Origin: Myceligenerans salitolerans | GTDB taxonomy: Bacteria > Actinomycetota > Actinomycetes > Actinomycetales > Cellulomonadaceae | DNA: 64,000 nt | Reading direction: 5' to 3' | Assembly: GCF_017349295.1 (NCBI RefSeq) | Contig: NZ_JAFMPK010000027.1 | Span: 216,839-280,838, forward strand | Translations under genes and position numbers: made by a program | Notes under the pieces: model-generated | Databases searched by the model: none | What the model was told of the DNA's origin: nothing | What the model saw: the letters and a program-made list of their open reading frames with translations, nothing else | Part shown: one piece after another, positions 1 to 64,000 of the stretch | Numbering within the stretch: position 1 is the first letter of the stretch | Layout: each line of letters starts with the position of its first letter

Positions 1-91
1 CCCGCGGCGCGCCGGCCGCACGTCGCCGGCACGGCCGGCCCTACCGCAGGCCAGGTTCCGGAGCCGTGCCCGCCGGTGCCAGGATGGACGC

Positions 92-574
92 ATGAGCCTC
101 TACGACATTCCCTTCCGGCGGATGGACGGCAGCGAGACCACGCTCGCCGACCACGCCGACGACGTCGTCCTCGTCGTCAACGTGGCGTCCCGCTGCGGTC
201 TGACGCCGCAGTACACGGCGCTCGAGCAGCTCCAGAAGACGTACTCCGCACGGGGCTTCACCGTGATCGGGTTCCCGAGCAACCAGTTCTTCCAGGAGCT
301 GGGCAGCAACGAGAAGATCGCGGAGTTCTGCTCGGCCACCTACGGCGTGACGTTCCCCGTGGTGGACCGGGTGAAGGTGAACGGGCGCAACACCCATCCG
401 CTGTACGCCGAGCTGAAGAAGACCGCCGACGCGGACGGACACTCCGGCCGGGTGCGCTGGAACTTCGAGAAGTTCCTCGTCCTGCCGGGCGGCACGGTAC
501 GCCGCTTCGACCCGCGCACGGTTCCCGACGCCCCCGAGGTGATCGAGCAGATCGAGGCTCACCTCCCCCGCTGA
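92..574 (+). CDS. Glutathione peroxidase family protein (thioredoxin-type)
   Basis: A 160-residue thiol peroxidase that would reduce hydroperoxides in the cytosol. The catalytic tetrad of the family is visible: peroxidatic Cys35 in the NVASRCG motif, Gln65 in GFPSNQF, and Trp123-Asn124 in RWNFEKF. A second Cys80 in the position IAEFC matches the resolving cysteine of thioredoxin-dependent members, so thioredoxin rather than glutathione is the likely reductant (family knowledge, not shown here). Length is typical for bacterial members. The start ATG has an AGGA element about seven bases upstream. It ends 12 bases from the convergent gene on the other strand. It appears to be a single-gene unit with no signal peptide. 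Confidence 0.93.
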   Translation: MSLYDIPFRRMDGSETTLADHADDVVLVVNVASRCGLTPQYTALEQLQKTYSARGFTVIGFPSNQFFQELGSNEKIAEFCSATYGVTFPVVDRVKVNGRNTHPLYAELKKTADADGHSGRVRWNFEKFLVLPGGTVRRFDPRTVPDAPEVIEQIEAHLPR

Positions 575-586
575 GCGAGGCCCGCG

Positions 587-1975
587 CTATCCGGCGGGCG
601 GCGGGCTGCCGTTGACGGACTCGTGCCCCGGCGGCACGTCCGGCCTGGTCGCCGTGACGTCCCGGGGAATCATCGTGAAGCCCTGCCAGTGGGACTCCAT
701 CGGACTCTGGTCCTCGTCCCGCGGCACGTGGTGGAAGCCGACCGCCACCCAGGCCACGACGTCGTCGAGCACCTCGCGGTCCGACACGTAGTCCGGTACG
801 CCGCGGCCGCAGTGGCCGTCGCGGTTCGCCGTCGCGAACAGCTGGCAGTCCGTCGCCTCGGTGAACGCGATGTCGTAGCCCCCGTGCTCGTGCCCGTCGT
901 CACGGGTGAACGTGAACGACGACGACGCTCCCAGACCGATCTCGTAGCTGACGGGGTGCCCGTCCTCGTTCAGACGAGCGGGGTTCAGCACGCGCCACCA
1001 GCGACGGTTTCCCATCTCGCGGGTGCCCTCACGCTCGATCGCCTGCAGGCTTCCGGCCACGACGCGGGACTTCGGCCCCATCTCGTCCGTGTCCCGGGCG
1101 TCGTACTGCTCGACGCGCTGCCCGCCGCGCCCGCCGAGTGCCCAGTGCACCTTCCACACCGCGTTGTGCGAGTGGCTCGCGGCGTGGTGGTGATCGCCCT
1201 CCCCGACAGCCCAGCCGTGCGCCTTGTCGGTGTAGTCCGCGGGTGACAGGTCCCCGGTGGCACCCAGCTCCGGGGTGATCGATCCGTCCGCGCCGAACGT
1301 GTACTGCGTGACGTACTCGTACCAGCCGACCTTCGACACGGTCGACAGCCGCAGGTCCGTCCGGCGTTCCACCACCGCCTCCGCTCCCGGCGTGTCGGCG
1401 GTCGCGTGGTACGCGATGCCGCCGTCGACGGTCTCCCGGCACAGCACCTCACGCGTCTCGACGCCGCCCACGCTGCCGTCCCCGACCAGGGGCACGTCCG
1501 CCGTGACGCGCTCCCCGCCGCACGACTTCTCGCCGAGCGTGAGCATCGACCGCCCGCCGAACCCCTGGGCCGTGATGTCCTCGGTGGTGCGCACACCCGT
1601 GTCGTACGGCACCTCGAGCTGTCCGATCGTCAGCGAGGCCAGGACCTGCATCTGCTTGTGCCCGGCGGGCGCGAACGTCACGTCCTCCAGCACGAGCCCG
1701 GTGTTGTGATCGACGCGCCAGCACATCGTCCAGGCCGAACCGCTGCTGAGGACCTGGGTGATCGGCGCGTTCTCGGCGCACTCCGGCTCCTCCACCGCCG
1801 CCGACGACACCGCTCCCGCCCGGGGCGCTCGCTCGCCCCCCGTGGTCGCACCGGCCGACACCACCAGCAGCGTGATCGCCACCGCGGCGATGGCGGCCAG
1901 GCAGACCACCATGACCGCCACCATCCCTCTCTGACCCGGCCACGACCGCCGTCGTGCGCCGCTCTGTTCCGGCAC
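587..1975 (-). CDS. Membrane-anchored, shortened copper amine oxidase-like protein
   Basis: 462 residues with one N-terminal membrane segment (about residues 18-42) after a basic stretch, so the rest is probably outside the membrane. Segments align by eye with the catalytic barrel of copper amine oxidases: LEVPYDTG near 120, KVGWYEYVTQYTF near 215-227 followed by DGSITPELGATG, HSH at 268-270, RRWWRVLNP near 324, and FHHVPRDEDQSPMESHWQGF near 415-433. The three copper-ligand histidines would be His268, His270 and His429, and Tyr219 sits where the topaquinone precursor tyrosine lies. The residue before that tyrosine, normally Asn, is Trp218. The usual N-terminal N2/N3 domains are absent and length is about two thirds of the family norm. 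It may be a minimal oxidase or a non-catalytic relative. GTG start chosen; an internal ATG at 1924 is possible. Confidence 0.7.
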   Translation of the reverse strand: MPEQSGARRRSWPGQRGMVAVMVVCLAAIAAVAITLLVVSAGATTGGERAPRAGAVSSAAVEEPECAENAPITQVLSSGSAWTMCWRVDHNTGLVLEDVTFAPAGHKQMQVLASLTIGQLEVPYDTGVRTTEDITAQGFGGRSMLTLGEKSCGGERVTADVPLVGDGSVGGVETREVLCRETVDGGIAYHATADTPGAEAVVERRTDLRLSTVSKVGWYEYVTQYTFGADGSITPELGATGDLSPADYTDKAHGWAVGEGDHHHAASHSHNAVWKVHWALGGRGGQRVEQYDARDTDEMGPKSRVVAGSLQAIEREGTREMGNRRWWRVLNPARLNEDGHPVSYEIGLGASSSFTFTRDDGHEHGGYDIAFTEATDCQLFATANRDGHCGRGVPDYVSDREVLDDVVAWVAVGFHHVPRDEDQSPMESHWQGFTMIPRDVTATRPDVPPGHESVNGSPPPAG

Positions 1976-2035
1976 CCTTCTACCCCCTGAAAGATCGCTA
2001 CGGGCCCCCTGCCCTCACCGATCTTGAGGCACGGA

Positions 2036-2122
2036 CCGGCCCGGCGCGACTCACGTCACACCGGGCCGGCATCTCTCCCGTGGTGGCCCGGGCCGCCGAC
2101 CGCCGTGCGGTCAGCGGCCCGG
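2036..2122 (-). terminator. Tandem hairpins downstream of the surface-protein gene
   Basis: Two inverted repeats follow the stop codon of the large surface-protein gene. The nearer one (2088-2122) pairs CCGGGCCGC and GACCGC with GCGGTC and GCGGCCCGG, with one C-A mismatch and a three-base loop. The farther one (2036-2044 with 2061-2069) has a 9-bp stem. No U-run follows, as is common for actinobacterial terminators. Confidence 0.6.
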
Positions 2123-2130
2123 ACGGTCCG

Positions 2131-5100
2131 TCACCGGCGGCTCATCACCTGCCGCCGCCGGACCAGCACCGCACCAGCTGCGAGCAGCAGGAACGACAGC
2201 GCCGCGAGCATCGACGCGTCCGAGCCGGTCGCGGCGAGGTGACCCCCGCCGTTGCCGCTGCCCGAGGTGCCGTTGCCCGAGGTGCCGTTGCCGTCGGTGC
2301 CGTTGCCGTCGCCCGCGCCGTTGCCGTCGTCGCCGGAGCCGTTGCCGTCCCCGTCGCCGTCGTCGCACTCGCAGTCGCCGTTCCCGTCACCGTTGCCGTT
2401 GTCGTCGTGGACGACGACGTCGAAGCCGGCGATGGCGTGGTCACCGTGGACGGTGCTCGTCGCGATGCCCACGTGCGGACCTGCGGCGAAGTCGGCGGGA
2501 ACCGTGAAGGTCCAGCTGACGACGCCCTCCTCGTCCGCCGCCGTGCCCTGCAGGGCGATCGGCGACGAGTGGATGAGTCCGACGACGACCTCGCCCGGCT
2601 CGAAGCCCGACGCGTAGAACGTCTGGCTGTCACCCGGCTCGACCGTGCCGTGCTCGAACCACGCGTCCAGGGCACGGGCCACGCCTTCCGGACCGCAGAC
2701 CGCGATCGGCACCGAGGCGCCGTCACCGCCGTCCTCCGGCGTGGCGATGATCTCGTGCAGACCCGGGTCCGAGCCTTCCGGCACCGTGATCGTCACCTGG
2801 AAACCGCACTGCTCGTTCACGGTGACCATGACCGGGTCGCCCAAGGGCTCCCCGTCCGGGCCGTAGAGCTGCACCTCGACCTCGGCGCCGGCCTCGAAGC
2901 CCATACCGGTGACGAGCACGTCGTCGCCGACCGTCACGACCTCGGTCGTGGCGAACAGGGCCGGGTCGGAGCAGACGTCGCCGCCCCCGTCGCCGGGCGT
3001 CACGTAGATCATCGTGGTGGCCTCGAGACCAGTGGTCTCGTCGACCCCGACGACCGTGTACGGACCGGTCTCGGCATCCGCCGGCACGTTCAGCGGCATG
3101 ACGAACGTTCCGTCGTCCTCCGCCTCGAACGGCTCCGGCTCACCGAGCACGTTCCCGTCCTGGTCCATCAGGTACAGGGTCACCATGCCGTTCGGCGTGT
3201 AGCCCGTACCGGTGATCTCCGTGGAGTCGCCGGGAGCGACCTCGACCGGGTCGGCCGTGATGGCCGGGTCGACGTCACCGGAACCGCCGTCACCGTCGGT
3301 CACCGTCAGCGGTGCTTCCGCCGGGGTTCCCGTGGTGTCGTCGGTACCGACGACCGTGTGGTCGCCTGGCTCGGCGTCCTCCGGAACGGTCAGCGACACG
3401 GTGAACATGCCGTTCTCGTCCGTCGGAACATCCTCGACCGGGTCACCCACGGGGTTGCCGTCGGCGTCGACCAGCTGCACGGTCACCGTGCTGTCCGGCG
3501 TGTACCCCTCACCGGTCACCTCCGTGGACTCACCCGCGGCAACCTCCGACGGGTCCACCGACAGCGTCGGGTCGATCCCGTCCACCGGCGTCACCGTCAA
3601 CGGCGTGTCCGCCGCGATCCCGGTGGTGTCGTCCGTGCCGATCACGGTGTACTCGCCCGGCTCGGTCTCCTCCATGATCACGGCGGGAAGCACGAAGCTG
3701 CCCGTCTCGTCCGTGGCGGCGGTCACCGGGTCACCGACGGGGTTGCCGTCGGGGTCGACGAGCTGGATCGTCACCGTGCTGTCGGGGGTGTACCCGTCAC
3801 CGATGATGTCCGTGGTGTCGCCGGGCGCCACCACGTCCGGGTCGGCGACGATCGTCGGGCTGATGTCGCCCTCCGGGTTCACCGTCAGCGGGGTCTCCGC
3901 GGGCGTGCCGGTCTCGTCGTCCGTGCCGATCACCGTGTAGTCACCCGGCTCGGCGTCCTCCGGAACACACAGGTCCACGGTGAACGCACCGGTCTCGTCG
4001 GTCTCGGCCGTGACCGGGTCACCCACCGGGTTGCCGTCGGCATCCGTCAGCTGCACCGTCACCGTCGAGTTCGGCGTGTAGCCCTCACCCGACACCACGG
4101 TGCACTCACCGGGGTCGACCACGGTCGGGTCCACCGAGATCGACGGCGTGATGCCGTCGACCGGCGTCACCGTCAGCGGAGCCTCCGCCGGGGTGCCCGT
4201 GGTGTCGTCGGTACCGACCACCGTGTAGTCGCCCGGCTCGGCGTCCTCAGGCACGCACAGGTCCGCGGTGAACGCACCCGTCTCGTCCGTCGGGGCGGTG
4301 ACCGGGTCACCCACCGGGTTGCCGTCGGCGTCGGTGAGCTGGATCGTCACCGTGCTGTCCGGCGTGTACCCCTCACCGGTCACCACGGTGCACTCACCGG
4401 GGGCGACCTCGGTCGGGTCGACGGCGATCGTCGGCTCGACGGGGGCCGGCGTCACGGTCAGCGGGGTCTCCGCGGGCGTACCGGTCTCGTCGTCCGTGCC
4501 GATCACCGTGTACTCGCCCGGCGCCGTGTCCTCCGGCACGCACAGGTCCACGGTGAACGCACCCGTGTCGTCGGTCTCGGCCGTGACCGGGTCACCGATG
4601 GGGTTGCCGTCGGCATCCGTCAGCTGCACCGTCACCGTCGAGTTCGGCGTGTATCCCTCACCCGACACCACGGTGCACTCACCGGGGGCGACCTCGGTCG
4701 GGTCCACCGTGATCGTCGGCGTGATCGCGTCCACCGGCGTCACGGTCAGCGGGGTCTCCGCGGGCGTACCGGTCTCGTCGTCCGTGCCGATCACCGTGTA
4801 GTCGCCCGGCTCGGCGTCCTCCGGAACACACAGGTCCACGGTGAACGCACCCGTCTCGTCCGTCTCGGCCGTGACCGGGTCACCCACCGGGTTGCCGTCG
4901 GCGTCCGTCAGCTGCACCGTCACCGTCGAGTTCGGCGTGTAGCCCTCACCCGACACCACGGTGCACTCACCCGGAGCGACCACGGTCGGGTCGACCGTGA
5001 TCGACGGCGTGATCGCGTCCACCGGCTGGATCACGACAGGCGTCTCGGCCGGGGTCCCGGTCTCGTCGTCCGTGCCGATGATCGTGTAGTCGCCGGGCGG

Positions 5101-6930
5101 AGTGTCCGGAGTCGTGCAGAGATCGATCGTGAACGCGCCGTCCGCGTCCGTCTCCGCCGTGATCGGGTCGCCCACGGGGTTGCCGTCGGCGTCGGTGAGC
5201 TGCACCGTCACGGTGCTGTCTGGGGTGTACCCCTCACCGGACACCACCGTGCACTCACCCGCCGGGAACTCCGTCGGGTCGGCAGTGATGACCGGCTCGA
5301 TGGCGGCCAGTCCGCAGGCGTCGATCCGGACACCGGAGTTGCCCAGCCCGATGCTCCCCAACTCGCCCTGCATGAGGCCCAGCCAGAGGGCCGACACCTC
5401 GAGCGACGCGAGCGCTTCCTCACCCGTGTCGGTCGTACAGGTCGCGGTCTCCTGGTGGTTGATCTGCAGGGAGATGAACTGCGTGATCACGTCGAACACC
5501 GGCGACAGCGCGGTGCCGATGGTCTCGGTCACGAGTCCGGTCTTGATGTCGGTGATCAACAGCTCGAACACCTGGGCGCCCTCATCGCTGATGAGGAAGT
5601 CGTACACCGTTGCGAAGATCGGCGTCAGCAGCGCGCCCGAGGTGTTGATCGTCGTGGCCAGCAGCTGGCACGTGACGGCGGCGGTACCGCTGCAGTTCTG
5701 CTCGACCGGCGGGAAGTCGCCGCTGGCCGCGTCCGCGAGGTTGACCGTCCACGACACGTCGAACACGTCGCCGGGAAGCGGGCCCGTCCCGAGGAACTGG
5801 CAGCTGATCGAGACGGCGCTCAGCGACTCCTCGATGGCGGTCGTCATGATCTGCACGGCCTCCTCCATCAGCTCGTGCACGCCCTCGGCGATCTGCGGGT
5901 ACGTCTGGTCGTCGATGACCTCGTAGTTGGGCGCGAGGCCGTTCATACCGGCGTCGTCACCACCCGCCCAGGGGTCGTTGCCCTCGACCAGGTGCTCCAG
6001 GTGGATCTCCGCCTGGCCCGTCGAGAAGTCGATCGTCACCAGCTGGTTCGCCGACGTGAGCGGCTCCCCCACCACGGCGTTGACGATCGTCTCCTGCATG
6101 TTCGAGTCGACGGAGCACTCCGGGGTCGGAACGCCCGGGAGGTCGAGCGCACCGACGAGTGCGGTGACGTCGAACACCTGGTTGACCAGGTCCTCGGCCG
6201 TCGTGTCCACCAGGGCGCCCAGGTCGTAGATCTGCGCGGCGGCGTCCTCGATCAGCGGGGAGTGCATCAGCAGCGATGCGTCACCCAGGACGTACTGCCC
6301 CGGGCCGGTCACCCCGCCGTCCGGGTCGAGGAAGACGCCGTCCTCCGCGATCACCTCGGAACCCAGCGCACCGAGCTGGAGGTCGAGCTGGTCGACCGCG
6401 AGGTCGGTGATCCCGCCCACGCCGGCAGTGTCCGCGAGCGCGAGCAGGTCGAGCGTCGTCGTCCCCCAGTCGCCCTCGGCGGTGCCGTCGATGGTCACGC
6501 CGCCGTCGGGACCGATCACGCCGGTCGCTGCCCGGGCGTCGGTCGGCGAACTGGCCTCGCTCGTGCTGGCGAGTGCCCCGAGCTGTCCCAGATCCATGAA
6601 CTGGTCGACCGGGATCGCGATGTCTCCCAGCGAGAGCAGCTGGGATCCGAGCAGGTCGACGTCCAGGTTCTCGGTGTTGGGTCCCGGGTCGGTGTCCCAG
6701 CCCGCGACCGAGGTGGCGGCGCCGAGGAGCTCTTGTTCCATGAGCTCCGAGTTCAGGACACTGGCCCCGGCCTCAGCGGGGTCGTCGGGGTAGGTGTCGA
6801 GCGCCGCCTGTGCGGGGACGCTCAAGCCGGCGACCAGCAGCGCGGCGCCAGCGCCGATTGCGACCGGGCGCTGCCATCTGGCGCGACCTCGCAATCTGTG
6901 TCGTCGTGGAGACAACGGTGTTCGCCTCAA
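2131..6930 (-). CDS. Giant sortase-anchored surface protein with Ig-like repeats (choice-of-anchor G type)
   Basis: 1599 residues. It has a signal peptide (basic n-region, hydrophobic core near 23-37, cleavage after AQA near 42), then a globular region to about residue 540 that resembles the N-terminal domain of choice-of-anchor G family proteins. About ten Ig-like repeats of 90-98 residues follow (from about 543 to 1500), with the recurrent core GEGYTPDSTVTVQLTDADG and DPVTAETDETGAF. A Gly/Asn/Asp-rich linker precedes an LAATG sortase motif near 1565, a hydrophobic span and a basic tail. It should be covalently attached to the cell wall and act in adhesion or cell-surface interaction (inference). 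Start is TTG at 6930, nine bases after GGAG. The first five repeats carry paired cysteines and the later ones do not. Confidence 0.9.
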   Translation of the reverse strand: MRRTPLSPRRHRLRGRARWQRPVAIGAGAALLVAGLSVPAQAALDTYPDDPAEAGASVLNSELMEQELLGAATSVAGWDTDPGPNTENLDVDLLGSQLLSLGDIAIPVDQFMDLGQLGALASTSEASSPTDARAATGVIGPDGGVTIDGTAEGDWGTTTLDLLALADTAGVGGITDLAVDQLDLQLGALGSEVIAEDGVFLDPDGGVTGPGQYVLGDASLLMHSPLIEDAAAQIYDLGALVDTTAEDLVNQVFDVTALVGALDLPGVPTPECSVDSNMQETIVNAVVGEPLTSANQLVTIDFSTGQAEIHLEHLVEGNDPWAGGDDAGMNGLAPNYEVIDDQTYPQIAEGVHELMEEAVQIMTTAIEESLSAVSISCQFLGTGPLPGDVFDVSWTVNLADAASGDFPPVEQNCSGTAAVTCQLLATTINTSGALLTPIFATVYDFLISDEGAQVFELLITDIKTGLVTETIGTALSPVFDVITQFISLQINHQETATCTTDTGEEALASLEVSALWLGLMQGELGSIGLGNSGVRIDACGLAAIEPVITADPTEFPAGECTVVSGEGYTPDSTVTVQLTDADGNPVGDPITAETDADGAFTIDLCTTPDTPPGDYTIIGTDDETGTPAETPVVIQPVDAITPSITVDPTVVAPGECTVVSGEGYTPNSTVTVQLTDADGNPVGDPVTAETDETGAFTVDLCVPEDAEPGDYTVIGTDDETGTPAETPLTVTPVDAITPTITVDPTEVAPGECTVVSGEGYTPNSTVTVQLTDADGNPIGDPVTAETDDTGAFTVDLCVPEDTAPGEYTVIGTDDETGTPAETPLTVTPAPVEPTIAVDPTEVAPGECTVVTGEGYTPDSTVTIQLTDADGNPVGDPVTAPTDETGAFTADLCVPEDAEPGDYTVVGTDDTTGTPAEAPLTVTPVDGITPSISVDPTVVDPGECTVVSGEGYTPNSTVTVQLTDADGNPVGDPVTAETDETGAFTVDLCVPEDAEPGDYTVIGTDDETGTPAETPLTVNPEGDISPTIVADPDVVAPGDTTDIIGDGYTPDSTVTIQLVDPDGNPVGDPVTAATDETGSFVLPAVIMEETEPGEYTVIGTDDTTGIAADTPLTVTPVDGIDPTLSVDPSEVAAGESTEVTGEGYTPDSTVTVQLVDADGNPVGDPVEDVPTDENGMFTVSLTVPEDAEPGDHTVVGTDDTTGTPAEAPLTVTDGDGGSGDVDPAITADPVEVAPGDSTEITGTGYTPNGMVTLYLMDQDGNVLGEPEPFEAEDDGTFVMPLNVPADAETGPYTVVGVDETTGLEATTMIYVTPGDGGGDVCSDPALFATTEVVTVGDDVLVTGMGFEAGAEVEVQLYGPDGEPLGDPVMVTVNEQCGFQVTITVPEGSDPGLHEIIATPEDGGDGASVPIAVCGPEGVARALDAWFEHGTVEPGDSQTFYASGFEPGEVVVGLIHSSPIALQGTAADEEGVVSWTFTVPADFAAGPHVGIATSTVHGDHAIAGFDVVVHDDNGNGDGNGDCECDDGDGDGNGSGDDGNGAGDGNGTDGNGTSGNGTSGSGNGGGHLAATGSDASMLAALSFLLLAAGAVLVRRRQVMSRR
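2236..2410 (-). repeat. Low-complexity tandem repeat encoding the wall-spanning Gly/Asn/Asp linker
   Basis: Short 12-18 base units built on GCCGTTGCC recur across this stretch and encode NGTSGNGTSG / GDGNG-type linker sequence just before the sortase motif. Such arrays change length easily by slippage and would set how far the repeats stand off from the wall. Confidence 0.7.
2950..5300 (-). repeat. Tandem Ig-like coding repeats, unit about 285 bases
   Basis: Within the surface-protein gene at least eight nearly co-linear units of about 95 codons are visible, each with GEGYTPxSTVTVQL and DADGNPVGDPV cores. Units starting near 5015, 4730, 4443 and 4150 are very similar at DNA level, which suggests recent internal duplication or gene conversion. 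Two more diverged units lie on the C-terminal side. Confidence 0.85.
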
Positions 6931-7247
6931 AGGAACTCACTCCTCACAGGTTGCGCCGTCTGGGCGGCGGCGGAATGACGGTGGGACCAGGACCACGAAA
7001 AAGTCACAGGAGACCCACGTTCAGCGAACACAAGATCCAGGGGATTTGCATGCCCTGTCATCAGATATGCCCCAGCGCACGCTAAGGCAACATGGCGCAC
7101 TCAAGCCATAGGAGGCGAGCTATGGGGAAATAGACCGATCTTTCCCCGGCATTTCCCACGACGGAAAGTACTGCAGAAAAGAATTTCACCCGTCGCGGGA
7201 TGCGGCAAGCCCGGGCCTCCCCGGCCGGGGCGGTCCGGGCCTGCGCA
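6931..7247 (-). promoter_or_regulatory. AT-richer intergenic region before the surface-protein gene, with a dyad
   Basis: A 317-base gap with base composition lower in GC than its neighbours. Next to the LuxR-gene stop, GCCCGG (7209-7214) and CCGGGC (7235-7240) enclose CCCCGGCCGGGG, a plausible terminator. Further in, GGGGAAA (7124-7130) and TTTCCCC (7141-7147) form a 7-bp dyad with a 10-base centre. The rest should hold the promoter of the surface-protein gene; I cannot assign its -35/-10 with confidence. Confidence 0.45.
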
Positions 7248-9689
7248 CTACACCTCGGCGGACGCCCACCTCGGCGGGCATTCCTCCGCGAGGCGGATGA
7301 GGTCCCTCCGGTCGCGGATGCCCAGTCGGTGGTACACCTGCCGCAGCCGGTTGACGACGGTCCGCTCGGACACGAACACGGACTCGGCGATCTTCGAGTT
7401 CGTGGCGCCCTTCAGGGCGAGCCGCACCATGGTGCGCTCGTCCCGGCGGAGCCCCTCCCACCGGTTGCTCGCCACCGCGCCTCCCGAAGCGGTCTGCGCC
7501 GTGTCGATCCCGCGGGTCCATCCCGCCAGCCCGGCCAGCTGCGCGAGGGTCCGTGCGCGGTCGAAGGCGGCCACCGCGACACCGGCGTCCCCTCGTCCCG
7601 CGCGGAAGCGCCCGTAGGCCACGAGCGTCCGCACGTGCTGGCGGATCGAGGCCGGAGGGGTCGAGGCCCGAACCGCCTCGTCGAAGGCGACGAGCGCCCG
7701 GTCGCCGTCCGCGAGCAACGCGGCACCGCGCGCGCCGGCGGCCCGGAGGTCCGCCGACAGGGCGCCGCACTCGGTGACCCCGGCACCGCCGGTGACGGCG
7801 GGAACCGCCTGCACGTCACCCGCGGCCACCGCCGCGTCCACCAGATCGGCACGGACCATGACGGGGCACTGGTACGGCCATCGGCACTGCTCGACGGAGA
7901 CGGCCAGGAGCGACACGGCTTCTCGCGCACGCCCCAGGAGCAGATGGGCGGCCCCGACGTCGGCGGCGAACTCCGCCGCGGCGCGCGCGGACCAGTTGCC
8001 GAGAACCTCGGGGACGCCGACGTCCGGGACGCGTCCGTCGATGGCCGCGTCGGCGAGGGCCGTCAGTCCCCGGAGCACCAGCCACCCGTCGCAGCCGGGG
8101 CGCAGCCGGCGGACCGCGTCGAGATGACGGCGCACATCATGGAACTGTCCCTCGACCGCCGCGACCATGGCGGCGCTGAGACTTCGCGCGACCTGCTCGG
8201 CCGCGCCCCGGGCGTCGTCGTCCACGTGCGCCGCCACCAGTGCCCGCGCGCCGGACACGTCACCGAGCATGAGCCGCATCCGTGTCTGCAGGTGCAGTCC
8301 CAGCCAGTGCTGGCCGGAGGTCTCGCCGATGGTTTCCAGGTCGGCACGCAGCTGATCCGGGTCCTGCACCACGCCCTCGGCCTCGACCGCCAGTGCGGCG
8401 GCTGCCAGGCGGCCGGACGCGGCGCGCACCGCCTCACCGAGCCCCGGGGTCGCGCGCCACCAGACGTGGTCGGCCCACTCCCGGCAGTCGGTGACACCCG
8501 CCGACCCGCCCCGCGGGATACCCCATGTCTGCCCTGTCAGCACCGACATGGTGAATGCCAGGGCACGGTTGTTCGGGCATTCCACCGACAGGGGCCCTGC
8601 CCGCAGCACGGGGTTGAGCTCCTGCATGTGCAGCCCGCGCAGCATCGCCTCGCTCCTGCGCTCCGCCGTCGGCACGGCCGGCCGCCCGATCCCGCTCCGC
8701 TCCGCGCAAAGCACCGCGGCCAGCGGATGGCGCAGGAACCAGGTGCCGGCGCGCAGCTCGACAAGACCCCGCTCGGCAAGCCGGCCGAGAGTCGGGTCGT
8801 CGCCGAGGCCCTCGGCGCCGTCCCACGGCTCCTCGCCGAGCCCGGACCCGGACTGGCGCATCACGAGCGAGGCCAGGAGGTCAGCCCCCGGCTCGTCGAT
8901 GCCCTCGAGCGCGTGGCGATAAGTGCGGCGCGCCGCGGAGCCAGCACTGTCGGGACCGTGCCAGAGCGCCCCACCGCGCAGCTGCGCCACGGACAGGTCC
9001 TGGGCCAGCTCCAGGGCGAGCCGGGGGTTGCCCGCACTCCACCAGGTGATCCGCTCCACGACATCCGCCGCGATGGACAGGCCGAGCGCGTCGGTGAGGA
9101 ACTGACGCAGTGCGGGTGGGGCGAGCGGGCCGAGGCGCAGGACGTCGAGCTCGTCCGGGAGTGCGCCGGGCGCGAGCTCCTCCGCGGCGACGACCAACCG
9201 GCAGTCCAGCGCGAACGCCTCGTCGGCCAGGTGCTGCAGCCATGCGAGCCGCTCCTCGGTCAGCACTCCGGCGTCGTCGACGAACACCACGCGCGGGACC
9301 GCTGCGCCGAGGTTCGCCGTCAAGCTCTCGAAGAACCCGGTCGCGGCGCTGACATCGGCGCCGGACGGCACGACGGTGAGTTCGGAGCGCTCCGTGTCAC
9401 CGAGAAATCGTGCGTGCGGGCGACGGGACCAGATCCTCTGCACGCGGAGCACGGGGATGTCCGGGCCCAGCGCGCGCAGCGCGTGCATGACCGTCGCGGT
9501 CTTCCCGGATCCGCTCGGCCCGACCACCATCAATGTCCGGGGATCGATCTCCGATGCGACCCCGGCAATGGTCCGCATTTCTCGGTCTCGTCCGTGAAGT
9601 CCGTATTCGCGCACGTTCTCCGTCGTCATGCCGGCGATCTGTCGAGGCTCACCATCGAGCACCCGAGGTGATACCGTCCGTGTCCTCAC
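7248..9689 (-). CDS. Large ATP-binding LuxR-family (LAL/MalT-like) transcriptional regulator
   Basis: About 813 residues from the chosen GTG start. Near the N-terminus is a P-loop, GPSGSGKT, followed by a Walker B-like VVFVDDAG. A long helical middle region with ATPase/TPR-like character follows, and a C-terminal LuxR helix-turn-helix (LALKGATNSKIAESVFVSER and following residues). This is the layout of LAL/MalT-type activators, which couple nucleotide and ligand binding to DNA binding. The start at 9689 has AGGGGG nine bases upstream; an ATG at 9629, directly before TENVREYGLHGRD, is the alternative. The surface-protein gene lies immediately downstream on the same strand, separated by an AT-richer gap, so it is a reasonable target or neighbour (inference). 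The ligand is not known. Confidence 0.88.
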   Translation of the reverse strand: MRTRTVSPRVLDGEPRQIAGMTTENVREYGLHGRDREMRTIAGVASEIDPRTLMVVGPSGSGKTATVMHALRALGPDIPVLRVQRIWSRRPHARFLGDTERSELTVVPSGADVSAATGFFESLTANLGAAVPRVVFVDDAGVLTEERLAWLQHLADEAFALDCRLVVAAEELAPGALPDELDVLRLGPLAPPALRQFLTDALGLSIAADVVERITWWSAGNPRLALELAQDLSVAQLRGGALWHGPDSAGSAARRTYRHALEGIDEPGADLLASLVMRQSGSGLGEEPWDGAEGLGDDPTLGRLAERGLVELRAGTWFLRHPLAAVLCAERSGIGRPAVPTAERRSEAMLRGLHMQELNPVLRAGPLSVECPNNRALAFTMSVLTGQTWGIPRGGSAGVTDCREWADHVWWRATPGLGEAVRAASGRLAAAALAVEAEGVVQDPDQLRADLETIGETSGQHWLGLHLQTRMRLMLGDVSGARALVAAHVDDDARGAAEQVARSLSAAMVAAVEGQFHDVRRHLDAVRRLRPGCDGWLVLRGLTALADAAIDGRVPDVGVPEVLGNWSARAAAEFAADVGAAHLLLGRAREAVSLLAVSVEQCRWPYQCPVMVRADLVDAAVAAGDVQAVPAVTGGAGVTECGALSADLRAAGARGAALLADGDRALVAFDEAVRASTPPASIRQHVRTLVAYGRFRAGRGDAGVAVAAFDRARTLAQLAGLAGWTRGIDTAQTASGGAVASNRWEGLRRDERTMVRLALKGATNSKIAESVFVSERTVVNRLRQVYHRLGIRDRRDLIRLAEECPPRWASAEV

Positions 9690-9852
9690 GCGCACCCACC
9701 CCCTTTTGTGGCAGCGGTTACTTTTCCTGGGGGTGCGATGCGAGTGTATGACGAAATTGAGATCTTGCTTGGTCCATACAAGTGGTGCAGGTGGGATTAA
9801 TGGGCCCTTGCCGGAATTGTGCTCGGCATTCACGGTGCCGAGCGCGTCCCGC

Positions 9853-10173
9853 TCAGCGGTCCGTCACCAGCGTCAGCTGGACCGAGACCGGCAACAGCCG
9901 CGACGCCGCGGGCAGCCACCCGCACCACGTCCGGCTCAGGTCCAACGGTGACCGCGGCCCCGGGGCAAGACGGTGGCGTACCGCGAGCCGTTTCGCGGCC
10001 CCCTCGTCGTTCAGCGTCACGTACACGGTCAGCCCCTGGATCCGTATCGGCTCGCTCTGCTCGTCGCCGGGGGACACCTCCACCAGCTCCGGCTGGACGC
10101 GCAGGGCGAGGCTGTCCAGGCGCGCGAAACTGTCGATGACCTCGTGGAACCGGAACTCCGCGTCGATGCTCAT
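9853..10173 (-). CDS. Hypothetical protein, 106 residues
   Basis: I do not recognise this protein. It begins MSIDAEFRFHEVIDSF and is a soluble mixed alpha/beta type sequence, with no signal peptide or membrane segment. It has an acidic first half (VEVSPGDEQSEPIRIQGLTV) and a basic middle. ATG start at 10173 lacks a strong ribosome binding site. It reads in the same direction as the LuxR-type gene, with a 163-base gap downstream that is relatively AT-rich. The reading frame stays open far upstream on the same strand opposite no other gene except nnr, so the coding call rests on its codon use and position between two genes rather than on homology. Confidence 0.6.
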   Translation of the reverse strand: MSIDAEFRFHEVIDSFARLDSLALRVQPELVEVSPGDEQSEPIRIQGLTVYVTLNDEGAAKRLAVRHRLAPGPRSPLDLSRTWCGWLPAASRLLPVSVQLTLVTDR

Positions 10174-10271
10174 GCACCCCAGACGCGGAAGCGCCGGAGA
10201 TGTCACAGCACTCGGGGAAAATTCCTGAGGCAGCTTCCAGCAAGGAGCGGACGGCGGTCCTCCTGACCGCC

Positions 10272-11927
10272 TCAGCCCGCCAGGACGTCGGCGATCACCC
10301 GGGGGACGGCGTCCGCCACCTCCGAGGCGGACACCGGGCCTCCACCGCTGGCCAGCGCGGCCGCCCGGCCGTGCAGCACGACGGCGGCCGCCGCGATCCG
10401 GCTCGTCAGCGTGGGATCCGCGAGTACGTCGTCCGCCCGGGAGGCGAGGAGCGTGCCGAGCAGGCCCGCCAGCACGTCGCCCGCACCCGCCGTGGCGAGC
10501 CAGGCAGGCGCGTCGGCCTGTGCGAACGTCGCACCGGAGCCGACGATCACGGTCACCGCACCCTTCAGCAGGACCGTCGCACCGGTCGCGCGCTGCGCCG
10601 CGCGCGCCCAGCGGACGGGCTCCGCCTCGATGTCCGCCCGGTCCACCTCGTGTCCCAGCCCCCGCATGAGCTCGGCGAGCTCCCGGGCGTGGGGGGTGAG
10701 GACGGCGATCTCCGGGAGCCGGTGCTCGAGCATCGCCATCGCGCCGGCGTCGATGACCGCCGGCACCACGCCGCCGGTGACCTCGGCGTCGAGCACCCCG
10801 GTCACGGCGGCCAGCGCACCGTAGACCCGGCGGTCCTGCCCGGCGTCCGAGCCGTCCGACGGGATGCCCGGGCCGAGCACCCACGACTGGACACGGCCTC
10901 CCGCGGTGACCACCTCGGGATGCCGTGTCAGGATCCGGTCGGTGACCGTCGTGGGTCCGAGCGCGCGCACCATACCCGCGCCGGCGCGGACCGCACCCGC
11001 CGTCACGAGAACTCCCGCCCCCGGGTACTTCTCCGTGCCCGCCACGACGCCCACGACACCCCGCGTGTACTTGTGGTCGCGCACGCCGGGAACGCGCAAC
11101 ACCTCCGCGACGTCGGAGGCTTCGAGACGCACGGTCCCGGGGACCTGCTGCCCGTGGGCCGCGCCGAGTCCGACGTCGACGACCTGCACGGCACCGGCGA
11201 GGTGGGCGGCGGGCGGCAGGAGCAGGCCCGGCTTGCGAGCCCCGAACGTCACGGTCCGGTCGGCGGGAAGCACCGGGCCGGGAACGGACCCGTCGTCGAC
11301 CCCGATACCGCTGGGGACGTCGACGGCGATCACCCACGGCCACGGGTTCCCGGCCGCCTCGGCCACCGCCCGCGACTCCACGAGCGCCCGGACGATCCCG
11401 CCGGAGGGAGGCCGGAGCGCACCACGGGAACCGATTCCGACGAGGCCGTCGAGAACCACGTCCGCTGCGGCGACCCGTTCGACGACGGCGGGAACACGCA
11501 GCTCCGAACGGGCGATCACCTCGCCACCGGCGGCCTCGAGCGCGGCGAGGCCCTCGCCGTGCACCGCACTCGCCACGAGGAACGCCGTGACGTGGACGCC
11601 GGACCGCGCCAGGTGGGCACCGGCGAAGAGCGTGTCCCCGCCGTTGTTCCCCGCGCCGACGAGCAGCACCGCCCGCCCGCCGTGGGCGGCGTTCCTGGCG
11701 ACGCCTCGGCGGGGAGGCCGGACGTGACCCGGGCCGGACAGGCCGTCGGAACCGACGGCGCCCGCGAGCCGGAGCCGGCGACCACCACCGCCGGACCGCC
11801 GGCGGGCGATGTCCGCGAGCGCCGTCCGAGCGAGCGCGCGGGCGGCACGGTCCATGAGGGGTGCGCCCGCGTCGAGCAGCGGCTTCTCCACCGCGCGAAT
11901 CTCATCTGCCGTCCATGCCTCGATCAC
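10272..11927 (-). CDS. nnr: Bifunctional NAD(P)H-hydrate epimerase / ADP-dependent dehydratase
   Basis: 551 residues joining two repair activities for damaged nicotinamide cofactors. The N-terminal YjeF_N domain (about 1-230) would epimerise (R)- to (S)-NAD(P)HX and shows LLVGAGNNGGDTLFAGAHL near 86-105 and a VIAVDVPSGIG motif. The C-terminal ribokinase-like domain (about 270-551) would dehydrate the S form and shows TAGAVRAGAGMVR and the GAGDVLAG motif near the C-terminus. Between the first helices and the glycine motif there is a Gly/Arg-rich insertion (about 48-82) that looks low in complexity. GTG start. It is divergent from the LLM oxidoreductase gene. In many actinobacteria nnr sits beside acpS and glmS, as here. 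Confidence 0.92.
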   Translation of the reverse strand: MIEAWTADEIRAVEKPLLDAGAPLMDRAARALARTALADIARRRSGGGGRRLRLAGAVGSDGLSGPGHVRPPRRGVARNAAHGGRAVLLVGAGNNGGDTLFAGAHLARSGVHVTAFLVASAVHGEGLAALEAAGGEVIARSELRVPAVVERVAAADVVLDGLVGIGSRGALRPPSGGIVRALVESRAVAEAAGNPWPWVIAVDVPSGIGVDDGSVPGPVLPADRTVTFGARKPGLLLPPAAHLAGAVQVVDVGLGAAHGQQVPGTVRLEASDVAEVLRVPGVRDHKYTRGVVGVVAGTEKYPGAGVLVTAGAVRAGAGMVRALGPTTVTDRILTRHPEVVTAGGRVQSWVLGPGIPSDGSDAGQDRRVYGALAAVTGVLDAEVTGGVVPAVIDAGAMAMLEHRLPEIAVLTPHARELAELMRGLGHEVDRADIEAEPVRWARAAQRATGATVLLKGAVTVIVGSGATFAQADAPAWLATAGAGDVLAGLLGTLLASRADDVLADPTLTSRIAAAAVVLHGRAAALASGGGPVSASEVADAVPRVIADVLAG

Positions 11928-12028
11928 GCGCCCTATGATGCCCGCTTTTTGTCACGGTCCGGTACGTGGGGTGCGCGGTGGACCGGCAACGGCCTCCGTC
12001 CGGGACTTCGGGCGCCCGCGGACAAGGG

Positions 12029-12058
12029 GCGACACGTGCCCGCGCGACCTCCTAGGCT
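12029..12058 (+). promoter_or_regulatory. Candidate leaderless promoter of the LLM oxidoreductase gene
   Basis: GCGACA (12029-12034) and TAGGCT (12053-12058) are separated by 18 bases, and the ATG follows six bases after the -10-like hexamer. Transcription starting at the usual distance would begin at or next to the A of the ATG, giving a leaderless mRNA. No Shine-Dalgarno sequence is evident. Confidence 0.4.
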
Positions 12059-12064
12059 CAGGGC

Positions 12065-13114
12065 ATGCGATTCGGACTCTTCATCCCACAGGGCTGGCGC
12101 CTGGACCTCGTGGACATCGCTCCCGAGGACCATTGGTCGACGATGCTGTCACTGCTGCACCGGGCCGAGAACCAGGCGGCGGGTGAGGCCGTCCCCGGCG
12201 GTGCGTTCGCCTGGGAGTCGGCCTGGGTCTACGACCACTTCCACACCGTGCCGGTGCCCACGAGTGAGGCGACGCACGAGGCCTGGACGCTGATGGCGGC
12301 GTTCGCGGCGGCCTCGCAGCGGGTGCGCCTGGGGCAGATGTGCACGTGCATGGCCTACCGGGAGCCGACCTATCTCGCGAAGGTGGCCTCGACGACGGAC
12401 GTGATCTCCGGCGGGCGTGTCGAGATGGGGATCGGTGCGGGCTGGTACGAGCACGAGTGGCGCGCCTACGGCTACGGGTTCCCGACGGCCGGCGAGCGCC
12501 TGCGCGCGTTGGACGAGGGTGTGCAGATCATGGCGAACATGTGGCGCACCGGCTCGTCCGGCCGGTTCGAGGGCAGGCGGTACCAGGTCGACGGCGCCCG
12601 CTGCCACCCGCAGCCGTTGCAGCAGCTGCCGGTGGGCGACGGCGGCGCCGAGGTGCCGAGCATCCCGCTGTGGATCGCGGGTGGGGGCGAGAAGAAGACC
12701 CTCCGCATCGCCGCGCAGCACGCGCAGTACACGAACTTCGCCGGGGACCCGGAGGGTTTCGCGCACAAGTCGTCGGTGCTCCAGGGGCACTGCGAGGCCG
12801 TGGGCCGTGACTTCGGGGAGATCACGCGGTCGGCCAACTACAACGTGGTGATCGGGGCGACCGAGAAGGAGGTCTCGGACCGGCTGGCGTGGATCGAGGC
12901 CCACCTGCGCCGGTGGGCACCGGAGCGCGCCGACCACGAGATCGGCGTGTGGCGGGGCGCGTATCTGGCCGGCACCCCGGAGCAGATCGTCGAGAAGCTA
13001 CGGGCGGTCGAGAAGCTCGGCATGACGTACGCCATCACCTACTTCCTGGAGGCCGCCTACGACCAGTCCGGTATCGAGCTGTTCGAGAAGCAGGTCGTCC
13101 CGGAGCTGCGGTGA
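12065..13114 (+). CDS. LLM-class F420-dependent oxidoreductase
   Basis: 349 residues of the luciferase-like monooxygenase fold (TIM barrel). The N-terminus [11 protein letters not shown] and the segments [41 protein letters not shown] and [21 protein letters not shown] are characteristic of F420-dependent class members in actinobacteria. Substrate cannot be read from the sequence. It overlaps acpS by four bases (GTGA), so the two are translationally coupled, and the downstream reading is in the same operon. The upstream gene nnr is divergent, 137 bases away. Probably cytosolic. Confidence 0.9.
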
Positions 13115-13461
13115 TCATCGGGGTGGGGATCGACGTGGTCGACGTCGACCGGTTCATGGCGGCGCTGGAGCGCACGCCCCGGCTCCGCGAGAAGCTGTTC
13201 ACCCCCGCCGAGCGGGACCTGCCGCCGTCGTCGCTGGCCGCCCGGTTCGCCGCGAAGGAGGCGATCGCCAAGGCGCTGGGCGCCCCTGACGGCCTGCGCT
13301 GGCACGACGCGACCGTCCATCGCGTCGTCGGCGGCCCGCCCGAGGTCGAGCTCGTCGGGACGGTCGCCGCACGTGCGGACGAGCTCGGCGTGCGGCACTG
13401 GCACCTGACGATCTCCCACGACGCGGGCATCAGCTCGGCGATGGTCATCGCCGAGGGGTGA
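13111..13461 (+). CDS. acpS: Holo-[acyl-carrier-protein] synthase
   Basis: 116 residues. It transfers 4'-phosphopantetheine from CoA to a serine of acyl carrier protein. The family signature is present: [14 protein letters not shown] at residues 2-15 (with the metal-binding Asp8) and [12 protein letters not shown] near 47-58 (with the Glu ligand). The C-terminal [19 protein letters not shown] is also typical. The GTG start at 13111 overlaps the stop of the LLM gene as GTGA, which explains the lack of its own upstream signal. Length matches the trimeric short AcpS class. It ends 30 bases from convergent glmS. Confidence 0.95.
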
Positions 13462-13477
13462 AGCGCCGCGGCCCGGG

Positions 13478-13491
13478 GCGGACCGGTCCGC
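13478..13491. terminator. Short palindrome between convergent acpS and glmS
   Basis: GCGGACC and GGTCCGC abut as a perfect 14-base palindrome directly at the end of glmS. It could act as a bidirectional stop for both convergent genes, but the lack of a loop makes this weak. Confidence 0.3.
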
Positions 13492-15402
13492 TCACTCCAC
13501 CGTGACCGACTTCGCGAGGTTGCGCGGCTGGTCGACGTCGAGCCCCTTGGCCGTGGCCAGGGCCATGGCGAAGATCTGCAGGGGGACGACGGCGAGCAGG
13601 GGCTGCAGCAGCGTCGGCGCCTTGGGGATCCAGAACACCTCGTCGGCGTAGTCGCGCACCTCGTCGTCGCCGTCCTCGGCGATGACCAGGGTCCGGGCGC
13701 CACGCGCCCGGATCTCCTGGATGTTCGAGACCACCTTGGAGTGCAACGAGTCCCGCCCGCGCGGCGAGGGAACGACGACGAACACCGGCTGGCCCTCGTC
13801 GATCAGAGCGATCGGGCCATGCTTGAGCTCGCCCGCGGCAAAGCCCTCGGCGTGGATGTAGGCCAGCTCCTTGAGCTTGAGCGCGCCCTCCAGCGCGACG
13901 GGGAAACCGACATGCCGGCCGAGGAACAGCACCTTGTCGCTCGAACTCATCGAGCGGGCGGTGGCGCGCACGTACTCTCCGCGCTCGATCACGGTCTGGA
14001 TCTTGCGCGGCATGTCGCGCAGGTCGTCCAGCAGCGCCGCGATCTCGTCGGGGAACTTGTTCCCGCGCAGCTGCGCCAGGTACAGCCCGAGCAGATACGC
14101 CGCCGTGATCTGTGCCAGGAACGCCTTGGTGGAGGCGACGGCGATCTCCGGCCCCGCGTGGGTGTAGAGCACGGCGTCGGACTCCCGCGGGATGGTGGAG
14201 CCGTGGGTGTTGACGATGGAGACGACCTTGGCACCCTGCTCCCGCGCGTGCCGGACCGCCATCAGCGTGTCCATGGTCTCGCCGGACTGCGTCACGGCGA
14301 CGACGAGCGTCCTCTCGTCCACGATGGGGTCCCGGTAGCGGAACTCGTGCGCGAGCTCCACCTCGACCGGGATCCGGCACCAGTGTTCGATCGCGTACTT
14401 CGCCACGTGACCGGAGTACGCGGCGGTCCCGCAGGCGACCACGATGATCTTGTTCACGGCGCGGAGCACGGACTCGTCGATCCTGAGGTCGTCCAGGACG
14501 AGGCGTCCGGCCGCGTCGGTCCGGCCGAGCAGCGTGTCGGCGACGGCGTGCGGCTGGTCGTGGATCTCCTTGTCCATGAACGAGTCGAATCCGCCCTTCT
14601 CGGCGGCCGCGGCGTCCCAGTCGACCGTGTAGCGCTTCGCCTCGGCCGGGTTCCCGGCGAAGTCCGTCACCTCGACCGACGACGGGGTGATCGTCACCAC
14701 CTGGTCCTGGCCCAGTTCCATCGCCTCGTTCGTGTGCGCGATGAACGCCGCGACGTCCGACCCCAGGAAGTTCTCGCCGTCGCCGATACCGACGACGAGC
14801 GGCGAGTCGTGCCGCGCCCCCACCACCGTGCGGGGGTGGTCCGCGTGGACGGCGAGCAGCGTGAAGGTGCCCTGGAGGCGCGTGGCCGCGGTGGCCATGG
14901 CACGGGTCAGGTCCTTGGTCGCGCGGTACTCGCGCGCGACGAGGTGGGCCGCCACCTCGGTGTCGGTCTCGGACCGGAACTGCACCCCTCCGGCGGCGAG
15001 CTCGGTCCGCAGCTCACCGAAGTTCTCGATGATCCCGTTGTGGATCACGGCGAGACGGTCGCCGTCGGCGAGGTGCGGGTGGGCGTTCGTGTCCGTCGGC
15101 CCGCCGTGCGTCGCCCAGCGCGTGTGGCCGATGGCCGACGTCGCCGCCGGGAGCGGCCGCAGGCCGAGCTCTTCCACGAGGTTGGCGAGCTTTCCGGCCT
15201 TCTTCGCGGTGGCCACGCCGTCGATCCCGGGGCCGACGAGCGCCACGCCCGCGGAGTCGTAGCCGCGGTACTCCAGCCGCCGCAGCCCTTCGAGCGCGAC
15301 CGCCAGCGGAGTGGCCGACCCGGCGGCCTCCTGGCCGCCCTCGTCGCTCCGCCCTTCCGCGCCGCCGCCGCTGAGACCCGTGTACCCGACGATTCCGCAC
15401 AT
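13492..15402 (-). CDS. glmS: Glutamine-fructose-6-phosphate aminotransferase (isomerizing)
   Basis: 636 residues. It makes glucosamine-6-phosphate from fructose-6-phosphate and glutamine, the first step to UDP-GlcNAc for peptidoglycan. The Ntn amidotransferase domain starts at Met1-Cys2 (CGIVGYTG), with the nucleophile Cys2 exposed after Met removal, and holds EYRGYDSAG and GHTRWATHG. Two SIS isomerase domains follow ([38 protein letters not shown]), ending in the conserved [10 protein letters not shown]. The open frame extends 13 codons upstream, but the start before CGIVGY is required by the mechanism. An insertion of about 20 Gly/Ala/Glu-rich residues lies between CGIVGYTG and [12 protein letters not shown], which is unusual. 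glmM is nearby, giving two of the three pathway enzymes. Confidence 0.97.
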
Positions 15403-15423
15403 GGTCGCGAGTCTACCCGCGCC

Positions 15424-15452
15424 GCCATACCATAAGTTCACGGCCCTTACAA
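15424..15452 (-). promoter_or_regulatory. Promoter of glmS
   Basis: On the minus strand TTGTAA and TATGGC are separated by 17 bases, a good match to the main vegetative sigma consensus, and lie about 22 bases upstream of the glmS ATG. The divergent coaA gene starts 67 bases to the right. Confidence 0.6.
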
Positions 15453-15518
15453 GGTGCCGGACGGGCTTTCACCCGCGCGCCACCGGGGCACGACCACGGC
15501 GGCGGGTGGTGCAGAATC

Positions 15519-16508
15519 GTGCGAGTGGCACATCAGTCATCGACCACGATCCCCGAGCACCTGCTGTCGCTGGCGCCGGCATCGCCCTACGTGGACCTCG
15601 ACCGCGCGGCCTGGAGCCGTCTGTCCGCCTCGACGCCCCTCCCGCTGACCGACGACGACGTCGACCGGCTCCGGGGGCTCGGTGACCCGATCGACCTGGA
15701 CGAGGTCGACGCCGTCTACCGTCCGCTCTCCCGCCTCCTCAACCTCTACGTGAACGCGGTGACCGGCCTGCACGGCGCCACGGCCGCGTTCCTGCACGAG
15801 CAGCCGCCGCGCACCCCGTACGTCATCGGCGTCGCCGGCTCGGTCGCCGTGGGGAAGTCGACCACGGCCCGGATCCTGCGCGAGATGCTGGCCCGCTGGC
15901 CCTCCACCCCCCGGGTCGAACTGCTCACGACGGACGGGTTCCTGTACCCCAACGCCGAGCTCGCACGGCGCGGTCTCATGGAGCGCAAGGGCTTCCCCGA
16001 GGCGTACGACCGGCGGGCCCTGATCCGCTTCCTGTCGCGCATCAAGGCCGGGCAGGAGGAGGTGCGGGCCCCGCGCTACTCCCACACGATCTACGACATC
16101 GTCCCCGGCGAGGAGGTCGTCATCCGCAAACCGGACGTCCTCATCGTCGAAGGCCTCAACGTGCTGCAGCCGGCCCGGCCCTCCGCGGTCGACGAGTCGA
16201 CCGTCGCGGTCAGCGACTACTTCGACTTCTCCATCTACGTCGACGCCCGCACCCGCAACATCCGCCAGTGGTACGTCGACCGGTTCCTGCAGCTGCGACG
16301 CACGGCCTTCCAGCGTCCGGAGTCCTACTTCCGCAAGTACGCCGACCTCTCCGACGACGAGGCGGTGACTCGTGCGCTGAGCATCTGGGAGTCCATCAAC
16401 GCGCCGAACCTGGAGCAGAACATCCTGCCCACACGGGGCCGCGCCACCCTGGTCCTCACCAAGGGTGCGGACCACAAGGTCCAGCGGGTCCGCCTGCGCA
16501 AGCTCTGA
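15519..16508 (+). CDS. coaA: Type I pantothenate kinase
   Basis: 329 residues. It phosphorylates pantothenate, the first and controlling step of CoA synthesis. The P-loop GSVAVGKST lies near residues 108-116, followed by the typical [46 protein letters not shown] and [20 protein letters not shown] segments. Length fits the prokaryotic type I enzyme, which is feedback-inhibited by CoA (family knowledge). Start is GTG at 15519; a second GTG at 15525 is equally possible. It is divergent from glmS and convergent with the DedA gene, so probably monocistronic. Confidence 0.96.
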
Positions 16509-16539
16509 CAGCGGCCTCCGGAGCCGCCGGGCACGGGTG

Positions 16540-17223
16540 CTACGCCGCCGCGCGTTCGCCGGACGTCTCGCCGGCGCGGTCCTGTTCCTCGTCCTCCGCG
16601 TCCGGACGGCGGCGCTGGAACCACATCACGACCTTGTCGATCAGGAAGCCCGCCGTGACGCCGAAGACGATCCCGACACCGATCGCCAGAAGCGGTTCGT
16701 GGCCGAGCCACGCCGCCGCCAGGATCCCGATGCCCGCCGAGTACAGCGACCACATCACCGAGGCGATCGCCGCGATGACCATGAACCGGCGCCGCGGGTA
16801 GTGCACGGCTCCCGCCGTCATGTTCACCGCCACCCGGCCGATCGGGACGTACCGCGCCGCCAGGATGAACGACGCACCCCGCCGCGCGAGGACGTTCTCC
16901 GCTCGCGCCACCATCCGCCGGCCGCGCTCGGAACGCAGGAACGGTACTCGCTCGGTTCCGATCGCACGTCCGATGTGGTAGGCGATCTGGTCCCCGGTCC
17001 AGGCCCCGAGCGCACCCATCACGAGGACCAGCGGCAGCCAGGGGACTCCGCCGCTGTGCGCCGCCACGGCCAGCGTGATGAGAACCGACTCGCTCGGCAG
17101 CGGCGGGAAGAACCCGTCCACGGTCGCGAATCCGAACATGGCGGGATAGACCCAGGGCGACGCCGCGAGGTCGAGGACCCAGAGCTCCAGGGCTTCCAGG
17201 AAGGCATAGATCGGTTCCAGCAC
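16540..17223 (-). CDS. DedA family integral membrane protein
   Basis: 227 residues with four to five hydrophobic segments. The DedA/SNARE-associated signature is present: the re-entrant loop motif DGFFPPLPSESVLI near residues 39-52 with its acidic residue, and the basic motif ARYVPIGRVAVNMTAG near 123-138. Family members include undecaprenyl-phosphate and lipid flippases and act in membrane homeostasis; the particular substrate here is not shown. The C-terminal tail is charged and disordered. It lies downstream of glmM on the same strand with a 162-base gap and is convergent with coaA. Confidence 0.9.
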   Translation of the reverse strand: MLEPIYAFLEALELWVLDLAASPWVYPAMFGFATVDGFFPPLPSESVLITLAVAAHSGGVPWLPLVLVMGALGAWTGDQIAYHIGRAIGTERVPFLRSERGRRMVARAENVLARRGASFILAARYVPIGRVAVNMTAGAVHYPRRRFMVIAAIASVMWSLYSAGIGILAAAWLGHEPLLAIGVGIVFGVTAGFLIDKVVMWFQRRRPDAEDEEQDRAGETSGERAAA

Positions 17224-17385
17224 GCGCTAAGCGTAAGCAGGCGGACACCCTGATTGTCACCAGGGTTCGCCCCTGATTCGCGCCCCTGACCCAGGGTCCC
17301 TCCGGTACGTCCCCAACCGGGGCGCCGACCCGGACACGGCGTCACCCGTCCGGCCGGCCGCCTGCCCGGCGGGTCGCCCGCCCGG

Positions 17386-18750
17386 TCAGAGCGCGAGATG
17401 CTCCCGCACTGCCGACGCCAGGTGTTCCGCCTCCGCCTCGGCCTGGTCCTGCGTCGCCGCCTCGACCATAACCCTGACCACGGGCTCCGTCCCGCTCGGG
17501 CGCAGGAGTACCCGCCCGGTGGCACCGAGCCGCTCCTCCGCCGCGACCACGGCCGCCTTGACACCGTCGTGGCTCCCGGCGCGCGACTTGTCCACGCCCT
17601 TCACGTTCACGAGGATCTGCGGCAGCCGCCGGATGTCCGCCCCCAGGTCGGCGAGCCGACGTCCGGCCGTCTTCACCCGTGCGGCCAGGTGCAGCGCGGT
17701 CAGGACGCCGTCGCCGGTGGTGGCATGGTCGGCGAGGATGATGTGACCGGACTGCTCACCGCCCAGCCCGTAGCCCTTCGCTCGCATCTCCTCCAGCACG
17801 TACCGGTCCCCGACCGCGGTCTGCACGGTGTTGATCCCGGCCTCACGCATCGCGAGGATCAGGCCGAGGTTCGACATCACGGTGACGACCAGCGTGCTGT
17901 CCGGCAGCCGCCCCTCGTCCTTCAGCGCGGAGGCCAGGATGCCGAGGATCTGGTCGCCGTCGACGATGTCCCCCGCGTGGCTCACCGCGATGCACCGGTC
18001 GGCATCGCCGTCGAACGCCACCCCGAAGTCCGCCTCGGAGGCCACGACCACCGCCTGCAGCTGCTCGGGGTGGGTGGACCCGCACTTCTCGTTGATGTTG
18101 CGCCCGTCGGGGCTGGCGTTGATGACGACGACGTCGGCCCCCGCGTCCCGCAACGCCTGCGGCCCCACCTCACTGGCCGCACCGTTCGCGCAGTCCAGCG
18201 CGATCCGCAGTCCCTCCAGCGGGCGGTGCTCCAGGGTGGTCCCGATGCTCTCGGTCAGATGCTTCACGTACTTCGCGGCGGCGAGCCCCGGGTCCAGACG
18301 GATACGGCCGACGTCGGCGCCGACCGGACGTTCCCATTCGTCGTCCAGCACCGCGGCGACGGCGTCCTCGACGGCGTCGTCCAGCTTGAGTCCCCCTCGC
18401 TGGAAGAACTTGATGCCGTTGTCCGGCATCGCGTTGTGGGACGCCGAGATCATGACGCCGAGGTCCGTGTCCAGCTCGCTGACGAGGTAGGCGAGGGCCG
18501 GGGTCGGGAGGACGCCGAGGTCGATCACGTCGACCCCTGCCGAGGCCAGCCCGGCCGCCACGGCACCGGAGAGGAGTTCGCCCGACGCCCGCGGGTCCCG
18601 CCCGACGACCGCTCGGGGACGCGGGCCCAGGATCTCGCCCTGGGCGGTCAGCACCCGGGCCGCCGCGCTTCCCAGCGAGAGCGCCAGCTCCGCCGTGATG
18701 TCGCGATTGGCGAGCCCTCGCACGCCGTCGGTGCCGAACAGCCTGCCCAT
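17386..18750 (-). CDS. glmM: Phosphoglucosamine mutase
   Basis: 454 residues. It converts glucosamine-6-phosphate to glucosamine-1-phosphate on the way to UDP-GlcNAc. The N-terminus [12 protein letters not shown], the active-site loop [11 protein letters not shown] with catalytic Ser104, the metal-binding loop DGDADR, and the substrate loop GGEQSGH are all visible, as is the C-terminal [14 protein letters not shown] phosphate-binding motif. The phospho-serine activation of the family is expected. The start ATG has GGAAGGAC eight bases upstream. It follows rpsI and rplM in the same direction, but a strong hairpin lies in between, so it probably has its own promoter. Confidence 0.96.
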
Positions 18751-18821
18751 GTGTGGTGTCCTTCCGTGCCGAAAGATGTGCGCCCAAGATTAATGGGCTC
18801 ACGAAGAGGGTGAGAAGCGCA

Positions 18822-18854
18822 GTGGCCCCGCACGGCAGTGCCGTGCGGGGCCAC
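18822..18854 (-). terminator. Terminator of the rplM-rpsI operon
   Basis: GTGGCCCCGCACGG (18822-18835) and CCGTGCGGGGCCAC (18841-18854) form a perfect 14-bp stem with a five-base loop. It lies about 130 bases after the rpsI stop and upstream of glmM. Confidence 0.7.
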
Positions 18855-18869
18855 CGGGAACGTGCCTGG

Positions 18870-18991
18870 GCCCGTACCCTGCGCTGCGCCCTTCGTCAGC
18901 GCACCGTCCGCCAGAGCGCTTTCTCGGGTTCCGCGCGCGGCACGTGACTCGTACCTCGGCCCGTACCGCGCGCCGCGCCCTTCGTCAGCGC
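18870..18991. repeat. Imperfect direct repeat copying the end of rpsI
   Basis: The 33 bases at 18959-18991, which include the rpsI stop codon and its last codons, recur at 18870-18902 with only three mismatches. The shared part ends in GCGCCCTTCGTCAGCGC. The copies are 89 bases apart, and the distal copy is non-coding. Confidence 0.75.
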
Positions 18992-19470
18992 TTGCTGTAC
19001 TGCGGCGCCTTGCGGGCCTTCTTGAGACCGGCCTTCTTGCGCTCGACCGCACGGTCGTCACGCGTGAGGAAGCCGGCCTTCTTCAGGGCCGGGCGGTTCG
19101 ACTCGGCGTCGATGGCGTTCAGCGCCCGGGCGATGCCCAGGCGCAGCGCGCCGGCCTGGCCGGAGCTGCCGCCGCCGTTGATGCGCGCGATCACGTCGAA
19201 GCGGCCCTCGACCTCGACCAGCTTCAGCGGGTCGTTGACCAGCTGCTGGTGCACCTTGTTCGGGAAGTACTCCTCGAGGGTGCGGCCGTTGATCTTCCAC
19301 TGACCGGTGCCGGGGACCAGACGCACACGCGCCACGGCCTCCTTGCGGCGCCCGACGGCCTGGCCGGGTGCGGTGAGGGACGAGCCGCCCGTTGCGGGGG
19401 CGACCGTCTCGCTGGTGTAGGTGCTGGGCGTCGTCTCGTCCAGCTCGGTGTCGACGGTGGTCTCAGCCAC
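18985..19470 (-). CDS. rpsI: 30S ribosomal protein S9
   Basis: 161 residues. S9 sits in the head of the small subunit, and its C-terminal tail reaches the P-site tRNA. The core begins [17 protein letters not shown] near residue 37, contains [20 protein letters not shown], and ends in the required basic tail APQYSKR. A 35-residue acidic/Thr-rich N-terminal extension, common in actinobacteria, precedes the core. The frame is open upstream, but the GTG at 19470 has GAGGA eight bases before it and gives the expected protein. It follows rplM by 43 bases in a two-gene operon. Confidence 0.96.
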
Positions 19471-19513
19471 TGTGTAGTCCTCGCGTCCTTCGCGTTGCGA
19501 TCCTGCAGCGGCC

Positions 19514-19963
19514 TCAGGCCTGCTGCGAAACCTGGGTGATCTCGAACGGCTTCGGCTGCTGCGCCGCGTGCGGGTGCTCGGCACCCGCGTAGACCTTGAG
19601 CTTCTTGATCTGCTCGCGGCCGAGCGTCGTCTTCGGGAGCATCCCGCGGACGGCCTTCTCGATGGCCTTGCGCGGGCTCTTCTCGATCAGCTCGCCGTAC
19701 GGCGTGGCGGTCAGACCACCCGGGTAGCCGGAGTGGCGGTACGCCATCTTGTTCTCGCGCTTGTTGCCGCTGAGGGCGACCTTCTCCGCGTTGATGACGA
19801 TGACGAAGTCGCCGCCGTCGACGTGCGGAGCGAAGGTCGGCTTGTGCTTCCCGCGCAGCAGCGTGGCGACCTGGGAGGCCAGGCGGCCCAGGACGACGTC
19901 GGTCGCGTCGACGACGTGCCAGTCACGCTGGACGTCGCCGGGCTTGGGGGTGTACGTACGCAC
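19514..19963 (-). CDS. rplM: 50S ribosomal protein L13
   Basis: 149 residues. L13 is an early-assembly protein of the large subunit. Typical elements are [44 protein letters not shown] and the C-terminal [17 protein letters not shown]. The start is GTG at 19963. The rplM-rpsI pair forms one unit, with a good promoter 160-190 bases upstream and a leader of about 150 bases. Confidence 0.97.
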
Positions 19964-20125
19964 GGTTCGTAACCTTCTGTTCTCGGTGTCGTCGGGCGAG
20001 AAGCGGCGCCCGATGAGTCAGGGTCATTGTGCGCGGGAGCTCACGGTGACGTCCGGGCCAGACATCGGCGTGCGAGTGGGGCGCTGCCGGTGCAGGACGT
20101 CGGAGACATAGCACAACGACGACCC

Positions 20126-20155
20126 AGAATACCCGTGCGTTCCGAGCAGGGTCAA
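20126..20155 (-). promoter_or_regulatory. Promoter of rplM-rpsI
   Basis: On the minus strand TTGACC (20150-20155) and TATTCT (20126-20131) are spaced by 18 bases, a close match to the vegetative consensus. The predicted leader to rplM is about 155 bases long. Confidence 0.7.
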
Positions 20156-20231
20156 AGCGAGCGAGGTGGACCACCCACGTGGCGTTCGACACGCCCTCGC
20201 CCCGAGGCCACGAGTATGTCACCGTAGATCC

Positions 20232-20645
20232 ATGAGCGGCGATACGACCGCCACGTCGCCGGATCCTGAGTACGGCGCCGAGGGCGACACGAACCAGTTG
20301 CAGCAGTCCGACACCTTGCTCGATCGGGGAACCCAGGACGTGCTCGACGAAGGCTATTCCCCGCCGGACTACCCCCGGAAGAACCACTGGGGGGAGACGG
20401 CGTGGGAGGAGTCCCACGGCGAGCCCCTCGACCGGCGGCTGGCCGAGGAGGAACCCGAGAGCTGGGACGGCGATCCGCTGGCCCGCCCGGACACCTCGCG
20501 GGCAGGACGCCTCGTCGAGGACGACGACGCCGATCCCGGCGAGTCCGGCAGTCGTGAGAACGACCTGTACGGGGACGACGCCGGCATCGACGGCGCCGGG
20601 GCGAGCGCCGAGGAGGCGGCGGTCCACTGGGTCGAGGAACCCTGA
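20232..20645 (+). CDS. DUF5709 domain-containing protein
   Basis: 137 residues, strongly acidic, soluble and probably largely unstructured. The stretch GDTNQLQQSDTLLDRGTQDV followed by LDEGYSPPDYPRKNHWGETA is the hallmark of DUF5709, an actinobacterial family of unknown function. No signal peptide or membrane segment. The ATG at 20232 was chosen because the family core starts only 18 residues later; the frame is open further upstream. It is divergent from rplM and convergent with truA, so likely a single-gene unit. Confidence 0.88.
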   Translation: MSGDTTATSPDPEYGAEGDTNQLQQSDTLLDRGTQDVLDEGYSPPDYPRKNHWGETAWEESHGEPLDRRLAEEEPESWDGDPLARPDTSRAGRLVEDDDADPGESGSRENDLYGDDAGIDGAGASAEEAAVHWVEEP

Positions 20646-20675
20646 TCGACCCTCGTCCGGCTGCTCGCCGGCCCG

Positions 20676-21593
20676 CTACGAGCCAGGGCGGTACGAACCC
20701 GGCCGAGCCGTGTCCGTCCAGACCTCCTCGTCCATCCGCCTGGCTCGGATGCGGTCGGCCCGCTCGGCGAGCTCGCCGTCGGCCGGGTAGGTGACCTCCT
20801 CCAGCACGAGGCCCTGCGGCGGCACGACCGCCGCGCCCGCGGTCCGTGCCCGGCTCGCGAGCAGTTCGGCGGGCCATTCGACGGGACGGCGCCCCTCCCC
20901 GACCGCGATCGAGGCGCCCACGATCGCCCGCACCATGTTGTGGCAGAACGCGTCGGCGACGATCCGGGCGACGACGAGCCCCGCGTCGGCCCCCGGTCCA
21001 GTGCGCTCCCAGCCCACGTCGAGCAGTTCGCGGATCGTCGTCGCCCCGGGGCGCGGCTTGCAGTAGGCGGCGAAGTCGTGCAGTCCCACGAGCGGCCTGA
21101 CGGCCGCGTCCATCGCGGGGACGTCGAGCGGCCGGCGATTGAACAGCACGTGCGTGCGGCGCAGCGGATCCCGGTACGTGAGGTCGTCGGCGATGCGGTA
21201 CGAGTACCGGCGGTGCAGCGCGGAGAAGCGGGCGTCGAACCCCTCCGGCGCGGGAGAGGCCCGTTGCACGACGACGTCCGCCGGGAGCACCCCGGCCAGG
21301 CGCGTCACCATCGCCTCCCCCGGCGAGCGATCGGATCGTCCGGGCATCTGCTCCCAGCGACTCACCGGGACGTCCACGTGGGCGACCTGCCCGCGCGCGT
21401 GCACGCCGGCGTCCGTGCGCCCCGCGACAGTGAGCCGCGGCGCGGGAAGCCCGAGCGGCTTAGTGCGCAGGATCGTCGCGAGCCCGTCCTCCAGGACACC
21501 CTGCACGGTGCGTTCCGTGGGCTGGCGCGCCCAGCCGGCGAACTTGGTGCCGTCGTAGGCGAGATCGAGCCTGATCCGGATGAGATCGTCCAC
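20676..21593 (-). CDS. truA: tRNA pseudouridine(38-40) synthase
   Basis: 305 residues. TruA makes pseudouridine at tRNA positions 38-40 in the anticodon stem. The motifs IRLDLAYDGTKFAGWARQP near the N-terminus and AGRTDAGVHARGQVAH, with catalytic Asp61, are diagnostic, and the C-terminal FCHNMVRAIVGASIAVGEGR is conserved. The open frame extends 135 codons upstream, but the GTG at 21593 has GGGGAG nine bases before it and gives the normal N-terminus. In most actinobacteria truA directly follows rplQ; here the two are separated by a kinase gene in the opposite direction. Confidence 0.95.
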   Translation of the reverse strand: MDDLIRIRLDLAYDGTKFAGWARQPTERTVQGVLEDGLATILRTKPLGLPAPRLTVAGRTDAGVHARGQVAHVDVPVSRWEQMPGRSDRSPGEAMVTRLAGVLPADVVVQRASPAPEGFDARFSALHRRYSYRIADDLTYRDPLRRTHVLFNRRPLDVPAMDAAVRPLVGLHDFAAYCKPRPGATTIRELLDVGWERTGPGADAGLVVARIVADAFCHNMVRAIVGASIAVGEGRRPVEWPAELLASRARTAGAAVVPPQGLVLEEVTYPADGELAERADRIRARRMDEEVWTDTARPGSYRPGS

Positions 21594-21765
21594 GACGACA
21601 TTCTCCCCTCCCGGCGGACCAGCCGGCTGAGCCCGAGGTCCAGCGCGCCCTCCCCCTGCCGACGGACCGGCCGGCGGGTCGATGTCGCGCCGCACCGGCG
21701 CACAAGCCCTCCCCGCCCCCCGGCCGCGGCCGCCGTCGCCCCGCCGCAGTGCGTACCGTGGGGGC

Positions 21766-22524
21766 GTGAACGACGTGCTGACGCTGGCCGTGGACTGCGG
21801 CGGGAGCGGGATCAAGGCCGCCGTGCTGGACGCCGCCGGAACCGCCCACGCCCAGCCCGTGCGCGTCCCGACACCGTACCCGCTCGCCCCGGAACTCCTG
21901 GTCGACGTGATCGCGAGGATTGCCGCCGACCTCCCGGGCGCGCAGCGGGTGACGGTGGGGATGCCGGGGATGATCCGTAGTGGCGTCGTCGTGCACACGC
22001 CGCACTACGTCACGCGATCCGGGCCCCGCTCGCGCGTCGACCCGGCGCTGGCCGCCGCCTGGGCGAACTTCGACATGCAGGCTGCCGTGGCGGACCGGCT
22101 GGGCATGGCCGCCCTGGTCCTGAACGACGCCGAGGTGCACGGTGCGGGGGTGATCGCGGCCTCCGGCCTCGAACTGGTCCTGACGCTCGGGACCGGCCTC
22201 GGGTCGGCACACTTCCACGGCGGCCGGCTGGCGCCGCACCTGGAGTGGTCCCGGGCCCCGATTCGCCGCAGCCTCACCTACGACGAGTACATCGGCGAAC
22301 CGGAACGCCGTCGGCTCGGGGACGGACTCTGGTCACGGCGTGTGGTGAACGTCGTGGAGGGACTCCGGCCCGTCTTCCACTGGGACCGGCTGTACCTGGG
22401 CGGGGGCAACTCGCGCAACATCACGCCGTCGGCGCTGGCCCGCCTGGGCGACGACGTCGTCGTCGTACCGAACTCCGCGGGCCTGGTCGGCGGCGCCCGC
22501 GCCTGGGACCTCCCGCCGCAATAA
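21766..22524 (+). CDS. ROK-family kinase, polyphosphate-glucokinase-like
   Basis: 252 residues. The N-terminal ATP/phosphate loop LAVDCGGSGIKAAVLD, the segment VGMPGMIRSGVVVHTPHY and the LTLGTGLGSAHFHGGRL glycine motif place it with ROK sugar kinases closest to polyphosphate-dependent glucokinases. Asp in LNDAEVHG would be the catalytic base. It ends with an LYLGGGNSRNI motif. Compared with classical PPGK, the basic segments that bind long polyphosphate are not obvious, so the phosphoryl donor is uncertain. GTG start. It is divergent from truA and convergent with rplQ, in a position between them where these two genes are usually adjacent. Confidence 0.8.
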   Translation: MNDVLTLAVDCGGSGIKAAVLDAAGTAHAQPVRVPTPYPLAPELLVDVIARIAADLPGAQRVTVGMPGMIRSGVVVHTPHYVTRSGPRSRVDPALAAAWANFDMQAAVADRLGMAALVLNDAEVHGAGVIAASGLELVLTLGTGLGSAHFHGGRLAPHLEWSRAPIRRSLTYDEYIGEPERRRLGDGLWSRRVVNVVEGLRPVFHWDRLYLGGGNSRNITPSALARLGDDVVVVPNSAGLVGGARAWDLPPQ

Positions 22525-22662
22525 CACGCCGGGCACGACGCCCGGCAGCGTCAGGCAACAGCCCCAGCCATTCGGTCCCCTCGTGAGTGATCGGCAGTTC
22601 GAACGACCGACGGCTCACGAACGGACCGATCAGCGCGATCGCCGGGCCGCGCCGACGAACAG

Positions 22663-22700
22663 CGGAGCCCCGCCGCATCCTGGTGCGCGGCAGGGCTCCG
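22663..22700 (-). terminator. Terminator of the alpha operon after rplQ
   Basis: CGGAGCCCCGCCGC (22663-22676) pairs with GCGGCAGGGCTCCG (22687-22700) in a 14-bp stem with one mismatch and a 10-base loop, 23 bases after the rplQ stop codon. Confidence 0.65.
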
Positions 22701-22722
22701 TCGTGGAAGAGGTGTGGACGCG

Positions 22723-23232
22723 TCAGGCGTCCTTCTTCTCCGCCGGCTCCTCGGCAGGGGCCTCGGCGCTCTCGGCGGCGGGAGCCTCGGTGGCCTCCTC
22801 GGCCTGCGGCTCGGCCGGAGCCGCCTTCTCCGTGGCCTTGGTCGCTTCCTTGACCACGGCCTGCTTCGGGCTCACCGGCTCGGTGACGAGCTCGATGACC
22901 GCCATCGGCGCGTTGTCGCCCTTGCGGGCGCCGATCTTGGTGATGCGCGTGTAGCCACCGTCACGCTCGGCCATGGTCGGCGCGATCTCGGTGAACAGCG
23001 TGTGGACCACGCCCTTGTCACGGACGACGCGAAGGACCCGGCGCCGTGCGTGCAGGTCGCCCTTCTTCGCGAAGGTGATCAGCTTCTCGGCCAGCGGGCG
23101 CAGGCGCTTCGCCTTCGTCTCGGTGGTCGTGATGCGGCCGTGCTCGAACAGCGCGGTGGAGAGGTTCGCGAGGATCAGACGCTCGTGAGCCGGGCTACCG
23201 CCGAGGCGCGCACCCTTGGTAGGGGTAGGCAT
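22723..23232 (-). CDS. rplQ: 50S ribosomal protein L17
   Basis: 169 residues. L17 binds near the exit tunnel of the large subunit. The core ([20 protein letters not shown] at the N-terminus, [51 protein letters not shown]) covers about residues 1-120. The remaining 49 residues are a Glu/Ala/Pro-rich tail, [20 protein letters not shown] and similar, which is found on L17 of several actinobacteria and is probably disordered. It lies 76 bases after rpoA in the alpha operon and is the last gene of it. Confidence 0.97.
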
Positions 23233-23308
23233 TGCATGTGCTCCTTAGGGATGTACCGCCGCCGCGGGCGCGCTCCCGGATGGCCGGGACGCGCCCGCGG
23301 CGCGGGTG

Positions 23309-24328
23309 TCAGTACGACTGCTCGTCGCCGCCGCTGTAGCTGGGCGCCGCGTCGTCACCGCTGAAGTAGTTCGCCCCGGAGTCGAAGTCCAGGGGCGAGT
23401 CCTTCAGGCTCAGGTTCAGCTCGGCGAGCTTCTCCTTCACCTCGCTGATGGACTTGGCGCCGAAGTTGCGGATGTCGAGCAGATCCGCCTCGCTGCGCGC
23501 GACGAGCTCACCGACCTGGTGGATGCCCTCGCGCTTGAGGCAGTTGTACGACCGGATGGTGAGGTTGAGCTCTTCGATCGGCAGCGCCAGGTCCGCGGCG
23601 AGCGCGGTGTCCGTGGGCGACGGACCGATCTCGATACCCTCAGCCTCGACGTTCAGCTCACGGGCAAGGCCGAACAGCTCGACGAGCGTCTTGCCGGCCG
23701 AGGCGAGCGCGTCACGCGGCGCGATGGCCGACTTGGTCTCGACGTCGACGATGAGCTTGTCGAAGTCGGTGCGCTGCTCGACTCGGGTGGCCTCGACCTT
23801 GTACGTGACCTTGAGAACGGGCGAGTAGATCGAGTCGACCGGGATGCGGCCGATCTCCGCGTCGAACGACTTGTTCTGCGCGGCGGACACGTACCCACGG
23901 CCCCGCTCGACGGTCAGCTCGATCTCGAGCTTGCCCTTCTCGTTGAGCGTGGCGATGTGCAGATCGGGGTTGTGCACCTCGACCCCCGCCGGCGGCACGA
24001 TGTCCGCGGCGGTGACCACACCGGCGCCCTGCTTGCGCAGGTACATCACGACGGGCTCGTCGTTCTCCGAGGAGACGACGAGGTTCTTGATGTTGAGGAT
24101 GATCTCGGTCACGTCCTCCTTCACGCCCGCCACCGTGCTGAACTCGTGCAGCACGTTGTCGATGCGGATGGACGTCACGGCCGCGCCCGGGATGGACGAC
24201 AGCAGCGTACGACGCAGCGAGTTGCCGAGCGTGTAGCCGAAGCCGGGCTCGAGCGGCTCGATGGAGAACCGCGAACGGTACTCCGAGATGACCTCTTCGG
24301 TCAGCGTGGGGCGCTGTGCGATGAGCAC
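23309..24328 (-). CDS. rpoA: DNA-directed RNA polymerase subunit alpha
   Basis: 339 residues. Alpha dimerises to start RNA polymerase assembly and contacts activators and UP elements. The N-terminal domain has [32 protein letters not shown] and [12 protein letters not shown], and the C-terminal domain (about 245-315) shows [20 protein letters not shown] and [19 protein letters not shown]. Both are complete. It follows rpsK by 179 bases, an unusually long space for this operon. rpsD, which often lies between rpsK and rpoA in other bacteria, is absent here. Confidence 0.98.
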
Positions 24329-24507
24329 TGTGGGTGTCCTTTCAGCGTGCGTCCGCTATATGACGCATCACGGATCGCGATCTCTCGCGGCCCGGCGAGA
24401 CTCTGTCCGCTCGCCGGGCGAAGGTGCTCACCGTGTGGGGTGAGCGGGTGTCGCGTTCGCGGAGTGCCCCGACCCGAGCGGGCGGAGGCGCGCCACGCGC
24501 GACGGGG
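24329..24507 (-). promoter_or_regulatory. Structured leader between rpsK and rpoA
   Basis: This 179-base gap holds a 10-bp hairpin (24390-24399 with 24410-24419, GCCCGGCGAG/CTCGCCGGGC, loop of ten) and a smaller one (TGCGTC 24348-24353 with GACGCA 24362-24367). The AT-containing segment CATATAGC lies in the loop of the second. It may carry a processing site or an internal promoter of rpoA-rplQ; I cannot tell which. Confidence 0.35.
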
Positions 24508-24897
24508 TCAGACGCGGCGACGCTTCGGGGGGCGGCAGCCGTTGTGCGCCTGCGGCGTCACGTCCTGGATCGAGCCCACCTCGAGGCCCGTCGCCTGCAG
24601 GGAGCGGATGGCGGTCTCACGACCGGAGCCCGGGCCCTTGACGAAGACGTCGACCTTCTTCACGCCGTGCTCCTGGGCACGGCGTGCGGCCGACTCGGCG
24701 GCGAGCTGCGCGGCGTACGGCGTGGACTTGCGGGAGCCCTTGAAGCCGACGTGGCCGGCGGACGCCCACGAGACCACGGCACCCGAGGGGTCCGTGATCG
24801 AGATGATGGTGTTGTTGAACGTGCTCTTGATGTGCGCCTGGCCGAGCGGGACGTTCTTCTTGTCCTTGCGACGCGGCTTGCGGGTCTTGGGAGGCAT
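24508..24897 (-). CDS. rpsK: 30S ribosomal protein S11
   Basis: 129 residues. S11 lies on the platform of the small subunit near the mRNA exit. Diagnostic stretches are [61 protein letters not shown] and the C-terminal [18 protein letters not shown]. Length is normal. Gene order rpmJ-rpsM-rpsK-rpoA-rplQ is the actinobacterial alpha operon. The ATG has GGAGAT eight to nine bases upstream. Confidence 0.98.
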
Positions 24898-24977
24898 TGG
24901 TGCTCTCTATCTCCTGGTCTGGTCGGACCGGGGCGGGCGCTTCCCCGAAGGGCGCTGCCCGCACCTCGGACTGCTTG

Positions 24978-25352
24978 TCAGCGGGCCTTCTTCTTGCCGG
25001 CGACGGTGCGCTTCGGACCCTTGCGGGTACGCGCGTTGGTCTTGGTGCGCTGACCGCGCACCGGCAGCCCGCGACGGTGACGCAGACCCTGGTAGGTACC
25101 GATCTCCACCTTGCGGCGGATGTCGGACGCGACCTCGCGGCGGAGGTCACCCTCGAGCTGGTAGCTCGACTCGAGGTGGTCGCGGAGCGCGACGAGCTCG
25201 GCGTCGCCGAGGTCCTTCACGCGGGTGTCGGGGTTGATCCCGGTCGCGGCAAGGGTCTCCTTGGCGCGGGTCCGGCCGACCCCGAAGATGTAGGTGAGCG
25301 CGATCTCGACCCGCTTCTCGCGAGGGAGGTCGACGCCGATAAGACGTGCCAT
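24978..25352 (-). CDS. rpsM: 30S ribosomal protein S13
   Basis: 124 residues. S13 sits at the top of the 30S head and forms inter-subunit bridges and P-tRNA contacts. It begins [27 protein letters not shown], has the helix-two-turn-helix region around [20 protein letters not shown], and ends in the basic [20 protein letters not shown] and KKAR tail. Length is normal. It is preceded by rpmJ with a 169-base, hairpin-rich gap. Confidence 0.98.
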
Positions 25353-25521
25353 GTGCCTGACGGCTCCTGTACTTCTCGTCCGGAGGTCTGCCGCACCGCC
25401 ATCCCGCGAGATCCGCGGGCCCCGGCCTCCGGGCCGAGGGTTCCCCCGCCTGCGCGGCGGGTTCGAGGTGGTGCGCTGGTGGTGGCCGTGGCCACCGGCC
25501 CGGGGTTGCCCCGGGAGGTGA
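25353..25521 (-). promoter_or_regulatory. Hairpin-rich spacer between rpmJ and rpsM
   Basis: A 169-base GC-rich spacer with several small inverted repeats, for example CCCGCC/GGCGGG near 25448-25466. No coding frame of note. It may stabilise or divide the transcript between rpmJ and rpsM. Confidence 0.3.
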
Positions 25522-25635
25522 TCAGCCCTGGCGCTGCTTGTGGCGCAGGTTGTCGCAGATCACCATGACGCGACCGTGCCGGCGAATCACCTTGCACTTG
25601 TCGCAGATCTTCTTGACGCTCGGCTTGACCTTCAT
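25522..25635 (-). CDS. rpmJ: 50S ribosomal protein L36
   Basis: 37 residues, beginning [20 protein letters not shown]. It is the zinc-binding (C+) form of L36: Cys11 and Cys14 in CDKC, Cys27 in VICDN and the following His33 make the zinc ribbon. L36 stabilises rRNA contacts at the base of the stalk. The stop and start were located by reading the minus strand directly. It lies 12 bases after infA, the usual order in the operon. Confidence 0.95.
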
Positions 25636-25647
25636 GGTTTCCTCTGA

Positions 25648-25869
25648 CTACTTGTAGCGGTAGACGATCCGGCCGCGGGACAGGTCGTACGGGCTGAGCT
25701 CGACCACGACCCGGTCCTCGGGAAGGATTCGGATGTAGTTCTGGCGCATCTTGCCCGAGATGTGGGCGAGCACCTTGTGACCGTTCTCCAGCTCCACGCG
25801 GAACGTCGCGTTCGGCAGAGCCTCGACCACGCTGCCCTCGATCTCGATGACACCGTCCTTCTTAGCCAT
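25648..25869 (-). CDS. infA: Translation initiation factor IF-1
   Basis: 73 residues, an OB-fold protein that occupies the A-site region of the 30S subunit during initiation. The sequence [20 protein letters not shown], followed by [20 protein letters not shown] and YRYK at the C-terminus, is canonical. The open frame runs 76 codons further upstream, but ATG at 25869 with GGAGGA seven bases before it gives the invariant IF-1 N-terminus. It is the first gene of the infA-rpmJ-rpsM-rpsK-rpoA-rplQ unit and has a candidate promoter about 240 bases upstream. Confidence 0.98.
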
Positions 25870-26103
25870 ATCCTCCGCTAACTCTCGTCGGCCTGTTCCT
25901 CGAGCCTGCTCCGGGGCACGCGAGAAGCATGCCGCCGTCAGGACGAGGATGTCGCGTGCAGCCGCAGACGCCGGCCCGATGGCGGACCAGCACCCGGCCA
26001 AGGCCGAACCGTCAGCGATCGACCTGCCGAAACACCGCTGGAGGCCGAACCTGATGGGACTACGTCCTTCGGCGCCGGAAGCGCGGACTACACCCAACGG
26101 CCC

Positions 26104-26112
26104 ATCTTATCA
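26104..26112 (-). promoter_or_regulatory. Extended -10 promoter candidate for the infA operon, overlapping a stop codon
   Basis: On the minus strand TGATAAGAT combines an extended -10 TG with TAAGAT. The TGA is at the same time the stop codon of the membrane-protein gene upstream. A start around 26097 would give infA a leader of about 225 bases. No clear -35 is seen, which extended -10 promoters do not need. Confidence 0.45.
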
Positions 26113-26511
26113 GAGGTCGTACTCGACTCCGGGCGGGCCGATCATCGTGTGCGGGAGCGCACCGACGAACAGGACGAGCATGGGCACCCAGCCCAGCAGG
26201 ACGCCCACCGACACCGCGACCAGCTCCGTGCGGCGCCCGCGGCGCCACAGCCACACGCCGGCGGCCCAGCCCACGACGGCGAGCAGCAGGACCGACTCCC
26301 ACAACCGCAGCGAGGTCCCGAAGCCGACGACGAGGCCCACCCAGAACCAGACGCCGAGGACCAGACGCCGCGCCCAGCGGCCGGACCACCGGCCGAGCCG
26401 CGCGAACCTCCCGCCGAGAACCGCCGTAGCACGCCGGAGCAGCGGGACGCCGGGGTCGGCGGGTGTCCGGATCGGCGGGCCGGGCCGGACGGCATGAGCG
26501 TCATCGGTCAT
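26110..26511 (-). CDS. Small integral membrane protein, unknown function
   Basis: 133 residues. I do not recognise the family. After an N-terminal 45-residue basic, soluble part come three hydrophobic segments, approximately LVLGVWFWVGLVVGFG (50-66), SVLLLAVVGWAAGVWLW (73-89) and VSVGVLLGWVPMLVLFVGAL (100-119), and a short C-terminal tail. Arg-rich loops between the first segments suggest a cytosolic N-terminus. It lies between map and infA on the same strand, 55 bases after map, so it may be cotranscribed with secY-adk-map. Codon use is like the neighbours. Confidence 0.75.
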   Translation of the reverse strand: MTDDAHAVRPGPPIRTPADPGVPLLRRATAVLGGRFARLGRWSGRWARRLVLGVWFWVGLVVGFGTSLRLWESVLLLAVVGWAAGVWLWRRGRRTELVAVSVGVLLGWVPMLVLFVGALPHTMIGPPGVEYDL

Positions 26512-26566
26512 GCCACGGGAGCATAGACCAACTGACTCCAGCTAAGTAAGCCTCCGCGAGGAACCG

Positions 26567-27463
26567 TCAGGATCGGCCGAGCGGCCGCACGTCCACGCCG
26601 AGGTCGCCCAGGCGCTCCGCTCCCCCGTCCGGCGCGGTCAGCACCCAGATGCCGTCCTCGAGAATCGCCACGGTGTGCTCCCAGTGCGCGGCACGTGAAC
26701 CGTCGGCGGTGACCACCGTCCACTCGTCGTCGAGCACGTGCGTGTCGCCGGTACCCAGCGTGACCATCGGCTCGATCGCCAGGCACATCCCCGGCCGCAG
26801 CCGTGGCCCGGCCTCCCGGACCCGGAAGTTCACCACGTCCGGCGGCTGGTGCATCGCGCTCCCGATGCCGTGGCCGACGTACTCCTCGACGATCCCGTAC
26901 TCGACACCGATCAGCTCACCGGCCAGCTCGACACTCGCCTCGACCGCGCGGCCCACGTCGTTCAGCCGCCGGCCGCCGGCCAGAGCGGCGATGCCCGCCC
27001 ACATCGCGGCCTCCGTGGCTCGCACGAGCTGGGCATGGGCGACGGAGCCGCCCACGGCCTCCACGGCGTCGTCCGGCGCGTCCACCGCCACGGCGCCGTC
27101 CGCTCCGAGCACGAACGAGATCGCGGAGTCCCCGTGCCAGCCGTCGACGATCGCCCCGCAGTCCACGGAGACGAGGTCACCGACGCCCAGCACCCGGCCG
27201 CCGGGAATGCCGTGGATCACCTCGTCGCCGACCGATACGCAGATCGTGGCCGGGAACCCCTCGTAGCCGAGGAACGACGGCGTCGCGCCGGCGCCACGAA
27301 TGGCGTCCGACGCGACGGAGTCGAGGTCCGCGGTGGTCATGCCCGGGCGGGCGGCGTCCCGGACGGCGTGGAGCGTGTCGGCTACCACGAGGCCGGCACG
27401 CCGCATGAGGCGCACCTGTTCCGGAGTCTTGTGCTCGATGCGCTCCCGGCCGAGTCCGAGCAC
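26567..27463 (-). CDS. map: Type I methionine aminopeptidase
   Basis: 298 residues from the chosen start. It removes the initiator methionine from nascent proteins. The metal-binding set is visible: Asp in SVDCGAIVDGWHGDSAIS, His in EYVGHGIGSAMHQPP, and the two Glu in LAIEPMVTLG and HWEHTVAI. The N-terminus ERIEHKTPEQVRLMRRAGLVVAD is typical. The frame is open 27 codons upstream, with basic, non-conserved sequence; GTG at 27463 with GGCAGG upstream fits the family length. It follows adk by 93 bases. Confidence 0.95.
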   Translation of the reverse strand: MLGLGRERIEHKTPEQVRLMRRAGLVVADTLHAVRDAARPGMTTADLDSVASDAIRGAGATPSFLGYEGFPATICVSVGDEVIHGIPGGRVLGVGDLVSVDCGAIVDGWHGDSAISFVLGADGAVAVDAPDDAVEAVGGSVAHAQLVRATEAAMWAGIAALAGGRRLNDVGRAVEASVELAGELIGVEYGIVEEYVGHGIGSAMHQPPDVVNFRVREAGPRLRPGMCLAIEPMVTLGTGDTHVLDDEWTVVTADGSRAAHWEHTVAILEDGIWVLTAPDGGAERLGDLGVDVRPLGRS

Positions 27464-27556
27464 GCGATCAGGCCTGCCCCGACGTCTTCTCGGGATCCCG
27501 CGGAGGGTGAGCGCCGCGTTCCTCGGCGCCCGCCCTCGGCTCACCCGTCGCCGACG

Positions 27557-28195
27557 TCATCCGAGTTGTGCCGCGAGGGACGTCACGATCCGGTCGGTGA
27601 CGTCGGGGATGGGCCCGACGCCGTCGACCTTGGCCAGCAGCCCTCGCTCGGCGTAGGCCTCCGTGAGCGGAGCGGTCTGCGCGTCGTAGATCTCCAGGCG
27701 CTTCCTGATGCCCTCCGGGGTGTCGTCGGTGCGCCCCTCGTCCTCGGCCCGCTTCGCGAGACGCGCCAGGAGCTCGTCCCGGTCGGCCGTGAGCTCGATG
27801 ACGCCGTCCAGCTCCCAGCCGAGATCCGACAGGATGTGGTCCAGCTCGGCCACCTGGGCGGCGTTGCGGGGGTACCCGTCGAGCAGGAAGCCGTCCACGA
27901 CGTCGGGCCGGCTCAGGCGGTCACGCACCATGGCGTTCGTGACCTCGTCCGGCACGAGCTCGCCCTTCTCGGTGTAGGCCTTCGCCGTGCGGCCGAGCTC
28001 GGTGTCGCCCTCGATGTTCGCGCGGAAGATGTCTCCCGTGGAGATCGTCACGATCCCGAAGGTCTCGGCGAGCCGTGCGGCCTGCGTGCCCTTCCCGACG
28101 CCCTGCGGGCCCATGATGACGAGTCGCGTGATGCGACCCTCCGGGCCCTCGTGGACGTGCAGGTCGCTGCGAGAAGTGGTGGGAGTCTGGCTCAA
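27557..28195 (-). CDS. adk: Adenylate kinase
   Basis: 212 residues including a 19-residue N-terminal extension. It interconverts ATP+AMP and 2 ADP. The P-loop GPQGVGKGTQAARLAE, the AMP-binding stretch ISTGDIFR, GELVPDEVTNAMVRDRL, DGYPRNAAQ and the short LID region EDEGRTDDTPEGIRKRLEIY are seen; the LID lacks the zinc-binding cysteines and is the short form found in many actinobacteria. I chose TTG at 28195: it overlaps the secY stop as TTGA and has AAGGA eight bases before it, so adk is translationally coupled to secY. The first conserved Met would be at MGPQG. Confidence 0.95.
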   Translation of the reverse strand: MSQTPTTSRSDLHVHEGPEGRITRLVIMGPQGVGKGTQAARLAETFGIVTISTGDIFRANIEGDTELGRTAKAYTEKGELVPDEVTNAMVRDRLSRPDVVDGFLLDGYPRNAAQVAELDHILSDLGWELDGVIELTADRDELLARLAKRAEDEGRTDDTPEGIRKRLEIYDAQTAPLTEAYAERGLLAKVDGVGPIPDVTDRIVTSLAAQLG

Positions 28196-29487
28196 CGGAG
28201 GAATCCTTCGTAGTGACGCTGCTGGAGCTGGGAGTCGATCTGCTTGACCGTCTCGAGCCCGACGCCGACCACGATGAGGATCGAGCTGCCGCCGAACGGC
28301 AGGTTGGTGGTGACGCCCAGGAAGACGAGCACCAGCGTCGGGATCAGCGCCACCAGCGCGAGGTACAGGGAACCGGCGGAGGTGATCCGGGTGATCACGT
28401 AGTCGAGGTACTCCGCGGTGGGCCGGCCCGCCCGGATGCCCGGGATGAAGCCGCCGTACTTCTTCATGTTGTCCGCGACCTCGTCCGGGTTGAACGTGAT
28501 CGACGTGTAGAAGAAGCAGAAGAAGATGATCATCAGCGTGTAGAGCGCGATGTACAGCGGCTCCGACGGCTGGACCAGGTTGTTCGAGATCCAGATGACC
28601 CAGTCGGACTGCTGGTCCCCGAACTGGGCGATCAGGCCGGGCAGCGCGAGGATCGACGCCGCGAAGATGACCGGGATGACACCGGACATGTTGATCTTGA
28701 TCGGGATGTAGGTGCTCGTGCCGCCGTACATGCGACGGCCGACCATACGCTTCGCGTACTGCACCGGGATCCGGCGCTGCGACTGCTCGACGAACACGAC
28801 CAGGCCGACCACCAGGACGATGACCACGATCATGATCGTGAAGTTCAGGACGCCGTTGGCGCCACCGGCGATGGACCAGAGCGCCGTCGGGAAGCTCGCC
28901 GCGATCGACGTGAAGATCAGCAGCGACATGCCGTTGCCGACACCCCGCTCGGTGATGAGTTCGCCGAGCCACATGACCAGGCCCGTACCAGCGGTCATGG
29001 TGATGACCATGAGGACCGCGGTGAGCACGGTGTCGTCGGCGATCACGGCCAGGTCGCAGCCCGGGAAGAGGAGACCCTGGCGCGCGGTCGTGATGACCGT
29101 CGTCGACTGCAGGATCGCCAGCGCGATCGTCAGGTAGCGGGTGTACTGCGTGAGCTTCGTCTGGCCCGACTGCCCCTCCTTGTGGAGGGCCTCGAACCGC
29201 GGGATCACCACGCGCAGGAGCTGGACGATGATGCTCGCCGTGATGTAGGGCATGATCCCGAGCGCGAACACCGACAGCTGCAGGAGCGCCCCGCCGCTGA
29301 ACACGTTGATCAGCCCGAGCAGCGAGTTGTCCTGCTGACCTTCGATGCACTGCTGGACGTTCCCATAGTCCACGCCTGGGGTCGGGATGAACGACCCGAC
29401 GCGGAACAGCGACATGATCGCGATCGTGAACAGCAGCTTGCGCCGCAGGTCTGGCGTCCGGAAAGCCCGGCCGAATGCGCTGAGCAC
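28192..29487 (-). CDS. secY: Protein translocase subunit SecY
   Basis: 431 residues with about ten hydrophobic segments, forming the channel of the Sec translocon. The N-terminus LSAFGRAFRTPDLRRKLLFT, the plug region near GVDYGNVQQC, LGIMPYITASIIVQLL, the RRIPVQYAKRMVGRRMYGG loop and the C-terminal GGSSILIVVGVGLETVKQID are canonical. SecE is encoded at 62,249. It follows rplO by 267 bases, with a terminator-like hairpin and a separate promoter in between, and overlaps adk by four bases. Confidence 0.97.
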   Translation of the reverse strand: MLSAFGRAFRTPDLRRKLLFTIAIMSLFRVGSFIPTPGVDYGNVQQCIEGQQDNSLLGLINVFSGGALLQLSVFALGIMPYITASIIVQLLRVVIPRFEALHKEGQSGQTKLTQYTRYLTIALAILQSTTVITTARQGLLFPGCDLAVIADDTVLTAVLMVITMTAGTGLVMWLGELITERGVGNGMSLLIFTSIAASFPTALWSIAGGANGVLNFTIMIVVIVLVVGLVVFVEQSQRRIPVQYAKRMVGRRMYGGTSTYIPIKINMSGVIPVIFAASILALPGLIAQFGDQQSDWVIWISNNLVQPSEPLYIALYTLMIIFFCFFYTSITFNPDEVADNMKKYGGFIPGIRAGRPTAEYLDYVITRITSAGSLYLALVALIPTLVLVFLGVTTNLPFGGSSILIVVGVGLETVKQIDSQLQQRHYEGFLR

Positions 29488-29592
29488 CCTGTCCTCCTGG
29501 CCCGCGTGCGCGGGGTCTCGTGTCGCCGGATCTCCCCGGCGAGATGTCGTCGTCGCCCGTTGCCGTTCTTCGTCGACGTACGGGACCTGTCG

Positions 29593-29621
29593 GATTCTAC
29601 GTTGCCTGCGGAGTCCGTCGG
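29593..29621 (-). promoter_or_regulatory. Candidate promoter of secY-adk-map
   Basis: A good -10 hexamer TAGAAT (29593-29598) with TCCGAC at -35 spacing of 17 bases. It lies in the gap between the rplO hairpin and the secY start, giving a leader of about 100 bases. The -35 is weak. Confidence 0.4.
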
Positions 29622-29708
29622 ACCACGCACGGGCCTAGTCTGCCCGACTTCGGGCGCGACACCACCATGGGACGCGCCCGCCACGCCGTCATCGGCCCTG
29701 GTAGACGA

Positions 29709-29746
29709 CACGGGACCGGCCGCGCTGACGCGCTGCCGGTCCCGTG
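29709..29746 (-). terminator. Hairpin just after rplO
   Basis: CACGGGACCGGC (29709-29720) and GCCGGTCCCGTG (29735-29746) form a perfect 12-bp stem with a 14-base loop, starting eight bases after the rplO stop. It probably ends, or attenuates, the spc operon before secY. Confidence 0.65.
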
Positions 29747-29754
29747 CGACCTGC

Positions 29755-30216
29755 TCAGTTCTCCGTGGGCTCGGCCACGGAGCCACCGGCGGCCAGGATC
29801 TTCTCCCGGGCCGACGCCGAGACGCGGTCCACCGCGATCTCGAGCTTGACGGTGACGTCTCCGTTGCCGAGCACCTTCACCGGCTGGTTCTTGCGAACCG
29901 CGCCCTTGGCGACGAGGTCCTCGACGGTGACCGAGCCACCGGCGGGGTACAGCTCCGAGAGCTTGTCCAGGTTCACGACCTGGTACTCGACGCGGAACGG
30001 GTTCTTGAACCCACGCAGCTTCGGAAGACGCATCTGCAGGGGAACCTGCCCGCCCTCGAAGCCCGCGGGAACCTGGTAGCGGGCCTTCGTGCCCTTGGTA
30101 CCACGGCCCGCCGTCTTACCCTTCGACGCCTCACCACGACCCACGCGGGTCCTGGCGGTCTTGGCGCCCGGGGCCGGACGGAGGTGGTGGACCTTCAGCG
30201 GCTTGCTGTCCGCCAT
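29755..30216 (-). CDS. rplO: 50S ribosomal protein L15
   Basis: 153 residues. L15 is a late-assembly large-subunit protein. The N-terminal [20 protein letters not shown] and the Gly-rich [19 protein letters not shown] extension that threads into rRNA are typical, as are [20 protein letters not shown] and [13 protein letters not shown] at the C-terminus. Two starts compete: GTG at 30222, overlapping the rpmD stop, and ATG at 30216. GGAGG lies nine bases from the ATG and only four from the GTG, so ATG is preferred. Confidence 0.96.
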
Positions 30217-30218
30217 GA

Positions 30219-30401
30219 TCACTCGACCTCCTCGACGGTGACAAGGTGCGACACCGTCTTGACCATGCCGCGGACCTCCGGACGGTCCTCCTTCACGGCG
30301 GTGTCGCCGATCCGCTTGAGGCCGAGGGTCCGCAGCGTCTCACGCTGCTTGAACTTGCCACCGATGGTGGACTTCACCTGGGTGACCTTCAGTCGAGCCA
30401 T
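30219..30401 (-). CDS. rpmD: 50S ribosomal protein L30
   Basis: 60 residues: [20 protein letters not shown], followed by [20 protein letters not shown]. It is the short bacterial form of L30. The start codon overlaps the rpsE stop (TGATG), and the gene nearly abuts rplO, so rpsE-rpmD-rplO are translationally coupled. Confidence 0.97.
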
Positions 30402-31066
30402 CACGCACCCGCCTTCGCCTCGGCGGCCGCCGCGATACCGGCGGCCTGCGCCCGCAGGAGTGCGGCCGGGGCCACGTCCTCCAGCGGCAGACCACGACGC
30501 GCGGCGACGGCCTCGGGCTGCTCGAGCCCGCGGAGCGCCGCCACCGTGGCGTGCACGATGTTGATCGCGTTGGACGAACCGAGCGACTTGCTCAGCACGT
30601 CGTGGATGCCGGCGCACTCCAGCACGGCGCGGACCGGACCACCGGCGATCACACCGGTACCCGGCGACGCCGGACGGAGGAACACAACACCGGCGGCCTC
30701 CTCACCCTGGATGGGGTGCGGGATGGTGCCCTGGATGCGCGGGACGCGGAAGAAGTTCTTCTTCGCCTCCTCGACACCCTTGGCGATCGCCGAGGGCACC
30801 TCCTTGGCCTTGCCGTAGCCGACGCCGACCGTGCCGTCGCCGTCGCCCACCACGACGAGCGCGGTGAAGCTGAAGCGGCGACCGCCCTTGACGACCTTGG
30901 CGACACGGTTGATGGTCACCACGCGCTCGACGAAGGCGCTCTTCTCCTCGCCGCGGCCGCCGCCACCGCGGCGGTCGTCACGGCGACCCGAACGACGGCC
31001 GTCGTTCTTCTTCTCGTTCCCGTTGGCGGCACCCTGGGGGGCGCCGCTGCGCTGCCCTGCAGCCAT
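30401..31066 (-). CDS. rpsE: 30S ribosomal protein S5
   Basis: 221 residues. S5 binds 16S rRNA at the neck and takes part in mRNA unwinding and fidelity. The double-stranded RNA-binding-like core begins [20 protein letters not shown] near residue 44 and includes [20 protein letters not shown] and [20 protein letters not shown] Gly/Arg/Lys-rich N-terminal extension of about 40 residues, with [12 protein letters not shown], is typical of actinobacteria. The C-terminal Ala-rich tail is short. It follows rplR by 31 bases. Confidence 0.97.
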
Positions 31067-31097
31067 CAGAGAGTCCTCTTCTTCCGTGCGTCGGTCG

Positions 31098-31475
31098 TCA
31101 CAGGGTCAGCCCGCCTTCGCGGGCCCCGTCGGCGACTGCCGCCACCCGACCGTGGTACTTGTTGCCACCGCGGTCGAACACCACGGTCTCGACGCCGGCG
31201 GCCTTGGCGCGCTCGGCGACCAGCTCGCCCACCTTGCGGGCCTTGGCCGTCTTGTCGCCGTCGAACGCACGCAGGTCCGCCTCCAGCGTGGAGGCCGACA
31301 CGACGGTCTTGCCGACGGTGTCATCCACGACCTGCGCGACCATGTGGCGCGAGGAACGCGTCACGACCAGGCGAGGCCGGACGGCGGTGCCGGTGACCTT
31401 CTTGCGGGCACGCGCGTGACGGCGCTTGCGGGCAACGATCTTGCCCTTGCCAAGAATCTTGATGGCCATCGTCAC
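31098..31475 (-). CDS. rplR: 50S ribosomal protein L18
   Basis: 125 residues. L18 binds 5S rRNA. Typical elements: [55 protein letters not shown] and [19 protein letters not shown] at the C-terminus. The GTG at 31475 overlaps the rplF stop as GTGA with AAAGG eight bases upstream; an ATG two codons later is the alternative and changes little. Confidence 0.97.
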
Positions 31476-32008
31476 TTACCAGCCTTTCCGACCTTGCGCC
31501 GGACGTGCTCGTCGGCGTAGCGCACGCCCTTGCCCTTGTACGGCTCGGGCTTGCGGATCTTGCGGATGTTGGCCGCGACCTCGCCGACCTGCTGCTTGTC
31601 GATGCCGGACACGGAGAACTTCGTCGCGCCGTCGACCTTGAACGTGATGCCCTCGGGCGCCTCCACGACGACCGGGTGCGAGAAGCCGAGCGCGAACTCG
31701 AGGTTGGAGCCCTTCGCGAGCACGCGGTAACCCGTGCCCACGATCTCCATCTTCTTCTCGTAGCCGTCCGTGACGCCGGTGATCATGTTCGCCAGCAGCG
31801 TGCGGGTCAGGCCGTGCAGCGACTTCGAGAGCCGCTCGTCGTTCGGGCGGGACACCGTGATGGCGCCGTCGTCCAGAGCGACCGTGATGGGTGCGGCGAC
31901 CGTGTGGTCCAGGGTCCCCTTCGGGCCCTTGACGGTCACGAGCGCACCACTGATGGTGACGTCCACGCCGGCCGGGACCGGAACGGGGAGCTTGCCGATA
32001 CGAGACAT
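31472..32008 (-). CDS. rplF: 50S ribosomal protein L6
   Basis: 178 residues with the two repeated alpha/beta domains of L6, which binds near the GTPase-associated centre. It begins [20 protein letters not shown] and ends in the conserved [20 protein letters not shown] region. Length is normal. It lies 19 bases after rpsH and overlaps rplR by four bases. Confidence 0.98.
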
Positions 32009-32027
32009 GCTTCTTTCTCCCTTCCGA

Positions 32028-32426
32028 TTACCAGACGTAGGCGAGCACTTCGCCGCCGACGCCCTTGGACTCGGCCTGCCGGTCCGTCAGGAGGCCGGAG
32101 GACGTGGACAGGATCGCCACGCCGAGGCCACCCAGAACCTTGGGCAGGTTGGTGGACTTCGCGTAGACGCGCAGACCGGGCTTCGACACGCGGCGCACGC
32201 CCGAGAGGGCGCGCTCACGGTTCTGGCCGTACTTCAGCTGCAGCGTCAGGACCTTGCCCACCTGGGCGTCCTCGACGTTCCAGCTGGTGATGTAGCCCTC
32301 GGCCTGGAGGATCTTCGCGATGTTCGACTTCAGCTTCGACGACGGCATGGAAACCGTGTCGTGGTGAGCCGAGTTCGCGTTCCGCAGACGGGTCAGCATG
32401 TCTGCGATCGGGTCGGTCATAGTCAT
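32028..32426 (-). CDS. rpsH: 30S ribosomal protein S8
   Basis: 132 residues. S8 organises the central domain of 16S rRNA and, in other bacteria, represses the spc operon. The N-terminus [33 protein letters not shown] and the C-terminal [22 protein letters not shown] are diagnostic. ATG at 32426 has AGGAAGGG ten bases upstream; the second ATG (32420) is possible. The 70-base gap to rpsN is the longest within the spc operon. Confidence 0.97.
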
Positions 32427-32496
32427 CGGGCTCTAGCCCTTCCTCGCCGGGGTATCCGCACCGTGCCGGGCACGGCGCGGACCTACGGCGTAGTTG

Positions 32497-32682
32497 TTAC
32501 CAGCTGCTCTTGGTGACGCCGGGGAGCTCGCCGCGGTGGGCCATCTCCCGCAAGCAGATCCGGCACAGGCCGAACTTGCGGTACACGGAGTGCGGGCGAC
32601 CGCACCGCTGGCACCGGGTGTAGGCGCGCACGGCGAACTTGGGCTTGGCGTTCGCCTTGTTGATCAGGGCCTTCTTCGCCAT
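32497..32682 (-). CDS. rpsN: 30S ribosomal protein S14, zinc-binding type Z
   Basis: 61 residues. It is the short zinc form of S14: [20 protein letters not shown] followed by [13 protein letters not shown] has the four cysteines (24, 27, 40, 43) for zinc. Many actinobacteria keep a second, zinc-free S14 elsewhere under zinc control; that gene is not in this window. It lies one base after rplE. Confidence 0.97.
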
Positions 32683-32683
32683 G

Positions 32684-33256
32684 TCAGTTCTCCTTGAAGG
32701 GGAAGCCGAGACGGCGCAGGAGGGAGCGGCCCTCGTCGTCCGTCGTCGCCGTGGTCACGATCGTGATGTCCATACCCCGGACACGGTCGATCTTGTCCTG
32801 GTCGATCTCGTGGAACATCGACTGCTCCGTGAGACCGAACGTGTAGTTCCCGTTGCCGTCGAACTGCTTCGGCGACAGACCGCGGAAGTCGCGGATGCGC
32901 GGCAGCGCGATCGCCAGCAGGCGGTCGAGGAACTCCCACATCCGGTCGCCACGGAGCGTCGCGTGCGCCCCGATCGGCATGCCCTCGCGCAGCTTGAACT
33001 GCGCGATCGACTTCTTGGCGCGCGCGACCTGCGGCTTCTGACCGGTGATGGCGGTCAGGTCGCGGATCGCGCCCTCGATCAGCTTCGAGTCCTTGGCGGC
33101 GTCACCGACACCCATGTTGACGACGATCTTCGTCAGACCGCCGGCCTGGTGGATGTTCTGGTGGCCGAACTCCTCGACCAGCGCCGGGAGGATCTCCTCG
33201 CGGTACTTCTGCTTGAGGCGCGGCTGGGCCGGGGCCTCGATCGTGGTCTCGCTCAT
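32684..33256 (-). CDS. rplE: 50S ribosomal protein L5
   Basis: 190 residues. L5 binds 5S rRNA and contacts the P-site tRNA. Key stretches: [80 protein letters not shown] and [20 protein letters not shown]. The start overlaps the rplX stop by one base. Confidence 0.98.
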
Positions 33257-33600
33257 CAGTCGATGTCCTTCCCGGAGCGCTTCGCCACGCGGACGCGCAC
33301 GGTCTTGGTGCGGCCGTCGCGGTCGACCTCCTCGAGGCGGTACCCGACGCGGGTGCCCTTCTTGGTCTCCGGGTCGACGACCATCACGTTGCTCACGTGG
33401 ATCGACGCCTCGACCGTCTCGATGCCACCGGTACGGGTGCCGCGCTGCGACTGGCCCATCTTGGTGTGCTTGGTGACGCGCTGGACACCCTCGACCACGA
33501 CGCGGTCGCGGCCGGTGATGACCTCGAGCACGCGACCGGTCTTGCCCTTGTCCTTGCCCGAGATGACGAGGACCTGGTCGCCCTTCTTGATCTTCGCCAT
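33256..33600 (-). CDS. rplX: 50S ribosomal protein L24
   Basis: 114 residues. L24 starts large-subunit assembly. The KOW motif [20 protein letters not shown] near residues 6-25 and [20 protein letters not shown] are canonical. ATG at 33600 lies two bases from the rplN stop and is preceded by GGAGG within the rplN coding end. The frame is open upstream but the normal N-terminus is MAKIKKGD. Confidence 0.97.
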
Positions 33601-33602
33601 GG

Positions 33603-33971
33603 TCAGAGCACCTCCGGAGCCAGCGAGATGATCTTCATGAAACGCTTGTCGCGCAGCTCGCGGCCCACGGGGCCGAAGATGCGGGTACCGCGCGGCTCGC
33701 CGTCGCTCTTGAGGATGACGGCGGCGTTCTCGTCGAACTTGATGTAGGAACCGTCCGGACGACGGCGCTCCTTGGCGGTGCGGACGACGACGGCCTTGAC
33801 GACCTCGCCCTTCTTGACGTTCCCGCCCGGGATCGCGTCCTTGACGGTGGCGACGAACGTGTCGCCGATACCGGCGTAGCGACGGCCGGAGCCACCGAGA
33901 ACGCGGATGCACAGGATCTCCTTGGCACCCGTGTTGTCGGCGACCCGAAGTCGCGACTCCTGCTGGATCAT
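33603..33971 (-). CDS. rplN: 50S ribosomal protein L14
   Basis: 122 residues, an invariant-length protein at the subunit interface. It begins [20 protein letters not shown] and contains [20 protein letters not shown] and [20 protein letters not shown]. It opens the spc operon; a terminator-like hairpin separates it from rpsQ, the last gene of the S10 operon. Confidence 0.98.
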
Positions 33972-34064
33972 TTGAGTGATCTCCTTGCGTCGTGCTGGTT
34001 CTCACCCGTGCGGGTGAGCCTTGCCGAACGGATAAGTACTGTGTGGCTCCTTCGGTGGGCCGGA

Positions 34065-34090
34065 GGCGGCGGGACTCGCACCCCGCCGCC
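34065..34090 (-). terminator. Hairpin at the S10/spc operon boundary
   Basis: GGCGGCGGG (34065-34073) pairs with CCCGCCGCC (34082-34090), a 9-bp stem with an eight-base loop, 18 bases after the rpsQ stop. A second small hairpin, CTCACCCG/CGGGTGAG, is at 34001-34018 in the leader of rplN. Confidence 0.55.
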
Positions 34091-34107
34091 GCGACCTCGC
34101 GAAGGTG

Positions 34108-34392
34108 TTACTTGGCCTTCTCCAGGATCGACACCAGCCGCCACCGCTTGGTCGCGGACAGGGGTCGCGTCTCCATGATCTCGACCAGGTCGCCGATGCC
34201 GGCGGTGTTCTCCTCGTCGTGCGCCTTCACCTTGTTGGTGGTGCGCAGGACCTTGCCGTAGAGGGGGTGCTTCTTGCGGTCCTCGACCTCGACGACGATG
34301 GTCTTGGCCATCTTGTCGCTGACGACGTACCCGCGGCGCACCTTGCGCGTGTTGCGCTCTGTGGTCGCCTGGACCTCGGTGTTCTCGCTCAT
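34108..34392 (-). CDS. rpsQ: 30S ribosomal protein S17
   Basis: 94 residues. S17 is an early-binding OB-fold protein of the small subunit. Core: [40 protein letters not shown] and [23 protein letters not shown] at 34392 was preferred over a GTG at 34407, which would overlap the rpmC stop by eight bases and lacks an upstream ribosome binding site. It is the last gene of the S10 operon. Confidence 0.96.
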
Positions 34393-34399
34393 CCTTGCC

Positions 34400-34639
34400 T
34401 CACTCACTCACGCTCGGAGCCGTACGGATGCCGAGCTCACGCTCGCGCAGGATCGTGTAGATCCGCGCGATGTCGCGGCGCACGGCCTTGAGACGACCGT
34501 GGCTCTCCAGCTGGCCCGTGGCCGACTGGAAGCGGAGGTTGAAGAGCTCCTCCTTCGACTCCTTCAGCTTGGCGACGAGGGTCTCGTCGTCCATACCGTC
34601 GAGGTCGACGGGCTGCAGGCCCTTGGTACCGATCACCAT
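34400..34639 (-). CDS. rpmC: 50S ribosomal protein L29
   Basis: 79 residues, two long helices near the tunnel exit. Core: [20 protein letters not shown] followed by [20 protein letters not shown], with [19 protein letters not shown] at the end of the second helix. The ATG overlaps the rplP stop as TGATG. The C-terminal tail is slightly longer than average. Confidence 0.96.
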
Positions 34640-35058
34640 CAGATCGCACCCCCCTCGCGCACCACGAAACGGCACTTCATCGGGAGCTTGTGCATCGCGC
34701 GACGCATGGCCTCACGTGCCAGCTCCTCATCGACACCGGCCAGCTCGAAGACGACGCGGCCGGGCTTGACATTGGCGACCCACCACTCGGGCGAGCCCTT
34801 ACCGGAACCCATGCGGACCTCGGCGGGCTTCTTGGTCAGCGGGCGGTCCGGGTAGATGTTGATCCAGACCTTTCCGCCACGCTTGATGTGACGGGTCATC
34901 GCGATACGCGCCGCCTCGATCTGGCGGTTGGTGACGTAGGCCGGCTCGAGAGCCTGGATCCCGAAGTCACCGAAGGCGATCTGCGTACCGCCCTTGGCGG
35001 CACCACCGCGCTTGGGGTGGTGCTGCTTGCGGTGCTTGACCTTGCGCGGGATCAGCAT
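34639..35058 (-). CDS. rplP: 50S ribosomal protein L16
   Basis: 139 residues. L16 helps place the A-site tRNA at the peptidyl transferase centre. It begins [20 protein letters not shown] and carries [40 protein letters not shown] and [20 protein letters not shown]. It lies two bases after rpsC. Confidence 0.98.
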
Positions 35059-35060
35059 GG

Positions 35061-35891
35061 TCAGGCCTCCGTTCCGGACTCTGCGGCCGGCGCGGCCGGA
35101 GCCTCCGCCGCGGCAGCGGCGGGAGCGGCCTCGGGCTTGCGCTCGGCCGAACGCTCGTTGCGGCGGCCACCACGACGGTCACGGTCGCCACGCTCACCCC
35201 GGCCACGACCCTGACGGGGCGCGGCGGCGGCCTGCTGCGCGGCGAACTCCTTCTCGGTGGTGTCGCCCTTGTAGATCCACACCTTCACGCCGATGCGGCC
35301 GAAGGTCGTACGCGCCTCGAAGAAGCCGTAGTCGATGTACGCGCGGAGCGTGTGCAGCGGCACGCGCCCCTCGCGGTAGAACTCCGAACGGCTCATCTCG
35401 GCACCGCCCAGGCGGCCGGAGACCTGCACGCGGATACCCTTCGCCCCGGCGCGCTGCGCGGACTGGATGCCCTTGCGCATGGCGCGACGGAACGAGACGC
35501 GGCTCGCGAGCTGCTCGGCGATACCCTGCGCGACGAGCTGGGCCTCGATCTCGGCGTTCTTGACCTCGAGGATGTTGAGCTGCACCTGCTTGCCCGTGAG
35601 CTTCTCGAGCTCGCCGCGGATGCGGTCGGCCTCGGCGCCACGGCGTCCGATCACGATGCCGGGACGCGCCGTGTGGATGTCCACGCGGACGCGGTCACGC
35701 GTGCGCTCGATCTCGACCTTGGCGATACCGGCCCGTTCGAGGCCGGTGCTCATGAGCTTGCGGATCGCCACGTCCTCACGGACGTAGTCGCGGTACCGCT
35801 GACCGGGCTTCGTGCTGTCCGCGAACCACCGCGACTTGTGGTCGGTGGTGATGCCCAGGCGGTACCCGTGCGGGTGTACCTTCTGACCCAC
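35061..35891 (-). CDS. rpsC: 30S ribosomal protein S3
   Basis: 276 residues. S3 lies at the mRNA entry and has helicase function. The N-terminal [20 protein letters not shown], the KH domain with [20 protein letters not shown] and the C-terminal domain with [20 protein letters not shown] are complete. A disordered Arg/Ala-rich C-terminal extension of about 50 residues follows, as in other actinobacteria. GTG start at 35891, two bases after the rplV stop. Confidence 0.98.
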
Positions 35892-35893
35892 TG

Positions 35894-36250
35894 TCAGGCC
35901 CCTTCCTTGTCGGCGAGCACCACGGTGATGTGGCTCGTGCGCTTGAGGATCCGGTTCGCACGGCCCTGCGCCCGCGGCCGGAACCGCTTGAGCGTCGGGC
36001 CCTCGTCCACGTACGCCTCCTTGACGACCAGTTCGTCCTCGACGAACCGGACACTGTCCCGGTCGGCCTTCACACGCGCGTTGGCGATGGCGCTCTCGAC
36101 GACCTTCCGGATCGGCTCGGCAGGCGACTGCGGCGCGAACTTCAGCACCGCAACGGCCTCCTGGGCCTGCTTGCCACGGATGAGGTCGATGACGCGCCGG
36201 GCCTTCTGGGGCGTGACACGGACGAACCGCGCCTGCGCCTTGGCTTCCAT
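35894..36250 (-). CDS. rplV: 50S ribosomal protein L22
   Basis: 118 residues. The long beta hairpin of L22 lines the peptide exit tunnel and is the place of macrolide-related changes. Core: [40 protein letters not shown] and [20 protein letters not shown]. No insertion or deletion is apparent in the hairpin. It follows rpsS by 71 bases. Confidence 0.97.
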
Positions 36251-36321
36251 TGCTGTCCTGCTTCCTTTTCTCAGACAGTCAGGGCTGTCGCTTCGCTGTG
36301 CGAGGGGCTCGCGCCCTCCGC

Positions 36322-36603
36322 TCAGCGGCGACGGCCCTTCTTGTCGTCCTTCACGTGGCCGCGGAAGGTCCGCGTGGGGGCGAACTCGCCGAGCTTGTGG
36401 CCGACCATCGCCTCGGTGATGAACACCGGGACGTGCTTCCGGCCGTCGTGCACGGCAAATGTGTGGCCCAGGAAGTCGGGCGTGATGACCGACCGACGGG
36501 ACCAGGTCTTGATGACGTTCTTGGTCCCCTTCTCGTTCTGGGCGTCCACCTTCTTCTGCAGGTGGTCGTCGACGAAGGGGCCCTTCTTCAGGCTACGAGG
36601 CAT
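36322..36603 (-). CDS. rpsS: 30S ribosomal protein S19
   Basis: 93 residues. S19 forms a complex with S13 at the 30S head. Sequence [40 protein letters not shown] and [20 protein letters not shown] is canonical. It lies 14 bases after rplB in the S10 operon. Confidence 0.98.
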
Positions 36604-36617
36604 CAGTCAGGCTCCTA

Positions 36618-37454
36618 TCAGCGCTTCTTGCCGGTACGGCGACGGCGGACGATCAGCTTGTCGCTCGCCTTCTTCGGGCGGCGGGTGCGGCCCTCGGGCT
36701 TGCCCCAGGGGCTCACCGGGTGACGGCCACCGGAGGTCTTGCCCTCACCACCACCGTGCGGGTGGTCGATCGGGTTCATGACCACACCGCGGACGGTCGG
36801 GCGCTTGCCCCTCCAGCGGTTACGGCCGGCCTTGCCCCAGTTGATGTTCGACTGCTCGGCGTTGCCCACCTCGCCGACCGTCGCGCGGCAGCGCAGGTCG
36901 ACGTTCCGGATCTCGCCGGACGGCATGCGCAGCTGCGCGTACGGGCCGTCCTTCGCGACGAGCTGCACGGAGGCACCGGCCGAGCGGGCGATCTTCGCGC
37001 CGCCACCGGGCCGCAGCTCGACGGCGTGGATGACCGTACCCGTCGGGATGTTGCGCATCGGCAGGTTGTTGCCGGGCTTGATGTCGGCACCGGCACCGGC
37101 CTCGACGACGTCGCCCTGGCTCAGCTTGTTCGGCGCGACGATGTAGCGCTTCTCGCCGTCCGCGTAGTGCAGCAGCGCGATGCGAGCCGTGCGGTTGGGG
37201 TCGTACTCGATGTGAGCGACCTTGGCCGGCACCCCGTCCTTGTCGTGACGGCGGAAGTCGATGACGCGGTACGCGCGCTTGTGACCGCCGCCCTTGTGAC
37301 GCGTCGTGATGCGGCCGGAGTTGTTGCGACCACCCGTCTTGGACAGCGGGCGGAGCAGCGACTTCTCCGGCTGCGAGCGCGTGATCTCGACGAAGTCGGC
37401 GACGCTCGCGCCGCGGCGGCCCGGCGTCGTCGGCTTGTACTTACGGATTCCCAT
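36618..37454 (-). CDS. rplB: 50S ribosomal protein L2
   Basis: 278 residues. L2 is needed for subunit joining and peptidyl transfer. It begins [20 protein letters not shown], contains [20 protein letters not shown] and the catalytically important [20 protein letters not shown] region, with the conserved His in HPHGGGE. Complete and of normal length. Confidence 0.98.
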
Positions 37455-37486
37455 GGAAACCTGTCCTCAATCTGCTCTCGTCCGGC

Positions 37487-37789
37487 TCAGCCGACCGGCC
37501 CGCCGAAGATGTCGATCGACCCCTCGCGGAGGGTGACGATCGCACGCTTGGTGTCCTTGCGCTTGCCAAGGCCGTAACGCGTGCGCCGCGTCTTGCCCTT
37601 GCGGTTGATCGTGTTCACCGAGGCGACCTTCACGTCGAAGACCTTCTCGATGGCGATCTTGATCTCGGTCTTGTTGGCCCTCGGGTCCACGACGAAGGTG
37701 TACTTGCCCTCGTCGAGGAGGTTGTAGCTCTTCTCGGAGACGACCGGCGCGATCAGGATGTCGCGCGGGTCCTTCTGCACGGTGGTCAC
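37487..37789 (-). CDS. rplW: 50S ribosomal protein L23
   Basis: 100 residues. L23 at the tunnel exit is the docking site for trigger factor and SRP. Core: [40 protein letters not shown] and [20 protein letters not shown]. The GTG start overlaps the rplD stop as GTGA, so L4 and L23 are translationally coupled. Confidence 0.97.
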
Positions 37790-38766
37790 TTGGCGTCCTC
37801 CTCGGCGGAGAGGTTGTCCTGGAACTCGGCCAGGCCGTCCTCGTCACCGTCGGCCAGGAACTGGGCCTGCTTGGCGAAGTTGCCGGCACTCGACGGGACC
37901 TTGACGCCGGCCTCGGTCAGCGCGGCGCGGATCTCGTCCTCGGTGGCCGCGGCGAGCTTGGCCCACGTGGTGTAGCCGGCGCCCGTGAGCGCGGCGGCGA
38001 TCTTCGGGCCGATGCCCTCGAGCCGCTTCAGGTCCACCGGGGCGGACTCGTCGGCGGAAGCAGCCTGCGCGGCCGGGGCCGCAACGGCCTCGGACTCGGT
38101 GGCGACGGCCTTCGCGCCCTTGCCCGCGGCGGGACCCGCGAGGAACGCGGAGAGCGCGGACTCGGTGAAGATGACGTCGTCGGCGACGAGCACGTCGTAG
38201 GTGTTCAGCTGGTCGGCGACCAGGACGTGCACCTCGGGCGCGTTGCGCAGCGACTTGTGCGACACCTCGTCCGAACGCTCCAGCACGACGAGCACGTGCT
38301 CGCGGGGAGTCAGGGACTTGATGGTGGCCAGCGCCTTCTTCGTGGAGGGCGTGCCCTCGATGCCGAAGCCGGACACGACGTGGACGCGACCGGCACGAGC
38401 GCGGTCGGACAGGGCGCCGCGGAGAGCGGCGGCCTTCATCTTCTTCGGGGTGCGCTGGTCGTACGAGCGCGGCTGCGGGCCGTGGACGGTGCCACCACCG
38501 GCGAACTGCGGGGCGCGTGTCGAACCCTGACGGGCGCGACCGGTGCCCTTCTGCTTGTACGGCTTCCTGCCACCGCCGCGGACCTCGCCGCGGGTCTTGG
38601 TGGCGTGCGTGCCCTGGCGGGCCGCCGCGCGCTGGGCGACGACGACCTGGTGGATCAGCGGGACGTTCACGGCGACGTCGAAGACCTCGGCGGGGAGCTC
38701 CGCCGTGCCCGACTTCTTGCCGGAGGCGTCAAGGACGTCCACCGACAGTGCGGTCTGAGCAGACAT
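37786..38766 (-). CDS. rplD: 50S ribosomal protein L4 with a C-terminal helix-hairpin-helix-like extension
   Basis: 326 residues; L4 is normally about 200-220. Residues 1-210 are a complete L4: [20 protein letters not shown] with the tunnel loop near 57-105, [20 protein letters not shown], and the C-terminal [20 protein letters not shown]. After an Ala/Glu-rich linker (211-242) comes [20 protein letters not shown] followed by [20 protein letters not shown], a pattern typical of helix-hairpin-helix domains, and an acidic C-terminus. The extra part is in frame, with the same codon use and no stop between. In other bacteria L4 also represses its own operon; whether the added domain alters this is unknown. 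Start ATG at 38766 with [11 protein letters not shown] as the normal N-terminus. Confidence 0.95.
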
Positions 38767-38773
38767 GGTGGCG

Positions 38774-39427
38774 TCACGCTCCCTTCGCGGCGGTACGGAC
38801 GAGGACGACGCCACCCTTGTTACCGGGAACCGCGCCCTTGACGAGCAGCAGACCCTTCTCGGCGTCGACCGCGTGAACGGTCAGGTTCTGGACGGTCTTG
38901 CGGGCGTTACCCATGCGACCGGCCATGCGCAGGCCCTTGAACACGCGCGACGGCGTCGAGGCGCCACCGATCGAGCCGGGCTTGCGGTGGTTGCGGTGCG
39001 AACCGTGCGAGGCGCCGACACCGGCGAAGCCGTGGCGCTTCATGACACCCGCGGTGCCCTTGCCCTTGGTCGTGCCGGTCACGTCGACCACGGCACCGGC
39101 CTCGAAGGCCTCGGCGGTGATCTCCTGACCGAGCGAGAACTCCGCGGAGTTCTCGGTGCGCACCTCGGCCACGTGACGGCGCGGCGTCACGCCGGCCTTG
39201 TCGAAGTGGCCCTTCATCGGCTTGGTGACCTTGCGCGGGTCGATCTGGCCGTACGCGAGCTGGACGGCGGCGTAGCCGTCCGTCTCCTCGGTACGGATCT
39301 GGGTCACGACATTCGTGCCCACCGACACGACCGTCACCGGCACGAGGCGGCCGGCCTCGTCCCAGGTCTGGGTCATGCCGAGCTTGGTCCCGAGCACCGC
39401 GGTCACGTTCTTCTGCTGGTTGGTCAT
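38774..39427 (-). CDS. rplC: 50S ribosomal protein L3
   Basis: 217 residues. L3 starts large-subunit assembly and approaches the peptidyl transferase centre. It begins with [20 protein letters not shown], holds [40 protein letters not shown] and [23 protein letters not shown] at 39427 has GGAGGAC eight bases upstream, which decides the start over the longer open frame. It lies 17 bases after rpsJ. Confidence 0.97.
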
Positions 39428-39444
39428 GATGATGTCCTCCAGCC

Positions 39445-39753
39445 TCAGAGCTTGATCTCGATGTTCACGTCCGCAGGCAGGTCGAGACGCATGAGCGAAT
39501 CGACGGCCTTGGGCGTCGGGTCGACGATGTCGATGAGCCGCTTGTGCGTACGCATCTCGAAGTGCTCGCGGCTGTCCTTGTACTTGTGAGGCGACCGGAT
39601 GACGGTGAAGACATTCTTCTCCGTCGGCAGCGGCACCGGGCCCACGACCGTCGCACCAGCGCGAGTGACCGTGTCGACGATCTTGCGCGCCGAGCTGTCG
39701 ATCACCTCGTGGTCGTAGGACTTGAGCCGGATGCGGATCTTCTGTCCCGCCAT
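39445..39753 (-). CDS. rpsJ: 30S ribosomal protein S10
   Basis: 102 residues. S10 is part of the 30S head and also the NusE partner of NusB in antitermination. Canonical: [40 protein letters not shown] and [16 protein letters not shown] at the C-terminus. The open frame extends 30 codons upstream, but ATG at 39753 gives the invariant N-terminus. First gene of the S10 operon, with a leader region of more than 250 bases before it. Confidence 0.98.
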
Positions 39754-40169
39754 GGCGTCGTCTGACTCTCTCTCTCGAACCGCTACTGTCCGACCCCCGC
39801 GCTCGGGCGTGTCGCGCTGTGCGGCGCACCCGTGCACACGCACCTACCCGGTGCGGGGCCGTTGGGAAGTGATCTCCTGCGAGGCATCTCGCTCGGACCA
39901 CGACGTTTGCCGAGCCTGCTCGGAACAGTGCCGTCGGTGACAACCGTCGGCGTGTGCTCCGCGGGGCACATTTCTGGCGTCGATACTCAGACGCAAAACC
40001 CCGCAGCCTCTCCGGGGGAGAGGACCGCCCAGCCAACATGGCGGCTGCGGCTTCGCACACTGTTCGACACAAGAAAGAGCGCGCCCGTAACAGGCAACTG
40101 CTCAAGTCTGCCATACGATTCCGCGGAACTCCAAGCGGGACCGGTGTGATATGGCACGCGCACGACGAA
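39754..40169 (-). promoter_or_regulatory. Promoter and structured leader of the S10 operon
   Basis: About 420 bases without a gene. On the minus strand CCTCTCC (40017-40023 as GGAGAGG on plus) and GGAGAGG (40007-40013 as CCTCTCC on plus) form a 7-bp hairpin with a three-base loop, followed by CTGCGGGGTTTTGCG. This is like an intrinsic attenuator about 250 bases upstream of rpsJ. A promoter must lie upstream, near 40,050-40,140, but I cannot choose a convincing -35/-10. Confidence 0.45.
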
Positions 40170-40197
40170 GGGCCCGGACGCCGAGACGTCCGGGCCC
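40170..40197 (-). terminator. Terminator downstream of tuf side / S10 boundary
   Basis: GGGCCCGGACG (40170-40180) and CGTCCGGGCCC (40187-40197) form a perfect 11-bp stem with a six-base loop, 26 bases after the tuf stop codon. It ends the rpsL-rpsG-fusA-tuf unit. Confidence 0.75.
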
Positions 40198-40222
40198 CCG
40201 TCGAAAGGGCGTCAGGCCGAGA

Positions 40223-41419
40223 TCACTTGAGGATCTTGGTGACGCGGCCGGAACCGACCGTGCGACCACCCTCGCGGATGGCGAAGCCGAGGCCCTCTTC
40301 CATGGCGATCGGCTGGATCAGCTCGACCGTCATCTCGGTGTTGTCGCCCGGCATGACCATCTCGGTGCCCTCGGGCAGCGTGATGACGCCGGTGACGTCC
40401 GTGGTGCGGAAGTAGAACTGCGGGCGGTAGTTCGAGAAGAACGGGTTGTGGCGGCCACCCTCGTTCTTGCCCAGGATGTAAACCTGCGCCTCGAAGTTGG
40501 TGTGCGGCGTGATCGAACCCGGCTTCACGACGACCTGGCCGCGCTCGACGTCCTCGCGCTTGGTACCGCGCAGCAGCAGACCGGTGTTGTCGCCGGCCTG
40601 CGCCTGGTCCATCTGCTTGTGGAACGTCTCGATACCGGTGACCGTGGTCTTCTGCGGCTCGCGGATACCCACGATCTCGACCTCGGAGTTGATGTCGAGC
40701 GCGCCGCGCTCCACCTTGCCGGTGACGACGGTGCCACGACCGGTGATCGTGAAGACGTCCTCGATCGGCATGAGGAACGGCTTGTCCAGGTCGCGCTGCG
40801 GCTCCGGGACGTTCTCGTCGACGGCCTCCATGAGCTCGACGACCTTGGCCGTCCACTCGGGGTCACCCTCGAGGGCCTTGAGGCCGGAGACGCGGACCAC
40901 CGGGACGTCGTCGCCGGGGAACTCCTGCGACGACAGCAGCTCGCGGACCTCCATCTCGACGAGCTCGAGGAGCTCCTCGTCCTCGACCATGTCGGCCTTG
41001 TTGAGCGCGACCAGCAGGTAGGGCACGCCCACCTGGCGGGCGAGCAGCACGTGCTCACGCGTCTGCGCCATCGGACCGTCGGTCGCGGCGACCACCAGGA
41101 TCGCGCCGTCCATCTGGGCGGCACCGGTGATCATGTTCTTGATGTAGTCGGCGTGACCGGGGGCGTCAACGTGCGCGTAGTGGCGCTTCGGCGTCTCGTA
41201 CTCGATGTGCGCGATGTTGATCGTGATACCGCGCTGCTTCTCCTCCGGCGCGGCGTCGATCTCGTCGAAGTTGCGCTGCGTGTTCGCCGGCAGGTCCGGG
41301 TACTTGTCGGCGAGCGTCTTCGAGATCGCGGCGGTCAGCGTCGTCTTACCGTGGTCGACGTGACCGATCGTGCCGATGTTGACGTGCGGCTTGGTCCGCT
41401 CGAACTTGGCCTTAGCCAC
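40223..41419 (-). CDS. tuf: Elongation factor Tu
   Basis: 398 residues. EF-Tu delivers aminoacyl-tRNA to the ribosome with GTP. G1 is GHVDHGKTT (residues 18-26), the switch regions contain [14 protein letters not shown] and DAPGHADY, and NKAD is the guanine-specificity motif. Domains II and III are complete, with the C-terminal [16 protein letters not shown]. It lies 119 bases after fusA, with an own promoter possible in that gap. Only one tuf is seen in the window. Confidence 0.98.
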
Positions 41420-41538
41420 TTGGGTCCTCCTGGGACTTGGGTAGATGTTCCGAACGTTGCGGGTGTCGGCGAGAGAGCCTACAACCGCGGGGCGTCGGGC
41501 TTCCTACAGGTTGGTTGTACGGTTCGACCTGTGGGGAC

Positions 41539-43641
41539 TCACTCGCCCCGGGTCTTCTTGATGATCTCGTCGGCAACCGCCTTGGGAACCTCGGCATAGC
41601 TGTCGAACTGCATCGAGTACACGGCGCGCCCCTGCGTCTTGGACCGAAGGTCACCGATGTACCCGAACATCTCGCTCAACGGTACGGCGGCACGAACGAC
41701 CTTGACACCGGTGGCGTCCTCCATGGACTGGATCATCCCACGACGCGAGTTCAGGTCGCCGATCACGTCGCCCATGTACTCCTCGGGCGTGCGGACCTCG
41801 ACGGCCATGACGGGCTCGAGCAGCACCGGGTCGGCCCGCTTCACGCCCTCCTTGAACACCATCGAGCCGGCGATCTTGAACGCCATCTCCGAGGAGTCGA
41901 CGTCGTGGTACGCGCCGTCGAGCAGCGTCGCCTTGACACCGACCACCGGGAATCCGGCCAGCACGCCCTGCTCCATGGCGGACTGGATACCCGCGTCCAC
42001 CGACGGGATGTACTCGCGCGGGATACGCCCACCGGTCACCTCGTTGGCGAACTCGTAGAGCTCGCCCTCCGTGGTCTCCAGCGGCTCGAAGGTCACCTGG
42101 ACCTTCGCGAACTGGCCCGAGCCACCCGTCTGCTTCTTGTGGGTGTAGTCGATCTTCTCCGCCTTGCGACGGATCGTCTCGCGGTACGCCACCTGCGGCT
42201 TACCGACATTGGCCTCGACCTTGAACTCGCGGCGCATGCGGTCCACGAGGATGTCGAGGTGGAGCTCGCCCATACCGCCGACGACGGTCTGACCGGTCTC
42301 CTCGTCCAGGGAGATGCGATACGTCGGGTCCTCGTCGAGGAGCTTCTGGATCGCCGTGGACATCTTCTCCTGGTCGGCCTTCGTCTTCGGCTCGATCGCC
42401 ACGTCGATGACGGGCTCCGGGAAGGACATCGACTCGAGGATCACCTGGTCGTTCGGGTCGCTCAGGGTGTCACCGGTGGTGACGTCCTTGAGGCCGATGA
42501 ACGCGTAGATGTGGCCCGCCTGGGCCTCCTCGACCGGGTTCTCCTTGTTGGAGTGCATCTGGAACAGCTTGCCGATGCGCTCCCGCTTGCCCTTGGTGGT
42601 GTTGTACACCTGGGCACCCTGCGAGACCTTGCCGGAGTACACGCGCACGTAGGTGAGCTTGCCGAAGAACGGGTGCGTCGCGACCTTGAACGCCAGACCC
42701 GAGAAAGGCTCCGTCGCGTCGGCGTGACGCTCGACGACCTTCTCGGCGTCCTTGACGTCGTGCCCCTCGATCGAGGGCACGTCGAGCGGGGACGGCAGGT
42801 AGTCGATCACCGCGTCGAGCATGGGCTGGACGCCCTTGTTCTTGTACGCGGAGCCGCACAGCACCGGGAACGCCTCGGACGCGATGACCAGCTTGCGGAT
42901 ACCCGCCTTGATCTCGTCCTTGGTCAGCGCCTCGCCGCCGAGGTACTTCTCCATCAGTTCGTCGTCCGCCTCGGCGACGGCCTCGACGAGCTCCTCGCGG
43001 TACTGGTCGGCCTTCTCCTGCAGGTCGGCCGGGATGTCCTCGACCTCGTACTCCTCGCCCATCTTCGTGTCGCCACGCCAGGTGAGCGCCTTCATCTCGA
43101 CGAGGTCGACGACGCCCTCGAAGTCGTTCTCCGCGCCGATCGGCAGCTGGATCACGAGGGGCTTCGCCTTGAGGCGCTCCACGATGGTCTTCACCGTGAA
43201 GTAGAAGTCCGCACCCAGCTTGTCCATCTTGTTGACGAAGCAGATGCGCGGGACGTCGTACTTGTCGGCCTGGCGCCACACCGTCTCGGACTGCGGCTCC
43301 ACGCCCTCCTTGCCGTCGAACACCGCGACGGCGCCGTCGAGCACGCGGAGCGAGCGCTCCACCTCGACCGTGAAGTCGACGTGGCCGGGCGTGTCGATGA
43401 TGTTGATCTGGTTGTCGTTCCAGTAGCACGTCGTCGCGGCGGACGTGATCGTGATGCCGCGCTCCTGCTCCTGGGCCATCCAGTCCATCGTCGAGGCGCC
43501 GTCGTGCGTCTCACCGATCTTGTAGTTCACACCCGTGTAGAACAGGATGCGCTCGGTCGTAGTGGTCTTGCCGGCATCGATGTGGGCCATGATGCCGATG
43601 TTGCGGACCTTCTTCAGGTCGGTCAGCACGTCGAGTGCCAC
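41539..43641 (-). CDS. fusA: Elongation factor G
   Basis: 700 residues. EF-G drives translocation using GTP. G1 is [15 protein letters not shown] near residues 19-33, DTPGHVDF is G3 and NKMD is G4; all five domains are present, ending [16 protein letters not shown]. The gene lies 83 bases after rpsG with a terminator-like hairpin between, so part of its transcription may be independent. Confidence 0.98.
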
Positions 43642-43689
43642 GGTCTCTTACCCCTCTGTGGGTCTGGTCCGGGATCCGGATCCACCGAA

Positions 43690-43711
43690 GGCCCCGGTGG
43701 TGACCGGGGCC
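43690..43711 (-). terminator. Hairpin between rpsG and fusA
   Basis: GGCCCCGGT (43690-43698) and ACCGGGGCC (43703-43711), a 9-bp stem with a GGTG loop, begins 13 bases after the rpsG stop. It may be a partial terminator that lowers fusA-tuf relative to rpsL-rpsG, or a processing site. Confidence 0.55.
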
Positions 43712-43724
43712 GTCGGAGCAATTA

Positions 43725-44195
43725 TTACCAGCGGTAGTGCGCGAAGGCCTTGTTGGACTCGGCCATCTTGTGCATGTCCTCGCGGCGCTTGACCGCCGCA
43801 CCGAGACCGTTCGACGCGTCGAGGATCTCGTTCATCAGACGCTCGGTCATCGTCTTCTCGCGGCGGGCCCGGGAGAAGTCGGTGAGCCAGCGCAGTGCCA
43901 GCGTCGTCGAGCGCGACGGGCGCACCTCGACCGGCACCTGGTACGTGGCGCCACCGACACGGCGGGAACGCACCTCGAGCGCGGGGCGGACGTTGTCCAG
44001 CGCGCGCTTCAGCACGACGACCGGATCCTGGTCCGTCTTCCCGCGGACACCCTCGAGCGCGCCGTACACGATCGCCTCGGCGGTGGACTTCTTCCCGTCG
44101 AGCAGCACCTTGTTGATCAGCTGCGTGACGACCGGGGACCCGTACACCGGGTCGACGATGAGCGGCCGCTTCGGGGCCGGTCCCTTGCGGGGCAT
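43725..44195 (-). CDS. rpsG: 30S ribosomal protein S7
   Basis: 156 residues. S7 nucleates assembly of the 30S head and lies at the E site. Typical: [40 protein letters not shown] and the C-terminal [21 protein letters not shown] at 44195 overlaps the rpsL stop region; the open frame extends further but the normal N-terminus is MPRKGPA. Confidence 0.98.
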
Positions 44196-44569
44196 CAGCT
44201 CTTCTCCTTCTTGGCGCCGTAGCGGGAGCGCGCCTGCTGGCGGCCCTTCACGCCCTGCGTGTCGAGGGCGCCGCGGATGATCTTGTAACGAACACCCGGG
44301 AGGTCCTTCACACGGCCGCCACGCACGAGCACGATGGAGTGCTCCTGCAGGTTGTGGCCGACACCGGGAATGTACGCGGTGACCTCGATGCCGGTGGAGA
44401 GCTTCACGCGCGCGACCTTCCGGAGCGCGGAGTTCGGCTTCTTGGGGGTGGTGGTGTACACACGGGTGCACACGCCGCGCCGCTGGGGGGAACCCTTGAG
44501 GGCCGGGGTCTTCGACTTCCCGGCCTTGGAGCTCCGGCCCTTGCGGACGAGCTGCTGGATCGTAGGCAC
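44195..44569 (-). CDS. rpsL: 30S ribosomal protein S12
   Basis: 124 residues. S12 controls decoding accuracy. It has the streptomycin-related loops in wild-type form: [16 protein letters not shown] with Lys43 and [14 protein letters not shown] with Lys88. The N-terminus [20 protein letters not shown] is canonical. First gene of the str operon; ATG start with GGAGACG upstream. Confidence 0.98.
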
Positions 44570-44982
44570 TACGTCTCCGTCGTCTCTCGAGCTGGTGGTG
44601 CCGGCGGGTGCCGCCGACGCCCTTCGTTGGTCTGTGGCTGGTGCGTGCCGATCGCACGCGGCACCCGCGGCCCTTACGGGTCCGCAACGCCACCTACCAC
44701 CGGCTCGATGGCCCGGTCGATCTCACCTGCAACGCAGAACCCTGCGGGAGATTTCTCCGGGATGCCTGCGCACTCACGTCAGCCGCTCCCGCCGGATCAC
44801 GAGGAGGCGATCCGCAGAATTGTGCGGCCAGACGGCGCTGGCACGTTGAACAAGGCTACCCGCGGCCTCGCGGGCGGTCAAAACGAAATGACTGTGAGGT
44901 CCATGACCTCAGATGCCCGACGGCGGCCGGGTTCACGTTCCGGAAGAACGCGGCCCCGACCGCCGTCGGACGGTGACACCTG
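44570..44982 (-). promoter_or_regulatory. rpoC terminator and rpsL leader/promoter region
   Basis: A 413-base gap without coding sequence. Next to rpoC, CCGACGGCGG (44917-44926) pairs with CCGCCGTCGG (44960-44969) around an inner CCGG...CCGG stem, starting about 14 bases after the rpoC stop; a further 7-bp hairpin, TGAGGTC/GACCTCA, lies at 44895-44911. The rest must hold the rpsL promoter and a leader with a GCGTGC/GCACGC hairpin at 44643-44659. No clear -35/-10 pair was identified. Confidence 0.5.
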
Positions 44983-48864
<3,882 letters not shown>

Positions 48865-48923
48865 GGTGTCCTACTTCCTCAAAGCGTTCTCGAAAAATCC
48901 TGGTGTTCCGGGCATGCCCGGTT

Positions 48924-52436
<3,513 letters not shown>

Positions 52437-52600
52437 GAGGGGTCCTTCCCTGCAGTACGGGGTGAACGCTGTACGCTCGGGTGCGGCAGGAAGCTCGGCC
52501 GGCTTCACCGATGGTCCGTGGACACCCCGTCCAAGGGTTTGACCAGGTCGTTCGGGAAGCGGTGTGGCGGCGTCGAGGGCACACGCGGGCGCAAAGCGCT

Positions 52601-52629
52601 AGCATACCTATTCACTTCAAGTATGTCTA
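52601..52629 (-). promoter_or_regulatory. Promoter of rpoB-rpoC
   Basis: TAGACA (52624-52629) and TATGCT (52601-52606) on the minus strand are separated by 17 bases, a strong vegetative-type promoter. It lies about 165 bases upstream of rpoB within the 398-base gap 52,437-52,834. Confidence 0.75.
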
Positions 52630-52707
52630 CTCGTCGCCTGTCGCGCACGCCGAATCGAGGTTGATCCGGAAATTGGTGCGCATCCGCACCGACACGACAA
52701 GACGGGA

Positions 52708-52747
52708 CGAGGCCCGCACTCCCGGGAGTCCGGGTGTGCGGGCCTCG
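52708..52747 (-). terminator. Terminator after rplL
   Basis: CGAGGCCCGCAC (52708-52719) pairs with GTGCGGGCCTCG (52736-52747), with an inner CCCGG/CCGGG stem and a GAGT loop. It is 87 bases after the rplL stop and separates rplJL from rpoBC. Confidence 0.8.
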
Positions 52748-52834
52748 TGTCTCATGGTGACCACCCGACGACGGCGCGGGCCGCGCCGGGCGATCACCTG
52801 CCCGAGGCGGGCAGAGGTCACACGACCTCGTGGC

Positions 52835-53224
52835 TCACTTGAGCTCGACGGTGGCGCCGGCGCCCTCGAGGGCAGCCTTGGCCTTCTCCGCGTCTTCCTT
52901 GCTGGCACCCTCGAGGACCGGCTTCGGAGCGCCGTCCACCAGGTCCTTGGCCTCCTTCAGGCCGAGGGACGTGAGGGCGCGCACCTCCTTGATGACGCCG
53001 ATCTTCTTGTCGCCGGCCGCCGTGAGGATGACGTCGAACTCCGACTTCTCCTCCTCGGCGGGGGCGCCGGCGTCGCCGCCGACCGGGGCGGCAACGGCCA
53101 CGGCGGCCGGGGCGGCCGCGGTGACGTCGAACTTCTCCTCGAAGGCCTTCACGAACTCGGAGAGCTCGATGAGCGTGAGCTCCTCGAAGGCGGACAGGAG
53201 CTCGTCGGTGCTGAGCTTCGCCAT
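52835..53224 (-). CDS. rplL: 50S ribosomal protein L7/L12
   Basis: 129 residues. L7/L12 forms the flexible stalk that recruits translation GTPases. The N-terminal dimerisation region [20 protein letters not shown], the Ala/Pro-rich hinge (about 37-60) and the C-terminal domain [20 protein letters not shown] with [20 protein letters not shown] are all present. It lies 81 bases after rplJ. Confidence 0.98.
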
Positions 53225-53305
53225 GATGGCGTTCCTTTCACTTCAGCGCTTCGCGGGCGTGCGCCCGCCAGAAGCAGGGGGTTGTGTTCGCAGTACCACC
53301 GCGGG

Positions 53306-53836
53306 TCACGCGGCGGCACCCTCCGATTCCTGCTTCTGACGCAGGGCATCGATGATGCGGGCGACCTGGGTCGGCTTGGCGGTGAACGCGTACGCCGCAC
53401 GGGTCAGCGTGGCCTTCAGGCCGCCGGCCACCTTGGCCAGCAGGACCTCGCGGGACTCGAGGTCCGCGAGCTTCGTGATCTCCGCGGCGGTCAGGGCGTT
53501 CCCGTCGAGGACACCGCCCTTGATGACCAGCGCGGGGTTCGCCTTGGCGAAGTCACGCAGACCCTTCGCAGCCTCGACCGGGTCCCCGGTCACGAATGCG
53601 ATGGCGGACGGGCCCTTCAGGTCGGCGTCGAGACCCTCGACACCGGCCTCCTTGGCCGCGATCCCCGTCAGCGTGTTCTTCACCACGGCGTAGGTTGCGT
53701 TGCCGCTGAGCGACCGGCGCAGATCCTTGAGCTGCGCGACGGTGAGCCCGCGGTACTCGGTCAGCACGGCCGCGTTGGACTCGCGGAGCTTGTCCGCGAT
53801 CTCCGCGACGGCGGCTGCCTTGTCCGGCCTCGCCAT
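53306..53836 (-). CDS. rplJ: 50S ribosomal protein L10
   Basis: 176 residues. L10 binds the L7/L12 dimers and, in other bacteria, represses its own operon by binding a leader RNA. Features: [60 protein letters not shown], and the C-terminal helix [20 protein letters not shown] that binds L12. ATG at 53836 has GGAAGGA eight bases upstream. A leader region with an attenuator-like hairpin precedes it. Confidence 0.97.
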
Positions 53837-54078
53837 GGCAATCCTTCCGGTGGTGGTACCGCCGTTTCCTCGGGCACGGGGCCCGGGACGATCCCCACCG
53901 ACACAAAAGAGCCCCGGCGCAGGCGCACGGGGCTCGGAACACATACGGCCGGAGGGCCGCACGGATCGTCGTCGTTCACCTGCGCAGGCCTCCGCGTGTC
54001 AGCGGGACTTCGGCCCTCTGCTCCCCGTTTCCGGGCAACGTCGGACGACCGGCGGTCTGTGGTTACCGCACAAGAGTA
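53837..54078 (-). ncRNA. Putative L10 leader / attenuator of rplJ-rplL, with -10
   Basis: The candidate -10 TACTCT (54073-54078) is followed by a transcript with several stems, including the segment CCTGCGCAGGTGA near 53,980. Then GAGCCCCG (minus-strand 53935-53928) pairs with CGGGGCTC (53916-53909) and is followed by TTTTGTGT, an intrinsic-terminator form. Such leaders mediate L10 autoregulation in other bacteria. The L10 binding site itself was not verified. Confidence 0.5.
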
Positions 54079-54157
54079 CACGAGACGCGCGACGCCGGCG
54101 GTCGGCGGCCGCGTGCGCCTCACCACACCCGGCCGCCCGGGGCGAGTGCGGCCCCGC

Positions 54158-54206
54158 GGGAGCGACGCCGTCGTACCGGCACGACATCGCTCCGCACCTC
54201 GCTCCC
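54158..54206 (-). terminator. Terminator after the TPR-CHAT gene
   Basis: GGGAGCGA (54158-54165) pairs with TCGCTCCC (54199-54206), and inside it GTCGT/ACGAC (54170-54174 with 54181-54185) forms a second stem. It lies eight bases after the stop of the CHAT gene and before the rplJ leader. Confidence 0.6.
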
Positions 54207-54213
54207 CGCACCG

Positions 54214-56796
54214 TCACAGCGATTCCAGGGCGGCGAAGCAGACCAGCGGGACCGGTTGGTCCGCCTCCGCGCAGGCTGCCGCGAGCGCGGCCTCCGGGTC
54301 GTCGGTGGCCCGGAGGTGGGCGTGGAAGCGGGGCATGACCCGGGCGGCGAGGGCGTCGGGCAGGGGTGCCACCGCCGCGACGACCGCCCGCGCGCCGAGC
54401 CGGAGCAGGACCGACGTGAGTCCCAGGACCTCTCCCCCGACCACCTCCGAGGAGCCGCCGACCTCGCACGCCGCGAGCACCACCACGGAGGCCGGCAGCC
54501 GCATCCCGTCGAGCTCGTGGGCGAACAGAGGGCCGTCGGCCAGTTCGATCGAGGCGAAGAGGGGGTTGTCGGCGTCGTGCCGGCCGTGGGCGGCGAGGTG
54601 GACGACGTCGTGCGTGGCGAACGCCTCACGGACCGCCGCGGTGGTCGCGGCCCGTCCGGTGAGCACCGTCGCGCCCGGCCATTGCCGGCCCACCGCGTCC
54701 GCCTCGCCGGCTCCGTGCGCGACGCCGGGCCCGGACGCGGCGAGCAGGCGACGGCGGGTACCGGGACGGGCGTCGCGACGGCCGCGTGCCACGTGCGAGT
54801 TGACGGACGTGCGCTGCCCGCGCCGGGACGGCAGCGCCGCCCACGGAATGCCCAGCAGGGGTTCGCGCGCCACGACGTGCAGGTCCTCGTCCGCCCCCAG
54901 GGGTGCCAGGACGGCGTCGTCCAGCTTCTTGAGGGACCGGTCGAGAGAGGCCCGAGCCGCGGCGCGCAGGGGTGGGGGGATGTGTTCGTTGGCGGCCACG
55001 GCGATGTCGGCGCGGACGCGGCGTACCCGTTCCTCGACGCCGGAGGGTTCGCCGAGGTCCAGGAGGGCGGCACCGTGGCCGTCGAGCCGGACGGCGCGCA
55101 GGCGACCGCCGAAGACCGCGAAGTTGGCGACCACGGCACCGGCGCCGAGAGCGCGCACCGTCTCGCGGGCGGTGACGGGCTGGTCGACCTCGGCGTCCCC
55201 GGCGTGCAACCAGGAACGCTCGCGCACCTGGTTCTGGAGCAAGCCGGCACGGCGGGTGAGCTCCTCGCGCTCGGCGGCGTGGACGCCGTCGGCGGGCAGC
55301 TCCCGGGCGCGGCCGAGGAGGCCCCGCGCCTCGGCGAGAAGTTCGGCGGCGGCCGGGTCGTCGGGCGGTGTGACGCGGCCCGCGCCTGCGAAGGTCGAGC
55401 GGCCTCGTTCGAGCGCGTCGAACAAGGCGTGCGGCCGTCCTGTCGTCAGGGCCGCCCCGACGTCGACGAGCTGGAGGTCCACCCCATGCACGGCGGCTGC
55501 CGTCACGGACTCGACGGCGCCGAGCCGTGACCGGTGCTCGCGGAGCAGCCGGAACCCCTGGCGCACCGCGCGAAGCCCCCGGGCGCGGTTGTGCTCGGCG
55601 AAGGCCAGTTGCGCCGCCACGACCAGGCGCTGGATACGGAAGGTGAGCGGGGTACCGGGGCTGTCCCTCCCGACGACGTCGAACTCCCGGCGGGCTCGGA
55701 GGATGTCCCCGGCGAGCACGAGCCAGCGTGCGGCGACGAGCCTGGCGGCGTGGCCCGGGTGGTAGCCCAGGAACGCGCCGGTTCCGTCGCCCTCTCGCGC
55801 CACCTCCAGCGCCGACTCCGCCCGACGCCGGGCGACCGCCGAGGTCGGCGCCTCGAACCGGGTGGCTCCCAGCTCTGCCTCGAGTTCCAGGACCTGCGCG
55901 AGCGCCGCCATCGACGGATTGCCGGCGTCGGCGAACCGCCGGCTCGCGCGCCGGGCCGTCCGGCGAGCCGCGTCGTACTGGCGGAGCCCGAGCAGGCACC
56001 GGGCGTGGAACCACTCGGCCTCGGCGTGGTCCGCCCGCCATCCCACCGTGGCGAGCTGTTCGACGGCCGTCCGCAGGAGGCGTTCGGCGTCCTCGAGCAG
56101 TCCGCTGTCGAAGAGCACCTCGGCGCGCGCCAGAAGCGGGATGCCGTCGTCCCGGTCCGGCGTCAGATCGTGGGATCGCTCCATCGACGCGAGCGCCCCG
56201 GGCAGGTCTCCCATGGCGTACAGGGCATAGCCGATGTTGCCCAGCGCGAACGAGGTGGACATGACGTTGCCGGACTGTGCCGCGTGCTCGTAGGACTCCT
56301 GGTAGTCCCGCAGGGCGGCGTCGAACATGCCGAGCTCGCTGTGGGCGTTGCCCCGGTTCAGGAGCAGGATCGCCCGTTCCTCGTCCTCGAGCATCTCGGC
56401 GTTCTCGCAGGCCTGGGAGAAGTGGTCGAGCGCGGCACGTGTACTGCCGGTGCGGATCAGAAGAACTCCGCGTTGCAGCTGGACCAAGGTCGCGAGCGAC
56501 GTGTCCGACGACGCCTGGGCGAGCTTCTCGGCCTGGAAGCACAGCTCCATGGCGTCGTCGAGCGAGTCGGTCCGCATGAGCACCGAGTTCGAGAGGCCCA
56601 GGTGGCCCCGCACGGCGAGGCCGTCCCACACGCGTCGTCGCGCGTCCGGGAGCCGCTCGACGTCGATCGCCTCGATCTCGTCGAGCACGCGGCGGAACGC
56701 CGCCTCCCCGGCGGCCCAGCGCGCCCGCTTGTTCAGCTCCCGCGCCTCCTTGAGCCGGGAGGCGAGCGACTCCAGCCGTGAGTCGTCCACCGTCAT
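54214..56796 (-). CDS. TPR-CHAT protein (caspase-like cysteine protease fold)
   Basis: 860 residues without signal peptide. The first 500 residues are helical repeats of TPR type, for example LLLNRGNAHSELGMFDAALRDYQ, LGNIGYALYAMGDLPGALASME and RAEVLFDSGLLEDAERLLR. The last 200 form a CHAT domain with the catalytic dyad: His737 in HLAAHGRHDADNPLFASIEL and Cys777 in VVLAACEVGG, followed by GGEVLGLTSVLLRLGARAVV. Both residues are present, so a peptidase activity with a protein substrate is plausible. It follows the subtilase gene by ten bases and is the last of four genes with a sigma factor at the head. The same TPR-CHAT layout occurs in Craspase (type III-E CRISPR), where it cleaves Csx30; no CRISPR genes are here. 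Confidence 0.92.
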   Translation of the reverse strand: MTVDDSRLESLASRLKEARELNKRARWAAGEAAFRRVLDEIEAIDVERLPDARRRVWDGLAVRGHLGLSNSVLMRTDSLDDAMELCFQAEKLAQASSDTSLATLVQLQRGVLLIRTGSTRAALDHFSQACENAEMLEDEERAILLLNRGNAHSELGMFDAALRDYQESYEHAAQSGNVMSTSFALGNIGYALYAMGDLPGALASMERSHDLTPDRDDGIPLLARAEVLFDSGLLEDAERLLRTAVEQLATVGWRADHAEAEWFHARCLLGLRQYDAARRTARRASRRFADAGNPSMAALAQVLELEAELGATRFEAPTSAVARRRAESALEVAREGDGTGAFLGYHPGHAARLVAARWLVLAGDILRARREFDVVGRDSPGTPLTFRIQRLVVAAQLAFAEHNRARGLRAVRQGFRLLREHRSRLGAVESVTAAAVHGVDLQLVDVGAALTTGRPHALFDALERGRSTFAGAGRVTPPDDPAAAELLAEARGLLGRARELPADGVHAAEREELTRRAGLLQNQVRERSWLHAGDAEVDQPVTARETVRALGAGAVVANFAVFGGRLRAVRLDGHGAALLDLGEPSGVEERVRRVRADIAVAANEHIPPPLRAAARASLDRSLKKLDDAVLAPLGADEDLHVVAREPLLGIPWAALPSRRGQRTSVNSHVARGRRDARPGTRRRLLAASGPGVAHGAGEADAVGRQWPGATVLTGRAATTAAVREAFATHDVVHLAAHGRHDADNPLFASIELADGPLFAHELDGMRLPASVVVLAACEVGGSSEVVGGEVLGLTSVLLRLGARAVVAAVAPLPDALAARVMPRFHAHLRATDDPEAALAAACAEADQPVPLVCFAALESL

Positions 56797-56806
56797 GGCC
56801 CCGGCC

Positions 56807-58267
56807 TCATCGTGCGGCGACAGGTTCCGGCATACCCGTGACGGCCTCCACCGCCCGCCATGCCATCCTCACCCGGTGCCCCTCCTCGCCTCCGTACCGC
56901 TGGTCGAGAAGCTGCTGTGCGAGTTCTCCGGCGAGGACGGGTGCCGCGAAGGAGGTTCCGCTCCACTGCGCGAAGCCCCCGGTGTAGTCGTCGGGGTCGG
57001 TCGACTCGCGGACCGGGTCACCACCGAGGAACTGCGGTTGCAGGGGACCGTCGGCCGTGACCGGCATGGTGCTGACGACTTCGCGTCCGTGCCGCACGCA
57101 GGTGACCCAGGGGCCGTCGTTGCTGAAGTCGGCGAGCGTGCCGTTCGGGTTCGACGCGGCGACCGACAGGATCGGCGGGTAGTCGGGATGCAGGTCGCGG
57201 ACGTCCAACGGCTCCGCACGGTCATCGAGCCGCCGGACGTGCGGCGCCCAGGCCGCGGGGAAGATCTCGCGGTCGTCCCCGTCGTTGCCGGCCGACACCA
57301 CGACGAGCACGCCGGCGCGGCGGAGATCCCGCAGCGCGCCGCGGAGCACGCCTTCGTAGTCGTCGTCCTCCACGATCTCGGGGCGGAACCCCATGGCGAG
57401 CACGAGGACGTCCACCGGCGCGCAACGGGGATCGCCCGCGAGTCCGCGCAGGTGGTACTCCAGCAGACGTTCCATGGTGCGGATGAGGTCCCATTCGCGG
57501 ACCAGGCCGTCCGTCGACATGGCCCGCACGGGCAGGATCGCGGCGTCCGGGCACGTCTGGTGCACGACGCCCGCGATGAACGTGCCGTGGCCGGCGAACG
57601 GAGTGAGACCGTCGGGCGTGGTGTCCGGCTCGTCCTCCGTGTAGGTGCCGAGAGGGCGTCCGTCGACCTCCGCGTCACGGATCACCAGCCGGTCTCCGTC
57701 CAGCCACGGATGTTCCCCGATCCCCGTGTCGACGACCGCCACGACGGGACGGTGCATCCCGTGCTCGGTGCGCCACGGCACGGGGCCGTCGCCGAACAGA
57801 CGGCGCGGCGCGGGACCGATCCGGTGCGCGGGCTCCCGGTCCCCCGGCACCGGGAGCCCGCCCCCGTTCCGGTGCCCCACGAGAACGTGGTCGAGTCCGA
57901 TGCGCTTGCGCTCATCGGGATCGACGGCGGACGCGATGTCGTCCAGCAGGTCCCAGACGTCGCCGTCGTCCCCCGCGAGGTGCACGGCGAGGCCGGGCTG
58001 CGGCGCGCCTCCGCGTGACCCGGCACGCTCCAGGCGTTCCTCCGCGAGTTCCAGGCTCCGTTCCGCGGCGCGTTCCCGGAGCAGGTCCAGCAACGGATCC
58101 GGGTCGTCGCCCGGGGTGGTCCGGAGGATCAGGCGGTCCGCGACGTAGCGTGTGGGCGCCAGCGGGACCTGCCTACGGCAGTGCGCCGATTCCGGGTCCA
58201 GGTCGCGGACCGGGCGCCATCCTCCGGTGTGGTCGCGTACACGCGGGGTCTCGGGGAAAGAACTCAC
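56807..58267 (-). CDS. Subtilisin-like S8 serine protease, cytosolic
   Basis: 486 residues. The catalytic triad is intact: Asp180 in VVAVVDTGIGEH, His227 in FAGHGTFIAGVV and Ser439 in WSGTSFAAPVLAG, with the oxyanion Asn328 in VVSAGNDGDD. No signal peptide or membrane anchor is visible, so the enzyme probably acts inside the cell. The first 150 residues before the Asp motif are rich in Arg/Asp/Glu and may act as an inhibitory or recognition domain. GTG at 58267 has GAGGTGA about six to eight bases upstream; a GTG at 58357 (30 residues longer, with GGAGA upstream, 22 bases after the previous gene) is possible. Overlap or short gaps tie it to the upstream small-protein gene and downstream TPR-CHAT gene. 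Confidence 0.92.
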   Translation of the reverse strand: MSSFPETPRVRDHTGGWRPVRDLDPESAHCRRQVPLAPTRYVADRLILRTTPGDDPDPLLDLLRERAAERSLELAEERLERAGSRGGAPQPGLAVHLAGDDGDVWDLLDDIASAVDPDERKRIGLDHVLVGHRNGGGLPVPGDREPAHRIGPAPRRLFGDGPVPWRTEHGMHRPVVAVVDTGIGEHPWLDGDRLVIRDAEVDGRPLGTYTEDEPDTTPDGLTPFAGHGTFIAGVVHQTCPDAAILPVRAMSTDGLVREWDLIRTMERLLEYHLRGLAGDPRCAPVDVLVLAMGFRPEIVEDDDYEGVLRGALRDLRRAGVLVVVSAGNDGDDREIFPAAWAPHVRRLDDRAEPLDVRDLHPDYPPILSVAASNPNGTLADFSNDGPWVTCVRHGREVVSTMPVTADGPLQPQFLGGDPVRESTDPDDYTGGFAQWSGTSFAAPVLAGELAQQLLDQRYGGEEGHRVRMAWRAVEAVTGMPEPVAAR

Positions 58268-58379
58268 AGGGGTCACCTCTCGTTCGTCGGATGCGGGCGC
58301 CTCGCCGATGCGGCCTCCCCCAGGGACCGCACGACGGGCGATCTCCCCCCAGGCCACGATGTTCTCCGCGGGCGCCTCA

Positions 58380-58931
58380 CTACAGTTCGATCACAGGTGT
58401 GCTCACCGCTCCGCCGTCGGCCTGCGGGCGGCGGACGATCAGGCTCGCGGCACCGGATGCCACCGCGGGGAACGAGAACCGCCCGTCCTCGTCGGCCTCC
58501 GTCGTCTCCGGCGCCACGCCGGGTCGGTGCAGTTCGACCGTGCACGACGGCGTCGGCACCGCGATCCAGCCGTCGACACGGATCCGGCCCGCTCGCTCGG
58601 CCGAGAGCTGGATCATGAGCGTGAGGTCACCGTGCGTGAAGGAGATCGTCCGCGCCTCGGTCGGCACACCGTCTGCAGGCACCGTCGCCGAACGTACTCC
58701 CGCCAGTGGCTCCGACACGTGCACGGCCTGCATCATCTCCGCCTCCAGCCCCGCCAGCGTCGCGGCGAACAGCGATCGCTCGACGAGGTCGTCGGGCATC
58801 GGATCGAGCCGTCCCGCCACCTCGGAGAGGTGGGTCAGGACGGCACGATCGGCATCGTCCAGGGGCTCGGCCGGCGAGAGCGTGAGCTCGTCGTCCCGGA
58901 CCTCCGGCAGTTCGTCCCCGTTCAGATCCAT
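58380..58931 (-). CDS. Unknown 183-residue protein coupled to the sigma factor; candidate anti-sigma or protease substrate
   Basis: 183 residues, soluble, acidic at the N-terminus (MDLNGDELPEVRDDELTLSP). It has a short helical region LDPMPDDLVERSLFAATLAG with LEAEMMQ (about 43-70), then beta-rich sequence: SFTHGDLTLMIQLSAERAGR, IRVDGWIAVPTPSCTVELHR and DEDGRFSFPAVASGAASLIV, which resembles a carboxypeptidase-regulatory/Ig-like domain. No zinc-finger HxxxCxxC motif and no membrane segment, so it is not a classical ZAS anti-sigma factor. Its start overlaps the end of the sigma gene by ten bases, so the two are translationally coupled, as sigma/anti-sigma pairs usually are. Function is inferred from position only. 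Confidence 0.85.
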   Translation of the reverse strand: MDLNGDELPEVRDDELTLSPAEPLDDADRAVLTHLSEVAGRLDPMPDDLVERSLFAATLAGLEAEMMQAVHVSEPLAGVRSATVPADGVPTEARTISFTHGDLTLMIQLSAERAGRIRVDGWIAVPTPSCTVELHRPGVAPETTEADEDGRFSFPAVASGAASLIVRRPQADGGAVSTPVIEL

Positions 58932-59560
58932 GCGCCACCACCCATCCGGTCCAGCTCGGTCCTGAGCTTGGCCAGGCAGCGGCCACGCGTCGCCCCGATG
59001 CTCCCGACCGGCATGCCGACCGCGGCGGAGATCATCCGGTAGTCCGGCCGATCGGCGAGTGCGACCAGGTGCAGCAGTTCACGACAGCGCTCGGACAAGG
59101 TCGCGAACGCCTTCCACAGGATCCGGTCCCGCTCCTTCGTCAGGACCTGGGCGTCCGGCTGCGGCGCGGCATCGTGCAGTGCCGCGTGCTGCCTGTGGTC
59201 CTCGGGCAGGTCCGTCCGGCGTGCGGCCACGGCCCGCTCGTTGCGGGCCGCGTCCCATGCCGCACGCCGGGCCGTGGTGAGCAGCCACTTCAGGACGGCA
59301 CGAGGCTCCTCGATCCGGTCCGCGTGCTTCACGAGCTGCACCCACGTGTTCTGCACGATGTCGGCCGCCTCGTCACGCCCCACACCCTGGGCCCGCACCG
59401 TCGCCCACAGCAGCGGTGTCACCTCGCGGACGACGGCGTCCAGTCGGTCCGTGCGGCCCTCCCGATACGCGAGCAGCGCATGCGCGGCGCGCTCCCCGAG
59501 CGTGGAGCCGGGAGCGTCGTGGGACTCTCGTGCGGACGGAGCGTCGCAGCGTCTTGTCAT
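58922..59560 (-). CDS. ECF-like RNA polymerase sigma factor
   Basis: 212 residues with regions 2 and 4 only. Region 2 is about residues 40-105: LLWATVRAQGVGRDEAADIV, QNTWVQLVKHADRIEEPRAV and LKWLLTTARRAAWDAARNER. Region 4 is about 145-205: FATLSERCRELLHLVALADR, YRMISAAVGMPVGSIGATRG and RCLAKLRTEL, a helix-turn-helix. ATG at 59560 is chosen; the frame is open much further upstream with non-conserved sequence. It heads the operon with the small protein, subtilase and TPR-CHAT genes and may drive its own promoter. The signal it answers to is not shown by the sequence. Confidence 0.93.
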   Translation of the reverse strand: MTRRCDAPSARESHDAPGSTLGERAAHALLAYREGRTDRLDAVVREVTPLLWATVRAQGVGRDEAADIVQNTWVQLVKHADRIEEPRAVLKWLLTTARRAAWDAARNERAVAARRTDLPEDHRQHAALHDAAPQPDAQVLTKERDRILWKAFATLSERCRELLHLVALADRPDYRMISAAVGMPVGSIGATRGRCLAKLRTELDRMGGGAWI

Positions 59561-59810
59561 CGCCTCGATGCGGGGTCTCGACGTCCGCGGGCGCAGACGT
59601 ATCGGTTCTGGACCCTGCAAATATACGGGGGCACTCGGACACGCACGACGCGCCCGAGCCCTCCTCACCGGAACGTGCACCCGGCACCCACCCCTCTGGG
59701 ACGAAGCGACGATCGGAGTCCCCCGGGGACGGGCACGACGCCCGGCCCCGAGATCTCCTGCTCTCACCAGTAGAGAGGGTGGACGACGGAGTTTGATACA
59801 CGACAGGAAC
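59561..59810 (-). promoter_or_regulatory. Upstream region of the sigma/protease operon
   Basis: About 250 bases without a gene. A -10-like TATATT (59620-59625), with TCGTGC at a 17-base spacing, gives a possible promoter with a leader of about 50 bases. Closer to the start, AGAACCGATACGTC contains ECF-like elements but with wrong spacing. Nothing else was recognised. Confidence 0.4.
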
Positions 59811-59851
59811 GACGCCGGCCCGCGTCCCCTCGAGGGGCGCGGGCCGGCGTC
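59811..59851 (-). terminator. Terminator after rplA
   Basis: GACGCCGGCCCGCG (59811-59824) pairs with CGCGGGCCGGCGTC (59838-59851), with an inner CCCC/GGGG stem and TCGA loop. It begins 18 bases after the rplA stop and separates rplKA from the sigma/protease operon. Confidence 0.85.
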
Positions 59852-59869
59852 GTCGGCTCGGGTTCCGGC

Positions 59870-60589
59870 TCAGGCGGCCGCGGCCTCCGCCAGGAGGTTC
59901 GACGTGCGCGACTGGTCGAGCGGAATGCCCGGGCCCATGGTCGTCGTCATCGTCGCCTTGGTGATGTAGCGGCCCTTCGAGGAGGACGGCTTGAGACGCA
60001 GCACCTCGTCGAGCGCCGCACCGTAGTTCTCCACCAGCTGCTCGTCCGGGAAGGACACCTTGCCGATGATGAAGTGCAGGTTCGCGTGCTTGTCGACACG
60101 GAACTCGATCTTGCCGCCCTTGATGTCGGTCACGGCCTTGGTCACGTCCATCGTCACGGTGCCGGTCTTCGGGTTCGGCATGAGGCCGCGGGGGCCCAGC
60201 ACCTTACCGAGGCGGCCGACCTTGCCCATCAGGTCCGGCGTGGCCACCGCGGCGTCGAAGTCGGTGTAACCGCCGGCGACCTTCTCGATCAGCTCGTCGC
60301 CACCGACCTCGTCGGCACCCGCGGCGCGGGCCTCCTCGGCCTTCGCGGCGTTGGCGAAGACGATGACCTTGGCGGTCTTACCCGTGCCGTGCGGCAGGTT
60401 CACCGTGCCGCGGACCATCTGGTCCGCCTGACGCGGGTCCACACCGAGACGGAACACGACCTCGACGGTCGAGTCGTACTTGGTGGTCGCCGTTTCCTTG
60501 GCGAGGCGGACGGCCTCGAGCGGCGCGTAGAGGTGGTCGCGGTCGACCTTCGCGAACGCGCTGCGGTACTTCTTGCTCTGCTTGGCCAT
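59870..60589 (-). CDS. rplA: 50S ribosomal protein L1
   Basis: 239 residues. L1 forms the mobile stalk at the E site. It begins [20 protein letters not shown], has [20 protein letters not shown] and the [20 protein letters not shown] motif, and ends with [16 protein letters not shown] at 60589 is the expected start; the open frame continues upstream. It lies 127 bases after rplK. Confidence 0.97.
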
Positions 60590-60716
60590 TTCTGTGCCCT
60601 TCCTTCGTGGTCGTAGCGGGCCTGGCGGCCCTGCCACAGTGGCGTCCGACGACGGTCGCCGGCGCCCGGTTCGCTCGCACGCCGGGATCGCGGAGTCCGC
60701 GAGCCCGGTGACGGCG

Positions 60717-61148
60717 TCACTCGCTGACGGTGATCCCCATCGAACGGGCGGTGCCCGCGATGATCTTGGCGGCCGCGTCGATGTCGTTCGCGTTGAGATC
60801 CGGCATCTTGGTCTGCGCGATCTCCTTGACCTGGTCCATCGTGAGGTTCGCGACCTTGGTGGTGTGCGGCGTGCCCGAGCCCTTCTGGACGCCCGCCGCC
60901 TTCTTGATGAGCTCCGCGGCCGGCGGCGTCTTCGTGATGAAGGTGAAGGAGCGGTCCTCGTAGACCGTGATCTCCACCGGGATCACGTTGCCGCGCTGCG
61001 ACTCGGTCGCCGCGTTGTAGGCCTTGCAGAACTCCATGATGTTCACACCGTGCTGACCCAGCGCGGGGCCGATCGGCGGGGCGGGGTTCGCCGCACCGGC
61101 CTGGATCTGGAGCTTGATGAGGCCGGCGACCTTCTTCTTGGGGGGCAT
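60717..61148 (-). CDS. rplK: 50S ribosomal protein L11
   Basis: 143 residues. L11 lies at the base of the L12 stalk and is needed for stringent-response sensing. It begins with [20 protein letters not shown] and [20 protein letters not shown], the Pro-rich loop touched by thiostrepton-type antibiotics, and ends in the rRNA-binding domain with [20 protein letters not shown]. Normal length. Confidence 0.98.
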
Positions 61149-61220
61149 GCTCTGCGCTGCTTTCTGTTGGTGGGCCGACGCCGTGGGCGATGACCCGGTT
61201 GCAATGGGAGACGGGGTGGA

Positions 61221-62033
61221 TCAGATCTTGGCGACCTGGTCGAACCCCAGCTCGACCGGGGTCTCCCGGCCGAAGATCGAAACGAGCACGTGAAGCTTCT
61301 GCGACTCCACGTTGATCTCGGAGATGGTGGCGGGCAACGTGTCGAACGGACCGTCCGTGACGGTGACCGACTCGCCGACCTCGAAGTCCACGTGCACGGC
61401 GGACTTGGCCGACGCACCGGAGGCGGTGGACTCGGCGGCGGGCTTCCCGGCGGCCGGCTGCGCCTCGACGGTCGGGGCGAGCATCGAGTAGATCTCGTCG
61501 AACGTGAGGGGCACCGGCTGGTGGGTGTGGCCCACGAAGCCCGTCACACCCGGTGTGTGGCGCACGGCGCCCCACGACTCGTCGGTGAGATCCATGCGCA
61601 CGAGCACGTACCCCGGGATGCGGACCCGGCGCACGATCTTCTTCTGCGCGTTCTTGATCTCGGCCACCTCTTCCATGGGGACCTCGATCTGGAAGATGTA
61701 GTCCTCCATGTTCAGGCTCTGGATGCGGTTCTCCAGGTTGGCCTTCACACGGTTCTCGTAGCCCGCGTAGGAATGGATGACGTACCAGTCGCCCGGCTGC
61801 GAGCGGAGCATGCTCTTGAACTCCGCGACCTCGTCGACGACCTCGTCGGCGTCCTCGGCCGGGGCGTCCTGGTCCGCCGGAGCCGCCTCCTCGGCGGGAA
61901 CCGCCTCGTCGTCGGCAGCGTCCGCAGGCGCGTCGGCGTTCTCGGTGTCCGCGGTCACGTCACCGGCCACCTCGGCGCTCTCGGCGTCGGGCAGTTCGAC
62001 GTTCTCCGTCTGGTCCAGAGAATCCTGGGACAC
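61221..62033 (-). CDS. nusG: Transcription termination/antitermination protein NusG
   Basis: 270 residues. The NGN domain starts at [20 protein letters not shown] near residue 82, and the KOW domain at [20 protein letters not shown] near 212. The first 75 residues are an acidic Asp/Glu/Ala-rich extension, and a linker of Ala/Ser/Glu separates the two domains. Both are found in actinobacterial NusG. GTG at 62033 has AGG seven bases upstream. secE is upstream and rplK downstream, the usual order. Confidence 0.96.
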
Positions 62034-62248
62034 GTACGAACCTGCTTTCTTCTCCTGGCCGGGAAGGACCCGGCACAACTTGCGAACCCGGTGGCTCGGA
62101 TGCGGCCTTCGGAACACGACACCACACCCGGCTCCCATTGTCGCGCAGTGTGCGCGGTGAGGAGCGACCGATCGCGCTCCGGCGTCGTGTGCCGTGCGAC
62201 ACGGCACCCGCGACGAACCGGTGGGACCGAGGGCTCAGCGAACTCGCG

Positions 62249-62497
62249 TCACGAACCGAAGACCAGGAAGGCGAGCTTGCCGATCCCGAAGTCGAGCGCC
62301 GTCACGAACAGCATCACCACGACCAGGAACACCAGGACGACCCAGGTGTAGTTGAGCAGCTCCGAGCGCGTGGGCGTGACGACCTTCTTGAGCTCGCCGA
62401 TCACCTGGCGCACGAAGAGTGCGATCCGCGCGAAGATGTTGCGGCGACCCTCGCTGGGACGTTCCGCAGTGCTCTTCATCACCTCGGTGTCGCTCAC
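62249..62497 (-). CDS. secE: Protein translocase subunit SecE
   Basis: 82 residues with a single transmembrane segment, LNYTWVVLVFLVVVMLFVTAL, after the amphipathic region IALFVRQVIGELKKVVTPTR that carries the conserved contact with SecY. GTG at 62497 fits a ribosome binding site GGAG about ten bases upstream; an ATG six codons later is an alternative. It lies between tRNA-Trp and nusG. Confidence 0.95.
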   Translation of the reverse strand: MSDTEVMKSTAERPSEGRRNIFARIALFVRQVIGELKKVVTPTRSELLNYTWVVLVFLVVVMLFVTALDFGIGKLAFLVFGS

Positions 62498-62602
62498 TGC
62501 TAACCCCACTCCTGTGGCATCTGCCCCGCCACGGGGGCGGGACGTTCTGGCCCGGCGCCACTCACGTGGCCCCGCTCTGCGTGATCCCGGCGGGACCGAC
62601 GC

Positions 62603-62678
62603 TGGCAGGGTAGACAGGACTCGAACCTGCAACCTGCGGTTTTGGAGACCGCTGCGCTACCAATTGCGCCACTACCCT
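62603..62678 (-). tRNA. tRNA-Trp (anticodon CCA)
   Basis: A complete cloverleaf on the minus strand: acceptor AGGGTAG/CTACCCT, D arm GCGC/GCGC, anticodon stem GCGGT/ACCGC with loop CTCCAAA (anticodon CCA at 62643-62645), and T arm GCAGG/CCTGT with TTCGAGT loop. A G discriminator (62606) and an encoded CCA end (62603-62605) follow. It precedes secE, as in many actinobacteria. Confidence 0.97.
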
Positions 62679-62841
62679 TCGGCTCCGCCCCGTCGACACC
62701 GGGTCACGGCCCCACCAGGGGCGCGCTCCAGCATGGCGACGAGCCAATCACCGGTGCACAACTGTACGGCACGGGAGGCGGTGGGTCGAACCCGATCCGA
62801 TCCGGGCCCGCGGCCCGGTCGCCGCCCCGGCCCGCAGACCG

Positions 62842-64000
62842 TCAGCCGCCGGCCTCCCCGGCACCGCCGCCGGAGCCGCCGCTGCCGCCACCCGCACCGT
62901 CCTCGCCGGTACCACCGCCCGACCCGTCGTCCGGTGGCGGGGTCGTCGCGGAGTCGTCGGGCGGCTCGGACACACCGCCGGTGGGCTCGCCCGTCGGCTC
63001 GCCGCTGGGCTCCTCGCTCGGCTCCTCCGTGGGTTCCTCGCTCGGCTCCTCGGTGGGCCCGGTCGGGGTCGACGACGGCGTCGACGACGGAGTCGAGGAC
63101 GGCGCCGGGTCCGGTGTCGTGGGGTCCGTCTCCGGGACCAAGGGCACCGTGGGGTCCGTGGAGGACACGGTGGGCGACGGCGACGGCTTCGGCCGCTTGG
63201 AGGACTCCCGGGTGATCTCGCTGGCCGGGGTCCGGGCCCAGTCGCTGTTCAGCAGACTTGTCAGCGCGAGCCCTCCGGCTCCGAACATGAGCACCGTCGC
63301 CACCACGAGAGCGACGACACGTCCGCGCCGCGGAGGCGGCCCCGGCTCGGCGACGACCGGCCCGGAGCCGGCCGGCTGCCGCTCCCCTGCGGCGTCGAAC
63401 ACGGCCGGCGGAAGCACCTCCGTCGACGCCGCATCGGTCTCCGGGACGTAGGCGCCCACCACGGTGGTGCGCGAGTCGCCGCCCGCACCGTCGGACAACT
63501 GGCCGACCCGGAGGGTTCCCCCGCCGACCTGGTCGAGCTTCTCCGTCGGGTCGCTGCCGATCTGGGCGAGGTCGACGGTCGGCTCGCCCGGTGGTGCGGC
63601 GACGATCGCCCGCGTGCCGGGACCGTCGAACCCCTTCAGCAGGGACCGGACCGCGGCCGCCATCGCACCGGCGTCCGGGTAGCGCCGCACGGGGTTCTTC
63701 GCCATGGCGCGGGCGACGATCCGGTCGACCGCCGCCGGCACCGTGGGCCTGCGCGCCGACACCGCGGGCACCGGCGCCTCGACGTGCGCCCGTAGGACGT
63801 CCTTGGCCGCCGCGCGTTCGAACGGGGCATGTCCGGTGATCGCGTAGTAGGTCAGGGCACCGACCGAGTAGAGATCGCTGCGCGCGTCGAGCGGCTGGCC
63901 CTTGGCCTGTTCCGGCGACATGCCGATGATCGAGCCGGAGACGGTCTCGCCGTCCCCGGAACCTCCGGCCGGCGCCGTGAGCCCCAGGTCGAGCAGGCCG
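62842..64000 (-). CDS. Ser/Thr protein kinase, PknB-like, C-terminal part
   Basis: The 3' part of a receptor-type kinase, cut by the window end. The visible part begins with the activation region GLLDLGLTAPAGGSGDGETV (DLG where many kinases have DFG), GMSPEQAKGQPLDARSDLYS with the APE-equivalent SPEQ motif, and the end of the catalytic lobe to about 63,620. A cytosolic linker follows, a membrane segment VVALVVATVLMFGAGGLALT, and an extracellular Pro/Thr/Ser/Glu-rich region with EEPSEEP repeats. No PASTA domains are seen. The catalytic loop HRD lies outside the window. It is separated from tRNA-Trp by 163 bases. Confidence 0.9.
   Translation of the reverse strand, partial: GLLDLGLTAPAGGSGDGETVSGSIIGMSPEQAKGQPLDARSDLYSVGALTYYAITGHAPFERAAAKDVLRAHVEAPVPAVSARRPTVPAAVDRIVARAMAKNPVRRYPDAGAMAAAVRSLLKGFDGPGTRAIVAAPPGEPTVDLAQIGSDPTEKLDQVGGGTLRVGQLSDGAGGDSRTTVVGAYVPETDAASTEVLPPAVFDAAGERQPAGSGPVVAEPGPPPRRGRVVALVVATVLMFGAGGLALTSLLNSDWARTPASEITRESSKRPKPSPSPTVSSTDPTVPLVPETDPTTPDPAPSSTPSSTPSSTPTGPTEEPSEEPTEEPSEEPSGEPTGEPTGGVSEPPDDSATTPPPDDGSGGGTGEDGAGGGSGGSGGGAGEAGG
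62985..63065 (-). repeat. Coding tandem repeat of EEPSEEP/GEPTGEP type in the kinase tail
   Basis: Short repeats of 12-24 bases (variants of CTCCTCGCTCGG) encode alternating Glu-Glu-Pro-Ser and Gly-Glu-Pro-Thr units in the extracellular tail of the kinase. Likely to vary in number between strains. Confidence 0.6.

Follow-up and report, generated by a model that had tools for sequence, protein, structure and literature searches.

A minimal copper amine oxidase of Actinobacteria with a Trp-flanked cofactor site and its candidate substrate, a conserved lysine in an adjacent surface protein

Introduction

Copper amine oxidases form their cofactor topaquinone (TPQ) from a Tyr residue in the consensus T/S-x-x-N-Y-D/E. 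What does the Asn that precedes this Tyr contribute? In AGAO of Arthrobacter globiformis, as described in PMC9491219, the Asn side chain rests on the quinone ring, and the Asn381Ala mutant still makes TPQ, 180 times more slowly, with a kcat 1/160 of the original and a flipped ring. In HPAO-1, according to PMC3382800, Asn404Ala forms 5-10% TPQ and Asn404Asp has a two-fold lower rate. Since Asn-to-Ala mutants still form some TPQ, the Asn is not strictly required for cofactor formation, and the plant clade I copper amine oxidases are reported, from sequence, to lack the motif altogether (PMC12058724). The open-access literature yielded no test of an Asn-to-Trp change at the cofactor site, and open-access full text yielded no account of bacterial copper amine oxidases that are split, of the W-Y type or reduced to D4.

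Two members of the family frame the present case: vascular adhesion protein-1 (AOC3) is membrane-anchored, and Pichia PPLO acts on peptidyl lysine. Bacterial lysyl oxidases of the animal-type family (PF01186) have been reported separately (PMC4448552).

Here we analyze a copper amine oxidase gene in a 64,000-nucleotide stretch of the Myceligenerans salitolerans genome (contig NZ_JAFMPK010000027.1; hereafter the window), together with related loci (L numbers) and genomes (G numbers).

Results

A catalytic domain at the cell surface

The gene, its catalytic domain and its N-terminal hydrophobic segment are placed in the window as follows.

587..1975, minus strand: mini copper amine oxidase (mini-oxidase) gene; 462 aa, GTG start, D4 domain only
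653..1735, minus strand: Cu_amine_oxid catalytic domain, residues 81-441 (PF01179 match)
1859..1915, minus strand: N-terminal hydrophobic anchor, residues 21-39 (Kyte-Doolittle mean 3.07)

The GTG start is preceded by a purine-rich stretch that the four Myceligenerans genomes compared have in common. A profile search matches the protein to Cu_amine_oxid (PF01179) with E=6.3e-34 and a score of 118 bits, the cut-off being 27, and residues 81-441 cover positions 22-401 of 407, nearly the whole catalytic profile. The match begins at the D4 boundary, and D2 and D3 are absent from the chain. PF01179 is the sole Pfam match at E up to 1, a threshold at which the lysyl oxidase domain PF01186 finds no match; it is matched by no other protein of the host genome, and by 15/15 members of the A1 group of mini-oxidases. 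The NCBIfam primary-amine oxidase model, NF008559, gives 87.5 bits, below its curated cut-off of 651. A first-pass annotation made from the sequence alone had described a membrane-tethered, reduced oxidase with an altered cofactor motif that keeps the catalytic barrel segments and lacks the N-terminal domains; the profile match, the D4-only chain with W-Y-E for N-Y-D/E, the hydrophobic segment and the anchoring signals of relatives (below) all agree with that description.

Two AlphaFold2 models, built from 15-row family alignments, are of low confidence (pLDDT 54.5 and 59.6). The first still aligns with solved copper amine oxidases (VIA-align, ten top rows: Z 23.9-25.9, rmsd 3.9-4.7, 337-353 residues), and the second, a trimmed and likewise low-confidence model, gives Z 18.2-20.8 over its 50 rows. 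By title, all 50 rows in each structure list are copper amine oxidases, among which we take the PPLO row to belong. As modeled, then, the mini-oxidase has the copper amine oxidase fold over most of its domain.

In a maximum-likelihood tree of 39 mini-oxidase and 10 canonical domains, the mini-oxidases fall on one side of a single branch with a support of 100/100 (the 39 are 34 domains first gathered and 5 from genomes of another family; the canonical row L049 was omitted as incomplete). With the A1 profile, full-length mini-oxidases score 405-766 bits in a search of the order and 392-762 in a search of the phylum, against at most 75 and 108 bits for other matches, the exception being a mini-oxidase fragment in G264 (130 bits). 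The closest relatives of the window protein are from Myceligenerans (80-87% identity), and dN/dS within the genus is 0.19-0.30. Five stretches of viral contigs matched a pattern, and none was a relative.

Residues 21-39 are predicted to be a transmembrane signal anchor or, less probably, a cleaved signal peptide. A transmembrane-like segment is found in the window protein, in the Promicromonospora mini-oxidases and in some others; by pattern, 14 of the 28 rows inspected contain a lipobox and the other 14 do not; and the Motilibacter protein (L015) looks secreted. Six proteins (L037-L042) are extended at the C-terminus by a tail that finishes with a sortase-like signal, and the one tested (L068, from the genome of L041) has an NCBIfam sortase-type domain over the cut-off and a weak Ig-like match. 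That the same enzyme carries such different anchors suggests that cell-surface action is its conserved feature.

The cofactor and copper site

Alignment with canonical enzymes, including the Hansenula structure 3loy, the best solved relative, assigns the following residues.

1316..1324, minus strand: W218-Y219-E220, cofactor site (N-Y-D/E in canonical enzymes; alignment, codons)
1577..1579, minus strand: D133, aligned with the catalytic-base Asp (MAFFT and 3loy alignment)
1604..1606, minus strand: Y124, aligned with the Tyr that hydrogen-bonds TPQ O4 (alignment)
1166..1174, minus strand: H268 and H270, predicted copper ligands 1 and 2 (alignment)
728..730, minus strand: H416, predicted copper ligand 3 (alignment)
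689..691, minus strand: H429, family-specific invariant His, distinct from the canonical ligand (alignment)

The functional labels draw in part on PMC3382800 and PMC9491219. In the mini-oxidase, S-K-V-G-W-Y-E departs from the canonical consensus; the Tyr is followed by Glu-Tyr (W-Y-E-Y) in all 39 mini-oxidases aligned, and Trp replaces the Asn in every one, whereas the canonical rows have Asn (N-Y-E/D) in 11/11. Residues Y219, H268, H270, H416, Y124, D133, M426 (which aligns with a Met near the copper) and H429 are invariant in 39/39, and Trp430 next to H429 completes an extra invariant His-Trp pair that the canonical enzymes lack. The invariant Tyr219, copper ligands, Y124, D133 and M426 fit a working enzyme. 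Judged by these comparisons and by dN/dS, the conservation is far beyond chance, and the mini-oxidase is a clade-wide, surface-anchored catalytic domain with a fixed Asn-to-Trp change, not a decayed oxidase.

Two earlier placements were revised. The H416 column, in the stretch HHVPRDED, is His in all 10 canonical enzymes that reach it, while the same 10 have D, S or E at the H429 column, which rules out H429 as a copper ligand; the eleventh canonical row, L049, ends before both columns. A single-sequence phmmer comparison with AGAO had placed the base Asp elsewhere, as if it were lost, and was overruled by the 3loy profile alignment and MAFFT. The first-pass annotation was therefore right in part: the open reading frame, family, anchor, Tyr219 at the TPQ position, the Trp218 before it and the H268/H270 pair (H-x-H) all stand, and its third copper His, 429, gives way to H416. 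The minus strand, the candidate base D133, the clade-wide fixation of Trp218 and the partner gene described below are additions to it.

A linked surface protein

Directly upstream of the oxidase gene lies the gene of a large surface protein, here called the partner.

2131..6930, minus strand: partner gene; choice-of-anchor G surface protein, Ig-like repeats, LAATG sorting signal; directly upstream of the oxidase, same strand
2035..2070, minus strand: strong hairpin between the partner and oxidase genes (z -7.0)

The partner has 1599 residues, matches NF033766 with E=3.9e-35 (122 bits, cut-off 45) and ends in LAATG and a hydrophobic tail. An LxxTG signal is present in 22/26 partners inspected, that of Promicromonospora soli included. 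The other four, short partners of 547-563 aa (L056, L057, L061 and L062), have no sortase signal and keep the conserved lysine described below. A search of open-access full text found nothing containing 'choice-of-anchor G'.

A protein of the same cluster is encoded just upstream, on the same strand, in 26/26 loci of the window's branch with an intact oxidase, at a distance of 46-211 nt measured to the longest oxidase ORF. The partner N-domain is in view in 23 of the 26 (broken in L053, partial in L011); L002, L012 and L059 show the repeat part only, and for L002 and L059 an N-domain turned up elsewhere in the genome, at the edge of a contig (L139 and L093, respectively). Beside the oxidases of sister branches B and C the N-domain occurs in 0/12 loci, and thus oxidation of such a partner cannot be the function of the whole clade. 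In the order sample, 72/396 genomes encode a choice-of-anchor-G protein over the cut-off, and these include all 15/396 with a full-length oxidase of the window's branch. The pairing is therefore one-way: the oxidase goes with the partner, and not the reverse. Enzyme-linked partners score low in NF033766 (93-132 bits against up to 264 for others, some unlinked proteins also being low), and an N-domain profile gives complete close partners at least 630 bits and distant ones at most 175.

A long-stem hairpin is present in 8/8 loci folded, with a stem sequence that varies between genera and no clear T run; it could set the ratio of partner and oxidase products. Upstream of the window's partner, at 7248-9833 on the minus strand, is the gene of a large LuxR-type regulator (861 aa; AAA match just under the cut-off), with homologues in L004, L006, L007, L016 and L071. 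On the other side, a glutathione peroxidase gene (92-574) converges on the oxidase gene and ends 12 nt from it, next to an oxidase that may make H2O2; such a gene occurs in 8/35 loci and is adjacent only in the four Myceligenerans loci. In G077 the two partner copies (L053 and L142) share a break close to residue 350, in the region of a short repeat, and the mini-oxidase is intact; the breaks reflect sequencing error or a real frame change.

One lysine of the partner

5542..5544, minus strand: K463 of the partner, its only lysine (alignment, codons)

Among 25 partners aligned there is one well conserved lysine column (22/25; the runner-up has 10/25), which in the window protein is K463 in the context D-I-K-T. 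Where the region is in view and the genome has an intact oxidase, the linked partner has lysine in this column in 25/25 cases. The broken partner of L053 has it too, as do L135, whose oxidase is adjacent, and L139, which lies at a contig edge. It is also present in 4/4 second copies (L136, L137, L138 and L142) from genomes that encode the mini-oxidase elsewhere, with none in the stretch fetched, which suggests that the enzyme need not be adjacent to its partner. Three of these, L136, L137 and L138, are longer copies of about 1500 aa from genomes of the window's family. In total, K463 is found in 32/32 close partners from genomes with an intact mini-oxidase. Each protein was counted once: L131, L132, L134, L140 and L141 repeat counted partners, L133 is the P. 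soli protein and L147 that of G248. L012 was left out, as its N-terminal part lies beyond the locus or contig edge; for the same reason L012 and L059 were rejected as examples without K463, and L093, from the genome of L059, has the lysine.

In the two close partners whose genomes lack an intact mini-oxidase, K463 is replaced. In P. soli (L016, genome G812) the residue is T, and the oxidase lacks residues about 99-454: at L016:6001-6285 its first ~98 residues are joined in frame to the last few codons, beside an intact partner. This deletion could be an assembly error. A search of the whole G812 genome returned only the fragment and a weak match of 44.6 bits in an ORF of 883 residues, presumably a canonical oxidase. 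In G248, of another family, the residue is L, and a whole-genome search found no mini-oxidase; its partner is 64% identical to the window's (405/636). A comparison of 236 ungapped columns gives 26 that never vary among linked partners; in these, P. soli differs at K463 only and G248 at K463 and H352 only. Well supported tree branches force two separate changes of K463. Fisher's test of K463 against mini-oxidase presence gives 0.0018, ignoring kinship, in a sample with only two enzyme-less close partners and with 32 related positives, some nearly identical.

How far does this rule extend? From 37 regions with unlinked choice-of-anchor-G matches, 18 were dropped (no match to the first partner profile). 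The rest, joined by three paralogues taken from earlier loci, gave an alignment of 22 unlinked rows. Two of these are blank at the column: L111, which was read in a wrong frame, and L101, the second partner copy of G077, which is broken and is counted above as L142. Lysine occurs within 14 residues of the column in 0/20 rows, one of these being L096 of G248; distant partners thus have no lysine near the position in the remaining 19 rows, nor in L143-L146. A profile of the N-domain only finds 20/37 unlinked regions, including L111, L113 and L097, three that stand outside the column comparison. Because distant members without the lysine occur also in enzyme-positive genomes (e.g., G045, G360 and G794), the K463 rule is limited to close partners. 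Partners from Myceligenerans, Xylanimonas, Antribacter and several others contain little lysine, but it makes up 2.9-5.1% in those of the f7 genus, for which reason we rejected general lysine avoidance as a signal. Since lysine content varies by genus, the argument is the fate of one column and not a low lysine content.

Split genes in the sister branches

In 12/12 loci of branches B and C (Motilibacter, six from the window's order and five from large genomes), the oxidase gene is closely preceded, on its own strand, by a separate gene for a D2-D3-like protein of roughly 250 residues that is apparently exported; in L068 and L069 the two genes overlap by 4 nt. When the profile of this family is compared with one of D2-D3 from 7 canonical enzymes, the two align over 169 columns through both domains, with a score of 70, P=1.5e-9 and a probability of 96.3%. 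Trimmed to the mature part, the alignment scores 69.9, and the controls reach at most 18.4 (20 column-shuffled) and 11.3 (reversed). Pfam and PDB sequence searches with the 12 members did not recognize the family: AGAO-like_N2 is matched by 1/12 (E=0.13), and three other families by one member each (E 0.016-0.15). Searched against 28 genomes, the D2-D3-like profile is found in 11/11 branch B/C genomes with E below 1e-88, and its best match in the 17 window-branch genomes (E=1.1e-4, in G002) lies in frame in the N-terminal part of the canonical oxidase of G002, an independent sign of D2-D3 homology.

Seven branch B loci share a gene downstream of the oxidase. In the two loci tested, L068 and L069, its match to DUF305 has an E value of about 1e-36, and its CopM scores of 72 and 81 bits stay below the cut-off of 90; the order in L064-L069 and L015 is D2-D3-like gene, mini-oxidase and then this gene. 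In Synechocystis, CopM reportedly binds Cu(I) both in the periplasm and outside the cell (PMC4335983). In L069 the next gene after the cluster encodes signal peptidase I, and L064 and L067 have a homologous gene at the same place.

Discussion

What does a minimal oxidase with a Trp-flanked cofactor site do beside a giant surface protein? We propose that the gene product is a copper amine oxidase reduced to D4, held at the membrane on the outer side of the cell, and that it belongs to a separate clade in Actinobacteria. In this enzyme H268, H270 and H416 would bind copper and Tyr219 would become TPQ or a close relative. The Trp probably packs beside the ring in place of the usual Asn; it could take over the restraining role of the Asn, and it may change the cofactor chemistry. 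The enzyme would be dedicated to the adjacent choice-of-anchor-G protein, converting K463 to the aldehyde (allysine) with release of H2O2, as animal lysyl oxidase does with collagen, and the aldehyde would then link covalently to wall amines, neighboring copies or external surfaces. Such a link would matter most in the four short partners that lack a sortase signal. That K463 is kept with the enzyme and lost with the enzyme is as a dedicated lysyl-oxidase pair predicts, and we tentatively put this best explanation at close to an even chance. A DUF305/CopM-like copper protein in the gene cluster of one sister branch also speaks for it. Against it stand the strongly reduced TPQ formation in the Asn-to-Ala mutants of AGAO and HPAO-1 and the small number of enzyme-less close partners, just two, one of which, G248, has also changed H352. 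The restriction of the K463 rule to close partners, the many further lysines in the partners of one genus, a possible docking role of K463 and a possible assembly error in P. soli count against it as well.

Would an active surface oxidase of small amines account for the same facts? Acting on polyamines, amino sugars or aromatic amines, such an enzyme would make H2O2 or ammonia, the partner would be a scaffold and K463 could be a docking residue. The catalytic residues kept in 39/39 suit this reading, and a chain without D2 and D3 could have a more open site and a wide substrate range. We take residues 155 and 156 of HPAO-1 to lie in D3. These residues also line its amine channel, according to PMC3382800. 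The convergent peroxidase gene of the window points the same way, but that neighbor is not general (8/35 loci), and small-amine oxidation by itself leaves the loss of the partner's conserved lysine with the enzyme unexplained; we regard this reading as unlikely. The first-pass annotation had suggested another use of the site, in copper binding or a structural role. A catalytically dead or merely copper-binding relative, serving the surface protein as a structural partner or copper store, would explain why Trp breaks the N-Y-D/E consensus in 39/39, and the plant clade I enzymes reported from sequence to lack the motif (PMC12058724) offer a precedent. Against such a relative, the precursor Tyr, the aligned base Asp, the TPQ-contact Tyr and the copper ligands are invariant across three branches, and dN/dS is 0.19-0.30. 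Dead enzymes usually lose some catalytic residues. Given the invariance, that use of the site is not the best reading, and we consider it quite improbable.

Finally, the correlation between K463 and the mini-oxidase might be a sampling accident, two independent chance substitutions seen against positives that are kin to one another. The two enzyme-less partners and the near identity of some of the 32 leave room for this, but of 26 invariant columns it is one and the same that changed in both cases, with a single change in the 50 chances that the other 25 offer; an accident of this kind seems very improbable to us. Returning to the dedicated pair, we infer enzyme activity, cofactor, substrate and aldehyde fate from a sequence record in which family, residues, anchoring signals, gene linkage and the joint retention and loss of K463 can be read directly.

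A broader reading may also be drawn, which we offer as a possibility that we lean modestly against. In Actinobacteria, a minimal W-Y oxidase would form a dedicated pair with a giant, often nearly lysine-free surface protein and convert its one conserved lysine to an aldehyde, a bacterial lysyl oxidation for covalent surface cross-linking that would have evolved independently of animal lysyl oxidase and would use a Trp-flanked cofactor, derived from tyrosine and possibly altered; sister lineages would use this catalytic domain in a split, two-subunit oxidase. If true, bacteria use a TPQ-type oxidase to modify their own surface proteins at specific sites, in a small system in which evolution has already singled out the substrate lysine. 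In fixing Trp for Asn, the clade offers a natural experiment on a position that has been mutated to study TPQ biogenesis, and the gene pairs that encode D2-D3 and D4 separately suggest a divisible chain and would help to assign the roles of D2 and D3.

Comparison with known systems

With the copper amine oxidases, such as AGAO and the Hansenula enzyme 3loy, the mini-oxidase shares the catalytic domain (by profile and model) and the copper ligands, base Asp and TPQ-site Tyr (by alignment). It differs from them in the missing D2 and D3, in the Trp for Asn, in the extra His429-Trp430, in its membrane, lipid or wall anchors and in the linked surface-protein gene. AOC3 and PPLO belong to the same family, have chains of 735-787 residues in the PDB table and are among the weakest sequence matches to the mini-oxidase. 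The partner passes the curated cut-off of the choice-of-anchor G family (NF033766), but the enzyme-linked partners differ from other members in their low scores and in a lysine that is absent from 19 more distant members. Animal-type lysyl oxidase (PF01186) is of a different family, the mini-oxidase matching PF01179 only, and the two are alike in the reaction that we propose, the conversion of peptidyl lysine to allysine outside the cell.
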